DNA of 63,261 nt from Albidovulum sp. (lineage in GTDB: Bacteria; Pseudomonadota; Alphaproteobacteria; Rhodobacterales; Rhodobacteraceae), in contig WFVA01000006.1 in NCBI GenBank assembly GCA_015491895.1, forward strand, positions 1 through 63,261, written 5' to 3'. A program made the position numbers and the translations under genes. Positions 1 to 63,261 of the stretch are shown here, piece by piece. Under the pieces are notes generated by a model that did no database searches, was not told the DNA's origin, and saw only the letters and a list, made by a program, of their open reading frames with translations. The stretch's first letter is position 1. The number at the start of each line of letters is the position of its first letter.

Positions 1-662
1 CCCCAGCCCACGCCGCGCCCCCGTCGCGGCCTGCCCCACCGCCAGCGGGGGGATCGAAGGGGGCAAGGGCCGCGGCTCCCGGCGAATCCGGCCCTGCCGG
101 ACCCACACAACATCACATCTCCGAAACCGGCGGCAGCGGCCCCACGGCCATGGCCGCCACCGCCCCCGCGCAGACGCCCGACAGCCTTGCCGCCCGCTAT
201 CCCACCTTCGAAGACGTGATCGCCCTCATCCGCGCGATGCGCGACATGAAACTTCTGTTTGATGTGGAAAGCGGCGTCAGGCTCGTGAGCTATGCGCCCG
301 GGCGCATCGAGTTCGAGCCGGCACCGGGCGCGCCCGCCGATCTTGCCCAGAGGCTCGGGCGCCAGCTCGCGGCCTGGACAGGCGCCCGCTGGGGTGTTTC
401 GGTGGTGAGTGGCGGCGGCGGCGAAACAATCGCCGATGTAAGGGCCAGGGAAAAACAAGCCCTCAAGGCCCGCGCGATGGCCCATCCCGCAATCAAGACC
501 GTGCTGGAAACATTCCCCAATGCGGAAATCCGAAACGTGCGCACAAGGGCCGAGCTGATTGCATCGGCATCCGCCGGCGCGCTTCCCGAAGCCGGCAAGG
601 AAAGCGATGGCGAGGCGGAACGGGCCCTTGATGGCAAATGGGATCCCTTTGAAGATGGTTGA
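1..662 (+). CDS. dnaX: DNA polymerase III subunit gamma/tau, C-terminal part (cut by window start)
   Basis: The frame is open from the first bases (codons in phase with position 3) to a TGA at 660-662, so only the tail of a longer gene is present. The first 45-50 codons are a Pro/Ala/Gly-rich linker. They are followed by a tau C-terminal-like domain (YPTFEDVIALIRAMRD, then LAQRLGRQLAAWTGARW) and the terminal acidic/aromatic motif KWDPFEDG typical of alphaproteobacterial DnaX. The AAA+ clamp-loader part lies outside the window. An internal ATG at 150 is not the true start. The call is supported by ybaB and recR following in the classic dnaX-ybaB-recR order. Role by family: the tau tail couples the clamp loader to polymerase and helicase. 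Confidence 0.85.
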   Translation, partial: PAHAAPPSRPAPPPAGGSKGARAAAPGESGPAGPTQHHISETGGSGPTAMAATAPAQTPDSLAARYPTFEDVIALIRAMRDMKLLFDVESGVRLVSYAPGRIEFEPAPGAPADLAQRLGRQLAAWTGARWGVSVVSGGGGETIADVRAREKQALKARAMAHPAIKTVLETFPNAEIRNVRTRAELIASASAGALPEAGKESDGEAERALDGKWDPFEDG

Positions 663-692
663 GGCCTCTCCGCCGGGCACGCCGGAGGGGCC
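663..692 (+). other. Strong hairpin between dnaX and ybaB
   Basis: Immediately after the dnaX stop, GGCCTCTCCG (663-672) can pair with CGGAGGGGCC (683-692), ten pairs with one G-U and a ten-base loop. No T-run follows, so it is not a canonical intrinsic terminator. It may attenuate transcription or protect the dnaX mRNA end. Confidence 0.4.
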
Positions 693-767
693 ATGCCGAG
701 GCCTCCCTTGTGCCCCGGCGGCAGCGCGCGTATTTATGAGCCGATATGGTAACAGGAGTTTGGCGAA

Positions 768-1112
768 ATGCTGAAAGGTTTGGGCGGGCTTGGCGACATG
801 GCCAAGATGATGAAGGCCGCCAGGGAAATGCAGGAAAGGATGGCCGCGCTCCAGGAAGAGCTCGAGCGGATCACCGTCACCGGCGAATCCGGGGCCGGGC
901 TGGTGCGGGCCACGGCCACGGCAAAGGGCGTGCTGACCGGCCTCGAGATCGATCCTTCCATCTTCAACCCGGATGAAAAGGAGGTCGTGGAAGATCTGAT
1001 CCTGGCGGCTATCAAGGATGCGCAGGCCCGCGCCCAGGAGCGCCACCGCGAAGAGGTGCGCAAGATCACCGAAAGCATGGGCCTGCCGCCCGACATGGAA
1101 CTCCCGATCTAG
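768..1112 (+). CDS. ybaB: YbaB/EbfC family nucleoid-associated protein
   Basis: This 114-residue protein has the usual YbaB length and layout: an N-terminal Met/Lys-rich helix (MAKMMKAAREMQERM, residues ~8-22), a central beta core with the family GLEIDPSIF-like segment, and a C-terminal helix rich in Arg/Glu. The family forms tweezer-shaped dimers that bind DNA and associate with the nucleoid. An AGGAG motif lies about nine bases before the ATG. It sits 105 bases after dnaX and four bases before the next membrane-protein gene, in the conserved dnaX-ybaB-recR order that links it to replication and repair. Confidence 0.93.
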   Translation: MLKGLGGLGDMAKMMKAAREMQERMAALQEELERITVTGESGAGLVRATATAKGVLTGLEIDPSIFNPDEKEVVEDLILAAIKDAQARAQERHREEVRKITESMGLPPDMELPI

Positions 1113-1115
1113 GCC

Positions 1116-1493
1116 ATGTGGATGCTGGACTATGGCCCAGAACAGGCGAGCAGGCTGCCGCTCACGCCTGAAAATGCACGCATCATAGTGGCGCGTGCGC
1201 GCCAGGCCATCATCCTGCGCATCCCGCTCTCGCTTGCCAGTGCCGGCGTCTTCCTGATCCTCGCCATGCGCAGCCAGGGGATCGTGGTGATGGTCTGGCA
1301 CTTCTTCTTTGCGCTCTCTCTGGTGGCCGTGGGGCTCTCCGTCTTTTCCCTCATCCGCCATGTGCAAACCCTGCGCCGGCTGCCCGGTGATCTCGAGAAG
1401 GCGATCGCGCTCGGCATCCCAGCGCGGCGTTTCTGGGAAGAGCATGCCGGCCTGTTTCCGTTCAGGCTTTCCGGCGGCTCGAAAAACGAATGA
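1116..1493 (+). CDS. Small two-helix membrane protein of unknown function
   Basis: I do not recognise this 125-residue protein. It has a polar N-terminus, two adjacent hydrophobic segments (residues ~34-52 and ~55-78) forming a probable hairpin in the inner membrane, and a basic C-terminal tail. It is inserted between ybaB and recR: it starts four bases after the ybaB stop, and its own stop overlaps the recR start in an ATGA arrangement. It is therefore co-transcribed and probably translationally coupled. Codon use matches the neighbours, so it is a real gene; nothing in the sequence says what it does. Confidence 0.75.
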
Positions 1494-2089
1494 AGAATTC
1501 CCCCGACGATCTCGAAACCCTGATCGAGCTGATGGCGCGCCTCCCCGGGCTTGGCCCCCGCTCGGCCCGCCGCGCGGTGCTGAAGATGGTGCAGAAACGC
1601 GCGCTCCTGCTCGCCCCCCTCGCCGAAGCCATGCAGGCCGTGGCCGAAAGCGCGCGGGAATGCCTGACATGCGGCAACATCTCCACCGCCGAAACCTGCC
1701 CCATCTGCGCCGATCCGCGCAGGGCCACGGGCGAGATCTGCGTTGTCGAGGATGTGGCCGATCTCTGGGCCATGGAACGCAGCCTTGCCTTCGGGGGGCG
1801 CTATCACGTGCTTGGCGGCACATTGAGCGCCCTTGATGCGGTGGGCCCGGAGGATCTGCGCATTCCCCGCCTGCTGGAGCGCATCCGCGAAGAAGGGATC
1901 AGCGAGGTGATTCTTGCGCTCAATGCCACCGTGGAGGGCCAGACGACAGCCCATTACATCGCCGAGAGCCTCGAAGGGCGCGGCGTGAAGATCACTTCCC
2001 TTGCCCAGGGCGTGCCGATCGGGGGCGAGCTCGATTATCTCGATGACGGCACGATCACCGCCGCCCTGCGCGCCCGCAAGAGCCTCTGA
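1490..2089 (+). CDS. recR: Recombination mediator protein RecR
   Basis: The protein is 199 residues, the normal RecR length. It shows the N-terminal helix-hairpin-helix region ([14 protein letters not shown], residues ~17-30), the four-cysteine zinc motif [16 protein letters not shown] (~60-75), and a Toprim domain beginning [14 protein letters not shown]. RecR works with RecO to load RecA at SSB-coated gaps; recO is also in this window at about 37.4-38.1 kb. The ATG overlaps the TGA of the upstream membrane-protein gene by four bases. The gene ends three bases from the convergent gene on the other strand. Confidence 0.96.
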
Positions 2090-2092
2090 AGC

Positions 2093-2407
2093 TCAGCGCC
2101 CGAGGCGCTCCTTCACATCGCGGGCGAAATCCTCGTAGCGGCGCAGGGATTTCACATCCACCTCTACATGATGGCCCATCTTCTGCATGATCGGCAGATC
2201 GAAAAGGATCTGATCCAGCATGTCGGGAGATTCGACATCAACGATCGCTAGCACCTTGCGCTCGCCGACCACCTTCCACAGATCGACAACGATCCCCGCC
2301 TTCTTCGCACCAAGGGCCGCATCAGCCTCCTCGGCCCAGACCTCGAAAAGCCCCTTCTGGCCCATCTGGCCATCGTAATTCACCGTGAAATCGAGCTTGT
2401 AGAGCAT
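2093..2407 (-). CDS. Muconolactone Delta-isomerase-like small protein
   Basis: This 104-residue protein resembles the muconolactone isomerase (CatC) family: a ferredoxin-like small domain with an N-terminal beta strand (LYKLDFTVNYD), the VDLWKVVGERKVLAIVDVES core and the DLPIMQKMGHHVEVDV segment matching the family's LP(I/L)..Y/H..V pattern. No other beta-ketoadipate pathway genes are nearby, so a role in muconolactone isomerisation is unlikely to be its job here; a generic oligomeric isomerase-fold protein is as likely. It converges on recR with three bases between, and lies downstream of the glyoxalase gene on the same strand. Confidence 0.65.
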   Translation of the reverse strand: MLYKLDFTVNYDGQMGQKGLFEVWAEEADAALGAKKAGIVVDLWKVVGERKVLAIVDVESPDMLDQILFDLPIMQKMGHHVEVDVKSLRRYEDFARDVKERLGR

Positions 2408-2443
2408 CCTTTTTCTCCCGTTCTGCCGGCTTCAATGATAATT

Positions 2444-2839
2444 TCAATGATAGCGCCCGTGGCGCTGGAGCACTTCGATCTGGTAACCGTCTGGATCCTG
2501 CACGAAGAAAAAACGCGCCAGAAGGGCGCCATCGCGCTCGAATTCCACGATCTTGCGTGGCGCCAGCCCCTCGGCTTCGAAACGCGCGTGCTCGGCATCG
2601 AGATCGGCAACGCTGAAGGCGATATGGCCATAGCCATCGCCCAGATCGTAGGGCTCGCTGCGGCCCTTGTTGATCGTCAGCTCCAGCTCGAAGTCGGATT
2701 CGCCGTTTCGAAGATAGATCAGCACGAAATCATCGAATTCGAGCCGATCCGCCACTTCGAGCCCGAAGGCCTTCTTGTAGAAGGCAACCGAACGCGCCTC
2801 ATCAAGAACCCGGATCATCATGTGAATGGCCCTGGCCAT
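2444..2839 (-). CDS. gloA: Lactoylglutathione lyase (glyoxalase I), VOC superfamily
   Basis: At 131 residues this matches bacterial glyoxalase I in length. All four expected metal ligands are visible at the usual spacing: His6, Glu53 (in ELELT), His72 (in GYGHIAF) and Glu122 (in DPDGYQIEV). Family role: isomerising the methylglyoxal-glutathione hemithioacetal to S-lactoylglutathione in the cytoplasm. The start at 2839 is chosen because AGGAGG lies seven bases upstream; an in-frame extension to 2950 would add 37 atypical residues and run into the terminator at 2931-2960. A 36-base gap separates it from the downstream CatC-like gene. Confidence 0.85.
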   Translation of the reverse strand: MARAIHMMIRVLDEARSVAFYKKAFGLEVADRLEFDDFVLIYLRNGESDFELELTINKGRSEPYDLGDGYGHIAFSVADLDAEHARFEAEGLAPRKIVEFERDGALLARFFFVQDPDGYQIEVLQRHGRYH

Positions 2840-2930
2840 CGGGAATCCTCCTGTTGTCCTGCGCTTCCCTGCACTGCCCTCATAGCACGAAATTGCCCGG
2901 CCCGGCACCCGATTGCTCATGCGTGAAATG

Positions 2931-2960
2931 AAAAACCCCGGCGCAGTCATGCACCGGGGT
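2931..2960 (-). terminator. Intrinsic terminator of the trcR-like gene
   Basis: On the minus strand ACCCCGG (2960-2954) and CCGGGGT (2941-2935) form a seven-pair stem with a 12-base loop, followed directly by a T-run (the AAAAA at 2931-2935 on the plus strand). It lies 27 bases after the stop of the DUF1013 regulator and before the glyoxalase gene, so those two genes are probably separate units. Confidence 0.75.
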
Positions 2961-2986
2961 CTGGATTGCCAGAGCCACGCGCGGGC

Positions 2987-3745
2987 TTACTTTTCCTGCT
3001 CTTCCTCTTCGCCATCGTCTTTGCTCTCGGGCAGATTGAAGAGGCTGTCCGCATCGGGGAAGCCCTCCTCGCCAGCCGCCTCCGGCTCATCGGACAGGCT
3101 GAAGGTTTCAAGGCCGCTGATCGCCGTCGGGATCTTGGGCTCCGGCTCCATGCCAAGCGATTGCTCCGTGCTGACGAGCTTGCGCCGTTCTTCATCGCTC
3201 ATCACCCCGCCCTCCTTGGCCTTGCGCGCATTGGCCTTCTGCACGGCCGCATCAAGCTCGCTTTGCTTGCAAAGGCCGAGCGCAACGGGATCGATCGGCT
3301 GGAGATTGGCGATATTCCAGTGCGTGCGCTCGCGGATGGACTGGATCGTGGGCTTGGTGGTGCCGATCAGCCTGGAGATCTGGCCATCCGTCAGCTCGGG
3401 ATGGAACTTCACCAGCCAGAGGATCGCGGCAGGGCGATCCTGCCGCTTGGAGAGCGGCGTATAGCGCGGACCGCGGCGCTTTTCCTCACCCACCGCAGCC
3501 GGATTGAACTTGAGCTTGAGCTTGTGGGCCGGATCCTTCTCGCCCTTCTCGATCTCTTCCTGCGTGAGCTGATTGTTGGCAATGGGATCGAAACCCTTCA
3601 CGCCCGCAGCCACATCGCCATCGGCAATCCCCTGAACCTCAAGCTCGTGCAGCCCGCAGAAATCAGCGATCTGCTTGAATGTGAGCGTGGTATTCTCCAC
3701 GAGCCACACGGCCGTGGCCTTGGGCATCAGCGGTTTGTCAGCCAT
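2987..3745 (-). CDS. trcR: TrcR-like cell-cycle transcriptional regulator (DUF1013)
   Basis: This 252-residue protein has the DUF1013 signature: LMPKATAVWLVENTTLTF at residues ~6-23, a helix-turn-helix-like FKQIADFCGLHELEVQGIAD, and a second HTH-like segment DGQISRLIGTTKPTIQSIRER (~118-138). The family is specific to Alphaproteobacteria and is annotated as the TrcR cell-cycle regulator. The C-terminus is acidic and disordered, ending in an EEEEQEK-type tail. It stands alone: a terminator follows it, and the RNase T2 gene diverges upstream. The start is the conserved MADKPLMPKA; upstream bases contain a GGAGAAAGA ribosome-binding stretch. Confidence 0.85.
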   Translation of the reverse strand: MADKPLMPKATAVWLVENTTLTFKQIADFCGLHELEVQGIADGDVAAGVKGFDPIANNQLTQEEIEKGEKDPAHKLKLKFNPAAVGEEKRRGPRYTPLSKRQDRPAAILWLVKFHPELTDGQISRLIGTTKPTIQSIRERTHWNIANLQPIDPVALGLCKQSELDAAVQKANARKAKEGGVMSDEERRKLVSTEQSLGMEPEPKIPTAISGLETFSLSDEPEAAGEEGFPDADSLFNLPESKDDGEEEEQEK

Positions 3746-3822
3746 CGTCTTTCTCCTTCGGTACCGATCCCGACAATGCTTCTCCCTGCCCCGCAGGGCT
3801 GCCCGGTCGGGGCGGGTTCTCG

Positions 3823-3850
3823 TTGTCGGGGAACTTGCAGGCTATATAGT
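3823..3850 (+). promoter_or_regulatory. Putative sigma70-type promoter of the RNase T2 gene
   Basis: TTGTCG (3823-3828) and TATAGT (3845-3850) are separated by 16 bases and lie about 28 bases upstream of the RNase T2 start codon. The matches are good for a GC-rich genome, but this is pattern reading only. Confidence 0.4.
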
Positions 3851-3877
3851 GGCCCCGCGAGAAAGAGGAAAGAGAAA

Positions 3878-4516
3878 ATGCACATGCTGCGCCTGATCCT
3901 GCTGATCCTGTTCATTCCCGCGGCCGCGCTGGCCAAGGGGGAGAAAGGCGGCGATTTCGATTACTACGTTCTGTCGCTCAGCTGGTCGCCCAGCTGGTGC
4001 GCGCTCGAGGGCCGAGCCCGGAACGCGCGGCAATGCACAAGCGGTAGCGGGTTTGGCTGGGTGCTGCACGGGCTCTGGCCACAGTATGAAAACGGCTGGC
4101 CGAGCTACTGCCTGACAGGCGCGCGAGATCCCTCACGCCGTGAAACCCGCGCCATGGCCGATATCATGGGCTCTTCGGGCGCTGCCTGGCATCAATGGAA
4201 GAAACACGGCCGCTGCTCGGGCCTGCCGGCGCAGGAATATTTCGCCAAGGCGCGCGCGGCCTATGCGGCCATCAGGCGCCCCGAGATCCTGCGCAAGCTG
4301 CGCCACCCGGTGCGCCTGCCGGCCTCCGTGATCGAAGAGGCCTTTCTTGAGGCGAACCCGGATCTCGAGCCCGACATGATCACGATCACCTGCAGGGAAG
4401 GCCGGATTCAGGAGGCGCGCATCTGTCTCACAAAGGATCTCGAAGCGCGCCGCTGCGGGACAGATGTGATCCGGGATTGCAGGCTGGAGAACGCCCTTCT
4501 GGCGCCGATCCGTTAA
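3878..4516 (+). CDS. Secreted ribonuclease T2 family protein
   Basis: The 212-residue product begins with a signal peptide (MHMLRLILLILFIPAAALA) and carries both T2 active-site blocks: CAS I as HGLWPQY (His64) and CAS II as WHQWKKHGRCSG (His105, His110). The family cleaves RNA to 3'-phosphates via 2',3'-cyclic intermediates in the periplasm or outside the cell. CAS II normally reads HEWxKHG; here the acidic residue is replaced by Gln106, which could lower or alter activity. Multiple cysteines fit a disulfide-bonded exported enzyme. The reading frame stays open far upstream, but the start with AGAGGAAAG spacing and the signal peptide is at 3878. Confidence 0.88.
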   Translation: MHMLRLILLILFIPAAALAKGEKGGDFDYYVLSLSWSPSWCALEGRARNARQCTSGSGFGWVLHGLWPQYENGWPSYCLTGARDPSRRETRAMADIMGSSGAAWHQWKKHGRCSGLPAQEYFAKARAAYAAIRRPEILRKLRHPVRLPASVIEEAFLEANPDLEPDMITITCREGRIQEARICLTKDLEARRCGTDVIRDCRLENALLAPIR

Positions 4517-4645
4517 TGTCAGAAGCCCGGAAAACCGCATAACGCGAAGGTGATGGGGGCGAAATTGCTGAAAAGTGTTTCCGTTTTCTTGCAGCAGGCG
4601 CGCATATGAAAAAGCTCCGCTCGTGCCCGGGAGCCCTGTTCAATA

Positions 4646-4674
4646 CGCCTGACCGGCTGTGAACAGATCAGGCG
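4646..4674. other. Hairpin downstream of the STAS-like gene
   Basis: CGCCTGA (4646-4652) pairs with TCAGGCG (4668-4674) around a 15-base loop in the 186-base gap between the convergent RNase T2 and STAS-like genes. There is no T-run, so it is at best a weak terminator. The rest of the gap (4517-4702) shows nothing recognisable. Confidence 0.3.
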
Positions 4675-4702
4675 AGGAGCGAATCTGGCAATCGGGCTTG
4701 CT

Positions 4703-5203
4703 TCAGGCCGGCGGGAATTTCTCTTCTTCCTCCAGCACCGGCGGGATCATGTCTTCCAGCGGCGGGATCTTGTGATCGGCGGCCACGGGTATCGCATCGC
4801 CTTCCGGCTCGGGGCGGTTTTCGCAGATCCAGCGCTCCGCCTCTTCCAGTTCGGACCGGCTGAAAAGCCGCACGCGCCCCCGCAGCAGCGGCGCGAACAG
4901 CTTGACCCCGAGGCGGATCCATTCGACATCGGTAACAACAGCAATGCGCGCGAAATCGGCCAGATGCAGGAGGCCGAGCCTTGCATCATCCCAGGCAGCC
5001 CCGGCGGTGAACCCCTTGAAATCCTCGCCGATCACATAGAGCAGCTTGACCTTGCCTTCCCGTTCGATACGCTCTTCCACGAGAGGAATCAGCGTTTTCT
5101 CATAGGCCTCGCGATCGATCAGGCCATGCGCCCTGATGGCCACCACATCGGCGGGGAAGCCCTCGAGGATCTCGAACCGGCCCTTCTCTGACTGCGCGCT
5201 CAT
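4703..5203 (-). CDS. STAS/SEC14-like (SpoIIAA-like) domain protein
   Basis: Read from the start with a good AAAGGA site eight bases upstream (MSAQSEKGRFEILEGFPADV), the protein has 166 residues. The pattern VVAIRAHGLIDREAYEKTLIPLVEERIEREGKVKLLYVIGEDFKGFTAGAAWDD is typical of SpoIIAA-like (DUF3478) single-domain STAS proteins, here residues ~12-105. The C-terminal ~45 residues are Pro/Glu-rich and probably disordered. The family has been linked to lipid or small hydrophobic ligand binding, but no substrate can be inferred. An in-frame TTG start at 5242 is possible but less likely. A dispersed repeat copy (5300-5336) lies upstream. Confidence 0.7.
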   Translation of the reverse strand: MSAQSEKGRFEILEGFPADVVAIRAHGLIDREAYEKTLIPLVEERIEREGKVKLLYVIGEDFKGFTAGAAWDDARLGLLHLADFARIAVVTDVEWIRLGVKLFAPLLRGRVRLFSRSELEEAERWICENRPEPEGDAIPVAADHKIPPLEDMIPPVLEEEEKFPPA

Positions 5204-5299
5204 GGCGGTATCCTTTTCTGCGTTTGAGAAATGCTGCTGCAACTGATATGAAAATCCGGCATCCGGATTTCAAGCTGGCGGGGCTTGTGGCACGCAACG

Positions 5300-5336
5300 G
5301 ATGCCTCCGGCGGGGATATTTGTGGACCAGTGATGG
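5300..5336 (+). repeat. Dispersed intergenic repeat, copy 1
   Basis: This copy contains the 20-base core GCCTCCGGCGGGGATATTTG followed three bases later by GACCAGTGAT. The same two blocks occur at 22986-23025 (inverted) and 26995-27034. This copy lies ten bases beyond the stop of the quinone oxidoreductase gene and antisense to it. Confidence 0.85.
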
Positions 5337-5345
5337 GGCGCGGGT

Positions 5346-6347
5346 TCAGAAGACCCGCAGCACGATCTTGCCGATGTGTTCGCCCGCTTCCATGCGGCTG
5401 TGGGCTTTCGCCGCTTCCTCGAGGCGATATTCGCGATCGATCACCGGCGCGACACGGCCCTTTCCCAGAAGCGGCCAGACATTATCGAGAAGTTCTTCTG
5501 CAATGCGCACCTTGGCCAGATCGGATTGCGGGCGCAGCGTGCTGCCGGTGATCGTCAGGCGGCGCATCATCAGGGGGGCGAAATTGATCTCGGCCTTCGG
5601 GCCCTCGAGGAAAGCGATCTGCACGAGGCGGCCATCATCGGCGAGGGATTTCAGATTGCGCCTGATGTAATCGCCGCCGACCATATCGAGGATAACATCG
5701 GCGCCGCCCTCGGGGAGCAGCACTTCGGTGAAATCCTCCTCGCGGTAGTTGATCGCGCGCTCCGCGCCGAGAGCCTCGCACACCCGGCATTTGCGGGGCG
5801 TGCCGGCGGTGGCAAACACGCGCGCGCCGAAGGCTCGGGCAAGCTGGATGGCGGTGGTGCCGATCCCCGAACTGCCGCCGTGAACGAGAAAACGCTCGCC
5901 GGCGCGCAGCCCGGCACGCATGAATACATTGGACCATACGGTGAAGAAGGTTTCCGGCAGGCAGGCCGTTTCGCGAAGCCCGAGCCCCTCGGGCACGGGC
6001 AGGGCGTGATCGGCCTTGCAGGTGGCGTATTCGGCATATCCCCCACCCGGCAGGAGAGCGCAGACCTGATCGCCAACGCGCCAGCGGTGCACCCCTTCCC
6101 CGATCGCCACGATCTCGCCCGCGCCCTCGAGCCCAGGGATCGGGCTTGCACCCCTCGGGGGAGCGTATTTTCCCGCCCGTTGCAGCGCATCGGGGCGGTT
6201 GACCCCGGCATATGCCAGGCGAATCAGGATTTCGCCATATCCGGGGCGGGGCAGGGGCATGCGCACCGGCACAAGCACATCCGGGCCGCCGGGCGCGCTG
6301 ATCTCGATGGCAATCATGTCATCCGGGAGCGCCTGGCTCGCGATCAT
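5346..6347 (-). CDS. NAD(P)H-quinone oxidoreductase, zinc-free MDR family (PIG3-like)
   Basis: The 333-residue protein is a medium-chain dehydrogenase/reductase without structural or catalytic zinc cysteines, as in quinone oxidoreductases. It has an N-terminal GroES-like domain (YAGVNRPDALQRAGKY, LEGAGEIVAIG, residues ~45-95) and a Rossmann domain with the nucleotide motif HGGSSGIGTTAIQLA (~150-165). The C-terminal VAPVIDREYRLEEAAKAH segment is characteristic of the PIG3 subgroup. The ATG at 6347 overlaps the coq9 stop in ATGA, which argues for translational coupling and a link to quinone metabolism. An earlier start at 6371 would overlap coq9 more. Confidence 0.88.
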   Translation of the reverse strand: MIASQALPDDMIAIEISAPGGPDVLVPVRMPLPRPGYGEILIRLAYAGVNRPDALQRAGKYAPPRGASPIPGLEGAGEIVAIGEGVHRWRVGDQVCALLPGGGYAEYATCKADHALPVPEGLGLRETACLPETFFTVWSNVFMRAGLRAGERFLVHGGSSGIGTTAIQLARAFGARVFATAGTPRKCRVCEALGAERAINYREEDFTEVLLPEGGADVILDMVGGDYIRRNLKSLADDGRLVQIAFLEGPKAEINFAPLMMRRLTITGSTLRPQSDLAKVRIAEELLDNVWPLLGKGRVAPVIDREYRLEEAAKAHSRMEAGEHIGKIVLRVF

Positions 6348-7057
6348 TCGTTTTTCTCCATTTCCCGCCAATGGCCGGGAAGGTCGGCCGCCTGCGCGCT
6401 CCGGGGCGCATGGATCCGAGCCAGAAGTGCAGCCACCGGCCCTTCCAGAAACGGCTTCGCAAGGGGGCTTTCGCGCAGCTTCGCCTTCATCTTCTCAATA
6501 CGCATGACATCATCAATGCGCCGGTCGAGGAAATCCCATGTGGCTGTATTTTCCGGGCTTTCGTCTCCCAGCCAGTAGAGGAATGTGGAGGAATAGACGG
6601 CCGCCAGCGTGGCGCGCTTGGAATACCAGTTGATATCATCGGAGGTATCGCCGAGGAGCCGCCAGATCAGATCCGCAGTTTCCCAGATCAGGCGCGCGCC
6701 TTCAGGGGCATATAGGGGCAGGGCGAAATGGGCCGCGGCGCGGCGCGCGGCCTCGCAATCTCCGATCAGCTCGATGCGTTTGCGCACCAGCCCCATGATG
6801 CGATCGCGGTAACGCGCCCCGGCTGTGCCATGCGCCGTCACCCAGGCTTCGAGCGCATGATCCCCCCGTTTGTGAAAGGATGTCACGAGATCCGCGGCCC
6901 CGCGCGGGCAGCAGGCCCGGGCAAGGGCGGGATCCGTGGCGGTATCGCGGATCGCGGCGCGAAAGGCGCTTTCGCTCCAGCCGTCAAACACCACATGCGG
7001 CAGGATCGCATCAAGAAGCTCTTCCTTCAGCCGCTCCGGTGATATACCCTCGTTCAT
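6344..7057 (-). CDS. coq9: COQ9 family ubiquinone biosynthesis protein
   Basis: This 237-residue protein matches bacterial COQ9 in length and motifs: the LLDAILPHVVFDGWSESAFR N-terminus, a TetR-like helical core, and the diagnostic DLIWRLLGDTSDDINWYSKRA and LAAVYSSTFLYWLGD segments. COQ9 proteins bind lipids and assist the COQ7-type hydroxylation step of ubiquinone synthesis at the membrane. The start MNEGISPERL has AGAGGGAA seven bases upstream, preferred over an extension to 7099. It overlaps the downstream quinone oxidoreductase by four bases, and it diverges from rpsU across a 111-base promoter region. Confidence 0.9.
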   Translation of the reverse strand: MNEGISPERLKEELLDAILPHVVFDGWSESAFRAAIRDTATDPALARACCPRGAADLVTSFHKRGDHALEAWVTAHGTAGARYRDRIMGLVRKRIELIGDCEAARRAAAHFALPLYAPEGARLIWETADLIWRLLGDTSDDINWYSKRATLAAVYSSTFLYWLGDESPENTATWDFLDRRIDDVMRIEKMKAKLRESPLAKPFLEGPVAALLARIHAPRSAQAADLPGHWREMEKNE

Positions 7058-7086
7058 CTTCGCATTCCCTCTTCCCGCGCGGCCTC

Positions 7087-7114
7087 TGGACTCGCGCATT
7101 ACCCTTTGCTATAG
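7087..7114 (+). promoter_or_regulatory. Putative promoter of rpsU
   Basis: TGGACT (7087-7092) and CTATAG (7109-7114), 16 bases apart, lie about 55 bases before the rpsU start in the coq9/rpsU divergent gap. They resemble -35 and -10 elements; no experiment supports this. Confidence 0.35.
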
Positions 7115-7168
7115 GGCAGCTTCCTGCAACCTTTTGCAACTCTAACCTAGAAAGGTGGTGACAACCAC

Positions 7169-7375
7169 ATGCAGGTAAGTGTTCGTGACAACAACGTCGA
7201 TCAGGCGCTTCGTGCCCTGAAGAAAAAGCTGCAGCGCGAAGGTGTGTTTCGTGAGATGAAGCTTCGTCAGGCTTACGAAAAACCTTCCGAGAAGCGCGCA
7301 CGCCAGAAGGCCGAGGCGATCCGCCGGGCCCGCAAGCTGGCGCGCAAGAAGGCGCAGCGCGAGGGGCTTCTCTGA
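7169..7375 (+). CDS. rpsU: 30S ribosomal protein S21
   Basis: This 68-residue very basic protein begins [25 protein letters not shown], the standard S21 start, and ends in the Arg/Lys-rich [12 protein letters not shown] tail. S21 joins the 30S subunit near the anti-Shine-Dalgarno region and aids initiation. An AAAGGTGG Shine-Dalgarno stretch precedes the ATG. It is a single-gene unit: a promoter-like region lies upstream and a clear terminator 40 bases after the stop. Nothing about it is unusual. Confidence 0.97.
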
Positions 7376-7412
7376 AGCATCCCGACACGAACGAAGGCTC
7401 AGGCCTTGAAAC

Positions 7413-7444
7413 GACCCCCGGGCATGCCTCGGGGGTTTGTTTTT
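7413..7444 (+). terminator. Intrinsic terminator of rpsU
   Basis: ACCCCCG (from 7414) pairs with CGGGGGT (to 7436) around a GGCATGCC-containing loop, followed by TTTGTTTTT. This is a textbook rho-independent terminator for rpsU. It may also act for the convergent lrp-family gene ending at 7462. Confidence 0.82.
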
Positions 7445-7461
7445 GCGGGGTTTTTCGGGCC

Positions 7462-7923
7462 TCACACTGGCAGGGCGGTTGTCTTGAAAACGGTCCTGAG
7501 GGCAAAGCTCGAGTGCATCTGCGCCACGCCGGGAAGGCGGGCGAGGTAGCGGCGGTGGATACGGGCGAAATGCTCGGTATCGAAGGCCACCACCTTCAGG
7601 AGATAATCCGCCGTGCCGGCCATCAGGTGGCATTCAAGCACATCGGGGATCTTCGCCACCTCGCGCTCGAAGGCCTCAAGCACCTCGTCTGCCTGCGCGG
7701 AAAGCGTGATCTCGACGAAAACGGTGGTGGGCCGGCCGACAAGCCGGGGATCGAGAAGCGCCACGTAATCCTTGATAAACCCCCGTGCCTCGAGCTGCTG
7801 CACGCGGCGGTGGCAGGCCGAGGGCGAGAGATTGATCCGCTCGGAAAGCTCGGCATTGGAGATCCGGCCGTGCTTCTGCAGCACGGCAAGGATTCGGCGG
7901 TCTGTTTCGTCCAGATCATTCAT
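7462..7923 (-). CDS. Lrp/AsnC family transcriptional regulator (probable regulator of ald)
   Basis: This 153-residue protein has an N-terminal winged HTH (LDETDRRILAVLQKHGRISNAELSERINLSPSACHRRVQQLEARG, seen at residues ~3-47) and a C-terminal RAM ligand-binding domain (VPDVLECHLMAGTADYLLKV-type segment). Such proteins form octamers and sense amino acids. It is transcribed divergently from alanine dehydrogenase, and the shared gap contains an ATTC-GCA-GAAT inverted repeat. By analogy with AldR/BkdR-type pairs, it most likely controls ald in response to alanine; that is inference from context. Confidence 0.9.
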   Translation of the reverse strand: MNDLDETDRRILAVLQKHGRISNAELSERINLSPSACHRRVQQLEARGFIKDYVALLDPRLVGRPTTVFVEITLSAQADEVLEAFEREVAKIPDVLECHLMAGTADYLLKVVAFDTEHFARIHRRYLARLPGVAQMHSSFALRTVFKTTALPV

Positions 7924-7951
7924 GGGCGTGTATTCTTCTTCAATAGCATGG

Positions 7952-7969
7952 ATTATTCGCAGAATATTC
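7952..7969. promoter_or_regulatory. Candidate Lrp-family operator between lrp and ald
   Basis: ATTATTCGCAGAATATTC contains the inverted repeat ATTC-GCA-GAAT within an AT-rich island. It sits 29 bases before the regulator's start and 94 bases before ald. Shape and position suit an Lrp/AsnC-type operator. Confidence 0.5.
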
Positions 7970-8062
7970 GATCTTCAGCCAATACACCGGCTGATCTTTC
8001 AAAGCAATTGCTCGCTGTCTGCGGCATCCTGATTCCAGATCGGCACAAGGGAGGGAGCGAGC

Positions 8063-9181
8063 ATGAAGATCGGATGTCCGAAAGAGATCAAGCCGCAGGA
8101 ATACCGTGTGGGCCTCACGCCCAACGCGGCGCGCGAGGCGGTGAAGCATGGCCATGAGGTCATGATCGAGAAAGGCGCTGGCGAAGGAGCCGGCTTTCCC
8201 GATGCCGATTACGAGGCCGCAGGCGCCCGGATCGGCAAATCCGCACCGGAAATTTTCGAATGGGCCGAGATGATCGTGAAGGTGAAGGAGCCCCAACCCG
8301 AAGAGCGCAAGATGCTGCGCGAAGGCCAGGTGCTCTTCACCTATCTGCACCTTGCACCCGACCCGGATCAGACCAGCGAACTCCTGGAAAGCGGGGTAAC
8401 GGCGATTGCCTATGAGACCGTGACCGCCCCGGATGGCTCCCTACCGCTCCTTGCGCCGATGAGCGAGGTGGCCGGCCGCCTTGCGCCCCAGGTGGGGGCC
8501 TGGACGCTCCAGAAGGCCAATGGCGGGCGCGGGGTGCTGATGGGCGGCGTGCCAGGCGTGGGTCCGGCGCGGGTGGTGGTGATCGGTGGCGGGGTGGTGG
8601 GCACGCATGCCGCACGCATCGCCGCCGGTATGGGCGCGGATGTGACGGTGCTTGACCGCTCGCTCAGGCGCCTGCGCTATCTGGATGACGTATTCTCCGG
8701 CCTCTTCAAGACAGCCCATGCCTCCGAAGGGAATACCGGGGAACTTGTGCGCGAGGCCGACATGGTGATCGGCGCCGTGCTGATCCCGGGCGCGGCGGCG
8801 CCGAAGCTCGTGAGCAGGGCTGATCTTTCGGAAATGAAGCCCGGCGCAGCGCTTGTGGATGTGGCCATAGATCAGGGCGGCTGCTTTGAAACATCACGCC
8901 CCACGACCCATCAGGATCCGATCTTCGAGGTGGACGGCATCATGCATTACTGCGTCGCCAACATGCCCGGCGCCGTGCCGCGCACCTCAACGATCGCGCT
9001 TTCAAACGCCACCATGCCCTACATGCTCGCCCTGGCCGACAAGGGCTGGCGCAAGGCCTGCGAGGATGATCCCCATCTTCTGGACGGCCTCAATACCCAT
9101 GCCGGCCATCTCACGAATTACGCAGTGGGCAAGGCGCTGGGAATAGATGTGCTTTCACCAACACTGGCCCTTAAGCAATAG
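8063..9181 (+). CDS. ald: Alanine dehydrogenase
   Basis: The 372-residue product matches the family length. It starts MKIGCPKEIKPQEYRVGLTP with the substrate-binding Arg/Lys region, carries the catalytic His in YLHLAPDP (~residue 96), and has the NAD-binding GGGVVGTHAARIAAGMGADV motif (~175-195) and the DVAIDQGGCFETSRPTTH block. It catalyses reversible NAD-dependent deamination of L-alanine to pyruvate and ammonium in the cytoplasm. GGGAGGGAGCGAGC precedes the ATG. It is divergent from an Lrp-family regulator and followed by a terminator, so it is a single-gene regulated unit. Confidence 0.96.
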   Translation: MKIGCPKEIKPQEYRVGLTPNAAREAVKHGHEVMIEKGAGEGAGFPDADYEAAGARIGKSAPEIFEWAEMIVKVKEPQPEERKMLREGQVLFTYLHLAPDPDQTSELLESGVTAIAYETVTAPDGSLPLLAPMSEVAGRLAPQVGAWTLQKANGGRGVLMGGVPGVGPARVVVIGGGVVGTHAARIAAGMGADVTVLDRSLRRLRYLDDVFSGLFKTAHASEGNTGELVREADMVIGAVLIPGAAAPKLVSRADLSEMKPGAALVDVAIDQGGCFETSRPTTHQDPIFEVDGIMHYCVANMPGAVPRTSTIALSNATMPYMLALADKGWRKACEDDPHLLDGLNTHAGHLTNYAVGKALGIDVLSPTLALKQ

Positions 9182-9194
9182 CCCCCCGCAAGAG

Positions 9195-9225
9195 AAAAGG
9201 CCCGCGCAAATCGCACGGGCCTTTT
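9195..9225. terminator. Bidirectional terminator between ald and mscL
   Basis: AAAAGGCCCG (9195-9204) pairs with CGGGCCTTTT (9216-9225) around an 11-base loop. The A-run on one side and T-run on the other let it act for ald (plus strand) and mscL (minus strand), whose ends converge here. Confidence 0.78.
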
Positions 9226-9245
9226 GCATCTTCGCCTGTTGCCGA

Positions 9246-9629
9246 TTACTTCTTCAGCGCGTCGCGAATTTCCTTCAGAAGATCGATCTCGCTCGGGCCG
9301 GGATCCTCGGCCGGCGCTTCCTCTTCTTCTTCCTTCTTCATGTTGTTCACCGCTTTCACAAGCAGGAACACCACAAAGGCAATGATCAGGAAATTGATGA
9401 TCGCCATGATGAACTTGCCATAGGCAAATACGGCCGCATCTTCGCCTTCGCCCAGCTTCACGCCGAGATTCGAGAAATCCACACCACCCATGAAAAGACT
9501 GATGATCGGATTGATCAGATCATTCACCAGCGATCCCACGATCGCCGTGAAGGCCGCGCCGATGATGATACCGACGGCCATGTCCATCACATTGCCCTTG
9601 GCTATGAAATCCTTGAACTCTTTGAGCAT
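9246..9629 (-). CDS. mscL: Large-conductance mechanosensitive channel
   Basis: This 127-residue protein has the MscL N-terminus [31 protein letters not shown] (amphipathic helix plus TM1), the conserved loop [11 protein letters not shown]2 ([23 protein letters not shown]) and a charged cytoplasmic helix, EEEEEAPAE then [14 protein letters not shown]. MscL pentamers open at near-lytic tension to relieve hypo-osmotic shock. The start at 9629 gives the canonical N-terminus; a 15-base extension to 9644 is unlikely. It converges on ald over a shared terminator. Confidence 0.96.
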
Positions 9630-9765
9630 TTTCTGTCCCCACAATTTACGTCAAACCGGGCATTTTTCACCCGGTTCTGATCCATATCATATGTTTACGC
9701 AATTTTTCCGGCATATCTGGAGGGGAAAGAAGATTATCCGTTCCCATGTCGCCATGAGGTAACAG

Positions 9766-10470
9766 ATGGAAAAGCTCGAAGATTTCCCCATCACCCGCAA
9801 ATGGAAGCCGGATAACCCCTCCCTGATCCAGCTCTATTCCGCGCCCACGCCAAATGGCGTGAAGATCTCGATTGCCCTTGAGGAGATGGGGCTTGCCTAT
9901 GAGGTGCATCTTGTTGCGCTCGAGAAAGGCGAGCAGCACAGCCCCGAATTCCTTTCCCTGAACCCGAACGGCAAGATCCCGGCGATCCTGGATCCTGACG
10001 GGCCGAATGGTGCGCCGCTGGGGCTGTTCGAATCCGGCGCGATCCTCATCTACCTGGCGGAAAAGAGCGGGAAATTTCTGCCAGAGGATCCGGGCAGGCG
10101 CTATGAGAGCATCGAGTGGCTGATGTTCCAGATGGGCAATATCGGCCCCCTGTTCGGACAGATGGCATGGTTCCTGCACCAGGGCGGAAAGGAGATCGAG
10201 GATCCCCGGCCCCGCGAGCGATACGTGAAGGAAACCGCGCGCCTCCTGCGCGTGCTCGAACAGCGCCTTGAAGGCCGCGAATGGGTGATGGGGAATGAAT
10301 ATACCATCGCCGACATGGCCATCGCGCCCTGGCTTCGCCCCGTGATCCGCATCCCCGGCGCGAGCGATCTCGTGGGCTGGGAGGAGCTTTCAAACGTGCC
10401 GGCCTATCTCGAGCGCTTCCTTGGCCGCCCGGCCGTGAAGGCAGGGCTCGAAAAGCTCGGCGCGCTCTGA
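9766..10470 (+). CDS. Glutathione S-transferase, YfcG/YghU-like (Nu-type)
   Basis: This 234-residue GST has a thioredoxin-fold N-domain (LYSAPTPNGVKISIALEEMGL, SLNPNGKIPAILDPDG, FESGAILIYLAEK) and an all-helical C-domain ending YLERFLGRPAVKAGL. The APTPNG motif, with Thr in place of Cys or Ser at the glutathione site, and the long N-terminal extension (TRKWKPDNPSL) are hallmarks of YfcG/YghU proteins, which act as glutathione-dependent disulfide reductases rather than conjugating transferases. GAGGTAACAG precedes the ATG. It converges on ytoQ with three bases between the stops. Confidence 0.88.
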   Translation: MEKLEDFPITRKWKPDNPSLIQLYSAPTPNGVKISIALEEMGLAYEVHLVALEKGEQHSPEFLSLNPNGKIPAILDPDGPNGAPLGLFESGAILIYLAEKSGKFLPEDPGRRYESIEWLMFQMGNIGPLFGQMAWFLHQGGKEIEDPRPRERYVKETARLLRVLEQRLEGREWVMGNEYTIADMAIAPWLRPVIRIPGASDLVGWEELSNVPAYLERFLGRPAVKAGLEKLGAL

Positions 10471-10473
10471 AGC

Positions 10474-10923
10474 TCAGCCCGGCAGTTCGCCCGTCAGCAC
10501 ATAGCGCAGGATCTGCGCCACCTGTTCGGGCGTGCGCGCCACGGCCTGCGCGGCGGCATCCACTTCCTTCAGGGCATGATCGTGCTCGGGCGGCTGCAGG
10601 ACGATCAGGGATTTGCCGAGCGCGGAAGCATAGCCCGCATCGAAAGCCGCGTTCCATTGCCTGTATTTCTCGCCAAAGCGCACCACCACCACATCGGCAT
10701 CATTGATCGCCTTGCGGGTGCGGATCGCATTGATCTTCGCCCCCTTGTGATCGTGCCAGAACTTGTCCTTCTCGGGCCCGAGGATCGCAACCCCGCAATC
10801 ATCGCTGGCATCGTGATCCGTTACCGGGGCCGTGAATGTAACGGGCAGATCGCGCGCGGCTTCGATGATCCGCTCGCGCCAGTCGGTGTGGATTTCGCCG
10901 GCCAGATATATATTCAGCTTCAT
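10474..10923 (-). CDS. ytoQ: YtoQ family protein
   Basis: The protein has 149 residues with the YtoQ features LNIYLAGEIHTDWRERI, PVTDHDASDDCG, KFWHDHKGAKINAIRTRKAINDADVVVVRFG and YRQWNAAFDAGYA. The fold looks related to nucleoside 2-deoxyribosyltransferases (AGEI near the N-terminus, DADVVVVRF, AFDAGYA), but no activity is established. The ATG at 10923 overlaps the stop of the upstream phosphoribosyltransferase gene by four bases, so the two genes form an operon; together they hint at nucleotide or nucleoside salvage. Confidence 0.82.
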   Translation of the reverse strand: MKLNIYLAGEIHTDWRERIIEAARDLPVTFTAPVTDHDASDDCGVAILGPEKDKFWHDHKGAKINAIRTRKAINDADVVVVRFGEKYRQWNAAFDAGYASALGKSLIVLQPPEHDHALKEVDAAAQAVARTPEQVAQILRYVLTGELPG

Positions 10924-11576
10924 TTGCCTTTCCCTTCCCTTGCATTGGCGCTTTTCAGCATTTCCGTCACTTCATCATCATCAACCTGCAGAAAGTCAAT
11001 GTAATGCGCACCAACCGCATGGAAGGGCCGCGGGGTTTCGAGCACAATGATCCGATCGACAAGCGGCTCCATCTCGGCCAGCGCATCAGGGGCGGCCACG
11101 GGCACGGCAAGGATGATCTCGGCCGGTTCGCGCTCACGCAGCGCCGCAAGAGCCGCACGCATGGTGGCGCCTGTCGCAATGCCATCATCCACCACGATCG
11201 CCGTGCGCCCCTTCACCGGCACATGCCCGCGCCCGCCAAGCCAGCGCTCGCGGCGCTTCGCGATCTCGGCCAGCTTCTTGCGGATCTGTTCGGAAAAATC
11301 CTCCCGCCTGAGCCCGGTGGCGCGCAGCAGGCCTTCGTTGAAAACGATCCGCGGCGGCGAGCCATCCACGATCGCCCCGGCCGCCACCTCCTCGCGCCCC
11401 GGCATGCCGATCTTGCGCACAAGCAGGAGATCAAGCGGCGCCTTCAGCGCCCGCGCAACGGGCAGCGCCACCGGCACGCCACCCCTCGGCAGCGCCAGGA
11501 TCACCGGATCCTTCGGGGAAAGGCCAGCCACTTCACACGCCAATGCGGCGCCTGCTTCTTCCCGGTTCCTGAACAT
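10920..11576 (-). CDS. Phosphoribosyltransferase family protein
   Basis: From the ATG at 11576 the protein has 218 residues. It contains the type I PRTase PRPP loop IVVDDGIATGATMRAAL (~residues 118-134) and an upstream LALPRGGVPVALPVARAL segment characteristic of the group often found next to erythromycin-esterase or dienelactone-hydrolase-like domains. The substrate base cannot be inferred. The frame extends to 11687, but the added residues look non-coding; the start remains uncertain because only a distant GGAG is upstream. It overlaps ytoQ by four bases at its end. The 170 bases up to pheT hold nothing I recognise. Confidence 0.8.
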   Translation of the reverse strand: MFRNREEAGAALACEVAGLSPKDPVILALPRGGVPVALPVARALKAPLDLLLVRKIGMPGREEVAAGAIVDGSPPRIVFNEGLLRATGLRREDFSEQIRKKLAEIAKRRERWLGGRGHVPVKGRTAIVVDDGIATGATMRAALAALREREPAEIILAVPVAAPDALAEMEPLVDRIIVLETPRPFHAVGAHYIDFLQVDDDEVTEMLKSANAREGKGK

Positions 11577-11746
11577 GTTCAAGATATGGGCGCGCTCCGG
11601 AGGATTTTCAATTTCCAGCCCTACACTCCCCTGGCCAAGGCCGGTCTGGCTTGTCAAGCACCGGGAGCTGTTTACCAGCTGGCGCATACGCTTGGTTTTC
11701 GATCTTCTTGGGGAAATGCTTGGCTGAAGCTTCCTTCAGGCCGATA

Positions 11747-14143
11747 CTATCCGCGCAGGGTGCCGCCGGTGGCCTTGGTGACCTTCTCGATGATCTTCCT
11801 GCTCACCGCTTCGATCTCTTCCTCGGTGAGGGTTTTCTCGCGCGGCTGCAGGCGCACGGTGATTGCCAGAGATTTGCGGCCTTCACCAAGTGAGCCACCG
11901 ATGAATTCATCGAATACCCGCACGCTCTCGATCAGGGCCTTGTCGGCGCCTGCGGCGGCATTCACGAGCTTCAGCGCCTCCACATCGCGATCAACGACGA
12001 AGGCAAAATCGCGCTCGACCGCCTGCAGATCGCTGAGCTTCAGCGCGGCCCGGGTCGCCCCCTTGCGGCGCGGCAGCGGCGGCTCTTCAAGATAGACGGT
12101 AAAGCCCACCGCCGGCCCCTTCACATCCATCGCCTTCAGGATTTTCGGGTGAATCTCGCCGAAGACGGCCAAGGTTTTCTTCGGGCCGAGGCAGATCCGC
12201 CCGGCCCGGCCGGGGTGCCACCAGCCCGGCACATCGCGCAGGATCTGAGATTTCGCCGGCGCACCGATCGCGGCCAGCACGGCCTCGGCATCGGCCTTGG
12301 CGTCATAGATATCCACCGCGCGCCGGCTGCCGTGCGGATCGCGCGGGCCCGCCGCACCAACGAGAAGGCCGGTGATGTGCTGCTGCTCGTCGCCCGGCTC
12401 TCCACCCGTGAAAACCGGGCCGACCTCGAACAGCGCGAGATCCATGAAACCGCGCGCCTGGTTGCGCGCCGCTGCCTGCAGGAGGCCGGGCAGAAGATCG
12501 GGGCGCATGTGGCTCATCTCGCTCGAGATCGGGTTTTCCAGCATGGTGGCATCTTCGCCGCCGCCAAACATTTCGGCGCTCGCACGATCGATGAAGCTGT
12601 AGGTCACGCATTCGTTGTAGCCAAGCCCCGCCGCCTGCCGGCGCGCGCGCATCTCGCGCTTCTGCATCGGGGTGAGGATCGGGCGCGCCACGCCCTCATG
12701 CGGGCGCGCGAGCGGCTTGCCCTCGAGCTTCGTGAGCGAAGCCACGCGCGCCACTTCCTCCACCAGATCGGCCTCGCCCTGCACATCGGGCCGCCAGGAG
12801 GGCACATGCGCCATGTCGCCCTCAAGCCGGAAGCCGAGCGCTTCGAGGGTGCGACGCTGCTCTTTAGCCGGGATCTCCATCCCGACAAGCGATTGCACGC
12901 GATCGGTATCAAGCCGGTAGGCGCGGCGCCATTCGGGCTCCTCCCCCGCCTGCACCACCTCGCTCGCCTCGCCGCCGCAGAGATCGAGAATCATCCTGGT
13001 GGCCAGCTCGAGGCCGGGCGCATTGAACGCCGGATCCACGCCCCGCTCGAAGCGGTAGCGGGCATCGGAACTGATCTTGAGGGCACGGCCCGTTTTCGCG
13101 ATCTCGATCGGATCCCAGAGCGCGGCTTCGAGGAAAACATCGGTGGTTTCTTCCGTCACGCCTGTCGGCAATCCGCCCATGATGCCGCCGATGCTCTGAA
13201 CGCCCGCGTCATCGGAAATCACAATCATGCCGGGGGCGAACTCGTATTCCTTCTCATCCAGCCCGACGAGCCTTTCGCCACCCCTGGCGCGATGCGCCCG
13301 GAGATCACCCCTCACTTTCGCCGCATCAAACACATGCAGCGGGCGATTGAGATCGTAGGTAAAGAAATTGGTGATATCGACAAGCGCCGAAATGGGCCTG
13401 AGACCAATGGCGCGCAGGCGATCCTGAAGCCATTGCGGCGAGGGACCATTCTTCACCCCGCGGATGAGGCGGCCCATGAAAAGGGGGCAGCCGTCGCGGG
13501 TATCATCATTTATACCGACCTTGACCGGGCTTTCGAACCGCCCATCCACCGTCACCTCCTCGAGAGGTTTCAGCTTCCCGAGCCCGCGCGCGGCCAGATC
13601 ACGGGCGATGCCACGCACGCCCAGCGCATCGGGGCGGTTCGGCGTGATGGCGATCTCGATCACCGGATCAACCTTTGCCGGCTCATGCTCGGCCAGCCAG
13701 GCCGCGAAGCTTTCCCCCACCTCGCCGGAAGGGAGCTCGATGATGCCGTCATGCTCGTCCGAAAGCTCGAGCTCGCGCTCCGAGGCCATCATGCCGTGGC
13801 TCTCGACGCCGCGAATCCTGCCCACCTGGATCGTGGTATCGATACCGGGGATATACTGCCCCGGCTTGCAGACAACCACCGTGATCCCCTCGCGCGCATT
13901 GGGCGCACCACAGATGATCTGCTTCACGCCCTCATCCGTTTGCACCTGGCACACGCGCAGGCGATCGGCATCGGGATGCTTTTCGGCCTTCACCACCCGC
14001 CCGATGGTGAATCCCGCAAGCGTTTCGGCCGGATTGACGATTTCCTCCACCTCAAGGCCGAGATCCGTGAGCGCTTCTGCGATCTCGTTCACGCTCGCAT
14101 CCGTATCGAGATGATCCTTCAGCCAGGAAAGGGTGAATTTCAT
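11747..14143 (-). CDS. pheT: Phenylalanine--tRNA ligase beta subunit
   Basis: At 798 residues it has the full bacterial beta-subunit layout. MKFTLSWLKDHLDTDAS is followed by the EMAP/tRNA-binding domain (VCQVQTDEGVKQIICGAPNAREGITVVV, residues ~66-95), then B3/B4 (YDLNRPLHVFDAAKVRG, ~265-285), B5 and the catalytic-like core. The C-terminal FDX-ACB anticodon-binding domain ends VTKATGGTLRG. It works as an alpha2beta2 heterotetramer with PheS, encoded 442 bases upstream. Unusually, a small gene on the opposite strand lies between pheS and pheT, so read-through or a separate promoter is needed for pheT. Confidence 0.97.
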   Translation of the reverse strand: MKFTLSWLKDHLDTDASVNEIAEALTDLGLEVEEIVNPAETLAGFTIGRVVKAEKHPDADRLRVCQVQTDEGVKQIICGAPNAREGITVVVCKPGQYIPGIDTTIQVGRIRGVESHGMMASERELELSDEHDGIIELPSGEVGESFAAWLAEHEPAKVDPVIEIAITPNRPDALGVRGIARDLAARGLGKLKPLEEVTVDGRFESPVKVGINDDTRDGCPLFMGRLIRGVKNGPSPQWLQDRLRAIGLRPISALVDITNFFTYDLNRPLHVFDAAKVRGDLRAHRARGGERLVGLDEKEYEFAPGMIVISDDAGVQSIGGIMGGLPTGVTEETTDVFLEAALWDPIEIAKTGRALKISSDARYRFERGVDPAFNAPGLELATRMILDLCGGEASEVVQAGEEPEWRRAYRLDTDRVQSLVGMEIPAKEQRRTLEALGFRLEGDMAHVPSWRPDVQGEADLVEEVARVASLTKLEGKPLARPHEGVARPILTPMQKREMRARRQAAGLGYNECVTYSFIDRASAEMFGGGEDATMLENPISSEMSHMRPDLLPGLLQAAARNQARGFMDLALFEVGPVFTGGEPGDEQQHITGLLVGAAGPRDPHGSRRAVDIYDAKADAEAVLAAIGAPAKSQILRDVPGWWHPGRAGRICLGPKKTLAVFGEIHPKILKAMDVKGPAVGFTVYLEEPPLPRRKGATRAALKLSDLQAVERDFAFVVDRDVEALKLVNAAAGADKALIESVRVFDEFIGGSLGEGRKSLAITVRLQPREKTLTEEEIEAVSRKIIEKVTKATGGTLRG

Positions 14144-14329
14144 GGGGTATTCCCTTCTGATCCGCGTCCCCGCCGCTCATACCTCATGCCTTGATCCGAT
14201 CCAAGAGGCGGGGCGCGGCATAAGGGAAAAATGCCTCAAATCAATTAGATTTTGACGAAATTCCGCCGCTTTTCGGTGAATGATTTGCGCCGGGGAAACT
14301 GGTGGGCGCTCATTGCGAGGCCAAAAACG

Positions 14330-14584
14330 ATGATAAGATTTGTGAAGAACTGCAACATGCGGCTGTTGGCAGGGTTCGTACTGCTTTTCAGCGGCGCCAT
14401 CTATGGGCTGATCGAAAACAACCGCGAGCAAATCGAATCCCCCAGCGAGATTCAGACGATCTCGGGAAGGTTCTCGGCATGCCATGCAAAAAGCGTGGAA
14501 ACCCCCTTCGGCCGGCTCGGTTGCAGCAATGTGCGCGGGATGAAGCAGATCGGCTCCGCCGTTTTCGTCAGGCCCGGCGAGTAG
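14330..14584 (+). CDS. Small membrane-anchored protein of unknown function inside the phe cluster
   Basis: This 84-residue frame lies on the strand opposite to pheS and pheT, in the gap between them. It has a basic N-terminus, one hydrophobic segment (MRLLAGFVLLFSGAIYGLI, ~residues 10-28) that could be a signal anchor, and a short polar exported part with three cysteines. A longer frame starts at 14252, but the extra residues are unconvincing. Codon choice is plausible for the genome yet slightly more A/T-rich than the flanking genes, as is the 5' region (14220-14340). It ends one base before the pheS stop. Function unknown; reality moderately likely. Confidence 0.5.
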   Translation: MIRFVKNCNMRLLAGFVLLFSGAIYGLIENNREQIESPSEIQTISGRFSACHAKSVETPFGRLGCSNVRGMKQIGSAVFVRPGE

Positions 14585-15658
14585 CTAGCCGCTCACGCCA
14601 CCGTGCAGCGTGGGCACATCAAGCGCCGCAAAGCCGTAATGGCGGAGCCAACGCAGATCGCTGTCGAAGAAGGCGCGCAGATCCGGGATGCCGTATTTCA
14701 GCATGGCGAGGCGATCGATGCCCATGCCGAAGGCAAAGCCCTGCCACTGAGAGGGATCCACGCCTGCGGCCTCGAGCACCTTGGGATGTACCATCCCTGA
14801 GCCGAGCACCTCCATCCAGCCCTCGCCCTCGCCGATGCGAAGCTGGCCATCCACCCAGGAGCACTGGATATCCACCTCGGCAGAGGGCTCGGTGAAGGGG
14901 AAATGGGACGCGCGAAAGCGAGTCTTGATGCCGTCGATGCCGAAGAAGGCGGCGAAGAATTCCTCCAGCACCCATTTGAGATTGGCCATGGATATATCGC
15001 GATCGATCGCGAGCCCCTCCACCTGATGGAACATGGGCGTGTGCGTCTGATCGTAATCCGAGCGATAGACACGCCCCGGCGCGATTACCCGGATCGGCGC
15101 CCCTTCCTTTTCCATGGCGCGGATCTGCACGGGGCTCGTGTGGGTGCGCAGCACATGCGGCGGGCGGTCATCGCCGGGCGCGCGGTGCATGTAGAAGGTA
15201 TCGAACTCCTGGCGCGCCGGGTGATGGGGCGGGATGTTGAGGGCATCGAAATTGTACCAGTCGGTTTCGATCTGCGGCCCTTCGGCGACCTTGAAGCCGA
15301 GATCGGCAAAGATGGCCGTGATCTCCTCCGTCACCTGGCTTACCGGATGCACCGTGCCGCGCGGCCGCGGGCGCCCCGGCAGGGTGACATCCAGCCACTC
15401 CCCGCGCAGGCGCTCTTCCAGCGCGGCATCCTCAAGAGCCGCCCTGCGCGCCGCGATTGCCGAGTTGATCTCGTTCTTAAGGGCATTGAGCGCCGGCCCG
15501 GCCACCTTGCGCTCCTCCGGGCTCATCCTGCCAAGCTCGCGCATCTTCAGGCTGATCTCGCCCTTCTTTCCGAGCGCCTGCACCCGAACGGCTTCGAGCG
15601 CGGCCTCATCAGCCGCGCCCGCAATCGCTTCAAGGTATTTCTGCCGCAGTTCTTCCAT
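14585..15658 (-). CDS. pheS: Phenylalanine--tRNA ligase alpha subunit
   Basis: This is a 357-residue class II aaRS alpha subunit: an N-terminal coiled coil ([19 protein letters not shown] to ~residue 90), [19 protein letters not shown], motif 2 around [14 protein letters not shown] and [23 protein letters not shown], the phenylalanine-binding region, and motif 3 [18 protein letters not shown] near the C-terminus. It catalyses phenylalanine activation and tRNA charging together with PheT. The start at 15658 agrees with the usual [10 protein letters not shown]-terminus. The gene is separated from pheT by the opposite-strand small gene. Confidence 0.97.
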
Positions 15659-15721
15659 GCCCTGGCTCCAAACCTGACGTTCAGAACCTGCTAGCGCCCC
15701 GCTGCGGCGATTGCAAGATGC

Positions 15722-15958
15722 TCAGGCCCCGATCCAGGCATCGACATCGCCCTGTTCGGGCAGCCCGCCGGCATGGACAAGCTTGCCATCCACGGAAAGC
15801 CCCGGCGTCGAGACAACTCCTGCCATGGCGATTTCGGCGTAATCGGTGACTTTCTCCACCTCGACTTCCTGGCCAAGGCGCGCCGCTGCATCCTCCACCA
15901 TCCCGGCCAGGGTTTCACAGCGTTTGCAGCCGGGGCCATATACTTTCACTTTCTTCAT
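15722..15958 (-). CDS. Thioredoxin-like small redox protein (redox-active disulfide protein 2 type)
   Basis: This 78-residue protein starts MKKVKVYGPGCKRCETL, giving a CxxC (Cys-Lys-Arg-Cys) redox centre at residues ~11-14, and has the cis-proline region VVSTPGLSVDGKLVHAGGLP typical of mini-thioredoxins. These small proteins are commonly encoded beside DUF318-type permeases. It is the third gene of an arsR-permease-redoxin operon, 21 bases after the permease stop, so it probably supplies reducing equivalents to, or handles the thiol-reactive substrate of, that permease. No signal peptide, so cytoplasmic. Confidence 0.85.
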   Translation of the reverse strand: MKKVKVYGPGCKRCETLAGMVEDAAARLGQEVEVEKVTDYAEIAMAGVVSTPGLSVDGKLVHAGGLPEQGDVDAWIGA

Positions 15959-15979
15959 GTTTCTCACTCCTTCGATGTT

Positions 15980-17062
15980 TCAGAATATCATGTTGAACAG
16001 GAAACCGACGAGCAGGATAGCGGTGCCGACAACCCCGACAAAGGTGAGTATCAGCCTGGTTTTGAGCACCTTGCGCAGGATCAGCATTTCCGGCAGCGAA
16101 AGCGCGATCACGCTCATCATGAAGGCGAGCACCGTGCCAAGCGCCGCACCCTTGGCCAGCAGGGCCTCGACAACCGGGATCATGCCGGCTCCATTGGAAT
16201 ACATCGGGATGCCGAGCGCAACAGCGGCGGGAACCGACCACCAGGCATCCTTGCCCATGAGCTGCACCAGGGTTTCCTGAGGCACATAACCATGAATGAA
16301 GGCGCCGAGCGAGATTCCGACAAGGATCCAGATCCAGACCTTGCCCACGATCTCGCGGACCGATTCCAGCCCCTGGCGATAACGATCCACCATGGTGATG
16401 TTTTCATCATGCGCAGCGGGCATGGCCGCGCCGGTATGGATCTCGCGCACCCAGTCCTGAAGCCAGCCCTCCAGATGCAGACGTCCGATCACGATCCCGG
16501 CGAAAATGGCGATCAACAGGCCGAATACGAGATAGATCATCGCCACCTTCCAGCCGACCAGTCCCCAGAGCAGGAACACGGCGACCTCATTTACCATCGG
16601 GGCCGCGATCAGGAATGAAAATGTCACCCCGAGCGGCACGCCGGCGGAAATGAAACCGATGAAGAGCGGAATCGCCGAGCAGGAGCAGAACGGCGTCAGG
16701 ATCCCCAGAAGCGCCGCCATCACATTGCCCACGCCCTCCCGCTTGCCCGAAAGCAGCGCCCGCGTCTTTTCGGGCGAGAAGAAGCTGCGCACCACCCCCA
16801 TCACGAAAACGATGAGCGAGAGCAGCATCAGGATCTTGGGCACGTCGTAGAGGAAGAAGGCCACCGCATCGCCGAGGTGGCTGTCACGCTCGATCGGCAG
16901 AAGCGATGTGAGCCATTCCGAAAGCGCCGGCAACTGCCGGTAAATCAGGAACCAGAGCACCAGCCCGCCAATAACGGCGGTATGCCACAACCAGGCCGGT
17001 TTGTCCGATTTCGGGGCGGGGGCGGCTACGATCTTGCAGCTTTCGCCGGTTGTATCTGTCAT
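15980..17062 (-). CDS. Permease of the ArsP/DUF318 family
   Basis: The 360-residue protein has about eight to ten hydrophobic segments and the family hallmarks: a first FLYDVPKILMLLSLIVFVMGV region, LLGILTPFCSCSAIPLFIGFI with the paired cysteines (~residues 130-150), and SNGAGMIPVVEALLAKGAALGT in the second repeat. ArsP relatives export trivalent organoarsenicals; other members have unproven substrates. The ATG at 17062 overlaps the arsR stop in ATGA, and the mini-thioredoxin follows, so the three genes form one operon under ArsR control. A long central loop (~195-225) holds HDE-rich residues. Substrate assignment to arsenic is inference. Confidence 0.85.
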   Translation of the reverse strand: MTDTTGESCKIVAAPAPKSDKPAWLWHTAVIGGLVLWFLIYRQLPALSEWLTSLLPIERDSHLGDAVAFFLYDVPKILMLLSLIVFVMGVVRSFFSPEKTRALLSGKREGVGNVMAALLGILTPFCSCSAIPLFIGFISAGVPLGVTFSFLIAAPMVNEVAVFLLWGLVGWKVAMIYLVFGLLIAIFAGIVIGRLHLEGWLQDWVREIHTGAAMPAAHDENITMVDRYRQGLESVREIVGKVWIWILVGISLGAFIHGYVPQETLVQLMGKDAWWSVPAAVALGIPMYSNGAGMIPVVEALLAKGAALGTVLAFMMSVIALSLPEMLILRKVLKTRLILTFVGVVGTAILLVGFLFNMIF

Positions 17063-17349
17063 GCTGCTTTCCTTTGTTCCTTTGCCGCCAGTCTGACGGC
17101 TGCTTCCACAAGGGCTTCGATCTCTGCCGGCATGTCGGGATTGCGGCGGTAGCGCACCCATTGCGCATCACGCCGGTCCCTCACCAGCCCGGCCTGTTTC
17201 AGGACCTGCATATGGCGCGACATGCGAGACTGGGTCGCATCAAGCCTTTCCATCAGTTCGCAAACGCAATATTCCCGGCCGTCCCACAGCAAGGTCATCA
17301 CTGCGAGGCGGGTAGGTTCAGCCAGAGCCTGCAAGGTTTCAAGCGCCAT
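17059..17349 (-). CDS. ArsR family metalloregulator
   Basis: This 96-residue winged-helix protein reads MALETLQALAEPTRLAVMTLL at the start, then YCVCELMERLDATQSRMSRHMQVLKQAGLVRDRRDAQWVRYR. The CVC within the recognition-helix-proximal segment matches the ELCVC-like arsenic-sensing motif of classic ArsR proteins, which release DNA upon thiolate binding of As(III)/Sb(III). The start at 17349 gives the standard N-terminus. It is the first gene of the operon; repeated ATATGCG-type motifs between 17363 and 17400 are likely its operators. Confidence 0.92.
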   Translation of the reverse strand: MALETLQALAEPTRLAVMTLLWDGREYCVCELMERLDATQSRMSRHMQVLKQAGLVRDRRDAQWVRYRRNPDMPAEIEALVEAAVRLAAKEQRKAA

Positions 17350-17362
17350 GTTTGAGCCTTTC

Positions 17363-17415
17363 CGCATATGCGTTACACCACATATGCGCCTATGCGCATA
17401 CGCTACCGAGGTCAA
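17363..17415 (-). promoter_or_regulatory. Promoter/operator region of the arsR operon
   Basis: On the minus strand a -35 TTGACC (17415-17410) is followed 17 bases later by TAGGCG (17392-17387) as a weak -10. Three related motifs overlap or follow the -10: TATGCGCATA (17391-17400), CATATGCG (17381-17388) and the palindrome CGCATATGCG (17363-17372). This arrangement fits autorepression by ArsR blocking RNA polymerase. Confidence 0.6.
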
Positions 17416-17425
17416 GAACCCCTGA

Positions 17426-17470
17426 CGAAAAAGCGAGAAAAAGCCGTGCGGCCCGGGCCGCACGGCTTTC
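17426..17470 (-). terminator. Intrinsic terminator of rpmI-rplT
   Basis: A perfect 30-base palindrome (17440-17469; half-site AAAGCCGTGCGGCCC) is followed on the minus strand by T-runs (AAAAA on the plus strand near 17438 and 17428). It lies 24 bases after the rplT stop. The hairpin also separates rplT from the arsR promoter. Confidence 0.85.
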
Positions 17471-17493
17471 CTGTCCCTCGTTGCTGATTGATA

Positions 17494-17856
17494 TCAGGCG
17501 AGTGCGGCTTTTGCCTTTTCGACGATGGCGCCGAAGGCTTCGGGCTCATGCACGGCGAGATCGGCAAGCACCTTGCGATCCACCTCGATACCGGCCTTAG
17601 TGAGACCGTTGATGAAGCGCGAATAGGTCAGCTCCGCATCACGCTCGCGCACGGCCGCATTGATGCGCTGGATCCAAAGCGCGCGGAAATTGCGCTTGCG
17701 CTGCTTGCGATCGCGGGTGGCATACTGGTTGGCCTTGTCCACAGCCTGCTTGGCGGTGCGGAAGGTATTCTTGCGCCGGCCGTAGTAGCCCTTGGCTGCC
17801 TTGATGATCTTCTTGTGACGGGCGTGGGTGACTTTCCCGGATGTAACACGTGCCAT
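17494..17856 (-). CDS. rplT: 50S ribosomal protein L20
   Basis: This 120-residue basic protein matches L20 throughout: [19 protein letters not shown], the [24 protein letters not shown] segment, [17 protein letters not shown] and the C-terminal globular domain ending [13 protein letters not shown]20 is an early assembly protein of the 50S subunit binding 23S rRNA. It follows rpmI by 20 bases and ends at a strong terminator. In many bacteria L20 represses infC-rpmI-rplT translation; infC is not adjacent here. Confidence 0.98.
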
Positions 17857-17876
17857 GATCTTTTCTCCTCGGTCCC

Positions 17877-18077
17877 TCAGTCGCCGTAGGGCATCATTTT
17901 CTTGATGATCTTCTCGTCAGGCTTCGAGAGCACCGTGGTGCCGCGAGCCTTGCGGATGAACTTGTTGGAGCGTTTGATCATGCCGTGGCGCTTGCCGGCC
18001 TGGCCAGCCTTCACGCGGCCCGAGGCCGTGATCTTGAACCGCTTCTTGCAGCTCGATTTCGTCTTCATCTTGGGCAT
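17877..18077 (-). CDS. rpmI: 50S ribosomal protein L35
   Basis: The 66-residue protein begins [20 protein letters not shown] and contains [20 protein letters not shown], the L35 signature; it ends KKMMPYGD. The start at 18077 is the conserved MPKMKTK; a frame extension to 18140 is not supported. GAAGAGGAGACGG lies upstream as ribosome-binding site. First gene of the rpmI-rplT operon, with a good promoter about 70 bases upstream. Confidence 0.98.
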
Positions 18078-18154
18078 TTCCGTCTCCTCTTCTTCGAGCG
18101 GTAGTGAAGCGCGACTCGGCATGCCTCCCGGGCCGGCCACGCTGTGGAGTGGGC

Positions 18155-18183
18155 TCTATAAGGCGCACGTAGCGCTCTGGCAA
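18155..18183 (-). promoter_or_regulatory. Promoter of rpmI-rplT
   Basis: On the minus strand TTGCCA (18183-18178), 17 bases, then TATAGA (18160-18155). Both hexamers are close to consensus with ideal spacing, giving a leader of about 70 bases before rpmI. Confidence 0.6.
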
Positions 18184-18203
18184 GGCGAAATCGCGCCTGC
18201 CCG

Positions 18204-18428
18204 CTATCTCACATATCGATTCCAGACATTGCGCATGGCATCAGGCAGATCCTCGATACCATAGCCGCCGGGATGCCTTGATGCCGCAAGAGCGATCAGC
18301 CCTCCGCCGATCATCACGAGGATTGCGGCGCTGCGCGGCGAACGCCCCTCCGAAAACGCGCCCACAAGGGCGGGGAAAGCCAGAATTGCCACAAAGAAAC
18401 CGACAACAAAGAAAAGATCCGCATCCAT
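18204..18428 (-). CDS. Small two-helix membrane protein, conserved-looking
   Basis: This is a 74-residue protein with two hydrophobic segments (FFVVGFFVAILAFPALVGAF, residues ~6-25, and AAILVMIGGGLIALAA, ~34-49) separated by a short SEGRSPRS loop, and a polar C-terminus ending DLPDAMRNVWNRYVR. Codon use resembles the surrounding genes. It lies between pyk and the rpmI promoter on the same strand. I cannot assign a function; it is probably an inner-membrane protein with its C-terminus in the cytoplasm or periplasm, depending on topology. Confidence 0.7.
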   Translation of the reverse strand: MDADLFFVVGFFVAILAFPALVGAFSEGRSPRSAAILVMIGGGLIALAASRHPGGYGIEDLPDAMRNVWNRYVR

Positions 18429-18461
18429 TCACCACATCCCGTACACACAGTATCTCAGGCA

Positions 18462-19907
18462 TTATTCTGGATCGGAACTGAAAATCAACCTTTCATCGCA
18501 GGGCGCAACCCTGAGGATATTCGTGGTGCCCGGAATGTTGAAAGGCACCCCGGCGGTAACCACGATCTGATCGCGCTCGCCTGCGAGCCCGCTCTCGCGC
18601 GCCGCGCGCGCTGCAGCCACGACCGCCATCTTGAAGCGCTCCACCTCACCGGACTGGACGCAATTCACCCCCCAGCTCAGGCATAGCCTGCGCGCGGTAT
18701 CGATCAGCGGCGTAAGCGCAATGATCGGCACGCTTGGGCGCTCGCGCGCCGCACGAAGGGCGGTGGTGCCGGATTGGGTGAAGCAGCAGATCACCTTGAT
18801 ATCGGTGGTTTCCGCGATCTCTCGGGCAGCAGAGACGATCCCGTCGGCCACGGATTTGCGATCGATCTTGCGCGCGGCCTCGATGATCTCGCGATAATTC
18901 GGATCGCTCTCGACCTCGATCGCCACGTTGTTCATGGTGCGCACGGCCTCCACAGGGTATTTCCCGGCGGCCGATTCCGCGCTCAGCATCACCGCATCCG
19001 TGCCCTCGTAGATGGCGGTGGCCACATCCGAAACCTCGGCACGGGTCGGCACCGGGCTCTCGATCATGCTTTCAAGCATCTGGGTGGCCACGATCACCGG
19101 CTTGCCGGCGCTGCGGCAGGCCCGCACAAGGCGCTTCTGGATCGGCGGCACGCTTTCCACCGGCAGTTCCACCCCGAGATCGCCACGGGCAACCATGATA
19201 CCGTCCGATACCTTCAGGATATCATCAAAGGCCATCACGGCCGCAGGCTTCTCGATCTTGGAAAGGATCGCCGCGCGGCCGCGTGCAAGATCGCGCGCCT
19301 CTTCCACATCCTTCGGCCGCTGCACGAAGGAAAGCGCGAGCCAGTCCACCCCGAGATCACAGGCGAATTCCAGATCCTCGCGGTCCTTCTCGCTGAGCGC
19401 GGCAAGCGGCAGCACCACATCGGGCACATTCACCCCCTTGCGGTCCGAAATCGTGCCCCCGACCTCGACGATCGCCCGTGCCGACTGCTTGTCGCACTCC
19501 TCGACCCTCAGGCGGATCTTGCCGTCATTGACAAGAAGATGCGCTCCGGGCTCAAGCACCTGGAAAATCTCGGGATGCGGCAGTTGCACCCGCGTTTCGT
19601 CACCCGGGGCGGGATCGAGATCGAAGCGGAAGGCCTGGCCCTCCGCAAGCTCCACGGGCCCGGTGCCGAACACACCCACCCTGAGCTTGGGCCCCTGAAG
19701 ATCGGCCAGCACGCCGATCGGGCGCCCGGTTTCCTTCTCGATCCGGCGGATGATCTCGTAACGCGCGGCCTGCTCTTCATGGCTTCCGTGGCTCATGTTG
19801 AGCCGGAAAACATCCGCCCCCGCCTCGAACAGCGCGCGGATCATCTCGTAATCGCTCGATGCCGGGCCAAGCGTGGCCACGATCTTCACATTGCGAAGGC
19901 GCTTCAT
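18462..19907 (-). CDS. pyk: Pyruvate kinase
   Basis: The 481-residue enzyme begins MKRLRNVKIVATLGPASSDYEMI and shows the NMSHGSHEEQ substrate loop, the B domain, the active-site signature IEKPAAVMAFDDI with its Lys (~residue 220), MVARGDLGVELP, and a C-terminal allosteric-type domain. It makes ATP and pyruvate from phosphoenolpyruvate and ADP. The open frame reaches 20651, but the true start at 19907 has a GAGGCAGG site directly upstream. It is divergent from the N-formylglutamate amidohydrolase gene. Confidence 0.97.
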   Translation of the reverse strand: MKRLRNVKIVATLGPASSDYEMIRALFEAGADVFRLNMSHGSHEEQAARYEIIRRIEKETGRPIGVLADLQGPKLRVGVFGTGPVELAEGQAFRFDLDPAPGDETRVQLPHPEIFQVLEPGAHLLVNDGKIRLRVEECDKQSARAIVEVGGTISDRKGVNVPDVVLPLAALSEKDREDLEFACDLGVDWLALSFVQRPKDVEEARDLARGRAAILSKIEKPAAVMAFDDILKVSDGIMVARGDLGVELPVESVPPIQKRLVRACRSAGKPVIVATQMLESMIESPVPTRAEVSDVATAIYEGTDAVMLSAESAAGKYPVEAVRTMNNVAIEVESDPNYREIIEAARKIDRKSVADGIVSAAREIAETTDIKVICCFTQSGTTALRAARERPSVPIIALTPLIDTARRLCLSWGVNCVQSGEVERFKMAVVAAARAARESGLAGERDQIVVTAGVPFNIPGTTNILRVAPCDERLIFSSDPE

Positions 19908-20045
19908 CCTGCCTCGTTCCTCATCTTGTTGTTCAACTCCGCCTTGCGGCTCGTAGCCGAATGCCCCAAATAGCATGCGACAACAACTGGCGCTTTGCCG
20001 CGCCTGAGCCTGTGGATTGCCACAACAGCAATAAGTAAAACGGTC

Positions 20046-20786
20046 ATGACATACCACCCCTATCACATTTTCGGCGAGGATCGCCCGGCGCGCTGGCTCA
20101 TCACCTGCGATCACGCCACCAATTTCGTGCCCGATTTCGTCAACGGCGGAGATCTGGGCCTCCCTTCGGAAGACATGGAGCGCCACATCGCCTATGATGT
20201 GGGCGCGGCCGGGGTGAGCCTGGCGCTTGGCGAGCTTCTCGATGCGCCGGTGATCCTCTCCAATTTTTCCCGCCTCGTGATCGATCCGAACCGTGGCGAG
20301 GATGATCCCACACTCCTGATGAAGATCTACGATGGCTCGATCATCCCCGCCAATCGCCTTGCCGGGCCGGAGGAGCTGGAGAAGCGCCTCACCCGCTGCT
20401 ACCGCCCCTATCACGAGGCGCTCGCCCGCCTCGCCGCACGGCGCGATGATACGATCTACGTGGCCGTTCACAGCTTCACGCCGCGCCTCAACGGCCACGG
20501 CATCCGCCCCTGGCACATCGGCATCCTGCACGCAGACGACACCCGCCTCGCCGCGCCACTGCTGGCGCGCCTGCGCGAAGAACCCGATCTCTGCGTCGGC
20601 GAAAACGAGCCCTACGGCGGCCACCTCCCGGGCGACAGCGTGGATCGCCACGCCCTGCAGAAAGGCCGCCCCAATGCGCTGATCGAGCTCAGAAACGATC
20701 TGATCCGCACCGAAGAGCAGCAGAAGGAATGGGCCGAACGCCTGGCCCCCATCCTCACCGAAGTGCTGGAAAGCACCGGCATCTGA
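20046..20786 (+). CDS. N-formylglutamate amidohydrolase family protein
   Basis: This 246-residue protein reads MTYHPYHIFGEDRPARWLITCDHATNFVP, with the conserved CDHA(T/S)N near the start. It continues with HIAYDVGAAGVSLALGELLDAPVILSNFSRLVIDPNRG, VAVHSFTPRLNG and the ENEPYGG motif. These fit the FGase superfamily (zinc-type amidohydrolases of the HutG type); here it belongs to the shorter subgroup whose substrate is not established and is not with hut genes. It is followed by a DUF1244 gene 14 bases downstream, likely an operon. The start at 20046 is chosen over 19995 because the family begins near this Met. Confidence 0.85.
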   Translation: MTYHPYHIFGEDRPARWLITCDHATNFVPDFVNGGDLGLPSEDMERHIAYDVGAAGVSLALGELLDAPVILSNFSRLVIDPNRGEDDPTLLMKIYDGSIIPANRLAGPEELEKRLTRCYRPYHEALARLAARRDDTIYVAVHSFTPRLNGHGIRPWHIGILHADDTRLAAPLLARLREEPDLCVGENEPYGGHLPGDSVDRHALQKGRPNALIELRNDLIRTEEQQKEWAERLAPILTEVLESTGI

Positions 20787-20800
20787 AGAAAGGAAACAAG

Positions 20801-21118
20801 ATGGACGAACAGACCCGCATCGAGATCGAGGCCGCCGCCTTCCGCCGGCTCAGAAAGCACCTGATGGAAGATCGCCTCGATGTGCAGAACATCGACATGA
20901 TGAACCTCGCCGGCTTCTGCCGCAACTGCCTTTCGCGCTGGTATCAGGAGGCGGCAGCCGAACGCGGCATCGAGCTTACGAAAGCCGAGGCCCGCGAAAT
21001 CTACTACGGCATGCCCTACGACGAATGGAAAGCGAAATACCAGAAGGAAGCCAGCCCCGAGAAGCAGGAAGCCTTCCGGAAGGCCTTTGCTGAGAATGTC
21101 GGCAAGGAAGAGGGCTGA
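20801..21118 (+). CDS. DUF1244 domain-containing protein
   Basis: The 105-residue protein matches DUF1244: EAAAFRRLRKHLMEDRLDVQNIDMMNLAGFCRNCLSRWY, with the paired cysteines in FCRNCLSRW (~residues 45-53), and EAREIYYGMPYDEWKAKYQ. The family is small, alpha-helical and widespread in Proteobacteria without known function. AAAGGAAACAAG precedes the ATG. It follows the N-formylglutamate amidohydrolase gene closely. The first 12 residues beyond MDEQTRIEIEA are typical, so the start is secure. Confidence 0.9.
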   Translation: MDEQTRIEIEAAAFRRLRKHLMEDRLDVQNIDMMNLAGFCRNCLSRWYQEAAAERGIELTKAEAREIYYGMPYDEWKAKYQKEASPEKQEAFRKAFAENVGKEEG

Positions 21119-21136
21119 AGCCGCGCCGGCAGAAAT

Positions 21137-22000
21137 TCAGACCGCCGCCTTCCGGCTTTCCTCCAGATAGATCTCGCGCAGCCGCTTCGCCACAGGCCCG
21201 GGCTTGCCGTTTCCAAGCTGCACGCCATCTATTTCCACCACTGGCATCACGAAGGTGCTGGCCGAGGTGATGAAGGCCTCGTCTGCGCTCTGTGCCTCCT
21301 TGATGGTGAAGGGGCGCTCCTCCACCTCCATCTGCGCCTCGCGGGCAAAGCGCAGCACGGCGGCACGGGTGATGCCGTGCAGGATGTCATTCGAAAGCTC
21401 CCGGGTGATGATCTTGCCGCCCTTCACGATATAGGCATTGTTGGAGGTGCCCTCCGTCACCTTGCCATTCTCCACCAGCCAGGCATCATCCGCACCCGCC
21501 GCCTTGGCCATCATCTTGCCCATCGAGGGATAAAGCAGCTGGACCGTCTTGATATCGCGCCGGTGCCAGCGAAGATCGGGAATGGAGATGACCTTGATGC
21601 CCATCCGTGCTACCGGGCTTTCGGCAAGGCCGGGCTTGTTCTGGGTGAAAAGCACGATCGTGGGCGGGGTTTCGGCCGGATCGGGAAACACGAAATCGCG
21701 ATCCGCGGGAGCTCCCCGGGTGATCTGGAGATAGACCAGCCCTTCCTCGATCCCGTTCTTCGCCACCAGCTCCCGGTGGATCTCCAGAAGCTCATCCATG
21801 CTGACGGGGCTTTGCATGCCGAGCTCATCGAGCGATCGCTGGAGCCGCTTCGCATGGCCCTCGAAATCGATCAGCCTGCCATCCAGAACGCTTGTTACCT
21901 CATAGACGCCATCCGCCATCAGGAAGCCGCGATCGAAGATGGAGATCTTCGCCTCTTCCTCGGCCATGTATTCGCCATTCACGTAAACGGTTCTGCTCAT
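21137..22000 (-). CDS. dat: D-amino acid transaminase (fold type IV PLP enzyme)
   Basis: The protein has 287 residues. Family motifs: YVNGEYMAEEEAKISIFDRGFLMADGVYEV at the start, LVYLQITRGAPADRDFVFP, the PLP lysine region DLRWHRRDIKTVQLL (Lys ~residue 144), and EGTSNNAYIV. The YLQxTRGxAxR pattern is typical of D-amino acid transaminases rather than branched-chain ones. These enzymes interconvert D-alanine/2-oxoglutarate and D-glutamate/pyruvate. It follows the dgcA-like gene by 10 bases with AGGAGA upstream, so it belongs to a D-glutamate-type operon, which supports the D-amino acid assignment. Confidence 0.88.
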   Translation of the reverse strand: MSRTVYVNGEYMAEEEAKISIFDRGFLMADGVYEVTSVLDGRLIDFEGHAKRLQRSLDELGMQSPVSMDELLEIHRELVAKNGIEEGLVYLQITRGAPADRDFVFPDPAETPPTIVLFTQNKPGLAESPVARMGIKVISIPDLRWHRRDIKTVQLLYPSMGKMMAKAAGADDAWLVENGKVTEGTSNNAYIVKGGKIITRELSNDILHGITRAAVLRFAREAQMEVEERPFTIKEAQSADEAFITSASTFVMPVVEIDGVQLGNGKPGPVAKRLREIYLEESRKAAV

Positions 22001-22010
22001 CCGGTCTCTC

Positions 22011-22976
22011 CTAGCCCCAAAGCCGCGCAGCTGGCGGATGCACGCCGGCATCATCATATCTCAGGGGCTCTTCGCGATCCTCCGCCAGAAGAAGCGGCCC
22101 GTCGAGATCAGTATAGGCAGCGCCCTGCGCGATCAAGGTGGCTGGCGCCATCGCAAGCGAAGAGCCGACCATGCAACCCACCATGATGCCGAAACCCGCC
22201 GCTTCCGCCGCGCGCCTCAGCGCGATCGCTTCCGTCAGCCCGCCCGTCTTGTCGAGCTTGATGTTGACGAGATCATACTTGCCGGAAAGCCCCGCAAGGC
22301 TCGCGCGGTCATGGCAGGATTCATCCGCGCAGACGGGCACAGGGCGCTCAAGCCCCCGCAGGGCGTCATCCGCACCCGCCGGAAGCGGCTGCTCCACCAT
22401 CCGCACCCCGAGGCGCGCCAGATGCGGGGCAAGATCGGCATAGATCTCCGCGCTCCAGCCCTCATTGGCATCCACGATGATCGCCGAATCCGGCGCCCCG
22501 GCCCGCACCGCTTCGAGGCGGGGCATGTCATCCGCCGTGCCGAGCTTGATCTTCAGCAGCGGGCGATGGGCATTGCGCGCCGCCTGCTCGCGCATGGCCT
22601 CCGGCGTATCCAGCGAAAGCGTGAAAGCCGTGATCACCGGGCCGGGTTCGGGCAGGCCGGCCAGTTCCCACACCCGCCGCCCGGCGCGTTTCGCCTCCAG
22701 ATCCCACAGCGCGCAATCCACGGCATTGCGCGCCGCTCCCGGCGGCAGCGCCTCCTGCAGCTCTTCGCGCGTGATCCCCCCGGGCAAACCCGAAATCGCC
22801 GCCTCCACGCTCTCCAGCGTTTCGCCATAGCGCGCATAGGGCACGCATTCGCCCCACCCCTCATGCCCGCCATCGCGCAGCCGCACCGTCAGCACCCGCG
22901 CCTCGCTGCGGCTGCCGCGCGAGATGGTGAACACCCGCGCCAGACGAAACACGTCACGCCTTACCGAAATCTCCAT
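22011..22976 (-). CDS. dgcA: N-acetyl-D-glutamate racemase DgcA-like / dipeptide epimerase (enolase superfamily)
   Basis: This 321-residue mandelate-racemase-type enzyme has both catalytic lysine sites, LLKIKLG (~residue 148-150) and NIKLDKTGG (~245). The metal ligands are in VDANEGW, EQPL and CADES. That set fits Ala-Glu dipeptide epimerases and DgcA. The gene next door encodes a DUF1611 protein (DgcN). In marine bacteria the DgcN-DgcA pair converts D-Glu to N-acetyl-D-Glu and then N-acetyl-L-Glu, so DgcA is the favoured reading here. The start at 22976 (MEISVRRDVFRLARVF) follows a copy of the dispersed repeat; the frame continues upstream through the repeat but is not coding. Confidence 0.8.
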   Translation of the reverse strand: MEISVRRDVFRLARVFTISRGSRSEARVLTVRLRDGGHEGWGECVPYARYGETLESVEAAISGLPGGITREELQEALPPGAARNAVDCALWDLEAKRAGRRVWELAGLPEPGPVITAFTLSLDTPEAMREQAARNAHRPLLKIKLGTADDMPRLEAVRAGAPDSAIIVDANEGWSAEIYADLAPHLARLGVRMVEQPLPAGADDALRGLERPVPVCADESCHDRASLAGLSGKYDLVNIKLDKTGGLTEAIALRRAAEAAGFGIMVGCMVGSSLAMAPATLIAQGAAYTDLDGPLLLAEDREEPLRYDDAGVHPPAARLWG

Positions 22977-22985
22977 GCCATGCAC

Positions 22986-23025
22986 CTCATCACTGGTCGG
23001 CAAATATCCCCGCCGGAGGCATCCG
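22986..23025 (-). repeat. Dispersed intergenic repeat, copy 2
   Basis: Inverted copy of the element also at 5300 and 26995: GCCTCCGGCGGGGATATTTG, three bases, GACCAGTGAT on the minus strand. It fills the 73-base space between the dgcN and dgcA genes, in sense with both, ten bases before the dgcA start. Confidence 0.85.
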
Positions 23026-23049
23026 GCAGCAGCCACGTTCTCGATGGTC

Positions 23050-24057
23050 TCAGATCGCGAGCAGCGCGTCCACCAGCCGCCCTGCCCCCTGCCGGAAGGG
23101 ATCGACAGCCGGCAGCCCCATACGCCTTTCCACCTCTCCAAGATAAGCGAGCGCCTCATCCTCGCCCATGTGCTGGGTATTCACCGAAATGCCCGCCACG
23201 GCGCAATCGGGATTGGCCACCCGGGCAATCGGCAGCGCCAGATCGCGCAGCGCCTCGAGAGAGGGCAGAGCGTAATCGGGCAGCCCGCGCATATGGGTGC
23301 GGGTCGGCTCGTGGCACAGGATCAGCGCATCGGGCTGTCCGCCATGGATGAGCGCCATCGTCACCCCGGAATAGGAAAGGTGAAAGAGGCTTCCCTGCCC
23401 CTCGATGTGATCCCAGTGATCGGGGTCGCTATCAGGCGTCAGCTGTTCCACGGCCCCGGCCATGAAATCGGCCACCACCGCATCGAGCGGCACGCCGGAA
23501 CCTGTGATCAGGATCCCCGTCTGCCCGGTGGCGCGGAAGCTGGATTTCAGCCCCCGCCGCTTCATCTCGCGATCCATCGCCAGGGCCGTGTACATCTTGC
23601 CCACCGAGCAATCCGTGCCCAGCGCCAGGCACCGCCGGCCGCTGCGCTTCCTGCCATTGGCGATCGGATAATCCTCTTCGGGCACGCGCACGTCATGCAG
23701 CTGCACGCCTGCTTCCCTCGCCGCAGCAACGAGATCGGGCTCGTCGCGCAGGAGATTGTGCAGGCCGCTCGCGATGTCATACCCCAGGGCGATCGCCTCG
23801 CGCATCACGCCTTTCCAGGCCTGCGAGATCACGCCGCCGCGATTGGCAACGCCGATCACCAGGGTCTGCGCCCCGGCCCTGCGGCCTTCGGCAAGGCTCA
23901 TGTCCGGCAGGCCCACATCGGCGCCGCAGCCATCCATCCGGTATTGACCAACCACATTTTCCGGCCGCCAGTCACGAATGCCCTGGGCAACCTTTGCCGC
24001 CAGCTGATCCGGCGCATCCCCCAGAAAGAGCAGATAAGGCCTCTTGATCTCCGACAT
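23050..24057 (-). CDS. dgcN: DUF1611 family N-acetyltransferase DgcN-like
   Basis: The 335-residue protein has the DUF1611 two-domain form. The N-domain contains RPYLLFLGDAPDQLAAKVAQGI and VIGVANRGGVISQAW. The C-domain carries a P-loop-like ALGTDCSVGKMYTALAMDREM (~residues 192-212), TGQTGILITGSGVPLDAVVADF and LCHEPTRTHMRGL. DgcN of marine bacteria acetylates D-glutamate ahead of the DgcA racemase; the adjacent dgcA-like gene makes that the likely role. Start: ATG at 24057 with a GGGGGGTG stretch upstream, or GTG six bases earlier. It is first in the operon and divergent from mcl1. Confidence 0.85.
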   Translation of the reverse strand: MSEIKRPYLLFLGDAPDQLAAKVAQGIRDWRPENVVGQYRMDGCGADVGLPDMSLAEGRRAGAQTLVIGVANRGGVISQAWKGVMREAIALGYDIASGLHNLLRDEPDLVAAAREAGVQLHDVRVPEEDYPIANGRKRSGRRCLALGTDCSVGKMYTALAMDREMKRRGLKSSFRATGQTGILITGSGVPLDAVVADFMAGAVEQLTPDSDPDHWDHIEGQGSLFHLSYSGVTMALIHGGQPDALILCHEPTRTHMRGLPDYALPSLEALRDLALPIARVANPDCAVAGISVNTQHMGEDEALAYLGEVERRMGLPAVDPFRQGAGRLVDALLAI

Positions 24058-24140
24058 CTTCACCCCCCTTTTTTCAGAGGCCAGAATGAGGCATGTCAGA
24101 TGCGAAATCCTTTCATTCTTTGCGCAGGAAAGAAAAATAT

Positions 24141-24163
24141 CCGAAGATTATTCGGCATTTTTT
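24141..24163 (+). other. Small hairpin with T-run in the dgcN/mcl1 gap
   Basis: CCGAA (24141-24145) and TTCGG (24151-24155) form a short stem followed by CATTTTTTC in an AT-rich island between the divergent dgcN and mcl1 genes. The stem is only five pairs, so a regulator site or a weak terminator are both possible. Confidence 0.3.
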
Positions 24164-24236
24164 CGTATTACGGGAAATTTTTCGAATCCGCCCAACGCCG
24201 CGCCACAGCATTCCGCGCTTGCCGGAAGAGGCGCAA

Positions 24237-24242
24237 TATAAT
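24237..24242 (+). promoter_or_regulatory. Putative -10 element of mcl1
   Basis: A perfect TATAAT lies 51 bases before the mcl1 start. No good -35 is visible at 16-18 bases, suggesting an activator-dependent promoter. Confidence 0.35.
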
Positions 24243-24293
24243 ATCCCGCCAATGATCCACAACGAAACATCCTTGCCAGGAACCCCCTTCTCC

Positions 24294-25250
24294 ATGAGCT
24301 TTCGCATCCAGCCAAGCCCCCCTGCCCGCCCCAACCGCTGCCAGCTGTTCGGCCCCGGCTCACGCCCGGCGATCTTCGAGAAGATGGCGAAAAGCGAGGC
24401 GGACGTGATCAACCTCGATCTTGAAGACAGCGTCGCCCCCGACGACAAGGAAAGCGCCCGCAGCAACGTGATCGAGGCGATCAGCGATATCGACTGGGGC
24501 AACAAGTATCTCAGCGTGCGGATCAACGGGCTCGATACGCCATATTGGTATCGCGATGTGGTGGATCTCCTCGAAAACGCCTCCGAACGGCTCGATCAGA
24601 TCATGATCCCGAAAGTGGGCAATGCCTCCGATATCTATGCAGTGGATGCGCTCGTGAGCGCGATCGAGGCCGCGAAAGGGCGCAACAAGAGGATCAGCCT
24701 TGAGGTGATCATCGAAAGCGCCGCCGGCATTTCCCATGTGGAGGAAATCGCCGCCGCCAGCCCCCGCCTGCAGGCAATGAGCCTCGGCGCCGCCGATTAC
24801 GCGGCTTCGATGGGCATGCAGACAACCGGCATCGGCGGCACCCAGGAAAACTACTACATGCTCCATGACGGCAAAAAATACTGGGGCGATCCCTGGCATT
24901 GGGCGCAGGCCGCGATCGTTGCCGCCTGCCGCACGCATGGCGTGCTGCCGATCGATGGCCCCTTCGGCGATTTTTCGGATGACGAGGGCTACATCGCACA
25001 GGCGCGCCGTTCGGCTACCCTCGGCATGGTCGGCAAATGGGCGATCCATCCCAAACAGATCGCGCTGGCCAATCAGGTGTTCACCCCCTCCGAGGAGCAG
25101 GTGAAGGAAGCGCGCGAGATCCTGAAGGCCATGGCGGAGGCCAAGGCGCGGGGGGAGGGCGCCACCGTCTACAAGGGCCGGCTGGTGGATATAGCCAGCA
25201 TCAAGCAGGCCGAGGTGATCGTGCGTCAGGCGGAAATGATCGATGGCTGA
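24294..25250 (+). CDS. mcl1: L-malyl-CoA/beta-methylmalyl-CoA lyase
   Basis: The 318-residue HpcH/HpaI-type lyase begins MSFRIQPSPPARPNRCQLFGPGSRPAIFEKM, nearly the Rhodobacter Mcl1 N-terminus. It contains ADVINLDLEDSVAPDDKE (metal-binding Glu/Asp region), EVIIESAAGISHVEEIAAAS and SLGAADYAASMGMQTTGIGG. Mcl1 cleaves L-malyl-CoA or beta-methylmalyl-CoA to glyoxylate plus acetyl- or propionyl-CoA, used in the ethylmalonyl-CoA pathway and 3-hydroxypropionate-type routes. The start is set by homology; the frame remains open upstream. Its stop overlaps the next gene by eight bases. Confidence 0.93.
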   Translation: MSFRIQPSPPARPNRCQLFGPGSRPAIFEKMAKSEADVINLDLEDSVAPDDKESARSNVIEAISDIDWGNKYLSVRINGLDTPYWYRDVVDLLENASERLDQIMIPKVGNASDIYAVDALVSAIEAAKGRNKRISLEVIIESAAGISHVEEIAAASPRLQAMSLGAADYAASMGMQTTGIGGTQENYYMLHDGKKYWGDPWHWAQAAIVAACRTHGVLPIDGPFGDFSDDEGYIAQARRSATLGMVGKWAIHPKQIALANQVFTPSEEQVKEAREILKAMAEAKARGEGATVYKGRLVDIASIKQAEVIVRQAEMIDG

Positions 25251-25872
25251 AGGGCGCCCGGATCTGGTGCTGCTGCACACGGCCGAAGTGCATGTTGCGC
25301 GGTTTGATGAAATCGCGCAGCGCATCGCGCCGAAAGCCGCCTTGCAGCATCACATCCGCCCCGAATGGCTCGCCCTGGCCCGGAAGCACGGCCTGACGGA
25401 AAGCCTGAGGGCGGAATTTGCGGAATTCGTGCAGGCGCAACCGGCTCCCGTGCTGTGCACGTGCACCTCTCTCGGCCCGCTCGCGGATGAAGCCGGCGCG
25501 ATTCGCATCGATCGGCCCATGATGCAGGAGGCGGCCAGGCATGGCCCGCCGGTTGCGATGGCCTACTGTGTGGAAAGCACCTGTGCTCCGAGCATGGCGC
25601 TTTTGCGCGAATGCCTTGAGGAGGCGGGCCACGAGCCCGGGATCCGCGCCATTGAAATAACCGAGGCGTGGCCGGCCTTCGAGGCGGGGGACGAGCCCGC
25701 CTTCACGCAAGCCATAGCAAGGGCCATCCGCCTGCACCTCGCCGCCTTCCCCGGCACGCGCGCAGTGGTTCTGGCCCAAGCCAGCATGAGCGATGCCGCC
25801 CCGCTTCTGGCCGATACGCCGCCGGTAGTGACTTCACCCGAGAGCGCGCTGCGCGCTGCGCTTGCCTCCTGA
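25243..25872 (+). CDS. Asp/Glu racemase-like protein with one catalytic cysteine
   Basis: This 209-residue protein resembles the Asp/Glu/hydantoin racemase superfamily: LVLLHTAEVHV at the start, APVLCTCTSLGPLADEAG holding the first active-site cysteine region (~residues 70-73), and AVVLAQASMSDAAPLL (~175) where the second cysteine should be. Gln replaces that Cys, so two-base racemisation is unlikely; a one-cysteine decarboxylase, isomerase or non-catalytic role fits better. It overlaps the end of mcl1 by eight bases and is therefore tightly co-expressed with it, suggesting a function around glyoxylate or malyl-CoA metabolism. Substrate unknown. Confidence 0.7.
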   Translation: MAEGRPDLVLLHTAEVHVARFDEIAQRIAPKAALQHHIRPEWLALARKHGLTESLRAEFAEFVQAQPAPVLCTCTSLGPLADEAGAIRIDRPMMQEAARHGPPVAMAYCVESTCAPSMALLRECLEEAGHEPGIRAIEITEAWPAFEAGDEPAFTQAIARAIRLHLAAFPGTRAVVLAQASMSDAAPLLADTPPVVTSPESALRAALAS

Positions 25873-25948
25873 GGCTCTAGCGGGTGCGCGAGCACGCCGA
25901 ATGCAGTGCCAATACTGCTGCAATAGAATCCTGCCAAGCTTCCGCCCG

Positions 25949-25979
25949 TTGCAAATCTTCTCCCCGCCCTGCATATAAC
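25949..25979 (+). promoter_or_regulatory. Putative promoter of accA
   Basis: TTGCAA (25949-25954) and TATAAC (25974-25979) lie 26 bases upstream of the accA start with 19-base spacing, slightly long. The region between the racemase-like gene and accA (25873-26005) shows nothing else. Confidence 0.4.
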
Positions 25980-26005
25980 ATGCCGACACGATCCCGGAGA
26001 GCCGC

Positions 26006-26968
26006 ATGAACAACTATCTGGACTTCGAGAAGCCGCTGGCCGAAATCGAGGGCAAGGCGGAAGAGCTGCGTGCCCTGGCGCGCCAGAACGAAGAGATGGA
26101 TGTGGAGAAGGAGGCCGCCGCGCTCGATGCCAAGGCCGAGGCCTTGCTTGCCGATCTCTATGAAAATCTCTCGCCCTGGCGCAAATGCCAGGTGGCCCGC
26201 CATCCTGACCGCCCCCATACTCGCGATTATATCGAAGCGCTGTTCAGCGAATACACCCCGCTCGCGGGAGATCGCAATTTCGCCGACGATCATGCGGTGA
26301 TGGGCGGCCTTGCCCGCATGAATGACCGCCCGGTAATGGTGATCGGGCTCGAAAAAGGGCATGATACGAAATCGCGGATCGAGCGGAATTTCGGCATGGC
26401 CCGCCCCGAGGGCTACCGCAAGGCCATCCGCCTGATGGATCTGGCCGATCGTTTCGGCCTGCCCGTGATCACCCTCGTGGACACACCCGGCGCCTACCCC
26501 GGCAAGGGCGCCGAAGAGCGGGGGCAATCGGAGGCCATTGCGCGCTCCACCGAAAAATGCCTGCAGATCAGGGTGCCGCTGATCTCGGTGATCATCGGCG
26601 AAGGCGGCTCCGGCGGCGCCGTGGCGCTCGCTACGGCCAACAAGCTGATCATGCTCGAACATTCCGTCTATTCCGTGATCTCGCCGGAGGGCTGCGCCTC
26701 GATCCTGTGGAAGGATGCCGAGAAGATGCGCGAAGCGGCAGAGGCCCTCAAACTGACGGCGCAGGATCTCCACAGGCTCGGCGTGGCCGATATGATCGTC
26801 AAGGAGCCCGTGGGCGGGGCGCAGCGCGATCGTGAAGCAACGATCCAGGCGGTGGGGCGCGCGCTGGAAAGCGCTCTCAAGGAGTTTGGGAAGAAGAAGC
26901 CCGATGCTATCCTGAAACACCGGCGCAGGAAATATCTCGAAATGGGCCGCAAGGGCCTGGCCGCCTGA
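26006..26968 (+). CDS. accA: Acetyl-CoA carboxylase carboxyltransferase subunit alpha
   Basis: The 320-residue protein matches Acc[26 protein letters not shown], an N-terminal helical region, [48 protein letters not shown], and the crotonase-fold core [26 protein letters not shown] with [13 protein letters not shown]. With AccD it transfers the carboxyl group from biotin to acetyl-CoA for fatty acid synthesis. CCGGAGAGCCGC precedes the ATG. A copy of the dispersed repeat lies 27 bases after the stop, between accA and the convergent rnr. Confidence 0.97.
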
Positions 26969-26994
26969 CGCCAGCACTCAGCCGCCGGTGCTGG

Positions 26995-27034
26995 CTCTGC
27001 CTCCGGCGGGGATATTTGCCGGACCAGTGATCAA
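26995..27034 (+). repeat. Dispersed intergenic repeat, copy 3
   Basis: Third copy: GCCTCCGGCGGGGATATTTG, then three bases, then GACCAGTGAT. It lies in the 103-base gap between the convergent accA and rnr genes, sense with accA. Confidence 0.85.
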
Positions 27035-27071
27035 CGGCGGCTCTTCGAAGCGCGCGGCGCGACGAAGGCGA

Positions 27072-29345
27072 TCACTTGCCCTGAGAGCGCTTGCGACTCG
27101 CCTTCTTGCGTATCCCGGTCGATTTTGCCTTGCCCCGGGCGGCCTTGCGCCCCGTTTTCCCCTTGCCAGAACGCGAGGATCTCCGCCCCTTCGGGAGGGG
27201 TTTGCCGTCAACTTCCAGAAGCTCGAACATGAGCCCGCCCGTGAGCGGCACCGCCTCGACAAGGCGCACCGTCACCGGCGTGCCGAGGGTGAGCCTGAGG
27301 CCGGTTTCCTCGCCGGTGAGGCTTTGCTCCTCGGGATCGAACCGGAAATATTCGCGCCCGATGGAGCGGATGGGCACAAGGCCATCGGCGCCGGTTCCAT
27401 CGAGCTTCACGAATATTCCGAAGCGAGTAACGCCCGCGATCCGGCCGGTGAACTCGCTGCCGGTGCGCTCGGCCAGATAGGCGGCGAGGTAGCGATCGGT
27501 GGTATCGCGTTCTGCGGCCATGGATCGGCGCTCCGTCATCGAGATATGCTCGGCGATTTCGGGGAGGCGCTCGATGATCTCGGGCGTCAGGCCATCCTTG
27601 CCCCATTTGTGAGCGCTGATCAGGGCGCGGTGCACGATCAGATCGGCATAGCGGCGGATGGGCGAGGTGAAATGCGCATAGGATCTGAGCGCGAGGCCGA
27701 AATGGCCGAAATTCTCGGGGTGGTAATAGGCCTGCGTCATCGAGCGCAGGGTGGCGATGTTGATCAGCTCGTCATGCTCGGTGCCCTCGGCCTGGGCGAG
27801 CAGACGGTTGAGGTGGCGGGTGTGCATCACCTGCCCCTTGCCCAGCGTGAACCCGGATTCCTGCGCGATCTCGCGCAGGGCATCGATCTTCTCGGGCGCC
27901 GGCTCTTCATGGACGCGATAGAGAAGCGGGCTTTTGTGCTTCTTGAGATCCTCCGCCGCCGCAACATTGGCCAGGATCATGAATTCCTCGATCAGCTTGT
28001 GGGCGTCGAGGCGCTCACGAAAATCGACGGAAACCACCCGCCCCTTTTCATCGAGCACGATCTTGCGCTCGGGTAGATCGAGATCGAGCGGCGCGCGCTT
28101 CTCGCGGGCTTTCAGGGCAGTATGCCAGGCGGCGTAGAGCGGCTTCAGGACGGTTTCCAGGAGCGGGGCGGTGCGCGCGTTGGGCTTTCCATCCACGGCG
28201 GCCTGGACCTCGCCGTAATGGAGAGAAGCGCGCGATCTCATCATGGCGCGGGTGAAGCGATGCGCGATCAATTCGCCCTTGCTGTCGATCACCATGCGCA
28301 CCGCGATCACCGGGCGATCAACGTCCTCATGCAGGCTGCACAGATCGCCGGAAAGCCGATCGGGCAGCATCGGCACCACGCGATCGGGGAAATAGGTGGA
28401 ATTGCCACGCCGATAGGCCTCGCGATCAAGCGCCGTGCCGGGGCGGACATACCAGGCCACATCGGCGATCGCGACCCAGATCACATGCCCGCCCCTGTTT
28501 TCCGGATCGGTATCGGGCTCGGCGTAGCAGGCGTCATCATGATCGCGCGCATCGGAGGGATCGATGGTGATGAGGGGAAGATCGCGCAGATCCTCGCGCC
28601 CATCTAGCGGGGCGGGCTTCGCCCTTTCCGCTTCTACCAGCACTTCGGGGGGGAATTCATCGGGAATGCCGTGCTCGTGGATGGCAATCAGCGATATCGC
28701 CTTCGGTGCGGTGGGATCGCCGAGCCGCTCCACGACCCGCGCCACGGGAAGCCCCATGCGCGAACGCGGCCCGATCTGCTCGGCCTCCACCAGCTCGCCA
28801 TCGCGCGCATCGCCCGTTTCACGCGCCGGCACCAGCCATTCGCGATCGCTTCCCTTCTCGATGGGCAGGATGCGCCCGCCCTCGGCCGTCTGGCGAAAGA
28901 TGCCGAGCACCTTGCGTTTCGTGCTGTCGATGTGGCGGATGAGGCGGGCCTCATAGCCGAATTCGCCATCGCCTTCTAGCCTGCGCAGGCGGGCAAGGAT
29001 TCGATCGCCCTCGCCGAGCGCCGGTTGCCCCTCCCGCTCGACAACCACGATCCTGGGCGGCTCGCCTTCGCCGTGCCAATCGATGGGGCGCGCCGTAAGA
29101 TCGTCATCTGGCGTGGGCGGGTTGACCACCAGCACGCTCACCGGTGGAAGGCTTTCGGGATCGCGGAAGCTCTTGCGGCGCTTCTCGAGATGCCCTTCGG
29201 CCTCAAGCTCCTTCAGGATGCGCTTGAGATCTATCCGCGCCGCGCCCTTGATGGCGAAAGCACGGGCGATATCGCGCTTGCTTGTCTGGGTCGGGTTTTC
29301 GGAGATCCACTTCAGGATTTCATCTTTGCTTGGAAATTTCTTCAT
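27072..29345 (-). CDS. rnr: Ribonuclease R
   Basis: The 757-residue exoribonuclease has an N-terminal HTH-like region (MKKFPSKDEILKWISENP, SKRDIARAFAIKG) and cold-shock domains. The RNB catalytic domain has DPSDARDHDDACYAEPD (metal-binding Asp cluster, ~residues 265-282) and GRGNST-like segments. The S1 domain (residues ~625-710) is followed by a Lys/Arg-rich tail (RKKASRKRSQGK). RNase R degrades structured RNA 3' to 5' and is upregulated by stress in other bacteria. AGGGGAAGCC precedes the ATG at 29345. It converges on accA. Confidence 0.96.
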   Translation of the reverse strand: MKKFPSKDEILKWISENPTQTSKRDIARAFAIKGAARIDLKRILKELEAEGHLEKRRKSFRDPESLPPVSVLVVNPPTPDDDLTARPIDWHGEGEPPRIVVVEREGQPALGEGDRILARLRRLEGDGEFGYEARLIRHIDSTKRKVLGIFRQTAEGGRILPIEKGSDREWLVPARETGDARDGELVEAEQIGPRSRMGLPVARVVERLGDPTAPKAISLIAIHEHGIPDEFPPEVLVEAERAKPAPLDGREDLRDLPLITIDPSDARDHDDACYAEPDTDPENRGGHVIWVAIADVAWYVRPGTALDREAYRRGNSTYFPDRVVPMLPDRLSGDLCSLHEDVDRPVIAVRMVIDSKGELIAHRFTRAMMRSRASLHYGEVQAAVDGKPNARTAPLLETVLKPLYAAWHTALKAREKRAPLDLDLPERKIVLDEKGRVVSVDFRERLDAHKLIEEFMILANVAAAEDLKKHKSPLLYRVHEEPAPEKIDALREIAQESGFTLGKGQVMHTRHLNRLLAQAEGTEHDELINIATLRSMTQAYYHPENFGHFGLALRSYAHFTSPIRRYADLIVHRALISAHKWGKDGLTPEIIERLPEIAEHISMTERRSMAAERDTTDRYLAAYLAERTGSEFTGRIAGVTRFGIFVKLDGTGADGLVPIRSIGREYFRFDPEEQSLTGEETGLRLTLGTPVTVRLVEAVPLTGGLMFELLEVDGKPLPKGRRSSRSGKGKTGRKAARGKAKSTGIRKKASRKRSQGK

Positions 29346-29375
29346 GGCTTCCCCTAGCACGTGGCGCAGGGAGGG

Positions 29376-29966
29376 TCACGCGCCAAAGCGCGCCAGATCG
29401 GCGGCGGTATCGACATCATCAAGCATTTCGATCAGGGCGGGAGGGGGGCCTGGCAATGTGGCGAGGCTCTCGCTGAGGGCCTGGGGGGTTGACCATCTCA
29501 CGCCCTCGAAAAGGCCCTGCGGCGGGGCCGGGGGAGCCCTCCACCCCACCAGCCAGAAGCCGCCATCGCCGGCCGGGCCGAAAACCGCCCTGTTGGCCCC
29601 CAGAGCGGAAAAGGCCGCGGCCACATGATGGCGGCGGATACCGGGGATATCGCCCCCGATCAGCACGACGGGCCCCTTGCCGGGAAGCGCCAGCAGGCGG
29701 CGCATCCGGGTGCCGAGATCACCCCGCCCCTGCGGGATGCGGGCAAGATCCGCAGGCCATGCGCGGCTATGCACCGCCACATCGGGGCTGACGGCAAGGA
29801 TCACCTGCCAGCGCAGATCGCGGATCTCGCGCAGCAGGCGGCGCACCCTGTGGCGGAACCACCAGGCCGCATCCACCATGCCGATCTCCTGCCCGAGCCT
29901 TGTTTTCACACGGCCCGGCCGGGGCTCCTTCACCATCACGATCAGGCGGGGGCGGGGTTTGCGCAT
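29376..29966 (-). CDS. DUF2064/TIGR04282-type glycosyltransferase-like protein
   Basis: This 196-residue protein starts MRKPRPRLIVMVKEPRPGRVKTRLG, the DUF2064 signature for a nucleotide-sugar/GT-A-like fold, and has PVVLIGGDIPGIRRHHVAAAF and AVFGPAGDGGFWLVGWR. Members include the TIGR04282 group named for arsenosugar biosynthesis, but no SAM-dependent arsenic genes are adjacent; the ArsR operon is 12 kb away. It starts one base after the dapE stop, so it is in an operon with dapE. The true substrate is unknown. Confidence 0.82.
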   Translation of the reverse strand: MRKPRPRLIVMVKEPRPGRVKTRLGQEIGMVDAAWWFRHRVRRLLREIRDLRWQVILAVSPDVAVHSRAWPADLARIPQGRGDLGTRMRRLLALPGKGPVVLIGGDIPGIRRHHVAAAFSALGANRAVFGPAGDGGFWLVGWRAPPAPPQGLFEGVRWSTPQALSESLATLPGPPPALIEMLDDVDTAADLARFGA

Positions 29967-29967
29967 C

Positions 29968-31128
29968 TCAGGCGAAATAATCTTTCAGCATGTGGCTGTA
30001 GATCGCCTTCAGCTTCACGATCTCCTCCACAGGCACGCGCTCATCCACCTGGTGCATGGTTTTCCCGGTGAGGCCGAATTCCACCACCGGGCAGTGATCC
30101 TTGATGAAGCGGGCGTCAGAGGTGCCGCCCGTTGTGGAAAGCTCCGGCGTGATCCCCGTTTCCGCCTGCACGGCCCGGGCCACCATATCCGAGAGCCGCC
30201 CCGGCGGCGTGAGGAAGCTTTCGCCCGAAACCTTCACCTCCATGGTGAATTCGACCCCCGTTTCAGCCGCCATCCCTGCCCGCTCCGCCTCAAGCCATTT
30301 CGTAAGCGAAGCGGAATCATGGGCATCGTTGAAGCGGATGTTGACGGTGGCGCGGCACTCCGCCGGGATCACGTTCGTTGCCGGATTGCCGGTATCGATC
30401 GTTGTCGGGGCCAGGGTGGAGGGCTCGAAATGCGCCGTGCCCTCATCGAGCCCGTGATCGGCAAGCCGGGCGATCAGCCTCGCCATGGCGCTGACCGGGT
30501 TCTTCGCGCGCTGGGGATAGGCGGAATGGCCCTGCACGCCGCGGGCGGTGAAATGGGCCGTCATGGAGCCACGCCGGCCGATTTTCATCATGTCGCCCAG
30601 TTGCGCGCGGCTCGTGGGCTCGCCGACGATGCAGATATCCATCCGCTCGCCCTCGCGCGCCATCCAGTCCAGAAGCGCCACCGTGCCATCGGTGGCATCG
30701 CCCTCCTCATCGCCGGTGATGGCGAGGATAACGGCGCCATCGGGGGACGCTTCCCGCACGAAATCCATGGCGGCGGCGGCAAAGGCCGCCACGCCGGATT
30801 TCATGTCGGTCGCGCCACGGCCCCAGAGGGTACCCTCCACGATCTCGCCACCGAAGGGATCGTGGCTCCAGGCGGCCGCATCGCCCACCGGCACCACATC
30901 GGTATGGCCGTTGAACCCGAAGCTCTTCGCAGCAGCTTTCGCCCCCCAACGGGCAAAGAGATTGGCCACGCCGCCGCGATCGACCCGCGTGCATTCAAAG
31001 CCCGCACCTGCGAGACAGCGCTCCAGCAATTGCAGCGCTCCGCCTTCTTCAGGGGTCACGGAAGGGCAGCGGATCAGTTCGGCCGCGAGGGCAACGGGAT
31101 CTGTCGGTTTGTTCAAGGAAGCCTCCAT
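29968..31128 (-). CDS. dapE: Succinyl-diaminopimelate desuccinylase
   Basis: The 386-residue M20 metallopeptidase has the metal ligands in [12 protein letters not shown] (His/Asp), [26 protein letters not shown] (catalytic Glu-Glu) and the C-terminal [14 protein letters not shown]. It hydrolyses N-succinyl-LL-diaminopimelate in lysine and peptidoglycan precursor synthesis; dapB and dapD are also in this window. The start [23 protein letters not shown] is chosen over an upstream in-frame Met at 31224, whose extra residues look non-coding. The 262-base gap upstream holds the CtrA-type box and structured leader described separately. Confidence 0.96.
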
Positions 31129-31243
31129 GCTCGCTCGCCAAAGCGATAGCGCCCCGCAGCACTGCCTGCAATCCTGCGCATCCCGGTGCTGCGCGAAAAA
31201 CACAACGCTCGGTGCGAACCGCAAAGCAACCGCGACAAAATTG

Positions 31244-31259
31244 TTAACATTTCATTAAC
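31244..31259. promoter_or_regulatory. CtrA-type binding site (TTAA-N7-TTAAC)
   Basis: TTAACATTTCATTAAC is a perfect match to the alphaproteobacterial CtrA full-site pattern TTAA-N7-TTAAC. A third TTAA follows six bases on (31265-31268). TTAA is very rare elsewhere in this GC-rich window. The site lies between the divergent dapE and the anchor-L/Hint remnant, about 130 bases before the latter. Confidence 0.65.
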
Positions 31260-31289
31260 TTCAGTTAATATGACACTCAACAACGATCG

Positions 31290-31372
31290 AGGCAGGCCGG
31301 ACGGAAAGCCGGAAACAAACCGGCTGGCGCAAGGGAGCAGCTCTCTACCTTTCCCTGCGTATCAGCCTGCCT
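31290..31372 (+). ncRNA. Candidate structured leader RNA (three-way junction)
   Basis: Three helices can form together. P1: AGGCAGGC (31290-31297) with GCCTGCCT (31365-31372). P2: AGCCGG (31307-31312) with CCGGCT (31320-31325), loop AAACAAA. P3: 31328-31336 with 31352-31359 (CGC, one bulge, AGGGA against TCCCTGCG). The closing strand of P1 ends 18 bases before the ATG at 31391, so it could mask or release the translation start. It lies directly after the CtrA-type box. No known riboswitch core was recognised. Confidence 0.4.
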
Positions 31373-31390
31373 GAAATGGGGCAGAGCAGC

Positions 31391-31905
31391 ATGGTGGCGG
31401 CTTTCGAGCTACCGATCAATATGAGTGCGAGCGCACTCCAGATGGCGCAGGAAAGCTTCGGCGCAGGTGTTGCGGCGGTCAATGCCGGCGATCCGGGCGC
31501 AATCCTCGCCACCGGCAAGGCCCGTGATTTCACCAATTGCACCGGGGATGTCAATCACCGCCCCAATACCTCCATCGGCACATCCCGCGCAACAACGATC
31601 CCGCCTTCCATACGCTGGCCGGCACCCCCGCAAGGGATGCGGCCAGGGATATTGTCGATGGCAGGGCGATACGGCACCGGGGAAGGGCGATCATGGAATA
31701 TGTGCGCCTGATGCTCGATCGTCACCAGATCCTCTGCGCAAACGGCCTGGCTTCGGAAAGCTTTCCGGGCGAAGCGCTGAATGAAACCGCCGACCTCTTT
31801 TCCGGCCTCGATCCGATGGCGGGCGCCGGCTACGGAAAGGTGGCAAGGCGCACGCCGAAATCCCGGGCAGCAGCCCTTCTCCTCAATCATCGCAAAATGG
31901 CCTGA
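31391..31905 (+). pseudogene. Decayed choice-of-anchor-L / Hint exported protein
   Basis: Two frames carry pieces of one protein type. Frame one from 31391 reads ELPINMSASALQMAQESFG, GVAAVNAGDPGAILATGKA and DFTNCTGDVNHRPNTSIG, the N-terminal part of choice-of-anchor-L domains. After a frameshift near 31580-31590 it continues NNDPAFHTLAGTPARDAA. It then jumps, without the rest of that domain or the first part of the Hint, to EYVRLMLDRHQILCANGLASE, the end of a rhodobacterial Hint domain. So the remnant shows a frameshift plus an internal deletion. The last segment could still be translated from ATG 31693 (70 residues; GGGAAGGG upstream), and its stop is one base before the next gene, allowing coupling. 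Confidence 0.6.
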
Positions 31906-31906
31906 A

Positions 31907-33067
31907 ATGATGCTGAACGGCCCATCGGAGATCGCGCAAGGCCCGGCCAGGACAGGCGCAGGCTGGCTGATGTTCAGGGATTTCGCCCATCCACCCGCGA
32001 TGGGGCCGATCGCGCCGCCGGAAAACAGCCTGCGCGTGAGGGGAAGCCTCGTGCTGGAATTCACGCCGCGCAAGGAACCCACGCCTCTGCTTCACCTCGA
32101 AGGCGCAACGCCCGGCCTTGCCGAAACGCTGATCCGGCAGGATGAAGCGGGCGATATTTCGCTCTGCCTCTCCTGCTGCGGCAGGAAAGGCCTCATTCGC
32201 CTTTCGCGGATATCCGATGCCATATCTCCCTGCCGCCTTACATGCTCCTGGGACATCCCCCGCGAAAGGGGCTGGCTCACCCTCGAACATCTGCAAGGGG
32301 GGCGCCTGAAACAGGTGGAATTCAGACAGCGCATTGCCCCGGATCTATCCGCATTGCCCCGCCTGATGAGAAACGCCTCTTCGATAAAGGACTTGCCTCG
32401 TATCGCCCCGCAGGTAAGCTTCATCGGCCTGTCTCGCCGTGTCGAGCCGGTCGGCCTCGTGGCCGGCATCGGCGAAGGAACCCCGATCGAAACACCCCAA
32501 GGCCCCCGCCCCATCGAAGAGCTGCGCGCGGGCGATTTCGTGCTTGGCGAGGGCGGGAAGGCCCTGCCCGTTCGCGCCACATTGAAGCGCGAGGTGCCCA
32601 ATGCGGGGCATTTTGCCCCCCTCAGGCTGCGGGCGCCCTTCCTGGGCCTGCGTCATGCAATTACACTCGCCCCCGAACAACGCATCCTGCTTGCCGGCGA
32701 CGAGGTCGAGTATCTCTTCGGCCATGAAAGGGTGCTGTGCGAGCTCGGCCATCTGAAAAAGCTGCGCATCACGATGCCCGATACCCGCGGCAAGTGGATG
32801 CGGATGTATCAGCTGCTTCTGGATCGCCCGGCCATCCTGAACGCAGCCGGTTGCCGCATAGAAAGCCTTGATATCGGCCGGATCCGCAGGGCCCCCGGGC
32901 TTGTTGCCACAAGCATCCTTTCCGGGGTGCCGCCGGATGAGCTTCCCCTGCACGAAAAGCCCTCATGCCCGCTGCTCGCCCCGCATGAAGCCCGGGCTCT
33001 TGTTGTGAATGGTTGCAGCATCCGCCATCCGGCGCTATGCCCCACTGCCGTTACGAACAGCCGTTAA
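31907..33067 (+). CDS. Hint (hedgehog/intein) domain protein with N-terminal beta-sandwich-like domain
   Basis: The 386-residue protein has an N-terminal part resembling the LamG/concanavalin-like domain of rhodobacterial Hint proteins (GSLVLEFTPRKEPTPLL, RLTCSWDIPRERGWLTLEHL, residues ~45-135). A Hint module follows (~183-370): GIGEGTPIETPQGPRPIEEL, RAGDFVLGEGGKALPVRATL, RAPFLGLRHAITLAPEQRIL, YLFGHERVL and YQLLLDRPAILNAAGCRIES. The residue where autoprocessing Hint domains have Cys is not Cys, and no terminal His-Asn is evident, so protein splicing is unlikely. It follows the Hint remnant by one base with no clear ribosome-binding site. Function of the family is unknown. Confidence 0.8.
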   Translation: MMLNGPSEIAQGPARTGAGWLMFRDFAHPPAMGPIAPPENSLRVRGSLVLEFTPRKEPTPLLHLEGATPGLAETLIRQDEAGDISLCLSCCGRKGLIRLSRISDAISPCRLTCSWDIPRERGWLTLEHLQGGRLKQVEFRQRIAPDLSALPRLMRNASSIKDLPRIAPQVSFIGLSRRVEPVGLVAGIGEGTPIETPQGPRPIEELRAGDFVLGEGGKALPVRATLKREVPNAGHFAPLRLRAPFLGLRHAITLAPEQRILLAGDEVEYLFGHERVLCELGHLKKLRITMPDTRGKWMRMYQLLLDRPAILNAAGCRIESLDIGRIRRAPGLVATSILSGVPPDELPLHEKPSCPLLAPHEARALVVNGCSIRHPALCPTAVTNSR

Positions 33068-33088
33068 GAACAAGTGCCGGGAAACGCC

Positions 33089-34153
33089 ATGCCGAAACAG
33101 ATATGCGCAATGATCCTTCTGGCATTCGCCCTGGCTGCCCGGCCGGCAATCGCCCAGGAACTTCGGATCGCAACCGTGGAACGCCCTCCCTTTGCGATGA
33201 AGGGCGATGGCGGCGAGGTAACGGGCTTCAGCATCGATCTGTGGAAGGCCCTCGCGGCAGACATGGGCATGAACTCGCAAATCGAAATGGCGCCATCCTT
33301 CCCCGAAATGCTGCGCCGCGTGGAAAGCGGCGAGGTCGATGGCGCCGTGGCCAATATCTCGATCACGCTGGATCGCGAAAAGCGCATGGATTTCTCGCAG
33401 CCGATCTTCGCTTCGGGGCTCCAGATCATGATACCGGAGGCGGGGGGCGGGCCCTCTCCGATCCTTCAGGCGCTGCTTTCACGCGAGATCCTGATTGCAC
33501 TCCTCCTCGCCCTCGCGCTTCTCTTTGGCGGTGGCATGCTGATGTGGGTGTTTGAGCGCAAGCAGCAGGAATACTTTCGGAAACCTGCGGGCAAGGCGCT
33601 CTTCCCGGCCTTCTGGTGGGCGCTCAATCTGGTGGTAAACGGCGGCTTCGAGGAGCGGGTGCCGCAATCCCGCCCGGGGCGCATATTTGCAGTCCTGCTG
33701 GTGATTTCCTCGCTATTCATCGTATCCCTTTTCGTGGCCAAGATTACGGCCACGATCACGGTGGATGCGATCCAGAGCAATGTTTCATCGCTGTCGGATC
33801 TTTACGGCAAGCGCGTTGCAACGATTTCCGAATCTACCGCCTCCGCCTTCCTGGATACGCGAAACATCCGCTACCGCGGCTATGAATCGCTTGATCCCAT
33901 GATCGCGGATTTCGAGGCCGGCAGGCTTGACGCGGTGGTTTTCGATGCGCCCATCCTCGCCTATTATGCCAATACCCGCGGGCGCGGGAAGGCCCGCATG
34001 GCCGGGGCTGTCTTTCGCCCCGAAAATTACGGCATCGCGCTTCCCCAGGGCAGCCGGCTCGCCGAGCAGATCAATCGCAGCCTGCTGAACCTGCGGGAAA
34101 ACGGCACCCATGAAGAAATCTACCGGAAATGGTTTGGCTCAACCGGCGAATAG
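33089..34153 (+). CDS. Prokaryotic ionotropic glutamate receptor-like channel (GluR0-type) with atypical pore
   Basis: The 354-residue protein has a signal peptide (to ~22), a periplasmic-binding S1 lobe (~24-118: VERPPFAMKGDGGEVTGFSIDLW, VANISITLDREKRMDFSQP), TM1 (~134-156), a re-entrant pore loop (~172-192, FPAFWWALN), TM2 (~199-222, IFAVLLVISSLFIVSLFVA) and the S2 lobe (~232-340). This S1-TM1-P-TM2-S2 order is that of GluR0-type ligand-gated channels, not of a plain solute-binding protein. The filter, normally T-V-G-Y-G-D, reads V-N-G-G-F-E here, so potassium selectivity is doubtful. Ligand unknown, probably an amino acid. The end overlaps the convergent HAD gene by 15 bases. Confidence 0.82.
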   Translation: MPKQICAMILLAFALAARPAIAQELRIATVERPPFAMKGDGGEVTGFSIDLWKALAADMGMNSQIEMAPSFPEMLRRVESGEVDGAVANISITLDREKRMDFSQPIFASGLQIMIPEAGGGPSPILQALLSREILIALLLALALLFGGGMLMWVFERKQQEYFRKPAGKALFPAFWWALNLVVNGGFEERVPQSRPGRIFAVLLVISSLFIVSLFVAKITATITVDAIQSNVSSLSDLYGKRVATISESTASAFLDTRNIRYRGYESLDPMIADFEAGRLDAVVFDAPILAYYANTRGRGKARMAGAVFRPENYGIALPQGSRLAEQINRSLLNLRENGTHEEIYRKWFGSTGE

Positions 34154-34777
34154 CGCCGATACCGCGCCCACGATTTCACCGGGCCTTCGGCAAGTCCGGT
34201 CCGCCCGGGCCAGCTCACCGGCATCGCCATAGCCCCACTCCACACCGATCGCCGGCATCCCGACGCGCTCCGCAGCCCTGAAATCATGGATGCGGTCGCC
34301 GATCATCAGGCAATCTTCGGGCTCGGTGCCGATCTGGCGCAACGCATGGGCCAGCAAATCGCCCTTGTCATTTCGTGTGCCGTCTAGCTCGGGGCCGAAT
34401 TCGGCGGCCATGAAGCGCGCAAGGCCGAAATGCGCGGTGATGCGGCGGGCATATTCATGCGGCTTTGCCGTGGCGAGGCACAGGCGATAACCGGCGAGGG
34501 CAAGCGCATCCAGCGCCTCGGGGATGCCATCATAGACACGGTTCTCGAACAGGCCGATCTCGCGGTATCGCTCGCGATAGAGGGCAATGGCACGATCCAC
34601 ATCACCCACCCCGAGCCGGGCGAAGCTTTCCATGAGCGGAGGGCCGATCACCCAGCCGAGATCATCTTCGGGGGGCAATGGATGGCCAATCTTCTCAAGC
34701 GCATAGCGGATGGATCTCCCGACCCCGGGAAGGGGATCCGTCAGCGTGCCGTCAAGATCGAGGAAGACCGTTCTCAC
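34139..34777 (-). CDS. HAD-superfamily phosphatase, phosphoglycolate-phosphatase-like
   Basis: This 212-residue protein has HAD motif I FLDLDGTLTDPLPGV (nucleophile Asp ~7), motif II LCLATAKP (Thr), a motif III Lys in the GTRNDKGDLLAHAL region, and motif IV LMIGDRIHDFRAAERVGM. The helical cap between I and II is of the Gph/PpaX type, so phosphoglycolate or another small phosphomonoester is the likely substrate. It starts with GTG, overlapping the stop of the upstream gene in GTGA, and it ends inside the last codons of the convergent channel gene. It is third in a dapD-unknown-HAD operon. Confidence 0.85.
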   Translation of the reverse strand: MRTVFLDLDGTLTDPLPGVGRSIRYALEKIGHPLPPEDDLGWVIGPPLMESFARLGVGDVDRAIALYRERYREIGLFENRVYDGIPEALDALALAGYRLCLATAKPHEYARRITAHFGLARFMAAEFGPELDGTRNDKGDLLAHALRQIGTEPEDCLMIGDRIHDFRAAERVGMPAIGVEWGYGDAGELARADRTCRRPGEIVGAVSALFAG

Positions 34778-35142
34778 GCGCTGCCACCGGAGCTTTCATC
34801 ACCATCGTAAAGCGGGGTCATCTGGGCAACGATCACGGCATTTTCATCCCTGGCCCGCTGCATCAGGGCGCGCTCCTCCTCGGGGATGTCATGCCCCTCG
34901 GCCTCGCGCTCCTCAAGCGTGCCGTAGCCTGTGACGTCAAGCGGCGCGAGTCCGGCCTGCTTGAGCACCGCCACCGTTTCGCGCACGGCCTCGGGCTCAT
35001 CCGCCCCGGAGGCATAGATCACCATCGCCGCCCCGCTCGCCCCCTCTGGCAGGCCATCGCCCTCCTTGCGCCCAAGCTCGACCAGCAGGGTATAAACCTT
35101 CTGACGCGCTCTTTTCCCGCCCTCAGTCACGCAGAAGCTCAT
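34774..35142 (-). CDS. Conserved-looking protein of unknown function between dapD and the HAD gene
   Basis: I do not recognise this 122-residue protein. It is predicted cytoplasmic, alpha/beta, with [37 protein letters not shown] suggesting a Rossmann-like or ferredoxin-like sheet, then [21 protein letters not shown] and [16 protein letters not shown]. Its ATG at 35142 overlaps the end of dapD by 20 bases; a GTG at 35130 would cut the overlap to eight bases. Its stop overlaps the HAD start by four. Position suggests a role with the HAD phosphatase or DapD, but nothing in the sequence fixes it. Confidence 0.7.
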
Positions 35143-35950
35143 TGATGGCGGTTTTGGAGCGGGTGCGCTCGTCCACCCGCTTCACGATCACGGCGCAGTA
35201 GAGATTGATCCCGTTCTTCGAGGGCATGGAGCCAGCCACGACGACTGAATAGGGCGGCACCTCGCCATACATCACCTCGCCGGTTTCGCGATCCACGATC
35301 CTGGTGGATTTGCCGATGAAAACGCCCATGCCCAGCACCGAACCCTCGCGCACGATGCAGCCCTCCACGACCTCGGAACGCGCGCCGATGAAGCAGTTGT
35401 CCTCGATTATCGTGGGCCCGGCCTGCATCGGCTCGAGCACCCCACCGATGCCGACGCCGCCGGAAAGATGCACGTTTCTTCCGATCTGCGCACAGGAGCC
35501 GACGGTGGCCCAGGTATCCACCATCGTGCCTTCGCCCACATAGGCGCCGAGATTGACGAAACAGGGCATCAGCACAACGCCCGGCGCGATATGGGCCGAG
35601 TGGCGCACCACCGCCGTGGGCACGGCACGGAAACCTGATGCGCGGAATTCGTTCTCACCCCAATCCCTGAACTTGCTGTCAACCTTGTCCCACCAGTTGC
35701 CGCCCTGGGGGCCGCCCGATTGCAGCTCCATGTCCTTCAGCCGGAAGCCGAGCAGCACCGCCTTCTTGGCCCATTGCTTCACGCGCCACTCGCCGCTTTC
35801 CTGCCGCTCGGCCACCCTGAGCCTGCCTCCGTCAAGCGCGTTCAGCGTTTCCTCGACGGCCTCGCGGATCTCACCTCCCGTCTGCGGCGATATTTCATCG
35901 CGCTGCTCCCAGGCGGCTTCGATAGCGGCTTCAAGCTGTTTCCTGTCCAT
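35123..35950 (-). CDS. dapD: Tetrahydrodipicolinate N-succinyltransferase
   Basis: The 275-residue protein begins [22 protein letters not shown] and has an N-terminal helical domain followed by a left-handed beta-helix of hexapeptide repeats ([44 protein letters not shown], residues ~110-155), [34 protein letters not shown] and a C-terminal strand segment. It succinylates tetrahydrodipicolinate in the lysine/DAP pathway, upstream of DapE (31.1 kb). The start at 35950 follows family length. It is divergent from the LOG-family gene and leads the dapD-unknown-HAD operon. Confidence 0.97.
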
Positions 35951-36004
35951 GGTTCTGTGATGCTCCTGTCGCGGATTGGTGACTGGCCTTGATCTGCGAA
36001 ACCC

Positions 36005-36031
36005 TATAGACGCATGAAGCCAGTGGCGCAA
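36005..36031 (-). promoter_or_regulatory. Putative promoter of dapD
   Basis: On the minus strand TTGCGC (36031-36026) and TCTATA (36010-36005) with 15-base spacing, about 55 bases before dapD in the divergent dapD/LOG gap. Spacing is short, so confidence is limited. Confidence 0.35.
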
Positions 36032-36054
36032 TGCGACCAAACGAGAGGGACAAG

Positions 36055-36876
36055 ATGAACAAGGACAACCGCCGCCATCCCTTCCGCCATGCCGTGGACG
36101 ACGCACAAGTGGTGAAGGAAATCCCCGACACCCCGCAGACCCGCTCGCCCGCCTACAAGCTGGCCTTCATGGATACCGATTTCCTCTGCCGCGAGGAGCT
36201 GCGCCCGGTGCGCCTCCAGCTCGAGCTTCTGAAGCCCGACATGCTGATGAACGAGCAGGAGATCATCTCGACGGTGGTGCTTTTCGGCGGCGCGCGCATC
36301 CCGGAGCCCTCGAAGAAGAACGAGGCGCGGACGCAAACCCTCGCCGAACTTTCGAAATATTACGATGAAGCGCGGGAATTTGCCCGTCTCGTTACGCTCG
36401 AGAGCATCGAGAAGAGCGGGGGGCGGGAAAACGTCATCATGTCGGGCGGCGGGCCGGGGGTGATGGAGGCCGCCAATCGCGGCGCGGCGGATGCCGGCGG
36501 GCGCTCGATCGGGCTCAATATCGTGCTGCCGCACGAACAGGCGCCCAACCCCTATGTCACGCCCGAGCTTTGCTTCAATTTCCACTATTTCGCCATCCGC
36601 AAGATGCATTTCCTGATGCGTGCCAAGGCGATCGTGGTCTTCCCCGGCGGTTTCGGCACGATGGACGAGCTTTTCGAAAGCCTCACCCTGATCCAGACGC
36701 AGCGCATGGAGCCTGTGCCCTTCCTGCTGTTTGGCGAGGCGTTCTGGCGCCGGATGATCAACTGGGAAGCCCTTGCCGATGCCGGCACCATTTCGCCCGA
36801 GGATCTGGAACTTTTCCGTTTCGTTGAAACGGCCGAAGAGGCCCTGCGCCATCTGCACGACAACCAGCAGCAATGA
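36055..36876 (+). CDS. TIGR00730/LOG family Rossmann-fold protein (nucleotide 5'-monophosphate nucleosidase-like)
   Basis: The 273-residue protein has the lysine-decarboxylase-like/LOG motifs [16 protein letters not shown] (~residues 130-145) and [15 protein letters not shown] (~200-214), where the GGxGTxxE motif carries the catalytic Glu. The long N-terminal extension with [22 protein letters not shown] marks the larger bacterial subgroup. LOG proteins cleave cytokinin or purine nucleotide monophosphates to base plus ribose phosphate; here a housekeeping nucleotide role is more likely. GAGAGGGACAAG precedes the ATG. Confidence 0.88.
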
Positions 36877-36987
36877 CGCCATCGCCATGCGCTCGCCGGA
36901 TAGGAAAGCGCGGCGTGATCCCTGCGTTCACGCGCTCGTGATAGCAAGCATGTTGCCGGAGATGGGCCCGAATGCGAGGCTCGCCAC

Positions 36988-37389
36988 ATGAAAAGCCCTG
37001 TTCTGATCCCGCTTGCCGCCCTGCTCCTTGCTGCCTGCCAGGGCAATCAGGGGGTTTCGCGCTTCGCCGGGGCCGAGCGTGTGTGGGAATTGCATGAAAT
37101 GGCCGGCCAGCCTTTCACCGCCCGCGCCACGATCGGCTTTCCCGAGGCTGGAAAGATCGCCGGCGAAGCCCCGTGCAACAGCTATTCAGGCCGCCAGAAA
37201 GCGCCCTATCCATGGTTCGAGGCGGCCGAAATCGTCACCACGAAAAGGGCCTGCCCGCAATTGGCAGAAGAGCACCGTTTCTTTGCGATGTTGCGGCGCA
37301 TGCGGCTGGCCGAGGTATCGGGGGATGTGCTCGTGCTTTCAGATGAATCGGGCACCGATCAGATGGTTTTCTCCGCCGCGCCCCGCTGA
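36988..37389 (+). CDS. META domain lipoprotein
   Basis: This 133-residue protein has a lipoprotein signal ([19 protein letters not shown], lipobox Cys ~17) and a META/HslJ-like domain: [37 protein letters not shown] and [21 protein letters not shown], with the conserved CN(S/T)Y and ACP motifs. Such proteins sit in the periplasm or outer membrane and are linked to heat-shock or antibiotic tolerance in some bacteria. Its last 31 bases overlap the end of recO on the other strand. The 111 bases upstream show no clear element. Confidence 0.85.
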
Positions 37390-38120
37390 AGGCGCGCTAG
37401 GGTATCGATGAGCCTCTGGCGGGCGCCCGGCAAGGGGCGATCGCCGAGCGAGGGCGCAAGATGATGGGCAAGGAAATGGCCCGTGATCGCAAGGCCCTCC
37501 AGAAGGCCGCCATCTGGCGCACCCGTTTCTCCGACGCCCTCGCGCAGGCAAGGGGGCAGCGGCAGCAGGCGGCTTGCCCATTCACCCGCACCCTCCCGCG
37601 TGACGGCCCGGCCCGTCTTCGGTGAAACATAGGCCAGCCCCTCGCACCGCCCGGTAACGGCGCAGCTCGAAAGATCGAGGCCGAAGCCGAGCTCGGCGAG
37701 CAGCAGCATCTCCCAGTGCAGATAGGCAAGAGGCCAGCCCGGATCCTGCTGCGCAAGGCTCCCGAGGAGAGATGATGTGGCTTCGTGGAGGGCAGGATGA
37801 GGCTCGCGCTCGGGCAGGGCGAAAGCCAGCAGGGCGCAGATCGCATTGAGGGCCGAAAGGGCGGGCGGATCGGCAAGCATGAGCGCCGCATTGCCCCCGA
37901 GCGGCTCAACCGTGAAACTCCCCAGATGATCCTCGAGGCGGGCGCGCCAGGTGATATCGAGCTTCGCGCCGGGCTGCAGCACCGGCCCCATCCGCCGCCC
38001 CGCGCCACCGCGCACCACCCCCGCGTGGCGCCCGTGCCCGGCAGTGAAAACCTCGATGATCGCCGAGGTTTCCCCATGCTTGCGCCGCACCAGCAATATC
38101 CCCTGATCCCGCCATTCCAT
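37359..38120 (-). CDS. recO: DNA repair protein RecO
   Basis: The 253-residue protein starts [41 protein letters not shown], the RecO OB-fold N-terminus, followed by the helical domain ([39 protein letters not shown]) and a C-terminal zinc-finger remnant with [21 protein letters not shown]. RecO anneals SSB-coated DNA and, with RecR (at 1.5 kb here), loads RecA. It follows DUF1491 by nine bases in the era-rnc operon. The 3' end overlaps the convergent META lipoprotein gene by 31 bases. Confidence 0.95.
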
Positions 38121-38129
38121 GGCCCGAGC

Positions 38130-38465
38130 CTAGGCGCTGAAACCCGCCTCATCAAGGAGATGCCGCCCGGCCCTGTCCTCGATCTCGATCACCCAGAGAT
38201 CGGGATCGAAACCGGCCTGACGGGAAAGAGCCTCATCCACCTCCCGCTCCTCGCCTTCTGCAAGCACCACCCATGCCCGCTCGCCGCTCATCAGATCGAA
38301 ACTGCGCTGAAAGGCGCGGGCGCGGCCATCAAGCGTGCTGACCTTCACCAGCACCGCCCCGGCCGTGGGATCGCCCTTGCGGGTGATATAGGCAGGGATA
38401 TTCTCCTGCTGCAGGCGCATCAGATAGGCCCCCACCCAGAAATCCGTGGTGAGGCGCGCGCTCAT
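38130..38465 (-). CDS. DUF1491 family protein
   Basis: The 111-residue protein matches DUF1491: LTTDFWVGAYLMRLQQENIPAYITRKGDPTAGAVLVKVSTLDGRARAFQRSF, then ERAWVVLAEGEEREVDEALSRQAGFDPDLWVIEIEDRAGRHLLDE. The family is confined to Alphaproteobacteria, sits between era and recO and has no established function; the fold looks like a small alpha/beta domain. Its ATG overlaps the era stop by four bases, so it is co-expressed with the GTPase and RecO. Confidence 0.92.
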   Translation of the reverse strand: MSARLTTDFWVGAYLMRLQQENIPAYITRKGDPTAGAVLVKVSTLDGRARAFQRSFDLMSGERAWVVLAEGEEREVDEALSRQAGFDPDLWVIEIEDRAGRHLLDEAGFSA

Positions 38466-39391
38466 GCGTTGCCGTCACGAAAATCGAGGCCCATCTCGCC
38501 GTAGCGCTCGGCCTCTTCCTGCCAGTTCGGGCGCACCTTCACCTGCAGGAAGAGATGCACGCGCCGCCCAAGCATTTCCTCGAGTTCCTCGCGCGCGGCC
38601 TTGCCGATGGCCTTGATGGTTTCGCCCCTATGGCCAAGTACGATCCCCTTGTGTCCGTCGCGCATCACGTAGATCACCTGCTCGATCTTCACCGAGTCAT
38701 CCTTGCGCTCCTCCCAATTCTCGGTTTCCACCGTCAACTGATAGGGAAGCTCCTGATGCAGGCGCAACGTCAGCTTTTCGCGCGTGATCTCGGCGGCGAT
38801 CATGCGCATCGGCAGATCGGCGATCTGATCCTCCGGGTAAAGCCAGGGGCCTTCCGGCATCTTCTCCGCCAGCCATTTGCGCAGATCCTCCACCCCATGC
38901 CCCTTCTCGGCCGAGATCATGAAGGTCTGCTCAAAGGGGTAGAGCTCGTTCATCGCCGCCGCGAGCTCGAGAAGCTGTTCGGATGGCACGCGGTCGATCT
39001 TGTTGATCACCAACGCCACCGGGCGATCGGGCGCACGCTCCTTCAGCCCCTCCACGATCGTCTTAACCCCCTCCGTGATCCCGCGATGCGCCTCGATCAT
39101 CAGCACGATCACATCCGCATCCGCCGCCCCGCTCCAGGCTGCTGCCACCATGGCGCGATCCAGCCGGCGGCGGGGGCGGAAGAGCCCCGGCGTATCGACA
39201 AGAACAATCTGGCTGTTGCCCTCGATCGCCACGCCGCGGATGCGGGTGCGCGTTGTCTGAACCTTGTGGGTGACGATCGAGATCTTGGAGCCGACCATGC
39301 GGTTCGTCAGGGTCGACTTGCCGGCATTGGGCTCGCCGATCAGGGCGACGAAACCGGCGCGGCTCTCTTTCTCGTCAGTTTCGGCTGTCAT
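38462..39391 (-). CDS. era: GTPase Era
   Basis: The 309-residue protein has the G1 [10 protein letters not shown], the G2 region with a Thr ([11 protein letters not shown]), G3 DTPGLF, G4 NKID and G5 [11 protein letters not shown] motifs, plus the C-terminal KH domain ([36 protein letters not shown]). Era binds 16S rRNA near its 3' end during 30S maturation. It overlaps rnc (stop/start ATGA) and DUF1491 in the same manner, in the conserved lepB-rnc-era order. Confidence 0.98.
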
Positions 39392-40077
39392 TCTTCTCTT
39401 CCTTCCATTCGCGCCAGAAGAGCCCGGGCCGCGGCCTGCTCTCCCTGGCGCTTCGAAGCGGCGGTGGCGCGCGCGCTTTCACCGCTCTCAAGGCGCGCTT
39501 CGATGGTGAACCGGGGGGCGTGATCGGGGCCTTCACGGGCGATTTCCACATAGCGCGGCGGCTGCTGGCCGCGCGCCTGGGCCCATTCCTGGAGCGCCGT
39601 CTTGGGATCGCGGGCATCGGATTTGACATTGGCGATGCGATCGCCCCAGAGGCGCAGCACCATGTCGCGCGCCGCATCAAATCCGCCATCGCGATAGACG
39701 GCGGCGATCACGGCCTCCATCGCATCGGCAAGAAGCGCCTCCTTGCGCCGCCCGCCCGAGAGCATCTCCGAACGCCCGAGCTTCAGCACATCCCCGATCC
39801 CGATCTCGCGCGCCACATCGGCGCAGGCCTCCCGACGCACCAGCGCATTGAAACGCGGCGCCAGCCGGCCCTCGGTGGCCGCGGGATCGGCCGCAAGAAG
39901 CGCATCGGCCATCACCAGGCCGAGCACCCTGTCGCCCAGGAATTCGAGACGCTGATTATCCGCCCTTGTGGGAGAGGAAAGTGATGGATGCGTGAGCGCC
40001 TGCACCAGAAGCTCGGGCTTGTTGAACTGATGCCCGATCCTGCGTGAAAATGCCTTCAGATCCGATGAGAGCTTCAC
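39388..40077 (-). CDS. rnc: Ribonuclease III
   Basis: The 229-residue enzyme has the RNase III signature [21 protein letters not shown] (catalytic Glu and Asp, residues ~41-60), [15 protein letters not shown] with the second metal site, and a C-terminal dsRNA-binding domain ([38 protein letters not shown]). It processes rRNA precursors and structured mRNAs. Start GTG at 40077 overlaps the lepB stop in GTGA; a longer in-frame start at 40110 would lie inside lepB. Confidence 0.97.
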
Positions 40078-40859
40078 TCGATTGCCTTCAGGAAACGATC
40101 CGAGCGCCATGTCCAGAAATAGAAGAGCGAGCGCCCGGCGGAGGAAAACATGATGCGATCGGCGCGGCCGATGATATTTTCGGCCGGCACGAAGCCGACA
40201 CCGCCCGCCTGACGGGGGACGCGGCTGTCCTGAGAATTGTCGCGGTTGTCACCCATGAAGAAGTAATGGCCCTCGGGCACGGTGAAAACGGGCGTGTTGT
40301 CGGCCGCCGTCGTGCCGATGTTGAGGATGTCATGCGTGCGGCCGTTGGGCAGGGTTTCGCGGTAGCGCTCCTTCTTGCAGATGCCGCCGATGCCGGGATT
40401 GTTCATGCAGCGCGGAAAGCGGCCCTGCGCCCCCTGGCGCTCGTATGTCTCTTCGAAGATGCCCGCGGGCTCCAGCTTCACCGGCTTGCCGTTGATGTGC
40501 AGCACCCCATCCTTCATCTGCACCTTGTCGCCCGGCAGGCCGATCAGGCGCTTGATGTAATCGGTGCCGTTCACGGGGTGGCGGAACACCACGACATCGC
40601 CGCGCTCGGGCTCGCCGGCGAAGATGCGGCCAGAGAAGGGGCAGGCCGAGAAGGGGCAGGAATAGCGCGAATAGCCATAGGCCATCTTGTTCACGAAGAG
40701 GAAATCGCCGATCAGCAGCGTATCCTTCATGCTGCCCGATGGAATCCAGAAGGGCTGGAAGAAGAGGGTGCGGAAGATGCCTGCGATCACCAGCGCCCAG
40801 AAGATCGTCTTCACGGTCTCCATGAGGCCGTCGCCCTTCTTCTTTTCTGCCGTTTCCAT
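40074..40859 (-). CDS. lepB: Signal peptidase I
   Basis: The 261-residue membrane protease has one N-terminal TM helix ([19 protein letters not shown], ~residues 15-33), then the catalytic serine motif [17 protein letters not shown] (~36-52) and the general-base lysine motif [13 protein letters not shown] (~98-110). The [12 protein letters not shown] box near residue 200 completes the S26 family pattern. It removes signal peptides from secreted proteins. The start [11 protein letters not shown] at 40859 gives the typical short cytoplasmic head. It leads into rnc by a four-base overlap. Confidence 0.96.
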
Positions 40860-40926
40860 GAGATTTCCCGCTCGCTGTTCTGGATTCACGGTTACATGAA
40901 GGCCGCATGGGCGCGTGTCAAGCGGA

Positions 40927-41355
40927 TCACGGGCGTCGTGAACGCCCCCCGGCACCATCCAGCGGGCAGGCCTCGATCACCACGAAAGCCTGCGCCCAGG
41001 GGTGATCATCCGTGAGACTCACGTGAATCACCGCCTCATGGCCGGGCGGCGTGAGCGCGGCAAGGCGCTCGGCCGCCCAGCCGGTGACCTCCATCACCGG
41101 CTGGCCGGATTCGAGATTGATCACCGCCATGTCGCGCCAGCTGATGCCCATGCGAAGCCCCGTGCCCAGCGCCTTGGAGCAGGCCTCCTTCGCCGCCCAG
41201 CGCTTGGCATAGGTGCCCGCCTCGTCCTTGCGCCGCCCGGCCTTTCTCTGCTCGGCTTCGGTGAAAACGCGGTTTCGGAAGCGATCGCCGTGGCGCGCCA
41301 GCACACCCTCGACGCGCTCGATATTCGCAAGATCCGTGCCGATGCCGATGATCAT
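40927..41355 (-). CDS. acpS: Holo-[acyl-carrier-protein] synthase
   Basis: The 142-residue protein starts [26 protein letters not shown], the AcpS Mg-CoA binding motif (GxDL), and has [19 protein letters not shown] with the conserved W-A-x-KEA (~52-60). It attaches 4'-phosphopantetheine to acyl carrier protein. The C-terminal extension beyond the usual ~125 residues ([13 protein letters not shown]) is slightly long. It follows pdxJ by 12 bases in the conserved pdxJ-acpS-lepB order. Confidence 0.96.
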
Positions 41356-41367
41356 GCCGGGCTTTTC

Positions 41368-42126
41368 CTATCCTTCGCGGGCCGCATCCATGAGAGCGCG
41401 CATGTGCCCGATGGCCTCGGCAAGCCCCACGAAGATCGCCTCGCCGATCAGGAAATGGCCGATGTTGAGCTCACGAACCTCGGGGAAGGCGGCAATCTGC
41501 TGCACCGTATCATAGGTGATGCCGTGGCCGGCGTGCACCTCCAGCCCGAGCCCGTGGCCATAAGCGGCCATCTCGCGCAGGCGTCCGAGCTCCTCTTCAG
41601 CATCCTGCACCCGCCCTTCCAGGAAAGCATCGCAATAGGCGCCGGTATGGAGTTCGATCACCGCCGCGCCGATCTTGTGCGCGGCATCTATCTGGGCGCG
41701 ATCGGCGGCAACGAAGATCGAAACGCGGCAGCCCGCATCTCTCAGGGGCGCAATGAATCCGGCGAGGCGGTTTTCATCGCGCTTCACGTCCAGCCCGCCC
41801 TCGGTCGTCAGCTCCTGACGGCGCTCCGGCACGATGCAGACAGCATGCGGGCGGTGCCTGAGCGCAATCGCCTGCATCTCCTCTGTGGGCGCCATTTCGA
41901 AATTGAGCGGCACTTCGAGCACCTCCACAAGGCGCTCGATATCGCGATCCGAAATATGCCGGCGATCCTCTCGCAGATGGGCGGTGATACCGTCCGCGCC
42001 GGCTTCCTCCGCGAGTTTCGCGGCGCGCACGGGATCGGGGTAGCTTGAGCCGCGCGCGTTACGCACCGTGGCCACATGATCGATATTGACCCCGAGCCGC
42101 AGCCCTTTTGCACCCTCTCCGCCCAT
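41368..42126 (-). CDS. pdxJ: Pyridoxine 5'-phosphate synthase
   Basis: From the preferred start at 42126 (GGAG six bases upstream) the protein has 252 residues. It contains [86 protein letters not shown] and [11 protein letters not shown], the PdxJ TIM-barrel active site (Glu, His and phosphate-binding residues). It condenses 1-deoxyxylulose 5-phosphate with aminoacetone phosphate to make PNP. An ATG at 42138 is an alternative, four codons longer. It lies 55 bases beyond the DUF2062 gene. Confidence 0.96.
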
Positions 42127-42181
42127 CTTCCGCTCCATCCGGTTTCCTACGTGATCCGAGCTGATCGCCTTCGCCGGGAGG

Positions 42182-42874
42182 TTACTCCACAGGTGGCAGA
42201 CCGTCAGCCCTTTTCGCAGCCTTCCCGGCACTTTTCTGCGCCGCCTTCTCCGCCTTCTTCATGCGCAGTTCCAGGAGCTTGGCCCTGATCCTTCCCTTGC
42301 GGCGGTTCTGGTAGGCGGTGATGACAGGAAGGCTCAGATAATAGAAGGCGAGCGAAGTGAGCCCCCCCGGAATCAGCCCGCCCACGAAATAGGGCACCAT
42401 CACCTCGTGATAGAAATTGGCCAGATGCTGCCAGTTCGCTTCATCGCTCGTGAAGATGGCGTAGAAATTGTATTTCAGATCGCGTGCCGCGCCGGCGAAT
42501 GCCTCCCAAAGCCCGGCATCGGCCCCATAGGCGCTTCCCCGCCCGAGCATCCATTGCCCGAGTTTCAGATTGACCGCGGCAATGATCGGAAATGTGAGCG
42601 GATTGCCCACGAAAGTGGCCAGAAGCGCCGCCACGATATTGCCGCGGATGAGCTTTGCCATCACGGCCGCAATCACGAAATGCAGGCCGAAGAACGGGGT
42701 GAAGCTGGCAAACACGCCGCAGAATATGCCCCGCGCGATCCGATGGGGTGAATCGGGCAGACGATTGACCCGATGGTGCATGTATTTCAGCGCACGCCCC
42801 CAGCCGCCGCGGGGCCAGATGCTCTCCACCACGGTTTTCCAGAGGGGGCGTTTATCCCGGCGCTTGAATACCAA
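42182..42874 (-). CDS. DUF2062 membrane protein
   Basis: The 230-residue protein has the DUF2062 pattern [38 protein letters not shown] and [25 protein letters not shown] (two to three TM segments, ~45-105), a further TM near 165-190, and a Lys/Ala-rich cytoplasmic tail. Function is unknown; in Rhodobacterales it sits between rsh and pdxJ, as here. It uses TTG as start (42874) with GGAAAGAAA upstream. Forty-eight bases separate it from the rsh stop. Confidence 0.88.
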
Positions 42875-42922
42875 TTTCTTTCCTTCGGATGTGCCGGCCG
42901 GCGCGGCAGGTCCACCCGGCTG

Positions 42923-45043
42923 TCAGGGTTTGCGGCCCGGATCGCGAAACCGCTCGATCTCCGCCACGGCGCTTTCGGCCTCAAGCGCTGTCATCACCGT
43001 ATGGAGATGCTCGGCATCCCGCAGTTCGACATCAATCAGAATGCGGTAAAAATCCGGTTTCCGGTCCACGAATTTCATATCCGCAATATTGGCCTTCTGC
43101 TCGCCGATCAAGGTGCAAATACGCCCCAGCACCCCGGAATCATTGCTGATGGTGATATTGAGCGTCACCGTATAAACCGCAGGGTGTTTGCCGGAATGCC
43201 ATTGCAGATCCACCCAGCGCTCCGGCTGTTCCTCAAATTCCGAAAGCACCGGGCAATCGATCGCATGCACGATCACCCCCCGGCCGCGGTAGCTGATCCC
43301 CACGATCCGCTCGCCCGGCACCGGCTGGCAGCATTTCGCGCGCGCGAAGGCCTGCCCGGGCGAAAGCCCGGCGATGGCGCGGGCTTCCTCGATTTCATCG
43401 CCGCTGGTATCGGCAAGCTCGGGATAGAGCGCTTCCACCACCTCGCGCGCCGTGATCTCGGCGCTGCCGATCCGCGCCAGCAGATCCTCGGCATCTTCAT
43501 AGCCCATGTGGCGCGCCGCGGTTTCGAGCGCCTTGTCGGTTGCCTTCTTGCCCATCTGCTCGAAAGCCACGCGCGCCAGTTCGCGCCCGAGCCGCACGAA
43601 GCGTTCCCGATCCTCGGCGCGCAGCGATTTGCGGATCGCGCTCTTGGCCTTGCCCGTCACCACGATATCGAGCCAGGCCGCCTGCGGGCGCTGCCCCTCG
43701 GCTGTGACAATCTCGACGGACTGCCCATTTTTCAGGCGCGTCCACAAGGGCACGCGCACGCCATCCACCTTGGCGCCCACGCAGCTGTCGCCGATGCGGG
43801 TGTGGATGGCATAGGCGAAATCGAGCGGGGTGGCGCCGCGCGGCAGCTTCACCACATCGCCCTTGGGCGTGAAGCAGAAGACCTGATCGGTATACATCTC
43901 GAGCTTCACATGCTCGAGGAATTCATCCGTATCCTCGGCAGTATCGAAATGCTCGGTGAGACTTTCGAGCCATTTCGCGGGATCCACCGCAAAGGGATTC
44001 TCCGCCCGCACCCCATCGCGGTAGGACCAGTGCGCCGCCACGCCCGCTTCCGCCACCTCATGCATCTCGCGGGTGCGGATCTGGATTTCGACGCGCTTGC
44101 CGTCGCGCCCCGAAACGGTCGTGTGGATCGAGCGGTAGCCGTTGGATTTGGGCTGGCTGATGTAATCCTTGAAACGCCCCGGAACCGCCCGCCAGCGGCG
44201 ATGCACCGCCCCGAGCACGCGGTAGCAATCCGCCTCGCTTTCGGTAATCACCCGAAAGCCGTAGATATCGGAAAGGCGGGAAAAGCCCTGGCCCTTTTCC
44301 TCCATCTTGCGCCAGATGGAATAGGGCTTCTTCGCACGACCGAACACATCCGCCTCGATCCCCTCCTTCTCGAGCACCTTGCGGATATCGTTGGTGATCT
44401 TGTGGATCACATCGCCGGTTTCGCGCTGAAGAGTGATGAAGCGGCGGATGATCGAGCTGCGCGCCTCCGGGTTGAGCACCCGGAAGGCCAGATCCTCAAG
44501 CTCGTCGCGCATCCACTGCATGCCCATGCGCCCGGCGAGCGGGGCATAGATATCCATGGTTTCACGCGCCTTCTGCACCTGCTTCTCGGGGCGCATGAAC
44601 TTGATCGTGCGCATGTTGTGCAGGCGGTCGGCGAGCTTCACGAGGATCACCCGGAGATCCTTGCTCATCGCCATGAAGAGCTTGCGGAAATTTTCCGCCT
44701 GCCTGGAGCCGGTGGAGGAAAGCTGGAGATTGGTGAGCTTCGTCACCCCGTCCACGAGCCCGGCGATCTCCTCGCCGAAGCGATCGGCGATCTCCTCGTA
44801 GGTGGCGCGGGTATCCTCGATGGTATCGTGCAGAAGGGCGGTGACGATCGTTGCATCGTCAAGCCGCTGCTCCGTCAGGATCGCGGCCACCGCCACCGGG
44901 TGCTGGAAATATTCCTCGCCCGAATGGCGGGTCTGGCCCTTGTGCATCTCGCGGCCGTATTCATAGGCATCGCGGATGAGCTTTTCATTGGTTTTCGGAT
45001 TGTAGTTGCGGACCAGAGAGATCAGCCCATCGACATCAATCAT
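42923..45043 (-). CDS. rsh: Bifunctional (p)ppGpp synthetase/hydrolase (RelA/SpoT homologue)
   Basis: The 706-residue protein has the complete long-RSH layout: HD hydrolase domain (KGQTRHSGEEYFQHPVAVAAIL, ATIVTALLHDTIEDT, LVKLADRLHNMRT), synthetase domain (YSIWRKMEEKGQGFSRLSDIYGFRV, QPKSNGYRSIHTTV, EIQIRTREMHEVAE), TGS (VFCFTPKGDVVKLPRGATPLDFAYAIHT) and C-terminal CC and ACT regions. Hydrolase and synthetase residues are both intact, so it is the sole-type bifunctional alarmone enzyme of Alphaproteobacteria. It follows rpoZ by 38 bases and leads the rsh-DUF2062-pdxJ-acpS block. Confidence 0.97.
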   Translation of the reverse strand: MIDVDGLISLVRNYNPKTNEKLIRDAYEYGREMHKGQTRHSGEEYFQHPVAVAAILTEQRLDDATIVTALLHDTIEDTRATYEEIADRFGEEIAGLVDGVTKLTNLQLSSTGSRQAENFRKLFMAMSKDLRVILVKLADRLHNMRTIKFMRPEKQVQKARETMDIYAPLAGRMGMQWMRDELEDLAFRVLNPEARSSIIRRFITLQRETGDVIHKITNDIRKVLEKEGIEADVFGRAKKPYSIWRKMEEKGQGFSRLSDIYGFRVITESEADCYRVLGAVHRRWRAVPGRFKDYISQPKSNGYRSIHTTVSGRDGKRVEIQIRTREMHEVAEAGVAAHWSYRDGVRAENPFAVDPAKWLESLTEHFDTAEDTDEFLEHVKLEMYTDQVFCFTPKGDVVKLPRGATPLDFAYAIHTRIGDSCVGAKVDGVRVPLWTRLKNGQSVEIVTAEGQRPQAAWLDIVVTGKAKSAIRKSLRAEDRERFVRLGRELARVAFEQMGKKATDKALETAARHMGYEDAEDLLARIGSAEITAREVVEALYPELADTSGDEIEEARAIAGLSPGQAFARAKCCQPVPGERIVGISYRGRGVIVHAIDCPVLSEFEEQPERWVDLQWHSGKHPAVYTVTLNITISNDSGVLGRICTLIGEQKANIADMKFVDRKPDFYRILIDVELRDAEHLHTVMTALEAESAVAEIERFRDPGRKP

Positions 45044-45081
45044 CCGCCCGCCATCCAGATCTGCATCCGCGACGCGCCGGC

Positions 45082-45435
45082 TCAGGGCTGGCCCTGGGCC
45101 TCCATCAGCGCCCGCAGCAGCTTTTCTTCCGACATGTCGTCATCTTCCGGCTTGTCGGCCTCGGCCCCCATCAGAAGCGCCATCGCATCCTCTTCGGGCT
45201 CGTCCACCTCGATCTGCGTCTGCAGGCTTTCGATCATGCGCTCGCGCAATTCGTCCACCGGCTGGGTTTCCTCCGCGATCTCGCGCAGAGCCACGACGGG
45301 ATTCTTGTCATTCTCGCGCTCCACGGTGATGGGCGCGCCAAGCGCGATCTCGCGGGCGCGATGCGCGGCCAGCAGAACCAGCTCGAACCGGTTCGGGACC
45401 TTGTCAACGCAATCTTCAACCGTCACGCGTGCCAT
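45082..45435 (-). CDS. rpoZ: RNA polymerase omega subunit
   Basis: The 117-residue protein begins [31 protein letters not shown], the universal omega motif, with the alphaproteobacterial [13 protein letters not shown] continuation. The C-terminal half is acidic ([25 protein letters not shown]). Omega helps RNA polymerase assembly and forms part of a ppGpp site, which agrees with its position immediately before rsh. A promoter matching consensus lies 39-67 bases upstream, inside the 3' end of folK. Confidence 0.96.
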
Positions 45436-45473
45436 GGGCGACTCCATTCATCGAAGGATCATCAGAAGCAGCC

Positions 45474-45502
45474 TATTTAAGCCGATCCGCCCGGCTTGAC
45501 AA
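45474..45502 (-). promoter_or_regulatory. Promoter of rpoZ-rsh inside the end of folK
   Basis: On the minus strand TTGTCA (45502-45497), 17 bases, TAAATA (45479-45474). The hexamers and spacing are close to consensus. The -35 lies inside folK, so rpoZ-rsh can be expressed separately from folK. Confidence 0.6.
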
Positions 45503-46103
45503 GCCCATTCGCACCCATATCCGAAGCCGGAAGCGGCCGCACGTCTGCCCGTTCCGCCACCGGCAGATCGGCCAGCATCTCGCGCACGCTCTTTCCGATC
45601 AGCGGATGGCGCCATTCGGGGGCGATCTCAGCCATCGGCACCAGCACGAAGGCGCGCTCCTGCATGCGAGGATGCGGCAGGATCAGACGATCAGGCGTTT
45701 CCCTTTTCTGCGCCTCGGGTGAAAGCCCGCGCCAGCGGTCATGCGTGGCGGCGTCGGGACGCACCAGATCACCCACAGCGATCAGATCGAGATCGATTGC
45801 CCTGGCCTCCCAGCGCCTCTTGCGCTTTCTTCCAAGCCTTTCTTCGATCATATTCAGGCGCGGCAATATGTCATCCGCAGCCAGCGGTGTTGCGATCATC
45901 GCAACCGCATTCACATAATCCGGCCCGCTCCCCGCTGGAAATGCCGGCGTGTGGTAGAATCGGCTAACGGTTTGCACGGAAATACTTTCTTTCGGCAGGA
46001 GCGAAAGCGCCGCGCGCAGCATATCCGCCGGCCGCCCGGCTGCGCCGGCAACATTCGAGCCGAGCGCGATGATTGCATTTGTTACATCTTTGTGACGCAC
46101 CAA
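45477..46103 (-). CDS. folK: 2-amino-4-hydroxy-6-hydroxymethyldihydropteridine diphosphokinase
   Basis: The 208-residue protein shows IIALGSNVAGAAGRPADMLRAAL at the start, FYHTPAFPAGSGPDYVNAVAMI, RWEARAIDLDLIAVGD (HPPK signature, with the R(W)xxRxxDxDL core ~95-108) and LILPHPRMQERAFVLVPMAEIAP. It pyrophosphorylates the pterin before dihydropteroate synthesis. The first possible start is TTG at 46103 or GTG at 46100; the conserved region begins at ~residue 10, so the exact start is uncertain. It is divergent from the NYN gene. Confidence 0.95.
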   Translation of the reverse strand: MVRHKDVTNAIIALGSNVAGAAGRPADMLRAALSLLPKESISVQTVSRFYHTPAFPAGSGPDYVNAVAMIATPLAADDILPRLNMIEERLGRKRKRRWEARAIDLDLIAVGDLVRPDAATHDRWRGLSPEAQKRETPDRLILPHPRMQERAFVLVPMAEIAPEWRHPLIGKSVREMLADLPVAERADVRPLPASDMGANGLVKPGGSA

Positions 46104-46145
46104 GGGTTGCAGCCTTTTGAAATATTCGTAATTCTAGCGCACAGT

Positions 46146-46204
46146 GTTTTGCCGCAATTTATTATCTATTCCTCACCCACACTCACGGCAACAGGCGGCA
46201 AAAC
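46146..46204 (+). repeat. Inverted repeat in the leader of the NYN-domain gene
   Basis: GTTTTGCCGC (46146-46155) and GCGGCAAAAC (46195-46204) are perfect 10-base inverted repeats 39 bases apart, ending 21 bases before the NYN start. They could pair in the mRNA leader or serve as a split operator in the folK/NYN divergent gap. Confidence 0.5.
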
Positions 46205-46225
46205 AAGTATCGGAAGGAAAATTTC

Positions 46226-46801
46226 ATGTTCTACAGAGACGAGCGGCTCGCGCTGTTCATCGACGGGTCGAACCTGTATGCCGCCGCAAAGGCGCTTGGT
46301 TTCGATATCGACTACAAGCTCCTGCGCCAGGAATTCATCCGTCGGGGCAAGCTGCTGCGGGCCTTCTACTACACCGCCCTCCTCGAGAATGACGATTACT
46401 CCCCCATCCGCCCGCTGGTGGACTGGCTGCATTACAACGGCTTCTCCATGGTCACCAAGACGGCCAAGGAATACACCGATTCGATGGGGCGGCGGAAAGT
46501 GAAGGGCAACATGGATATCGAGCTTTGCATCGATGCCATGGAGCTTGCGCCGCATGTCGATCACATCGTGCTGTTTTCGGGCGATGGCGATTTTCGCCCG
46601 CTGGTGGAGGCGCTTCAGCGCAAGGGCGTTCGGGTTTCGGTGGTTTCCACCATCCGCTCCCAGCCGCCGATGATCGCCGACGAACTGCGCCGCCAGGCCG
46701 ATAATTTCATCGATCTCGCGGATCTGAAGGAAGTGATCGGCCGCCCCCCGCGCGAGCCCGCCCGCCCGGCGGAAGAATATCAGGTGGCCGAGGAAGAGTA
46801 A
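46226..46801 (+). CDS. NYN domain protein (LabA/DUF88-type putative RNase)
   Basis: The 191-residue protein matches the NYN/PIN-like family: RLALFIDGSNLYAAAKALGFDIDYKLL (first acidic residue in FIDGSN), KVKGNMDIELCIDAMELAPHVDHIVLFSGDGDFRPLVEALQRKG (acidic D-I-E and SGDGDF motifs, ~residues 92-135) and SQPPMIADELRRQADNFIDLADL. The acidic cluster is intact, suggesting a metal-dependent RNase acting in the cytoplasm. GGAAGGAAAATTTC precedes the ATG, and an inverted repeat lies in its leader. It stands as its own unit before ispH. Confidence 0.9.
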   Translation: MFYRDERLALFIDGSNLYAAAKALGFDIDYKLLRQEFIRRGKLLRAFYYTALLENDDYSPIRPLVDWLHYNGFSMVTKTAKEYTDSMGRRKVKGNMDIELCIDAMELAPHVDHIVLFSGDGDFRPLVEALQRKGVRVSVVSTIRSQPPMIADELRRQADNFIDLADLKEVIGRPPREPARPAEEYQVAEEE

Positions 46802-46818
46802 GCCTTCCCGGAGAAACA

Positions 46819-46845
46819 CCAGCCCCGGCCAGGCGCCGGGGCTGG
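46819..46845 (+). terminator. GC-rich hairpin between the NYN gene and ispH
   Basis: CCAGCCCCGG (46819-46828) pairs perfectly with CCGGGGCTGG (46836-46845), loop seven bases. It follows the NYN stop by 17 bases. No T-run follows, so termination may be partial or factor-aided. Confidence 0.5.
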
Positions 46846-46897
46846 ACCTGGCCCTGCCCGCTCCCTAAAACGGGAAACAAACCGAACGGCAGGATTC

Positions 46898-47857
46898 ATG
46901 ATGCGCGAAAAGCCACCTCTCACCCTTTATCTCGCGGCCCCGCGCGGCTTCTGCGCCGGCGTCGTGCGCGCGATCCGTATCGTCGAGGAGGCGCTCGAGA
47001 AATGGGGCGCGCCCGTCTATGTGCGCCACGAGATCGTGCACAACAGATATGTGGTTGACGGGCTGCGGGCCAAGGGGGCGGTCTTTGTCGAAGAGCTTGA
47101 CGAATGCCCTGATGATCGCCCGGTGATCTTCTCGGCCCATGGCGTGCCGAAATCCGTGCCCGAGGCGGCCCGGGCGCGGCGGATGCTCTATGTGGATGCC
47201 ACCTGTCCGCTGGTTTCCAAGGTGCATATCGAGGCCGAAAGGCACTATCGGAACGGCCTCCAGATGATCATGATCGGCCATGCCGGCCATCCCGAAACCG
47301 AAGGCACGATGGGCCAGCTGCCGCCGGGCGAGGTGCTGCTCGTGGAACGGCCCGAGGATGTGGAAAGCCTCAAGGTGCGCGATCCCGAACGCCTTGCCTA
47401 CATCACCCAGACGACCCTTTCGATCGACGACACGGCCGAAATCGTTGCCGCGCTCAGGGCCCGTTTCCCCGCCATCATCGGCCCGCACAAGGAAGATATC
47501 TGCTACGCCACCACCAACCGTCAGCAGGCGGTGAAGGAGATCGCGCCGAAGGTCGATGCGCTGCTGGTGATCGGCGCACCGAATTCCTCCAATTCAAGGC
47601 GCCTCGTGGAGGTGGGGAAAGCCGCCGGCTGCCCCTATTCCCAGCTTGTCCAGCGGGCGGGAGATATCGACTGGCGGGCGCTTGCAGGGGCGCGCGCCGT
47701 AGGGCTCACGGCGGGCGCCTCCGCCCCTGAAGAGCTCGTGAACGAAGTGATTGACGCTTTCCGCGACCGCCATGATCTGACGGTGGAACAGGTGGAAACC
47801 GCGCGCGAGAATGTGGAATTCAAGGTGCCGCGCATCCTGCGCGAGCCGGCGGCATGA
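46898..47857 (+). CDS. ispH: 4-hydroxy-3-methylbut-2-enyl diphosphate reductase
   Basis: The 319-residue protein has the three cluster cysteines of Isp[16 protein letters not shown] (Cys ~18), [15 protein letters not shown] (~101) and the third in the segment around [14 protein letters not shown] (~201). HEIVHN and FSAHGVP supply the substrate histidines, and SSNSRRL the Ser-X-Asn. It makes IPP and DMAPP in the MEP isoprenoid pathway using a 4Fe-4S cluster. AGGATTC precedes tandem ATGs at 46898 and 46901; either could be used. Confidence 0.97.
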
Positions 47858-47992
47858 AGCCGGGCGGCGCCGAAAGGCTCCTGCGGCGCGGGCCGACCAC
47901 GCGGCTTGCCCTCTGCGCGCACGAAGCCCGAGCCGATGGCCTGCGACCACCTCACCGCGCCTTCACTGCCCTCTATCCCGAAAGCGGAAAAC

Positions 47993-48457
47993 ATGCCTGA
48001 AATCCTTGCCTATACCGACGGTGCCTGCTCGGGAAATCCCGGCCCGGGCGGCTGGGGGGTGCTTCTTGTGGCGCGCGATGGCGATCGCGTGCTGAAGGAG
48101 CGGGCGCTCTCGGGCGGCGCAGCCGATACCACCAACAACCGCATGGAGCTTCTGGCCGCGATCCACGCCCTCGAGGCGCTCGATCGCCCCTCGCGCATCA
48201 CCATCGTGACCGACAGCGCCTATGTGAAGAACGGCATCACGAGCTGGCTTCACGGCTGGAAGAAGAACGGCTGGCGCACCGCCGCGAAGAAGCCTGTCAA
48301 GAACGAGGATCTGTGGCGCCGCCTGGATGAAGCGGCCGCCCGCCATGACGTGCGCTGGGAATGGGTGAAGGGCCACGCGGGCCACCCCGAAAACGAGCGC
48401 GCCGACGAACTGGCCCGCGAGGGCATGGCGCCGTTCAAACCGGCGCAGATGCCGTAA
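47993..48457 (+). CDS. rnhA: Ribonuclease HI
   Basis: The 154-residue enzyme starts [23 protein letters not shown] (first catalytic Asp ~8). It continues with [18 protein letters not shown] (Glu ~48), [12 protein letters not shown] (Asp ~70) and [18 protein letters not shown] (His and Asp ~130-140), the full DEDD set. It degrades RNA in RNA-DNA hybrids. The start at 47993 is the conserved one; the frame is open upstream without coding character. It converges on the M16 pair with four bases between. Confidence 0.97.
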
Positions 48458-48461
48458 GCGG

Positions 48462-49775
48462 TCAGTCTTGCGCTTCCAGCCCCTCGGGCTGGCCCACCAC
48501 CACGAAATGCAGCTTCTCGGGGCGATAAAGGCGCTTGATCACGCGGCGGATGTCCTCCTGCGTTACGGCCTCGATCTTTGCATTGCGGGTGTTGATGTAT
48601 TCCGGCGGCATGCCGTTCATCTGCATGCCCACTAGGATATTGGCGATCGGCCCGTTGCCGTCGAAGCGAAGCGGATAGGCGCCTGTCATGTATTTCCTGG
48701 CGCGCTCCAGCTCCTCGTCCGTGACCCCTTCGCGCTGGAGGCGCTCCCATTCACCGCGGATCACCTCGATCGCCTTCGCCATCCTGTCATTCGCGCTTGC
48801 GACCTGCCCCATGAGGGCATCGGCATGGTCGCGATCCAGGAGATAGGTATAGACCCCATAGGTCAGCCCGCGCTTTTCGCGCAGTTCCCGCATCAGGCGC
48901 GATTGCAGGCCGCTGCCGCCGACGATCTCGTTCAGCACATAGGCGGCGAAGAAATCGGGATCATCCATCCCGATCCCGGGCTCTCCGAAAACAGCCACCG
49001 ATTGCGGCGTCGGGAAAGGCACCAGCGTCTGGCCGCCGTCGAGCAGCCAGGGCGCATCCGGCGGCATCGGGGCGCCCTTTGCCGGCAGATCGGCGAGAAG
49101 ATCATCGATGAGTTCGCGCAGCTCTTCGGGCGTGATATCCCCGACAGCCGCGATATAGACCCGATCACGCGCGATCACCCGATCCTTCGCTTCGCGCATG
49201 TCGTCCGGGGTGAGGGGCGAAACACTCTCGATCGTGCCGTTGATCGAGCTTCCATAGGGATGATCGCCATAGGCGAGCCGGCTGAACGTCTGATAGGCGA
49301 TCTTGTCGGGGTCCTTCTGATCGGAGCGAATTATGGAGAGCACCTGCCCCTTCACCCGCTCCACGGCATCCGCATCAAAGCGCGGCTCGTTCAGGGCCAG
49401 GCGCAAAAGCGCCGCGGCCTCTGCCCGGTTTTCGGTGAGCATCCTGGCGGAAACCGAAAGCGCATCAGGCCCCACATCGAAATGCAGCTCGGCCGCGAGC
49501 GAATCGCGGGCCTCGGCGAAGGCGCGGGCATCGAGATCGCCGGCGCCCTCCTCGAGCGTCGCCGTCATCAGATTGATCGCGCCGCGCTTGCCGGGCGCAT
49601 CGAGGCTCGCGCCGCCGCGAAAGCGGATCTCGAGCGCGGTGAAGGGTATGGAATGCTCTTCCACCAGCCAGGCGGAGAAGCCGCCGGGCGTGGTGATGCG
49701 CTGGATGTCGATCTCGGCCCTGAGCGGCAGGGCGAGGGAAAGCAGCAGGGCAAGGCTAGCGAGTATGCGGCTCAT
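48462..49775 (-). CDS. M16 peptidase-like protein lacking the zinc motif (regulatory subunit type)
   Basis: The 437-residue protein has a signal peptide (to ~20) and two M16 halves. Where the catalytic HxxEH would be, it reads GGASLDAPGKRGAINLMTATLEEG, so the zinc site is missing. The second half retains the R/Y pair region (SGLQSRLMRELREKRGLTYGVYTY). It therefore resembles the non-catalytic partner of two-subunit bacterial M16 proteases. Its ATG overlaps the stop of the active M16 gene by four bases, which fits a heterodimer exported to the periplasm. Converges on rnhA. Confidence 0.9.
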   Translation of the reverse strand: MSRILASLALLLSLALPLRAEIDIQRITTPGGFSAWLVEEHSIPFTALEIRFRGGASLDAPGKRGAINLMTATLEEGAGDLDARAFAEARDSLAAELHFDVGPDALSVSARMLTENRAEAAALLRLALNEPRFDADAVERVKGQVLSIIRSDQKDPDKIAYQTFSRLAYGDHPYGSSINGTIESVSPLTPDDMREAKDRVIARDRVYIAAVGDITPEELRELIDDLLADLPAKGAPMPPDAPWLLDGGQTLVPFPTPQSVAVFGEPGIGMDDPDFFAAYVLNEIVGGSGLQSRLMRELREKRGLTYGVYTYLLDRDHADALMGQVASANDRMAKAIEVIRGEWERLQREGVTDEELERARKYMTGAYPLRFDGNGPIANILVGMQMNGMPPEYINTRNAKIEAVTQEDIRRVIKRLYRPEKLHFVVVGQPEGLEAQD

Positions 49776-51160
49776 TGGCTGGGCTCCTCTTGCGCGGCGG
49801 CGTTTTCCCCTGCGGGCTCCGGCTGCATGAGCCAGCCGGTAACCGAGCGGCGGCGATCCAGCACCTCGCGCGCCACGGCCATGATTTCCTCTTCGGTGAC
49901 TGCCTGCAGGATACCGGGCCAGGCCTGCACATCCTCGACGGCAAGCCCCGAGGTGAGCGCCTGCCCGTAGCGCTGGGCGGTGGATTGCACATTGTCACGC
50001 TCATAGATCAGCGCCGCCTTCATCTGCATCTTGACGCGCCGAAGCTCGCCCTCGTCCACGCCCTCCTCGAGGAAACCGGCCAGCGCCTGATCAAGCGCCG
50101 CCTCCGCTTCTTCAAGGGTGATCCCGGCCTTGGGAACAACCGTCAGATTGAAGCTCGTGTCATCGAGCGAGGTGCCATCATAGAAGCTCGCCGTATAGAT
50201 CGCGATCGGCTGCTCGAACTGAAGCCTGCGCGCGAGATAGGACGTCGTCGGATTGCCGCCGAGAACCTCCGCCAGCAGGGTGAGCGCCGCGGCCTTGCGC
50301 TGCGCGCCAGGATCGCGCTCGGGCGCGAGATAGCTGCGGGTCACATAGGGCTGTGCCACGCGGGGATCGCGATAGGTGAGCCTGCGCGCGGCGGTCTGCG
50401 GCGGCTCCTGGGGGCGCATTCTGGGGCCGAGGCCCGGCGTGGGCGCGAGCGGGCCGTAATGGCGTTTCGCCATTTCCAGCACTTCAGCGGGATCCGCATC
50501 ACCCGAAACGATCAGGATCGCATTGTTGGGCGCGTAATAGCGGCGGTAGAATTCGAGCGCGTCAGCGCGCGTCAGCTTCTCGACCTCGTGCTTCCAGCCG
50601 ATCACGGGGCGCCCGTATGGGTGATTGAGATACTGCGCCGCGCCGCGCTGCTCGCTGAATAGCGCCCCCGGATTGTTTTCCACCCGCATGTTGCGCTCTT
50701 CGAGCACAACGTCGCGCTCGGTGGCGATATCCTCTTCGGTGAGCCTCAGATTGCGCATCCTGTCGGCCTCCATGCGCATCATCAACTCCAGCCGATCGGC
50801 GGCAACGCGCTGGAAATAGGCCGTCTGATCGCGGGAGGTGAAGGCATTGTCGGTGCCGCCGTTTTCCGCCACGGTGGCGGAAAGCTCGCCGGCCTCCATA
50901 TTCTCTGTTGCCTTGAAAAGGAGATGCTCCAGAAAATGGGCCACGCCGGAAACGCCCGGACTTTCATCCGCCGAGCCCGCGCGATACCACACCATATGCA
51001 CCACGACAGGCGCACGGTGATCCTCGATCACCACGATATCCATGCCGTTATCGAGCCGGAATGTGCTCACGTTGTCCTGCGCGCCCTGCTCAGCCCGCGA
51101 AAACCCGGCAAGCGCTACCGTGAGGGCAAGAGCAGCCCCGAACAAGAAGGTCTTTCGCAT
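49772..51160 (-). CDS. M16 family zinc metallopeptidase (active subunit)
   Basis: The 462-residue protein has a signal peptide (MRKTFLFGAALALTVALAG...), and VAHFLEHLLFKATE gives the inverted zinc motif HFLEH (~residues 75-79), with the distal Glu in ERDVVLEERNMRVENN (~150). The C-terminal half carries the typical non-catalytic domain. Together with the next gene it should form a two-chain periplasmic peptidase that degrades peptides. ATGA overlap to the inactive partner. The start at 51160 gives a clean signal peptide; the frame runs to 51217. Confidence 0.94.
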   Translation of the reverse strand: MRKTFLFGAALALTVALAGFSRAEQGAQDNVSTFRLDNGMDIVVIEDHRAPVVVHMVWYRAGSADESPGVSGVAHFLEHLLFKATENMEAGELSATVAENGGTDNAFTSRDQTAYFQRVAADRLELMMRMEADRMRNLRLTEEDIATERDVVLEERNMRVENNPGALFSEQRGAAQYLNHPYGRPVIGWKHEVEKLTRADALEFYRRYYAPNNAILIVSGDADPAEVLEMAKRHYGPLAPTPGLGPRMRPQEPPQTAARRLTYRDPRVAQPYVTRSYLAPERDPGAQRKAAALTLLAEVLGGNPTTSYLARRLQFEQPIAIYTASFYDGTSLDDTSFNLTVVPKAGITLEEAEAALDQALAGFLEEGVDEGELRRVKMQMKAALIYERDNVQSTAQRYGQALTSGLAVEDVQAWPGILQAVTEEEIMAVAREVLDRRRSVTGWLMQPEPAGENAAAQEEPSQ

Positions 51161-51275
51161 CAATATCCCCTGCTGCTGCAACCCTGCGCAGGTTAAGCCA
51201 ATATCCGCCGCCCGCAACCGCCATATACGCGATTGTGAGCCGCCAGAACCTTACAATTCGGTATGGTTCCGCCGC

Positions 51276-51788
51276 TCAGGGCAGTGTTGCCGGATCGGGA
51301 GGCACCGAGGGGGTGTAAACACCCAGGCGGCGGAAGCGCTGAAGCTCGCGATACTGATCGAGCGATTGCGCCTCATAGGCGCGGTAGTAGCGGTTCACGT
51401 TGAACCACCGCTCGAGGATACGCCCCTTGTGGCGCCGCCGCCATTCGAGATCCTCGGCAGCGAGGATCTGGCGGATATCGGGCTGGAGGCCGAAGCGGGT
51501 TGCCCGGGCCATGAGCGCTTTGTCGGCCGCGGTGCCGGCGCCGGGCCTGCCGCCGAGCACGGCCACGGCATCCGCGCGCGGCGTGGGATCGGCCAGATTG
51601 GGCGCGCCGGGCCTGGGCGGCGGCAGGGTATTGTAATCCGGCGGATCCTGCAGAGGCTTGTTCGGCAGGATCGCGAATTCATCCGGCCCCTGGCGGTTGG
51701 CCGTGATGTTCATCAGCCGGGGCTCCTTCTGCCCGCAGGCGGCAAGAGAAAGCACCGCGATCATCAATATTGCCGTCATGCCCCGCAT
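51276..51788 (-). CDS. DUF3035 lipoprotein
   Basis: The 170-residue lipoprotein has a signal and lipobox (MRGMTAILMIAVLSLAACGQ, Cys ~18) followed by PDEFAILPNKPLQDPPDYNTLPPPRPGAPNLADPTP, the DUF3035 signature, then a basic helical C-terminus. It belongs to a conserved alphaproteobacterial set next to lspA and the M16 pair; a role in envelope protein handling is plausible but unproven. LspA, encoded just upstream, would process its signal peptide. An ATG nine bases downstream (51779) is an alternative start. Confidence 0.9.
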   Translation of the reverse strand: MRGMTAILMIAVLSLAACGQKEPRLMNITANRQGPDEFAILPNKPLQDPPDYNTLPPPRPGAPNLADPTPRADAVAVLGGRPGAGTAADKALMARATRFGLQPDIRQILAAEDLEWRRRHKGRILERWFNVNRYYRAYEAQSLDQYRELQRFRRLGVYTPSVPPDPATLP

Positions 51789-51845
51789 GGCCGTCCCCGC
51801 TCCATAGCAATTCTTTCCGCTGTTTAGCGCATGTTTGGCGGCGCG

Positions 51846-52322
51846 TCACGGGGTGTTCTTGGGGGTTTCCTGCTCCGGGGCGAAAAGGATGAGCCCGATA
51901 GCGCCGGCGAAAACCGTGATATCGGCAACATTGAAGGAATAGGGATTTTCGAACCCGCAGCATGACATGTTGATGAAATCGGCCACCGCGCCGTAAAGCA
52001 GGCGATCCATCACATTTCCGAGCGCGCCCCCGATCAGGAGCCCGCCGCTGATCTGCGCCATGGTTCCGGGGCGGCTCCCGCGCAGCCAGATGATGATGCC
52101 GGCCACGATGGCGAGCGCCACAAGGATCAGGATCCAAGGCGAAACGGCGTCCCCGCCAAGGCCGAAATTGATCCCCCGGTTCCATGCCATGCGGAAATTG
52201 AGCAAGGGGGGAAACACATCGATACTTCCCCGGCTGGTCAGCCCGAGCCAATGCACCACAAGGTATTTCGAAATCTGATCGAGCAGAAATACGGCAATCG
52301 CGGCCCGGACGGTGATCTTCAT
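51846..52322 (-). CDS. lspA: Lipoprotein signal peptidase
   Basis: The 158-residue membrane protease has four hydrophobic segments and the catalytic aspartates in the family blocks GGALGNVMDRLLYGAVADFI (~residues 102-121) with NVADITVFAGA following. The N-terminal VFLLDQISKYLVV motif is also standard. It cleaves signal peptides of diacylglyceryl-modified prolipoproteins such as the neighbouring DUF3035 and META proteins. It follows purH by eight bases on the same strand, as in other Rhodobacterales. Confidence 0.96.
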   Translation of the reverse strand: MKITVRAAIAVFLLDQISKYLVVHWLGLTSRGSIDVFPPLLNFRMAWNRGINFGLGGDAVSPWILILVALAIVAGIIIWLRGSRPGTMAQISGGLLIGGALGNVMDRLLYGAVADFINMSCCGFENPYSFNVADITVFAGAIGLILFAPEQETPKNTP

Positions 52323-52330
52323 GGCCGCTC

Positions 52331-53920
52331 CTAGTGCCGGAAATGGCGCATGCCGGTGAACACCATGGCCAGCCCGGCTTCATCGGCCGCCCGGATCACC
52401 TCGTCATCCCGGATCGAGCCGCCGGGCTGGATCACGGCCGTGGCGCCGGCCTCGGCCGCCGTGAGCAGGCCGTCGGGGAAGGGGAAGAAGGCGTCCGATG
52501 CCACGACCGAGCCTTTCGTGGGCTCCTCGTCAAGGCCGAGCGCCTCGGCCATGTCGCGCGCCTTCTGCGCTGCGATGCGGGTGGAATCGACACGGCTCAT
52601 CTGCCCCGCGCCAACCCCCACCGTGGCCCCATCCTTGACATAGACGATGGCGTTGGATTTCACATGCTTGGCGATCTTCCAGGCAAACAGGAGATCGGCA
52701 AGCTCGGCCGCCGTAGGCGCGCGTTTGGTGACGACTTTCAGATCATCGGGCGAGATCACGCCATTGTCGCGATCCTGCACAAGGTAGCCGCCGGCCACCT
52801 TGCGCCAGGTTTCGCCCGGCTCGCGCGGATCGGGCAGGCCGCCGGTGGTGAGAAGGCGCAGGTTCTTCTTCGCGGCGAAGATCTCCTTCGCCTCGTCCGT
52901 CACCTCGGGCGCGATCACCACCTCGGTAAAGATCTTCGTGATCTCGCGCGCGGTTTCGCCGTCAAGCAGCTGATTGAGCGCGATGATGCCGCCGAAGGGC
53001 GACACCTGATCCGTGGCGAAAGCCTTGCGGTAGGCCTCCACCATGGTTTCGCCGCGCCCCACGCCGCAGGGGTTGGCGTGCTTGATGATGGCGCAGACGG
53101 GGCCCTCCGTGGGATCGAATTCCGCCACCAGCTCGAAGGCGGCATCGGTATCGTTGATGTTGTTGTAGGAAAGCGCCTTGCCCTGATGCTGCACCGCGCT
53201 GCCCACGCCGGGGCGCTTGCTCCCATCCTTGTAGAAGGCGGCCTTCTGATGGGGATTCTCGCCGTAGCGAAGCGGCTGGGCAAGGGTGCCGGCGGCGGCC
53301 TTGTAGCGCGGGGTTTCCTCGCCGATTGCCCTGGCCATCCAGTTGGAAACGGCCGCATCATAGGCGGCGGTGCGGGCATAGGCCGTCTGCGCCATCCTGC
53401 GGCGGAAAGGCAGAGTGGTGGCGCCATCGTTGGCTTCGATCTCTTCCAGAAGCGCGGCAAAATCTTCGGGGTCGACGATGGTGGTGACGAAGCCGTGATT
53501 CTTGGCCGCCGCGCGGATCATGGCCGGGCCGCCGATATCGATGTTTTCCACGCATTCATCATAATCGGCGCCCTTCGCCACCGTGGCCTCGAACGGATAG
53601 AGATTGACAACCAGAAGATCGATCGGCCCGATGCCGTGCTCTTCCATCGCCGCCAGATGCGCCGGATCATCGCGCAGCGCCAGAAGCCCGCCGTGCACCT
53701 TGGGGTGTAGCGTTTTCACCCTTCCATCCATCATCTCGGGAAAGCCGGTGATTTCGGACACATCCTTCACATCAAGCCCCGCCTCGCGCAGCATGGCGGC
53801 CGTGCCGCCGGTGGAGATCAGCTCCACCCCGCGCGCCGCGAGGGCGCTTGCAAGCTCCAGCAGGCCGGTCTTGTCGGAAACGGAGAGGAGTGCGCGCCTG
53901 AGCGCCACGGAATCATTCAT
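52331..53920 (-). CDS. purH: Bifunctional AICAR formyltransferase/IMP cyclohydrolase
   Basis: The 529-residue enzyme begins [37 protein letters not shown] with the IMP cyclohydrolase (MGS-like) domain to ~200. The AICAR transformylase domain shows [43 protein letters not shown] and [12 protein letters not shown]. It performs the last two steps of IMP synthesis. The start at 53920 gives the standard N-terminus. It lies 20 bases after the heparinase-like gene in the rsmB-hep-purH-lspA order. Confidence 0.97.
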
Positions 53921-53940
53921 CTGGCAGGCTCCCGCTCTTT

Positions 53941-55674
53941 TCAGCTGATGGTCATCCCGTCCTCGGCCTCCAGATCCCGGACGATCCCGGGGCCGTCCTG
54001 TGCCTTGGAGAGCGACCAGTTGATACGGCTCGCATAATCGAAGAGCCGCCAGGATAAAACAATTTGTTTTGTCGCACGCGGCTTCAGCCGCCCCTTTTCC
54101 AGATAGACGCCGGGCTCGAGCGAAAGCTCGGCCCGGCCGCGATAGCGGAAAACCCAGATCTCCCCGCTCCTGAGCGCCAGCGAAACGGCCTTGCCGCCCA
54201 GATCCATCGCCGCATCCACATCCGGGTGGAGATGAAAGCGCAGGCTCGCGGCAATCCCCTGCAATCCGGCGCTGTCCATGGCGGCATCGAAGCGGCGCTT
54301 GTCGGCGTCGGAGGTGGTGGCAAGCGTATCTGAGCCCGCCAGGGCCGCGCCGTCCGGTGAAAGGCGCAGCTTGCGGGCATGGGTGAGGCCGTGGGTGGCA
54401 ACGTAACCATCATGCGCCGCGTGAAGGCTGCTCCCCTCCGGCCCCGCCGCTTGCCGGACGGGCACTTGCGAGGGGCCGCCAAGAAGCTCCCCCTCACGGC
54501 GCCCGGCGCCAAGCCTTGCCGATGAAACCCCCTCGATCGCGACAGTGGAATGCGAGGCCGTGGCCCGCCCGGCCCGGTGCCAGCCTTCCCCGAAATTCCG
54601 CCCCGGACCGCAATTGACGATCAGCGGCCGGCGGCCAGACGTAAGCTCGAATGCGAGGGTCGAGGCATGTGCGCTGAGCGATGCCCTCCCCTTGGGCGGC
54701 GGAGCGGCATCGGCGATCACGGTGGTGCGCCCGCCATGGAGGCGTGCATAGCCCATGGGCAGCCCCGCCTCTATCCGCCCGCGCACGCCCGAGGCCGCCA
54801 GCGCATGATCGAGCCTTCCCGGAAGCCCCGCATCGCCGCCGTGAAACCGCGCCAGCCCACCATCGCCATGGCGAAGCGCACGCAAGGTAGGCGCGATGCG
54901 CTCGATCGCGGCAAGATGCTCTGCGGGCGCCATCCGCCCCGAGCTGCTCAACGCCGAGGCCGCCCAGATCAGATAGGTGAGCACCTCCAGAAGCTCTTCG
55001 GGATTGCGGGTAGGAATGCCGCCCTTCGGATCGATCTGGCGCTCGCATTCACGCGCAAGCGCGCTCATGGCCTGTTCCACGTGGCGCTCCATGCCCATCA
55101 GCGCCAGCCCCGCGTATATCAGCCCGCACAAGGCCTCGAAACGCGGCAGCCCGGGGCGCGCGCCCCGCCAGCGGCGGGCGAGAAAGATCGTCTGCTGGCC
55201 AAGCGAGCGGAAAAAGCTTTTCGAAGCCTCGGGAGGCTGGCCATTGAGGAGGAAGATCGAATGGTTGATCCAGCGTATGAGCCTACGTCCCGTCAGATCG
55301 GGCGACCATCCGGGCCCGCGCCCCCGGCCGTAACGAGAGATCCACTCGAAGGTCCAGGCCTGAGCGATGCGCGCCGCCTCGCGATCGCCCACCGCCGCGA
55401 GATCATCGAGCCAGGAAAATCCGTGCAGTTCTTCGGCGAAGCTGCGGCTCGGAGCGGGCAGATCCCAGATCATGGCATCGGGCGCCTCGATCAGATGGCC
55501 CGCAAAGAGGAAATTGCCCGCCAGGAGCTGCTGGCCGCTAGAGGAAAGGCCGATCGAGCGTGGCTCCGGCTGATAGGTAAAGCCGGTAGCCGGGCGCAGG
55601 CGCGTGCTCAGGCGGGCGTAATACTGATTGATCAGGCGCGTGGCGCGCTCGGGCAGGGTGATGGGATGATTCAC
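53941..55674 (-). CDS. Heparinase II/III family protein
   Basis: The 577-residue protein has the all-alpha N-terminal domain ([57 protein letters not shown]) and the C-terminal beta-sandwich with [25 protein letters not shown] and [16 protein letters not shown], the heparinase II/III-like catalytic segment (His in ASHSTV). The natural substrate in Rhodobacterales is unknown; such genes sit in the conserved rsmB-purH block. Start chosen: GTG 55674 with GAGGCAAGGCAG upstream, rather than TTG at 55752, 13 bases from rsmB. Confidence 0.88.
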
Positions 55675-55765
55675 TTTCTGCCTTGCCTCGGTTGTGAAAG
55701 CCTTTCTGCTGGCAGGATCATAGGGCGCGGCGGGTACAAAGTCACCGATCAATTGGATCCCGGGA

Positions 55766-57061
55766 TCAGGCCTGTTTCACGAGCGCAGCGATGTAAAACC
55801 CGTCGATCCCGCCGCGGGCGGCCCATTGCTCGGGGGTGATGCGCAGCCCCCCGCCCGGCACGCGCCAGCTTTCCTCGAGGCCTGGAAGCGCGGCGATGGC
55901 GGCCTCGTCAAGGCGAAGGGAATCGTGGCGCTTCAGGGCGTCCTCGATCTGGATTTCGCCTTCATCGGGGAGCAGGCTGCAGGTGCAATAGACAAGCCTT
56001 CCCCCCGGTTTCAGCAGCATGACCGCATGATCGATCATCCGCGCCTGCAGATCGAACAGGGCCGGAAAATCGCTGCCGTCCTTGGCATATGGCAGATCGG
56101 GATGGCGGCGAATGGTGCCGGTTGCCGAACAGGGCGCATCGAGCAGGATGGCATCGTAAGGCGCATCATGCCACTCCAGCACATTGGCCACCTCGCTGCG
56201 CGCAGGAAGCCCCGTGCGGGCGAGATTTTCGGCCACCCGGCGCATCCGGGCCGGGGAGATGTCGATCGCCGTCACATCCGCGCCCATGGCGGCGAGCTGC
56301 ATCGTCTTGCCGCCGGGGGCCGCGCACATGTCAAGCACACGCGCGCCGGATCGAAGCGCCAGCACACGGGCCGGGAGCGCGGCGGCGGCATCCTGCACCC
56401 ACCACGCGCCCTCCGCATAGCCCGGCAGCGCCGAAACCTGCCCAGGATCCCCCAGCCGGACGCTCCCCGTGGGCAAGGCCTCGCCGGAGAGCCGCGCCGC
56501 AAGCGCCGGCGCATCGCCATCGCGAGGCGTGAGATCGAGCGGCGGGATGTGGGCATGCACCGCCTCCATCGCCTCCACCCGAGCCTTGCCGTAATCGGCA
56601 ATCAGCGGCTTTCGCAGCCATTTGGGAAGGCGCGAGGGCGCAAGCTTTTCCCATTCCTCCGGCGCGATCCGGCGCAGCACCGCATTTGCCAGCCCCGCCG
56701 CGTGGCCGGTATTGCGCCCCCTGCGCAATATCCCGACAGCGGCGTTCACCACCCCATGCGCCGGTGCGCCAAGCGCGCAGATCTCCACAACGCCGAGCCG
56801 CAGCACGTTATGCGCGGTGAGCGCTGGGCGTTTCTTCAGGAACGGCCCGAGCATGCGATCGGCGCGATCGAGGTGGCGCAGGGTTTCGGTGGCAAGGCGC
56901 TGGGCACGGGCTCTTTCCCCCGGGGCAAGGCGGGCCAATGGCCCCTTCGCGCCCAGCATCTCCGCCATGAGCCGCCGCTCGCCGAGCACGTCATCCAGCA
57001 GGCGCAGCGCCGCCCGGCGCGCTTCGATCCCCGTGATGCTGGAGTTGTTTTCCTTGCTCAT
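55766..57061 (-). CDS. rsmB: 16S rRNA (cytosine(967)-C(5))-methyltransferase
   Basis: The 431-residue enzyme has an N-terminal NusB-like helical domain (EARRAALRLLDDVLGERR, LATETLRHLDRADRML) and a SAM-dependent MTase domain. The MTase domain shows VLDMCAAPGGKTMQLA (SAM loop, ~238-253), LLDAPCSATGTIRRHPDLPY (motif IV Cys ~310) and LVYCTCSLLPDEGE (catalytic motif VI Cys ~363). It methylates C967 of 16S rRNA. It leads the cluster heparinase-purH-lspA and is divergent from the SdhAF4 gene with 73 bases between. Confidence 0.96.
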   Translation of the reverse strand: MSKENNSSITGIEARRAALRLLDDVLGERRLMAEMLGAKGPLARLAPGERARAQRLATETLRHLDRADRMLGPFLKKRPALTAHNVLRLGVVEICALGAPAHGVVNAAVGILRRGRNTGHAAGLANAVLRRIAPEEWEKLAPSRLPKWLRKPLIADYGKARVEAMEAVHAHIPPLDLTPRDGDAPALAARLSGEALPTGSVRLGDPGQVSALPGYAEGAWWVQDAAAALPARVLALRSGARVLDMCAAPGGKTMQLAAMGADVTAIDISPARMRRVAENLARTGLPARSEVANVLEWHDAPYDAILLDAPCSATGTIRRHPDLPYAKDGSDFPALFDLQARMIDHAVMLLKPGGRLVYCTCSLLPDEGEIQIEDALKRHDSLRLDEAAIAALPGLEESWRVPGGGLRITPEQWAARGGIDGFYIAALVKQA

Positions 57062-57134
57062 CCGCCGGCGCCGATCCCGATTTTCGCATGAATTCTTGTA
57101 TGCCCTCGCGCCCGCCTATATCACGAGAGAAGGC

Positions 57135-57353
57135 ATGACAAGGATCGCAACAATGCGTGAAACAGGCAATTGCAACAACCCGACGAACCATGACGATCTG
57201 CCGGAAGCCGCACGCCGCGCGCTGGCCGAGGCCGAAGAACGCCGCCGCAAGGCCGCAAGGCCGCAAGGCCCGCGCGAGATTGGCGGGCGCGAGGGGCCCG
57301 AGCCCGTGCGCTACGGCGATTGGGAAAAGAACGGCATCGCGGTGGATTTCTGA
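57135..57353 (+). CDS. DUF1674 / succinate dehydrogenase assembly factor 4-like protein
   Basis: The 72-residue protein has a polar N-terminus, EAARRALAEAEERRRKAARPQG, and the diagnostic C-terminal motif REIGGREGPEPVRYGDWEKNGIAVDF. That end is characteristic of SdhAF4/DUF1674, which in eukaryotes chaperones flavinylated SdhA. In bacteria the role is assumed similar. ATG at 57135 follows GAGAAGGC; an internal ATG at 57153 is an alternative. It lies between the divergent rsmB and convergent dapB genes. Confidence 0.88.
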   Translation: MTRIATMRETGNCNNPTNHDDLPEAARRALAEAEERRRKAARPQGPREIGGREGPEPVRYGDWEKNGIAVDF

Positions 57354-57386
57354 GCCGCCCGTTCTGCCGGCGGCGAAAGCCCCGCG

Positions 57387-58214
57387 TCAGAGCCCCAGCA
57401 CATCCTTCATGCTGTATTGCCCGGGCTTGTGCCCCTGCCCCCAGAGCGCAGCCTTCAGCGCACCCCGGGCGAAAATCGCACGGTCCGTGGCCACATGGCG
57501 CAGCACGATCCGCTCCCCCGGCCCGGCAAAGAGCACATCATGCTCGCCCACGATATCCCCCCCGCGGATGGACGAAAAGCCAATATGGCCCGGCACGCGC
57601 GGCCCGGTGATGCCGTCGCGCCCGCGATCGGCCACGCGCTGAAGCTCCACACTCCGCCCCTCGGCCGCCGCCTCGCCCAGCATCAGCGCCGTGCCGGAGG
57701 GGGCATCCACCTTGTGGCGGTGGTGCGCCTCGACGATCTCGATATCGAAATCCCCGCCCAGCGCCGCGGCCACCTTCCGGGTAAGCTCCACCATGAGATT
57801 GACGCCAAGGCTCATGTTGCCGGCCCGCACGATCACCGCATGGCGCGCGGCGGCTTCGAGCTTCTTCAGATCTTCGTCCGAAAGCCCTGTCGTGCCGATC
57901 ACATGCACGAGCCTCGCTTGCGCGGCCAGCGCGGCAAATTCCACCGTCGCCGCGGGCGCGGTGAAATCGATCACCGCCTTGGCGCGGGCGAAAGCCTCCA
58001 GCGGATCATCCTCCACAACCACGCCAAGCGGCTGGCCCCCCATGGCCTCGCCCACATCGCGCCCGATCCATTCATGCCCCGGCCGCTCGATCGCGCCCAC
58101 GAGCCGGGCCGCCGGGCTTTCGGCAATCAGGCGCACCAGCATCTGCCCCATGCGCCCGGAAGCGCCCGTTACCACGATCCCCGGCAGATCTTCGCTCTTT
58201 TCGTCCTTGCCCAT
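57387..58214 (-). CDS. dapB: 4-hydroxy-tetrahydrodipicolinate reductase
   Basis: The 275-residue enzyme begins [21 protein letters not shown] (NAD(P)H motif GASGRMG), has [20 protein letters not shown] and [16 protein letters not shown], and the active-site block [24 protein letters not shown] (His-His and Lys). It reduces the product of DapA in lysine/DAP synthesis; DapD and DapE follow in the same pathway. GAGGAGGCAAGACGTG precedes the ATG at 58214. It converges on the SdhAF4 gene and diverges from rbfA. Confidence 0.97.
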
Positions 58215-58307
58215 CACGTCTTGCCTCCTCGGATTCCTGACGCCGGTTTAGCGCCCGGCGGCCGCCTTGGCAAAGGCATGGTTGCGCATTCGCCCGCGAC
58301 CGCCTAG

Positions 58308-58760
58308 ATGGCATACATGAGCAAGCACAAGCAACACGGGCACGCCAGCGGCCCCTCCCAGCGCCAGCTGCGGGTGGGCGAGCTTCTGCGCCGCACCCTT
58401 TCGGATATCCTCATGCAGGGGCGTATCCATGATCCCGAGCTCAATCGCCTCTCCATCACCATCGGCGAGGTGCAGCCCTCGCCCGACATGCGGGTGGCAA
58501 AGGTATTCGTGATGCCGCTTGGCGGCCGGCACCGGGAAGAGGCCCTCAAGGCGCTCCGGCGCAACCACGCCGAGATGCGCCGCCTGCTGGCGCGGGAAAT
58601 CACCCTGAAATACATCCCCGAACTGCGCTTCGCGATCGATGAAACATTCGATCTGATGGAAAAGGCGCGGGCCATGTTCGATCAGGAAGAGGTGAAGCGC
58701 GATACCCGCAAGGCGGCCGATCTGCCCGAAAACAGCCCCGAAGAGGGTGAGGAGCCATGA
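58308..58760 (+). CDS. rbfA: Ribosome-binding factor A
   Basis: The 150-residue protein has the RbfA KH-like core: SQRQLRVGELLRRTLSDILMQG, LNRLSITIGEVQPSPDMRVAKVFVMPLGG, MRRLLAREITLKYIPELRFAIDETFDLMEK, with an acidic tail [11 protein letters not shown]. It binds the 30S subunit near helix 1 of 16S rRNA during maturation and cold adaptation. Starts at 58308 or 58317 are both possible; neither has a strong ribosome-binding site. Its stop overlaps the next gene by four bases. Confidence 0.95.
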   Translation: MAYMSKHKQHGHASGPSQRQLRVGELLRRTLSDILMQGRIHDPELNRLSITIGEVQPSPDMRVAKVFVMPLGGRHREEALKALRRNHAEMRRLLAREITLKYIPELRFAIDETFDLMEKARAMFDQEEVKRDTRKAADLPENSPEEGEEP

Positions 58761-59557
58761 TTGCGCTGAAGCGCCTGCTGGCGGCCATCGCGGCCGCAAT
58801 GGCGCTGGCCCTGCCCGCATCCGGGAAGGCCGGGGAAGCACAGGGCCAAGGCCCGTGCCGGGAAATCACCTTTCGCGGCATCGGCTATACCATCTGCAAG
58901 GCCACGCCCGAGGACGATCTGCGCCTCTGGCTCTGGGATGAGAACGAACGCGCCTACGGCGGCTTTTCACGCCTGAACGAGGCCCTGGCCAGGGAAGGCC
59001 GCACGCTTGCGTTTGCCATGAACGCGGGGATGTTCCATTCCGATCGCTCGCCCGTCGGCCTCTATGTCGAGAACGGGCGGGAAATCACGCCGCTCGCCGA
59101 TGGCGGATCATACGGAAATTTCGGGCTGAAGCCGAATGGCGTCTTCTGCGCCGGGGCGGGCCGCTTTCGCGTGATCGAAACCAACCGCTTCCGCGAGGAA
59201 CACCCGCAGTGCACATACGCCACCCAATCAGGGCCGATGCTGCTGATAGAGGGGCGGATCCACCCGCGCTTTCTCGTCAATGCCACTTCGCGCCATATCC
59301 GCAACGGCGTGGGCGTGAGCAATGACGGAAAGCTCGCGATCTTCGCCATATCGAACCAGCCGGTGACCTTCCATGAATTCGCGAGCTTCTATCGCGAAGG
59401 GCTCGGCCTTGCCGATGCGCTCTATTTCGACGGCAAGATCTCCCGCCTGCACGCACCGGGGCTCGGGCGCTCCGATACCGGCTTTCTGCCGCTCGGGCCG
59501 ATCATCGGCGTCACCGCCCCGGCCCCGGCGCTTGACCAGGCCGCGCAGGAGCGCTAG
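58757..59557 (+). CDS. Secreted phosphodiester glycosidase (NAGPA/DUF2233) family protein
   Basis: The 266-residue protein has a signal peptide ([23 protein letters not shown]) and the DUF2233 domain: [69 protein letters not shown] and [10 protein letters not shown], with the conserved N-A-GMF and DG motifs. Related domains cleave phosphodiester-linked sugars (uncovering enzyme) in eukaryotes; a periplasmic glycan role is likely but unproven here. Coupled to rbfA by an ATGA overlap with GGAG upstream, followed by truB. Confidence 0.85.
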
Positions 59558-59589
59558 CAGGCGCCCGCGCAACAGACCGGAGGCATAGA

Positions 59590-60495
59590 GTGGGACGCAA
59601 GAGAAAAGGCCGCGACATCTCGGGCTGGCTGGTGGTGGACAAGCCCGCCGGCATCACCTCGAACGCCGTGGTGAACAAGGTCCGCTGGGCCTTCAACGCG
59701 AAGAAGGCCGGCCATGCGGGCACGCTCGATCCTGCCGCAACGGGTGTGCTCGCCGTGGCGCTCGGGGAAGCCACCAAGACGGTGCCCTATATCACCGACG
59801 CCCTGAAGGCCTATGATTTCACCATACGCTTCGGCGCGGCGACAAACACCGATGATGCCGAGGGCGAGGTGATCGCCAGGAGCGATCTGCGCCCCACGGA
59901 TGAGGAGATCGCGGCCGCCCTTCCCGGCTTTACCGGCGAGATCATGCAGGTGCCGCCGCGTTTCTCGGCCGTCAAGATCGATGGCGAGCGCGCCTATGCG
60001 CTTTCACGTGCCGGCGAGGATGTGGAACTTGCCGCGCGCCCGCTCTGGGTCGAGGAACTGACGCTTCTTGAGCGCCCCGATCCCGATCACGCGATGCTGC
60101 GCATGGTCTGCGGCAAGGGGGGCTACGTGCGCGCCATTGCCCGCGATCTCGGCGAGGCGCTCGGCTGCCTCGGGCATGTGAGCGAACTGCGCCGCATCTG
60201 GTCGGGGCCGTTTGATGCGGATGAGGGGGTGAGCATGGAAGAGATCGAGCGCCTTGCGCGCAGCCCCGAGATCGATGCCCTGCTGCGCCCGCTGGAGGAA
60301 GGGCTTGCCGATCTGCCGGAGCTTCGCTGCACGCCCGAAGGGGCCGCTCGCCTCAGAAACGGCAACCCCGGCATGGTCATCACCTCGGATGCCGAATATG
60401 GCGATGAGGCCTGGGCCTCGCTCGATGGCAAGGCCGTGGCGATCGGCATCTACAAGGCGGGCGAACTGCACCCGACGCGGGTCTTCCAGCACTGA
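59590..60495 (+). CDS. truB: tRNA pseudouridine(55) synthase
   Basis: The 301-residue enzyme uses a GTG start (59590) with CGGAGG upstream. It shows [24 protein letters not shown], the catalytic [23 protein letters not shown] (Asp in TLDP, ~residue 44), [19 protein letters not shown], and [17 protein letters not shown] plus a PUA-like C-terminus. It makes psi55 in the T loop of tRNAs. It is the last gene of the rbfA-glycosidase-truB run and converges on sfsA. Confidence 0.96.
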
Positions 60496-60505
60496 AGCGG
60501 CGCGC

Positions 60506-61210
60506 TCACGCGAGGCACTCGACAGCCCCCGCGAGCCGGATTTCCCGCGGGGAGATGCTTGTCCCGAGGCACATGATTTCCACCCCGGCGGCACGGGCCG
60601 CATCAAAGGCGACGCCATAGGCGGGATCGATATCACGCGCCAGCGCGAAGCGGGTGCAATCGGTGCGCTGCACGAGGTAGAGCATCATGGCGCGGTGGCC
60701 CTCGCCGATCATCGCCTGAAGCTCGCGCAGGTGCCTTGTGCCTCGAACCGTAACGCTGTCGGGAAATTCGGCGAGGCCGGGGGAGCGGCTCAGGGTCACG
60801 CTTTTCACCTCGAGATAGAGATCCGGGAGGCCCGCGCCCGAGAGCAGGAAATCGACGCGGCTTCCAGTGCCGTATTTCACCTCGGGGCGGATATCGGTGT
60901 ATTGCGCGAGCTTCGCCACCTCGCCCGCCTCCAGTGCCTCGCGCAGGGCGCGATTGGGCAGGCTCGTATCCACCCCGGTGAAATGCCCGTTCTCGTGATC
61001 CACCAGACGCCAGCCGTATTTCAGCTTCTTCTTCGGGTCGTCATTGGGCTCGAGCCAGCATTTCACGCCCGGCTCGGCCAGACCCATCATGGAGCCGGGA
61101 TTGGCGCAATGGGCGGTGATCTCGCGCCCGTCCTCAAGGCGCATGTCGGCGAGGAAGCGCTTGTAGCGGCGGATCAGGCGAGCGGGGATCAAGGGGGTTT
61201 GAAAGCGCAT
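60506..61210 (-). CDS. sfsA: Sugar fermentation stimulation protein SfsA
   Basis: The 234-residue protein reads MRFQTPLIPARLIRRYKRFLADMRLEDG, ITAHCANPGSMMGL, KLKYGWRLVDHENGHFTGVDTSLPNRAL and DLYLEVKSVTLSR, with the nuclease-like E-x-K (EVKSVT) of the SfsA family. A DNA-binding or nuclease role has been suggested; the E. coli name comes from maltose-gene effects. The start at 61210 is the conserved MRFQ/xxPL; an open frame to 61399 is not coding. Confidence 0.94.
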   Translation of the reverse strand: MRFQTPLIPARLIRRYKRFLADMRLEDGREITAHCANPGSMMGLAEPGVKCWLEPNDDPKKKLKYGWRLVDHENGHFTGVDTSLPNRALREALEAGEVAKLAQYTDIRPEVKYGTGSRVDFLLSGAGLPDLYLEVKSVTLSRSPGLAEFPDSVTVRGTRHLRELQAMIGEGHRAMMLYLVQRTDCTRFALARDIDPAYGVAFDAARAAGVEIMCLGTSISPREIRLAGAVECLA

Positions 61211-61255
61211 GCCGAGAGGCCTATACCGGATCCAGGCCATGCTCAAGGAGACCCA

Positions 61256-61987
61256 ATGCCAAACCCGACAGCCGCCATGCTGGTGATCGGAGATGAGATC
61301 CTCTCGGGCCGCACGCGCGACAAGAACCTCCATCACCTGGCCGGCGAACTCGCAAGCCACGGGATCGATCTGAAGGAAGCGCGCGTGCTGCCGGATCACA
61401 AGGATGCCATCATCGCCGCCGTGCGGGAGCTATCCGCGCGCCACGATCACGTTTTCACCTCCGGCGGCATCGGCCCCACCCATGACGACATCACGGCCGA
61501 TTCGATTGCCGAGGCGTTCAACGTGCCGATCGGGGTACGTGATGACGCGCGCGAATTGCTGGAGCGCCATTATGCGCTGACAGGGCAGGAGCTGAACGAC
61601 TCCCGCCTGCGCATGGCGCGCATTCCTGAAGGCGCGAGCCTGATCGAAAATCCGGTATCCGCCGCGCCCGGCTTCAGCCTTGGAAACGTGCATGTGATGG
61701 CCGGCGTGCCGGGGATTTTCAAGGCCATGCTGGAATCGCTCCTGCCGCGCATCACCGGGGGCAGGCCTCTTCTGAGCCGCACCGTTCGGATCAACCGCCC
61801 CGAGGGCGATATTGCCGGGCCGCTCGCGGCAATCGCGCGGGAATTCCCCATGCTCTCGATTGGTTCCTACCCCTTCTTCGAGCAGGGCAGATACGGCAGC
61901 TATATCGTCATCCGCGGGCAGGAAGAACGATTGATCGAGGCGGCAGAGCGCGCGCTCTGCGATGCCTTCGGAGGCGATGCGCCATGA
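61256..61987 (+). CDS. Competence/damage-inducible protein A-like (MoaB/Mog domain), short form
   Basis: The 243-residue protein has the MoCF-binding domain: AMLVIGDEILSGRTRDKNLHHLAGELASHGIDLKEARVLPDHKDAI, HDHVFTSGGIGPTHDDITADSIAEAF and FSLGNVHVMAGVPGIFKAMLESLL. It lacks the C-terminal NMN-deamidase (PncC) domain of full CinA, as is normal for this alphaproteobacterial short form; it may be a nucleotide pyrophosphatase-type protein. ATG 61256 follows AAGGAGACCCA. Its end overlaps the GNAT gene by four bases. Confidence 0.9.
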   Translation: MPNPTAAMLVIGDEILSGRTRDKNLHHLAGELASHGIDLKEARVLPDHKDAIIAAVRELSARHDHVFTSGGIGPTHDDITADSIAEAFNVPIGVRDDARELLERHYALTGQELNDSRLRMARIPEGASLIENPVSAAPGFSLGNVHVMAGVPGIFKAMLESLLPRITGGRPLLSRTVRINRPEGDIAGPLAAIAREFPMLSIGSYPFFEQGRYGSYIVIRGQEERLIEAAERALCDAFGGDAP

Positions 61988-62745
61988 GCCTGCCGGAGAT
62001 ACGCCGCCTGCTGAAGGCCGCCGAGGCCACATGGCCACCGGCCGCGCGCAAGGCAGCCGGCCCGTTCGTGATCCGCGAAGGGTTGGGAGGCGGCCAGCGG
62101 GTCAGCGCGGCGACGCTCGATGGAGAACCGGCGGAGAATGATGAACTCCCCGCCCATATCGGGGCCGCGGAAGAGGCGATGCGGGCGCTCGGGCAGGAGC
62201 CGTTGTTCATGATCCGCCCGCAGGATTGCCGGCTCGATGCCGCCCTTGCCGAGAGGGGCTACCGGATCAAGGATCCGGTAAATATTCTCGCCGCCCCCGT
62301 CTATGCGCTGGCAGAACCGCTGCCGCCGGTTTCAGCCTTTTCCATCTGGCCGCCGCTCGCCATCATGTGCGAGCTTTGGGACGAGGGGGGCATAGGCCCC
62401 GCGCGCCGGGCCGTCATGGAGCGTGCATGCCGGCCGAAAACCGCAATCCTCGCCCGATCATGCGATCGCGCCGCGGGCGTGGCGTTCGCGGCCATTCATG
62501 AGGGCATCGCGATGGTGCACGCGCTCGAAGTCACGCCCGCTCTTCGCAGGCAGGGGGTGGGGCGCAACATCATGCACCATGCGGCCAATTGGGCCCGGAA
62601 GGAGGGCGCCACGCATCTCGCCGTTCTGGTGACGAAAGCCAATGCCGCCGCCGGCAGGCTCTATGCTTCCCTCGGAATGGAGATTGTGGGAGAGTATCAC
62701 TACCGTGTGCAACAGGGAGAAACCCGGGCCGATGACGAAGAATGA
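61984..62745 (+). CDS. GNAT family N-acetyltransferase
   Basis: The 253-residue protein has a C-terminal GNAT core: GVAFAAIHEGIAMVHALEVTPALRRQGVGRNIMHHAANWARKEGATHLAVLVTKANAAAGRLYASLGM, with the acetyl-CoA loop RRQGVG (~residues 189-194) and the NAAAGRLYASLG motif. The N-terminal ~120 residues have no recognised domain. The substrate is unknown. ATG overlaps the CinA-like stop in ATGA; its own 3' end overlaps the next gene by 14 bases, so all three are co-expressed. Confidence 0.88.
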   Translation: MSLPEIRRLLKAAEATWPPAARKAAGPFVIREGLGGGQRVSAATLDGEPAENDELPAHIGAAEEAMRALGQEPLFMIRPQDCRLDAALAERGYRIKDPVNILAAPVYALAEPLPPVSAFSIWPPLAIMCELWDEGGIGPARRAVMERACRPKTAILARSCDRAAGVAFAAIHEGIAMVHALEVTPALRRQGVGRNIMHHAANWARKEGATHLAVLVTKANAAAGRLYASLGMEIVGEYHYRVQQGETRADDEE

Positions 62746-63261
62746 GAAGACAGACCGCCAGGAAGAGCGGGTGACGGCGCTTGATCTGCCCATGGCCGAT
62801 CCTCTGCCCGATTCCACCGCCAGATATTTCGCGCTTTGCGAAGAGAAGCTCGGCCTCATTCCCAACGTGCTGAAGGCTTATGCCTTCGACATCGAGAAGC
62901 TCAATGCCTTCACCGCGTTCTACAATGACGTGATGCTCGCCGAGAGCGGCCTTTCCAAGCTCGAACGCGAAATGATCGCGGTTGTTGTTTCATCAGAAAA
63001 TCACTGCCACTACTGCCTGATCGCTCATGGCGCCGCGGTGCGCGAGCTTTCCGGCGATCCCGCCCTCGGCGATACGCTCGCCGCCAATTACCGCGCCGCC
63101 GATCTCACGCCCCGCCAGCGCGCCATGCTCGATTTCGCCGTGAAGCTCACCCGCGAGAGCGCCGCCATCGAGGAGGCCGACAGGCAACGCCTGCGCGAAG
63201 CCGGCTTCAGCGATCGTGACATCTGGGATATCATCGCCGTCACCGCCTTCTTCAACATGAC
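62732..63261 (+). CDS. AhpD-like peroxidase-related protein (cut by window end)
   Basis: The frame from ATG 62732 to the window end encodes 176 residues without a stop. It reads ARYFALCEEKLGLIPNVLKAYAFDIEKLNAFTAFYNDVM, then SKLEREMIAVVVSSENHCHYCLIAHGAAV with the AhpD/carboxymuconolactone-decarboxylase C-x-x-C and following His (~residues 91-98), and later DIWDIIAVTAFFNM. This matches the peroxidase-related enzyme family. The start overlaps the GNAT gene by 14 bases. Only a short C-terminal part should be missing. Confidence 0.88.
   Translation, partial: MTKNEKTDRQEERVTALDLPMADPLPDSTARYFALCEEKLGLIPNVLKAYAFDIEKLNAFTAFYNDVMLAESGLSKLEREMIAVVVSSENHCHYCLIAHGAAVRELSGDPALGDTLAANYRAADLTPRQRAMLDFAVKLTRESAAIEEADRQRLREAGFSDRDIWDIIAVTAFFNM

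What the first reader, a model, noticed from the sequence alone, without database searches (positions are those of the whole stretch)
21137..24057. A dgcN-dgcA-D-amino acid transaminase operon: a possible route from D-amino acids to L-glutamate
DUF1611 (DgcN) and the enolase-superfamily DgcA are the known pair that acetylates and racemises D-glutamate in marine bacteria. Here a D-amino acid transaminase follows ten bases later. Together they could collect amino groups from D-alanine and other D-amino acids as D-Glu and convert them via N-acetyl-L-Glu to L-Glu, feeding arginine or general nitrogen metabolism. The three-gene linkage makes a testable pathway for peptidoglycan-derived D-amino acids.
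Basis: partly seen in the sequence, partly recalled or inferred. Interest (0 to 1): 0.6.

Follow-up and report, generated by a model that had tools for sequence, protein, structure and literature searches.

The report
Three-gene D-amino acid salvage operon
Three neighbouring genes in this bacterium probably gather nitrogen from mirror-image (D-) amino acids, such as those of cell walls, and turn it into ordinary L-glutamate; the enzymes are of known kinds, but their joining in one conserved gene set with an unusual transaminase is a useful new lead.

Summary
On the minus strand lie dgcN (24057-23050), dgcA (22976-22011) and a class-IV transaminase, dat (22000-21137), starting 10 bases after dgcA. 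DgcN and DgcA pass their NCBIfam equivalog cut-offs; Dat passes a 'D-amino-acid transaminase' subfamily cut-off but not the stricter equivalog.

The triple is the commonest arrangement among the window's nearest relatives (Rhodobacterales): of 80 named Dat loci, 50 are dgcN-dgcA-dat and 18 more have 0.6-2.2 kb between dgcA and dat. It also occurs in genomes of other families, two in other classes, consistent with transfer as a unit. One relative adds an alanine racemase gene, one an amino-acid transporter. All 107 dgcA-linked Dats read have Arg-x-Phe where classical enzymes have Arg-x-His; 16 of 20 hand-picked unlinked Dats have His.

Best reading: Dat collects amino groups as D-Glu; DgcN and DgcA pull D-Glu irreversibly to N-acetyl-L-Glu. 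Substrates and direction are inferred. Against a strict pathway: two genomes rated 100% complete keep dgcA-dat with no dgcN match, and two more keep dat with neither dgcN nor a dgcA over cut-off. Known enzymes, new operon-level variant.

The parts
23050..24057 (-). dgcN: DUF1611-family, predicted D-glutamate N-acetyltransferase
   Evidence: NF041892 548.5 bits, cut-off 480; PF07755 and PF17396; best PDB match 7xrj_A, 571 bits over 332 residues
22011..22976 (-). dgcA: enolase superfamily, predicted N-acetyl-D-glutamate racemase, a close relative of L-Ala-D/L-Glu epimerase
   Evidence: NF042940 511.7 bits, cut-off 400; L-Ala-D/L-Glu epimerase model NF011708 321.2 bits, below its cut-off of 343; Lys, Asp and Glu motifs kept in the alignment (their catalytic role is recalled)
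21137..22000 (-). dat: fold-type IV PLP transaminase, D-amino-acid-transaminase subfamily, with Arg-x-Phe in the O-pocket loop
   Evidence: NF005209 383.3 bits, cut-off 320; TIGR01121 241.1 bits, below 277.45; best PDB matches are D-alanine aminotransferases; motif
20046..20786 (+). FGase-family (PF05013) gene convergent with dat; neighbour, probably not part of the unit
   Evidence: PF05013 142.4 bits for 20049-20783; a match lies near dat in 37 of 80 named loci
20801..21118 (+). DUF1244 gene convergent with dat; neighbour, probably not part of the unit
   Evidence: PF06844 128 bits; a match lies near dat in 49 of 80 named loci
24294..25250 (+). CitE/HpcH-HpaI-like lyase gene, divergent from dgcN; neighbour
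   Evidence: PF03328 145.1 bits; a match lies near dgc in 60 of 80 named loci

Best explanation
The operon is a D-amino-acid funnel. Dat moves the amino group of D-Ala (and other D-amino acids) to 2-oxoglutarate, giving pyruvate (or another 2-oxo acid) and D-Glu. DgcN acetylates D-Glu with acetyl-CoA, an effectively irreversible step that pulls the near-equilibrium Dat reaction. DgcA racemises N-acetyl-D-Glu to N-acetyl-L-Glu, which a deacetylase (an ArgE-like protein coded elsewhere in the genome is a candidate) hydrolyses to L-Glu, or which enters the arginine cycle directly. The set also takes D-Glu itself. Shown here: gene identity at family level, gene order and spacing, conservation, signs of joint transfer, presence of murI, alr, argJ and an argE-like gene in the genome. 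Inferred: transcription as one unit, all substrates, direction of flow, the deacetylation step.
For: Family assignments. Triple in 50 of 80 nearest named Dat loci (dgcA-dat gap under 400 bases), with 18 more having 0.6-2.2 kb between dgcA and dat. In a second sample of the window's family, 19 of 20 dgcN loci have dat downstream on the same strand. Three genomes outside the family (G572 and G432 of other classes, G065 of another family) carry the triple with a DgcN inside or just beside the window family's group, as transfer of a unit would give. G257 has an Lrp-type regulator gene, dgcN-dgcA-dat, then that genome's only alanine racemase over cut-off. G262 has dgcN, dgcA, amino-acid ABC transporter genes and dat in one same-strand run, and G164 a similar set. 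The Arg-x-Phe Dat group that scores next to the linked ones co-occurs with dgcN: 8 of 12 genomes against 57 of 269 outside the group, Fisher p 0.0013 (the cut was set after seeing the scores, and relatedness is ignored). MurI and Alr are over cut-off in the window's genome, so Dat is not needed to make D-Glu or D-Ala for the wall. ArgJ and an ArgE-like protein are both present. A Rhodobacteraceae isolate with annotated DAAT, DgcN and DgcA grows on D-Ala, D-Glu, D-Ser, D-Phe and D-Lys, and on peptidoglycan (PMC11747546, passages).
Against: G154 and G583, rated 100% complete, have dgcA-dat and no DgcN match; six named loci show dgcA-dat with no dgcN in the stretch held (the rest of those genomes was not searched, and L113 holds 747 masked or unknown bases). 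Pairwise dN/dS of their DgcA against dgcN-bearing neighbours is 0.06-0.33 where dS is finite, so DgcA is probably still in use there, though part of that divergence may predate the loss. G444 and G602 keep a strong Dat with neither DgcN nor a DgcA over cut-off. So Dat and DgcA seem to have a role that does not need DgcN. Most dgcNA loci outside the family show no dat: none in 65 of the 72 class loci (in 13 of the 131 loci of the tree fewer than 3 kb remain behind dgcA), none in 20 further class loci, none in 17 of 19 loci from other classes. G185 has a window-family-type DgcN at a contig end but no linked-type Dat elsewhere in its genome; L299 shows no dat in the 539 bases left behind dgcA. 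In about 6 of the 18 loci with an insert the likely inserted gene lies on the other strand (by eye), so co-transcription is unlikely there. 12 of the 16 unlinked Arg-x-His Dats come from genomes that have dgcN, so the classical form is common in dgcN genomes too. The linked Dat lacks His100 and, in the window, Lys35 and Phe26 of the classical enzyme and misses the TIGR01121 cut-off. In Nautella, a marine alphaproteobacterium that degrades many D-amino acids, the authors ascribe the activity to deaminases, not transaminases (PMC4836201, passages).
Confidence: 0.5

Rival explanations
1. D-Glu/D-Ala pool control. Dat equilibrates D-Glu with D-Ala according to need, and DgcN-DgcA is a separate overflow exit for D-Glu. 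The genes share regulation, not a one-way route.
For: dat is kept in family genomes without detected dgcN and dgcA; transaminase reactions are reversible (general knowledge); MurI and Alr are present, so D-Glu and D-Ala can also be made and removed by racemases.
Against: In G262 the genes sit in one run with amino-acid uptake genes, which points to catabolism.
Confidence: 0.22
2. Murein-peptide recycling. DgcA also, or mainly, epimerises L-Ala-D-Glu to L-Ala-L-Glu, and Dat uses D-Ala released from stem peptides.
For: DgcA resembles L-Ala-D/L-Glu epimerase over nearly its whole length (1jpd, 292 bits); the DLD motif near the C-terminus (its role in dipeptide binding is recalled) keeps both Asp in all 156 DgcAs aligned, dgcN-linked and orphan alike; DgcA is kept in loci without dgcN.
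Against: The DgcA model scores far above its cut-off while the epimerase equivalog model scores below its own; dgcN and dgcA lie together in 70 of 72 class dgcN loci; in some dgcN-less loci DgcA has diverged more than the usual DgcA-Dat difference, L163 most.
Confidence: 0.16
3. The Arg-x-Phe Dat is not an ordinary D-amino-acid:2-oxoglutarate transaminase but has another amino donor or acceptor range, so the operon serves a different compound.
For: His100 to Phe in all 107 dgcA-linked Dats read, against 16 of 20 hand-picked unlinked class Dats with His; positions 26 and 35 in the window protein are not of the classical type either.
Against: Tyr31, Val33, Tyr-x-Gln and Arg98 equivalents are kept; D-amino-acid transaminases without the classical trap are known to work, one best on D-Glu (PMC10003956, passages).
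Confidence: 0.12

Closest known systems
DgcN-DgcA D-glutamate pathway (NF041892, NF042940)
   Same: Same two enzyme families, adjacent in the same order, both over curated cut-offs.
   Different: Here a transaminase gene joins them. The DgcR regulator of the original description (recalled; the paper is not held) was not looked for by name.
Classical D-amino-acid transaminase (Bacillus sp. YM-1, PDB 1daa)
   Same: Fold-type IV homologue with Tyr31, Val33, Tyr-x-Gln and Arg98 equivalents and the Lys of the PLP site (the Lys role is recalled).
   Different: His100 is Phe, Lys35 is Ser, Phe26 is Met in the window protein; below the TIGR01121 cut-off.
L-Ala-D/L-Glu epimerase (PDB 1jpd)
   Same: Homologous over nearly the whole chain; same motifs as far as aligned.
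   Different: Below the NF011708 cut-off; the DgcA model fits much better.

Membership tests
DgcN (NF041892) | Score over curated equivalog cut-off (480 bits) | tested here: met
   548.5 bits over the whole model
DgcN (NF041892) | Acetylates D-Glu with acetyl-CoA | not testable with these tools
   Needs an enzyme assay
DgcA (NF042940) | Score over curated equivalog cut-off (400 bits) | tested here: met
   511.7 bits over the whole model
DgcA (NF042940) | Adjacent to dgcN | tested here: met
   73-base gap, same strand
DgcA (NF042940) | Racemises N-acetyl-D-Glu rather than Ala-Glu dipeptides | tested here: inconclusive
   Motifs including DLD do not separate dgcN-linked from the 7 orphan DgcAs aligned
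Canonical D-amino-acid transaminase | Tyr31 and Val33 of motif 1; Tyr-x-Gln at 88-90 (PMC10003956 Table 2, passages) | tested here: met
   Tyr33, Val35 and Tyr-Leu-Gln in the window protein
Canonical D-amino-acid transaminase | Phe26 and [KRPT]35 of motif 1 (same table) | tested here: not met
   Met28 and Ser37 at these places in the window protein; some linked relatives have Phe at the first
Canonical D-amino-acid transaminase | Arg98-x-His100 of the carboxylate trap | tested here: not met
   Arg-Asp-Phe in the window protein; Arg-x-Phe in all 107 dgcA-linked Dats read
Canonical D-amino-acid transaminase | TIGR01121 equivalog cut-off (277.45 bits) | tested here: not met
   241.1 bits
NF005209 'D-amino-acid transaminase' subfamily | Score over curated cut-off (320 bits) | tested here: met
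   383.3 bits over the whole model
L-Ala-D/L-Glu epimerase (NF011708) | Score over curated equivalog cut-off (343 bits) | tested here: not met
   321.2 bits

The most novel reading that the evidence does not exclude
The Arg-x-Phe Dat is a distinct transaminase isoform tied to DgcN-DgcA, and together they form a general, irreversible, acetyl-CoA-driven 'inverter' that turns the nitrogen of many D-amino acids into L-Glu. It is an old trait of the Rhodobacterales and has been passed as a cassette to other families and classes.
Probability: 0.3. Interest if true: 0.6.

Novelty: new variant of a known kind. Interest (0 to 1): 0.45.

Why it matters
D-amino acids from bacterial walls are a recognised part of slowly degraded marine organic matter (PMC10845958, passages). 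If the operon works as proposed, a widespread group of marine bacteria has a built-in route that funnels D-amino acids through D-Glu into L-Glu, and their use could be predicted from one three-gene marker. It also gives a reason for the energetic cost of DgcN: an irreversible pull on a near-equilibrium transaminase. Named isolates that carry the triple make it testable.

Tried and rejected
Rejected: chance adjacency. Rejected as the main role: Dat as sole supplier of D-Glu or D-Ala for the wall in this genome, since MurI and Alr are both over their cut-offs; MurI was not detected in G065 and G262, where the point stays open. Considered and left open: the convergent FGase-family gene as the missing N-acetyl-Glu deacylase. 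It lies on the other strand; matches lie near dat in 37 of 80 named loci and in none of the 39 non-family loci, although other FGase-family genes (one of six tested by Pfam) lie 2.9-5.3 kb from dgcN, also on the other strand, in 6 class loci. Led nowhere: the DLD motif as a discriminator of dipeptide epimerase from N-acetyl-Glu racemase; a search for such motifs in the plant epimerase paper PMC3605383 (no hits); transposon-fitness literature for Phaeobacter (nothing on D-amino acids in the passages seen). dN/dS values printed as 0.000 are artefacts of saturated dS and were not used. Structure prediction, fold search, Rfam, viral, plasmid, phage and E. coli collections were not used.

Literature. 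The original DgcN-DgcA paper (recalled as ISME J 2023) is not held, so what I say of it is recall. Seen as passages only: PMC11747546, PMC10845958, PMC12363236, PMC10003956, PMC9602339, PMC4836201, PMC5764234. None of the passages seen describes the three genes as one operon; this rests on searches (listings) and passages only.
Full report
What is there. The window (contig C6 of a 2.79 Mb, 166-contig genome, 93.6% complete) carries on its minus strand dgcN (24057-23050), dgcA (22976-22011) and dat (22000-21137), with gaps of 73 and 10 bases. DgcN and DgcA pass the NCBIfam equivalog cut-offs (548.5 over 480; 511.7 over 400). Dat passes the subfamily model NF005209 (383.3 over 320) but not the equivalog TIGR01121 (241.1, cut-off 277.45). 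In the PDB, DgcN is closest to 7xrj (571 bits), DgcA to 4gfi (366 bits) and then to L-Ala-D/L-Glu epimerase 1jpd (292 bits), and Dat to a D-alanine aminotransferase (9pxs, 191 bits).

Host. Of the 80 nearest named Dat loci, NCBI ranks put 76 in Rhodobacterales (39 Roseobacteraceae, 35 Paracoccaceae, 2 without family); 4 carry no rank. The closest, at 97% identity, is titled 'Rhodobacteraceae bacterium isolate 134-614'. The window genome is placed in that group by inference; its handle carries no name. 'Family' below is the tool's family code f1.

How common is the triple? 50 are dgcN-dgcA-dat (dgcA-dat gap under 400 bases), 18 have dgcN-dgcA with 0.6-2.2 kb before dat, 6 have dgcA-dat without dgcN in the stretch, 4 have dgcA-dat cut by a contig end, 2 have dat alone. 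The stretches between dgcA and dat hold several different genes, in about 6 of 18 on the other strand (by eye). In a class sample of 289 genomes, DgcN passes its cut-off in 70, DgcA in 97 and NF005209 in 158. I read all 72 full-length dgcN loci (70 over and 2 just under cut-off, the window included): dgcA lies beside dgcN on the same strand in 70 of 72 (of the other two, L050 lies at a contig end), and dat lies right behind in 5 (window, G022, G252, G065, G257) and about 6 kb further on the same strand in 2 (G164, G262). In a phylum sample of 398, DgcN passes its cut-off in 63. Of 59 further loci fetched, dat follows in 19 of 20 from the window's family (the last, L299, shows none in the 539 bases before its contig end), 0 of 20 other class loci (two of these are second copies in their genomes), and 2 of 19 from other classes.

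One main origin, some transfer. On a DgcN tree of 131 rows, 26 of 28 linked rows fall in one group of 28 (support 82, not starred), whose two unlinked members are L299 and L079; the latter's contig ends 64 bases behind dgcA. The other 2 linked rows (G164, G262) form a separate pair. The label needs 4 changes, against a shuffled mean of 25.5 with 0 of 500 as low; near-copies inflate this. G572, of another class, has its DgcN inside the family's group (100*), whereas two other genomes of its own family (G325, G613) lie elsewhere; G432, also of another class, branches just outside (97*); G065, of another family, lies inside. Transfer of the triple is the simplest reading. Against a smooth picture: G185 (the genome of L079, same genus code as G065) has no linked-type Dat elsewhere in the class search, so it may have lost dat or have it in an assembly gap.

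A distinct transaminase. Canonical D-amino-acid transaminases bind the substrate carboxylate with Tyr31, Arg98 and His100 (PMC10003956, passages and Table 2). The window Dat keeps the Tyr and Arg equivalents but has Phe for His100, Ser for Lys35 and Met for Phe26. Arg-x-Phe is found in 80 of 80 named loci (78 of them dgcA-linked), 8 of 8 linked class loci and 21 of 21 from the phylum sample, so in 107 dgcA-linked Dats; organisms may overlap between samples. Of 20 unlinked class Dats picked by hand, 16 have Arg-x-His, 12 of them in genomes that also have dgcN; of the 4 with Arg-x-Phe, 3 (G107, G189, G267) are in dgcN genomes. In a class search with a profile of linked Dats, the next 12 genomes by score also have Arg-x-Phe, and 8 of these 12 contain dgcN, against 57 of the 269 genomes outside the group (Fisher p 0.0013; cut set after seeing the scores, relatedness ignored). 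Further down, 3 of the next 10 read have Arg-x-Phe too, 2 of them in dgcN genomes. The signature is associated with dgcN, not exclusive to it.

Pathway context. The window genome has MurI (151.6 bits, cut-off 146.65), Alr (226, cut-off 168), ArgJ (402.1, cut-off 298) and an ArgE-like deacetylase (401.7, cut-off 297.7) on other contigs. ArgJ and an ArgE-like protein are over cut-off in 8 of 8 genomes tested; since ArgJ makes ArgE dispensable for arginine synthesis (general knowledge), the ArgE-like protein is a candidate N-acetyl-L-Glu hydrolase (inference). MurI has no match in G065 and G262, both 96% complete. In G257 an Lrp-type regulator faces dgcN-dgcA-dat, and that genome's only alanine racemase over cut-off follows. 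In G262 a same-strand run holds dgcN, dgcA, a LysR-like gene, solute-binding protein, two permeases, an ATPase, an MCP-type protein and dat; the solute-binding and MCP proteins were checked by Pfam, the rest read by eye. G164 looks alike, but there the mechanical ORF choice did not show every gene.

Mechanism (inferred). Dat: D-amino acid plus 2-oxoglutarate gives 2-oxo acid plus D-Glu, near equilibrium. DgcN: D-Glu plus acetyl-CoA gives N-acetyl-D-Glu, practically irreversible. DgcA: N-acetyl-D-Glu to N-acetyl-L-Glu. A deacetylase then gives L-Glu, or the product enters the arginine cycle. PMC12363236 (passages) calls the dgcN route an irreversible racemisation with considerable energetic cost; that cost makes sense as a pull on Dat.

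What does not fit. In the family, Dat looks the most widely kept, then DgcA, then DgcN. Of 27 family genomes listed, 4 have no DgcN match, all rated 100% complete. Two of them (G154, G583) keep dgcA-dat; the other two (G444, G602, one genus) keep a strong Dat without a DgcA over cut-off. Six named loci also show dgcA-dat without dgcN in the stretch held, but the rest of those genomes was not searched, and L113 holds 747 unknown bases. For these 8 loci the pairwise dN/dS of DgcA against dgcN-bearing neighbours is 0.06-0.33 where dS is finite: rough, near saturation, and partly older than the loss of dgcN. In some (L163 most) DgcA has diverged more, relative to Dat, than in dgcN-bearing pairs (mean difference -0.058, s.d. 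0.040). So DgcA probably has a use without DgcN in at least some of them, perhaps as dipeptide epimerase, and Dat has one without either. This weakens the claim that the three always act as one pathway; it leaves open that they do so where all three are present. Also, in Nautella the D-amino-acid degradation was ascribed by its authors to deaminases (PMC4836201, passages).

Literature. Strain LCG007 (Rhodobacteraceae) has annotated D-amino acid transaminase, DgcN and DgcA and grows on several D-amino acids and on peptidoglycan; the passages treat the enzymes separately, the transaminase for D-Phe and D-Lys (PMC11747546). In Shewanella WP2 DgcN-DgcA is proposed as the main D-Glu route (PMC10845958, passages). 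I found no description of the three-gene operon in the searches listed under Tried and rejected; the original DgcN paper could not be read.

Verdict. Observation confirmed; interpretation plausible and strengthened in linkage, unproven in chemistry and direction; a new variant of the known DgcN-DgcA route.

Noticed in passing
12 of the 72 class dgcN loci: L040, L041, L046, L049, L051, L062, L064, L066, L081, L083, L087, L092: A gamma-glutamyltranspeptidase-type gene (PF01019 in the one member tested, L049) lies on the opposite strand upstream of dgcN, often directly divergent. It could release D-Glu from gamma-glutamyl compounds such as wall stem peptides.
   Followed up: partly
L036 12854-14002 (+): In G257 an alanine racemase gene, the genome's only one over cut-off, directly follows dgcN-dgcA-dat.
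   Followed up: yes
L037, L038: dat lies about 6 kb behind dgcN-dgcA on the same strand; in L038 the genes between are amino-acid ABC transporter genes, a LysR-like gene and a methyl-accepting chemotaxis-type gene.
   Followed up: partly
L034, L328; also L113, L140, L146, L163, L180, L184: dgcA-dat without dgcN: genome-wide in the first two (G154, G583), in the stretch held in the other six.
   Followed up: partly
11 class loci, e.g. L044, L047, L086, L090: A hexapeptide-repeat protein gene (PF00132 in the one tested, L090; gamma-carbonic-anhydrase-like by eye) sits directly upstream of dgcN on the same strand.
   Followed up: no
G252:C1:690079-691697: A second, distant DUF1611 gene (170.6 bits to DgcN) sits next to a gene with weak alanine racemase similarity (41.9 bits).
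   Followed up: no
G065 and G262: No MurI match although each carries the linked Dat; Dat might supply D-Glu there. Both genomes are rated 96% complete.
   Followed up: no
window 15980-17463 (-): A permease-like gene preceded by an ArsR-like regulator gene, named by eye from the ORF list; no family search was run.
   Followed up: no
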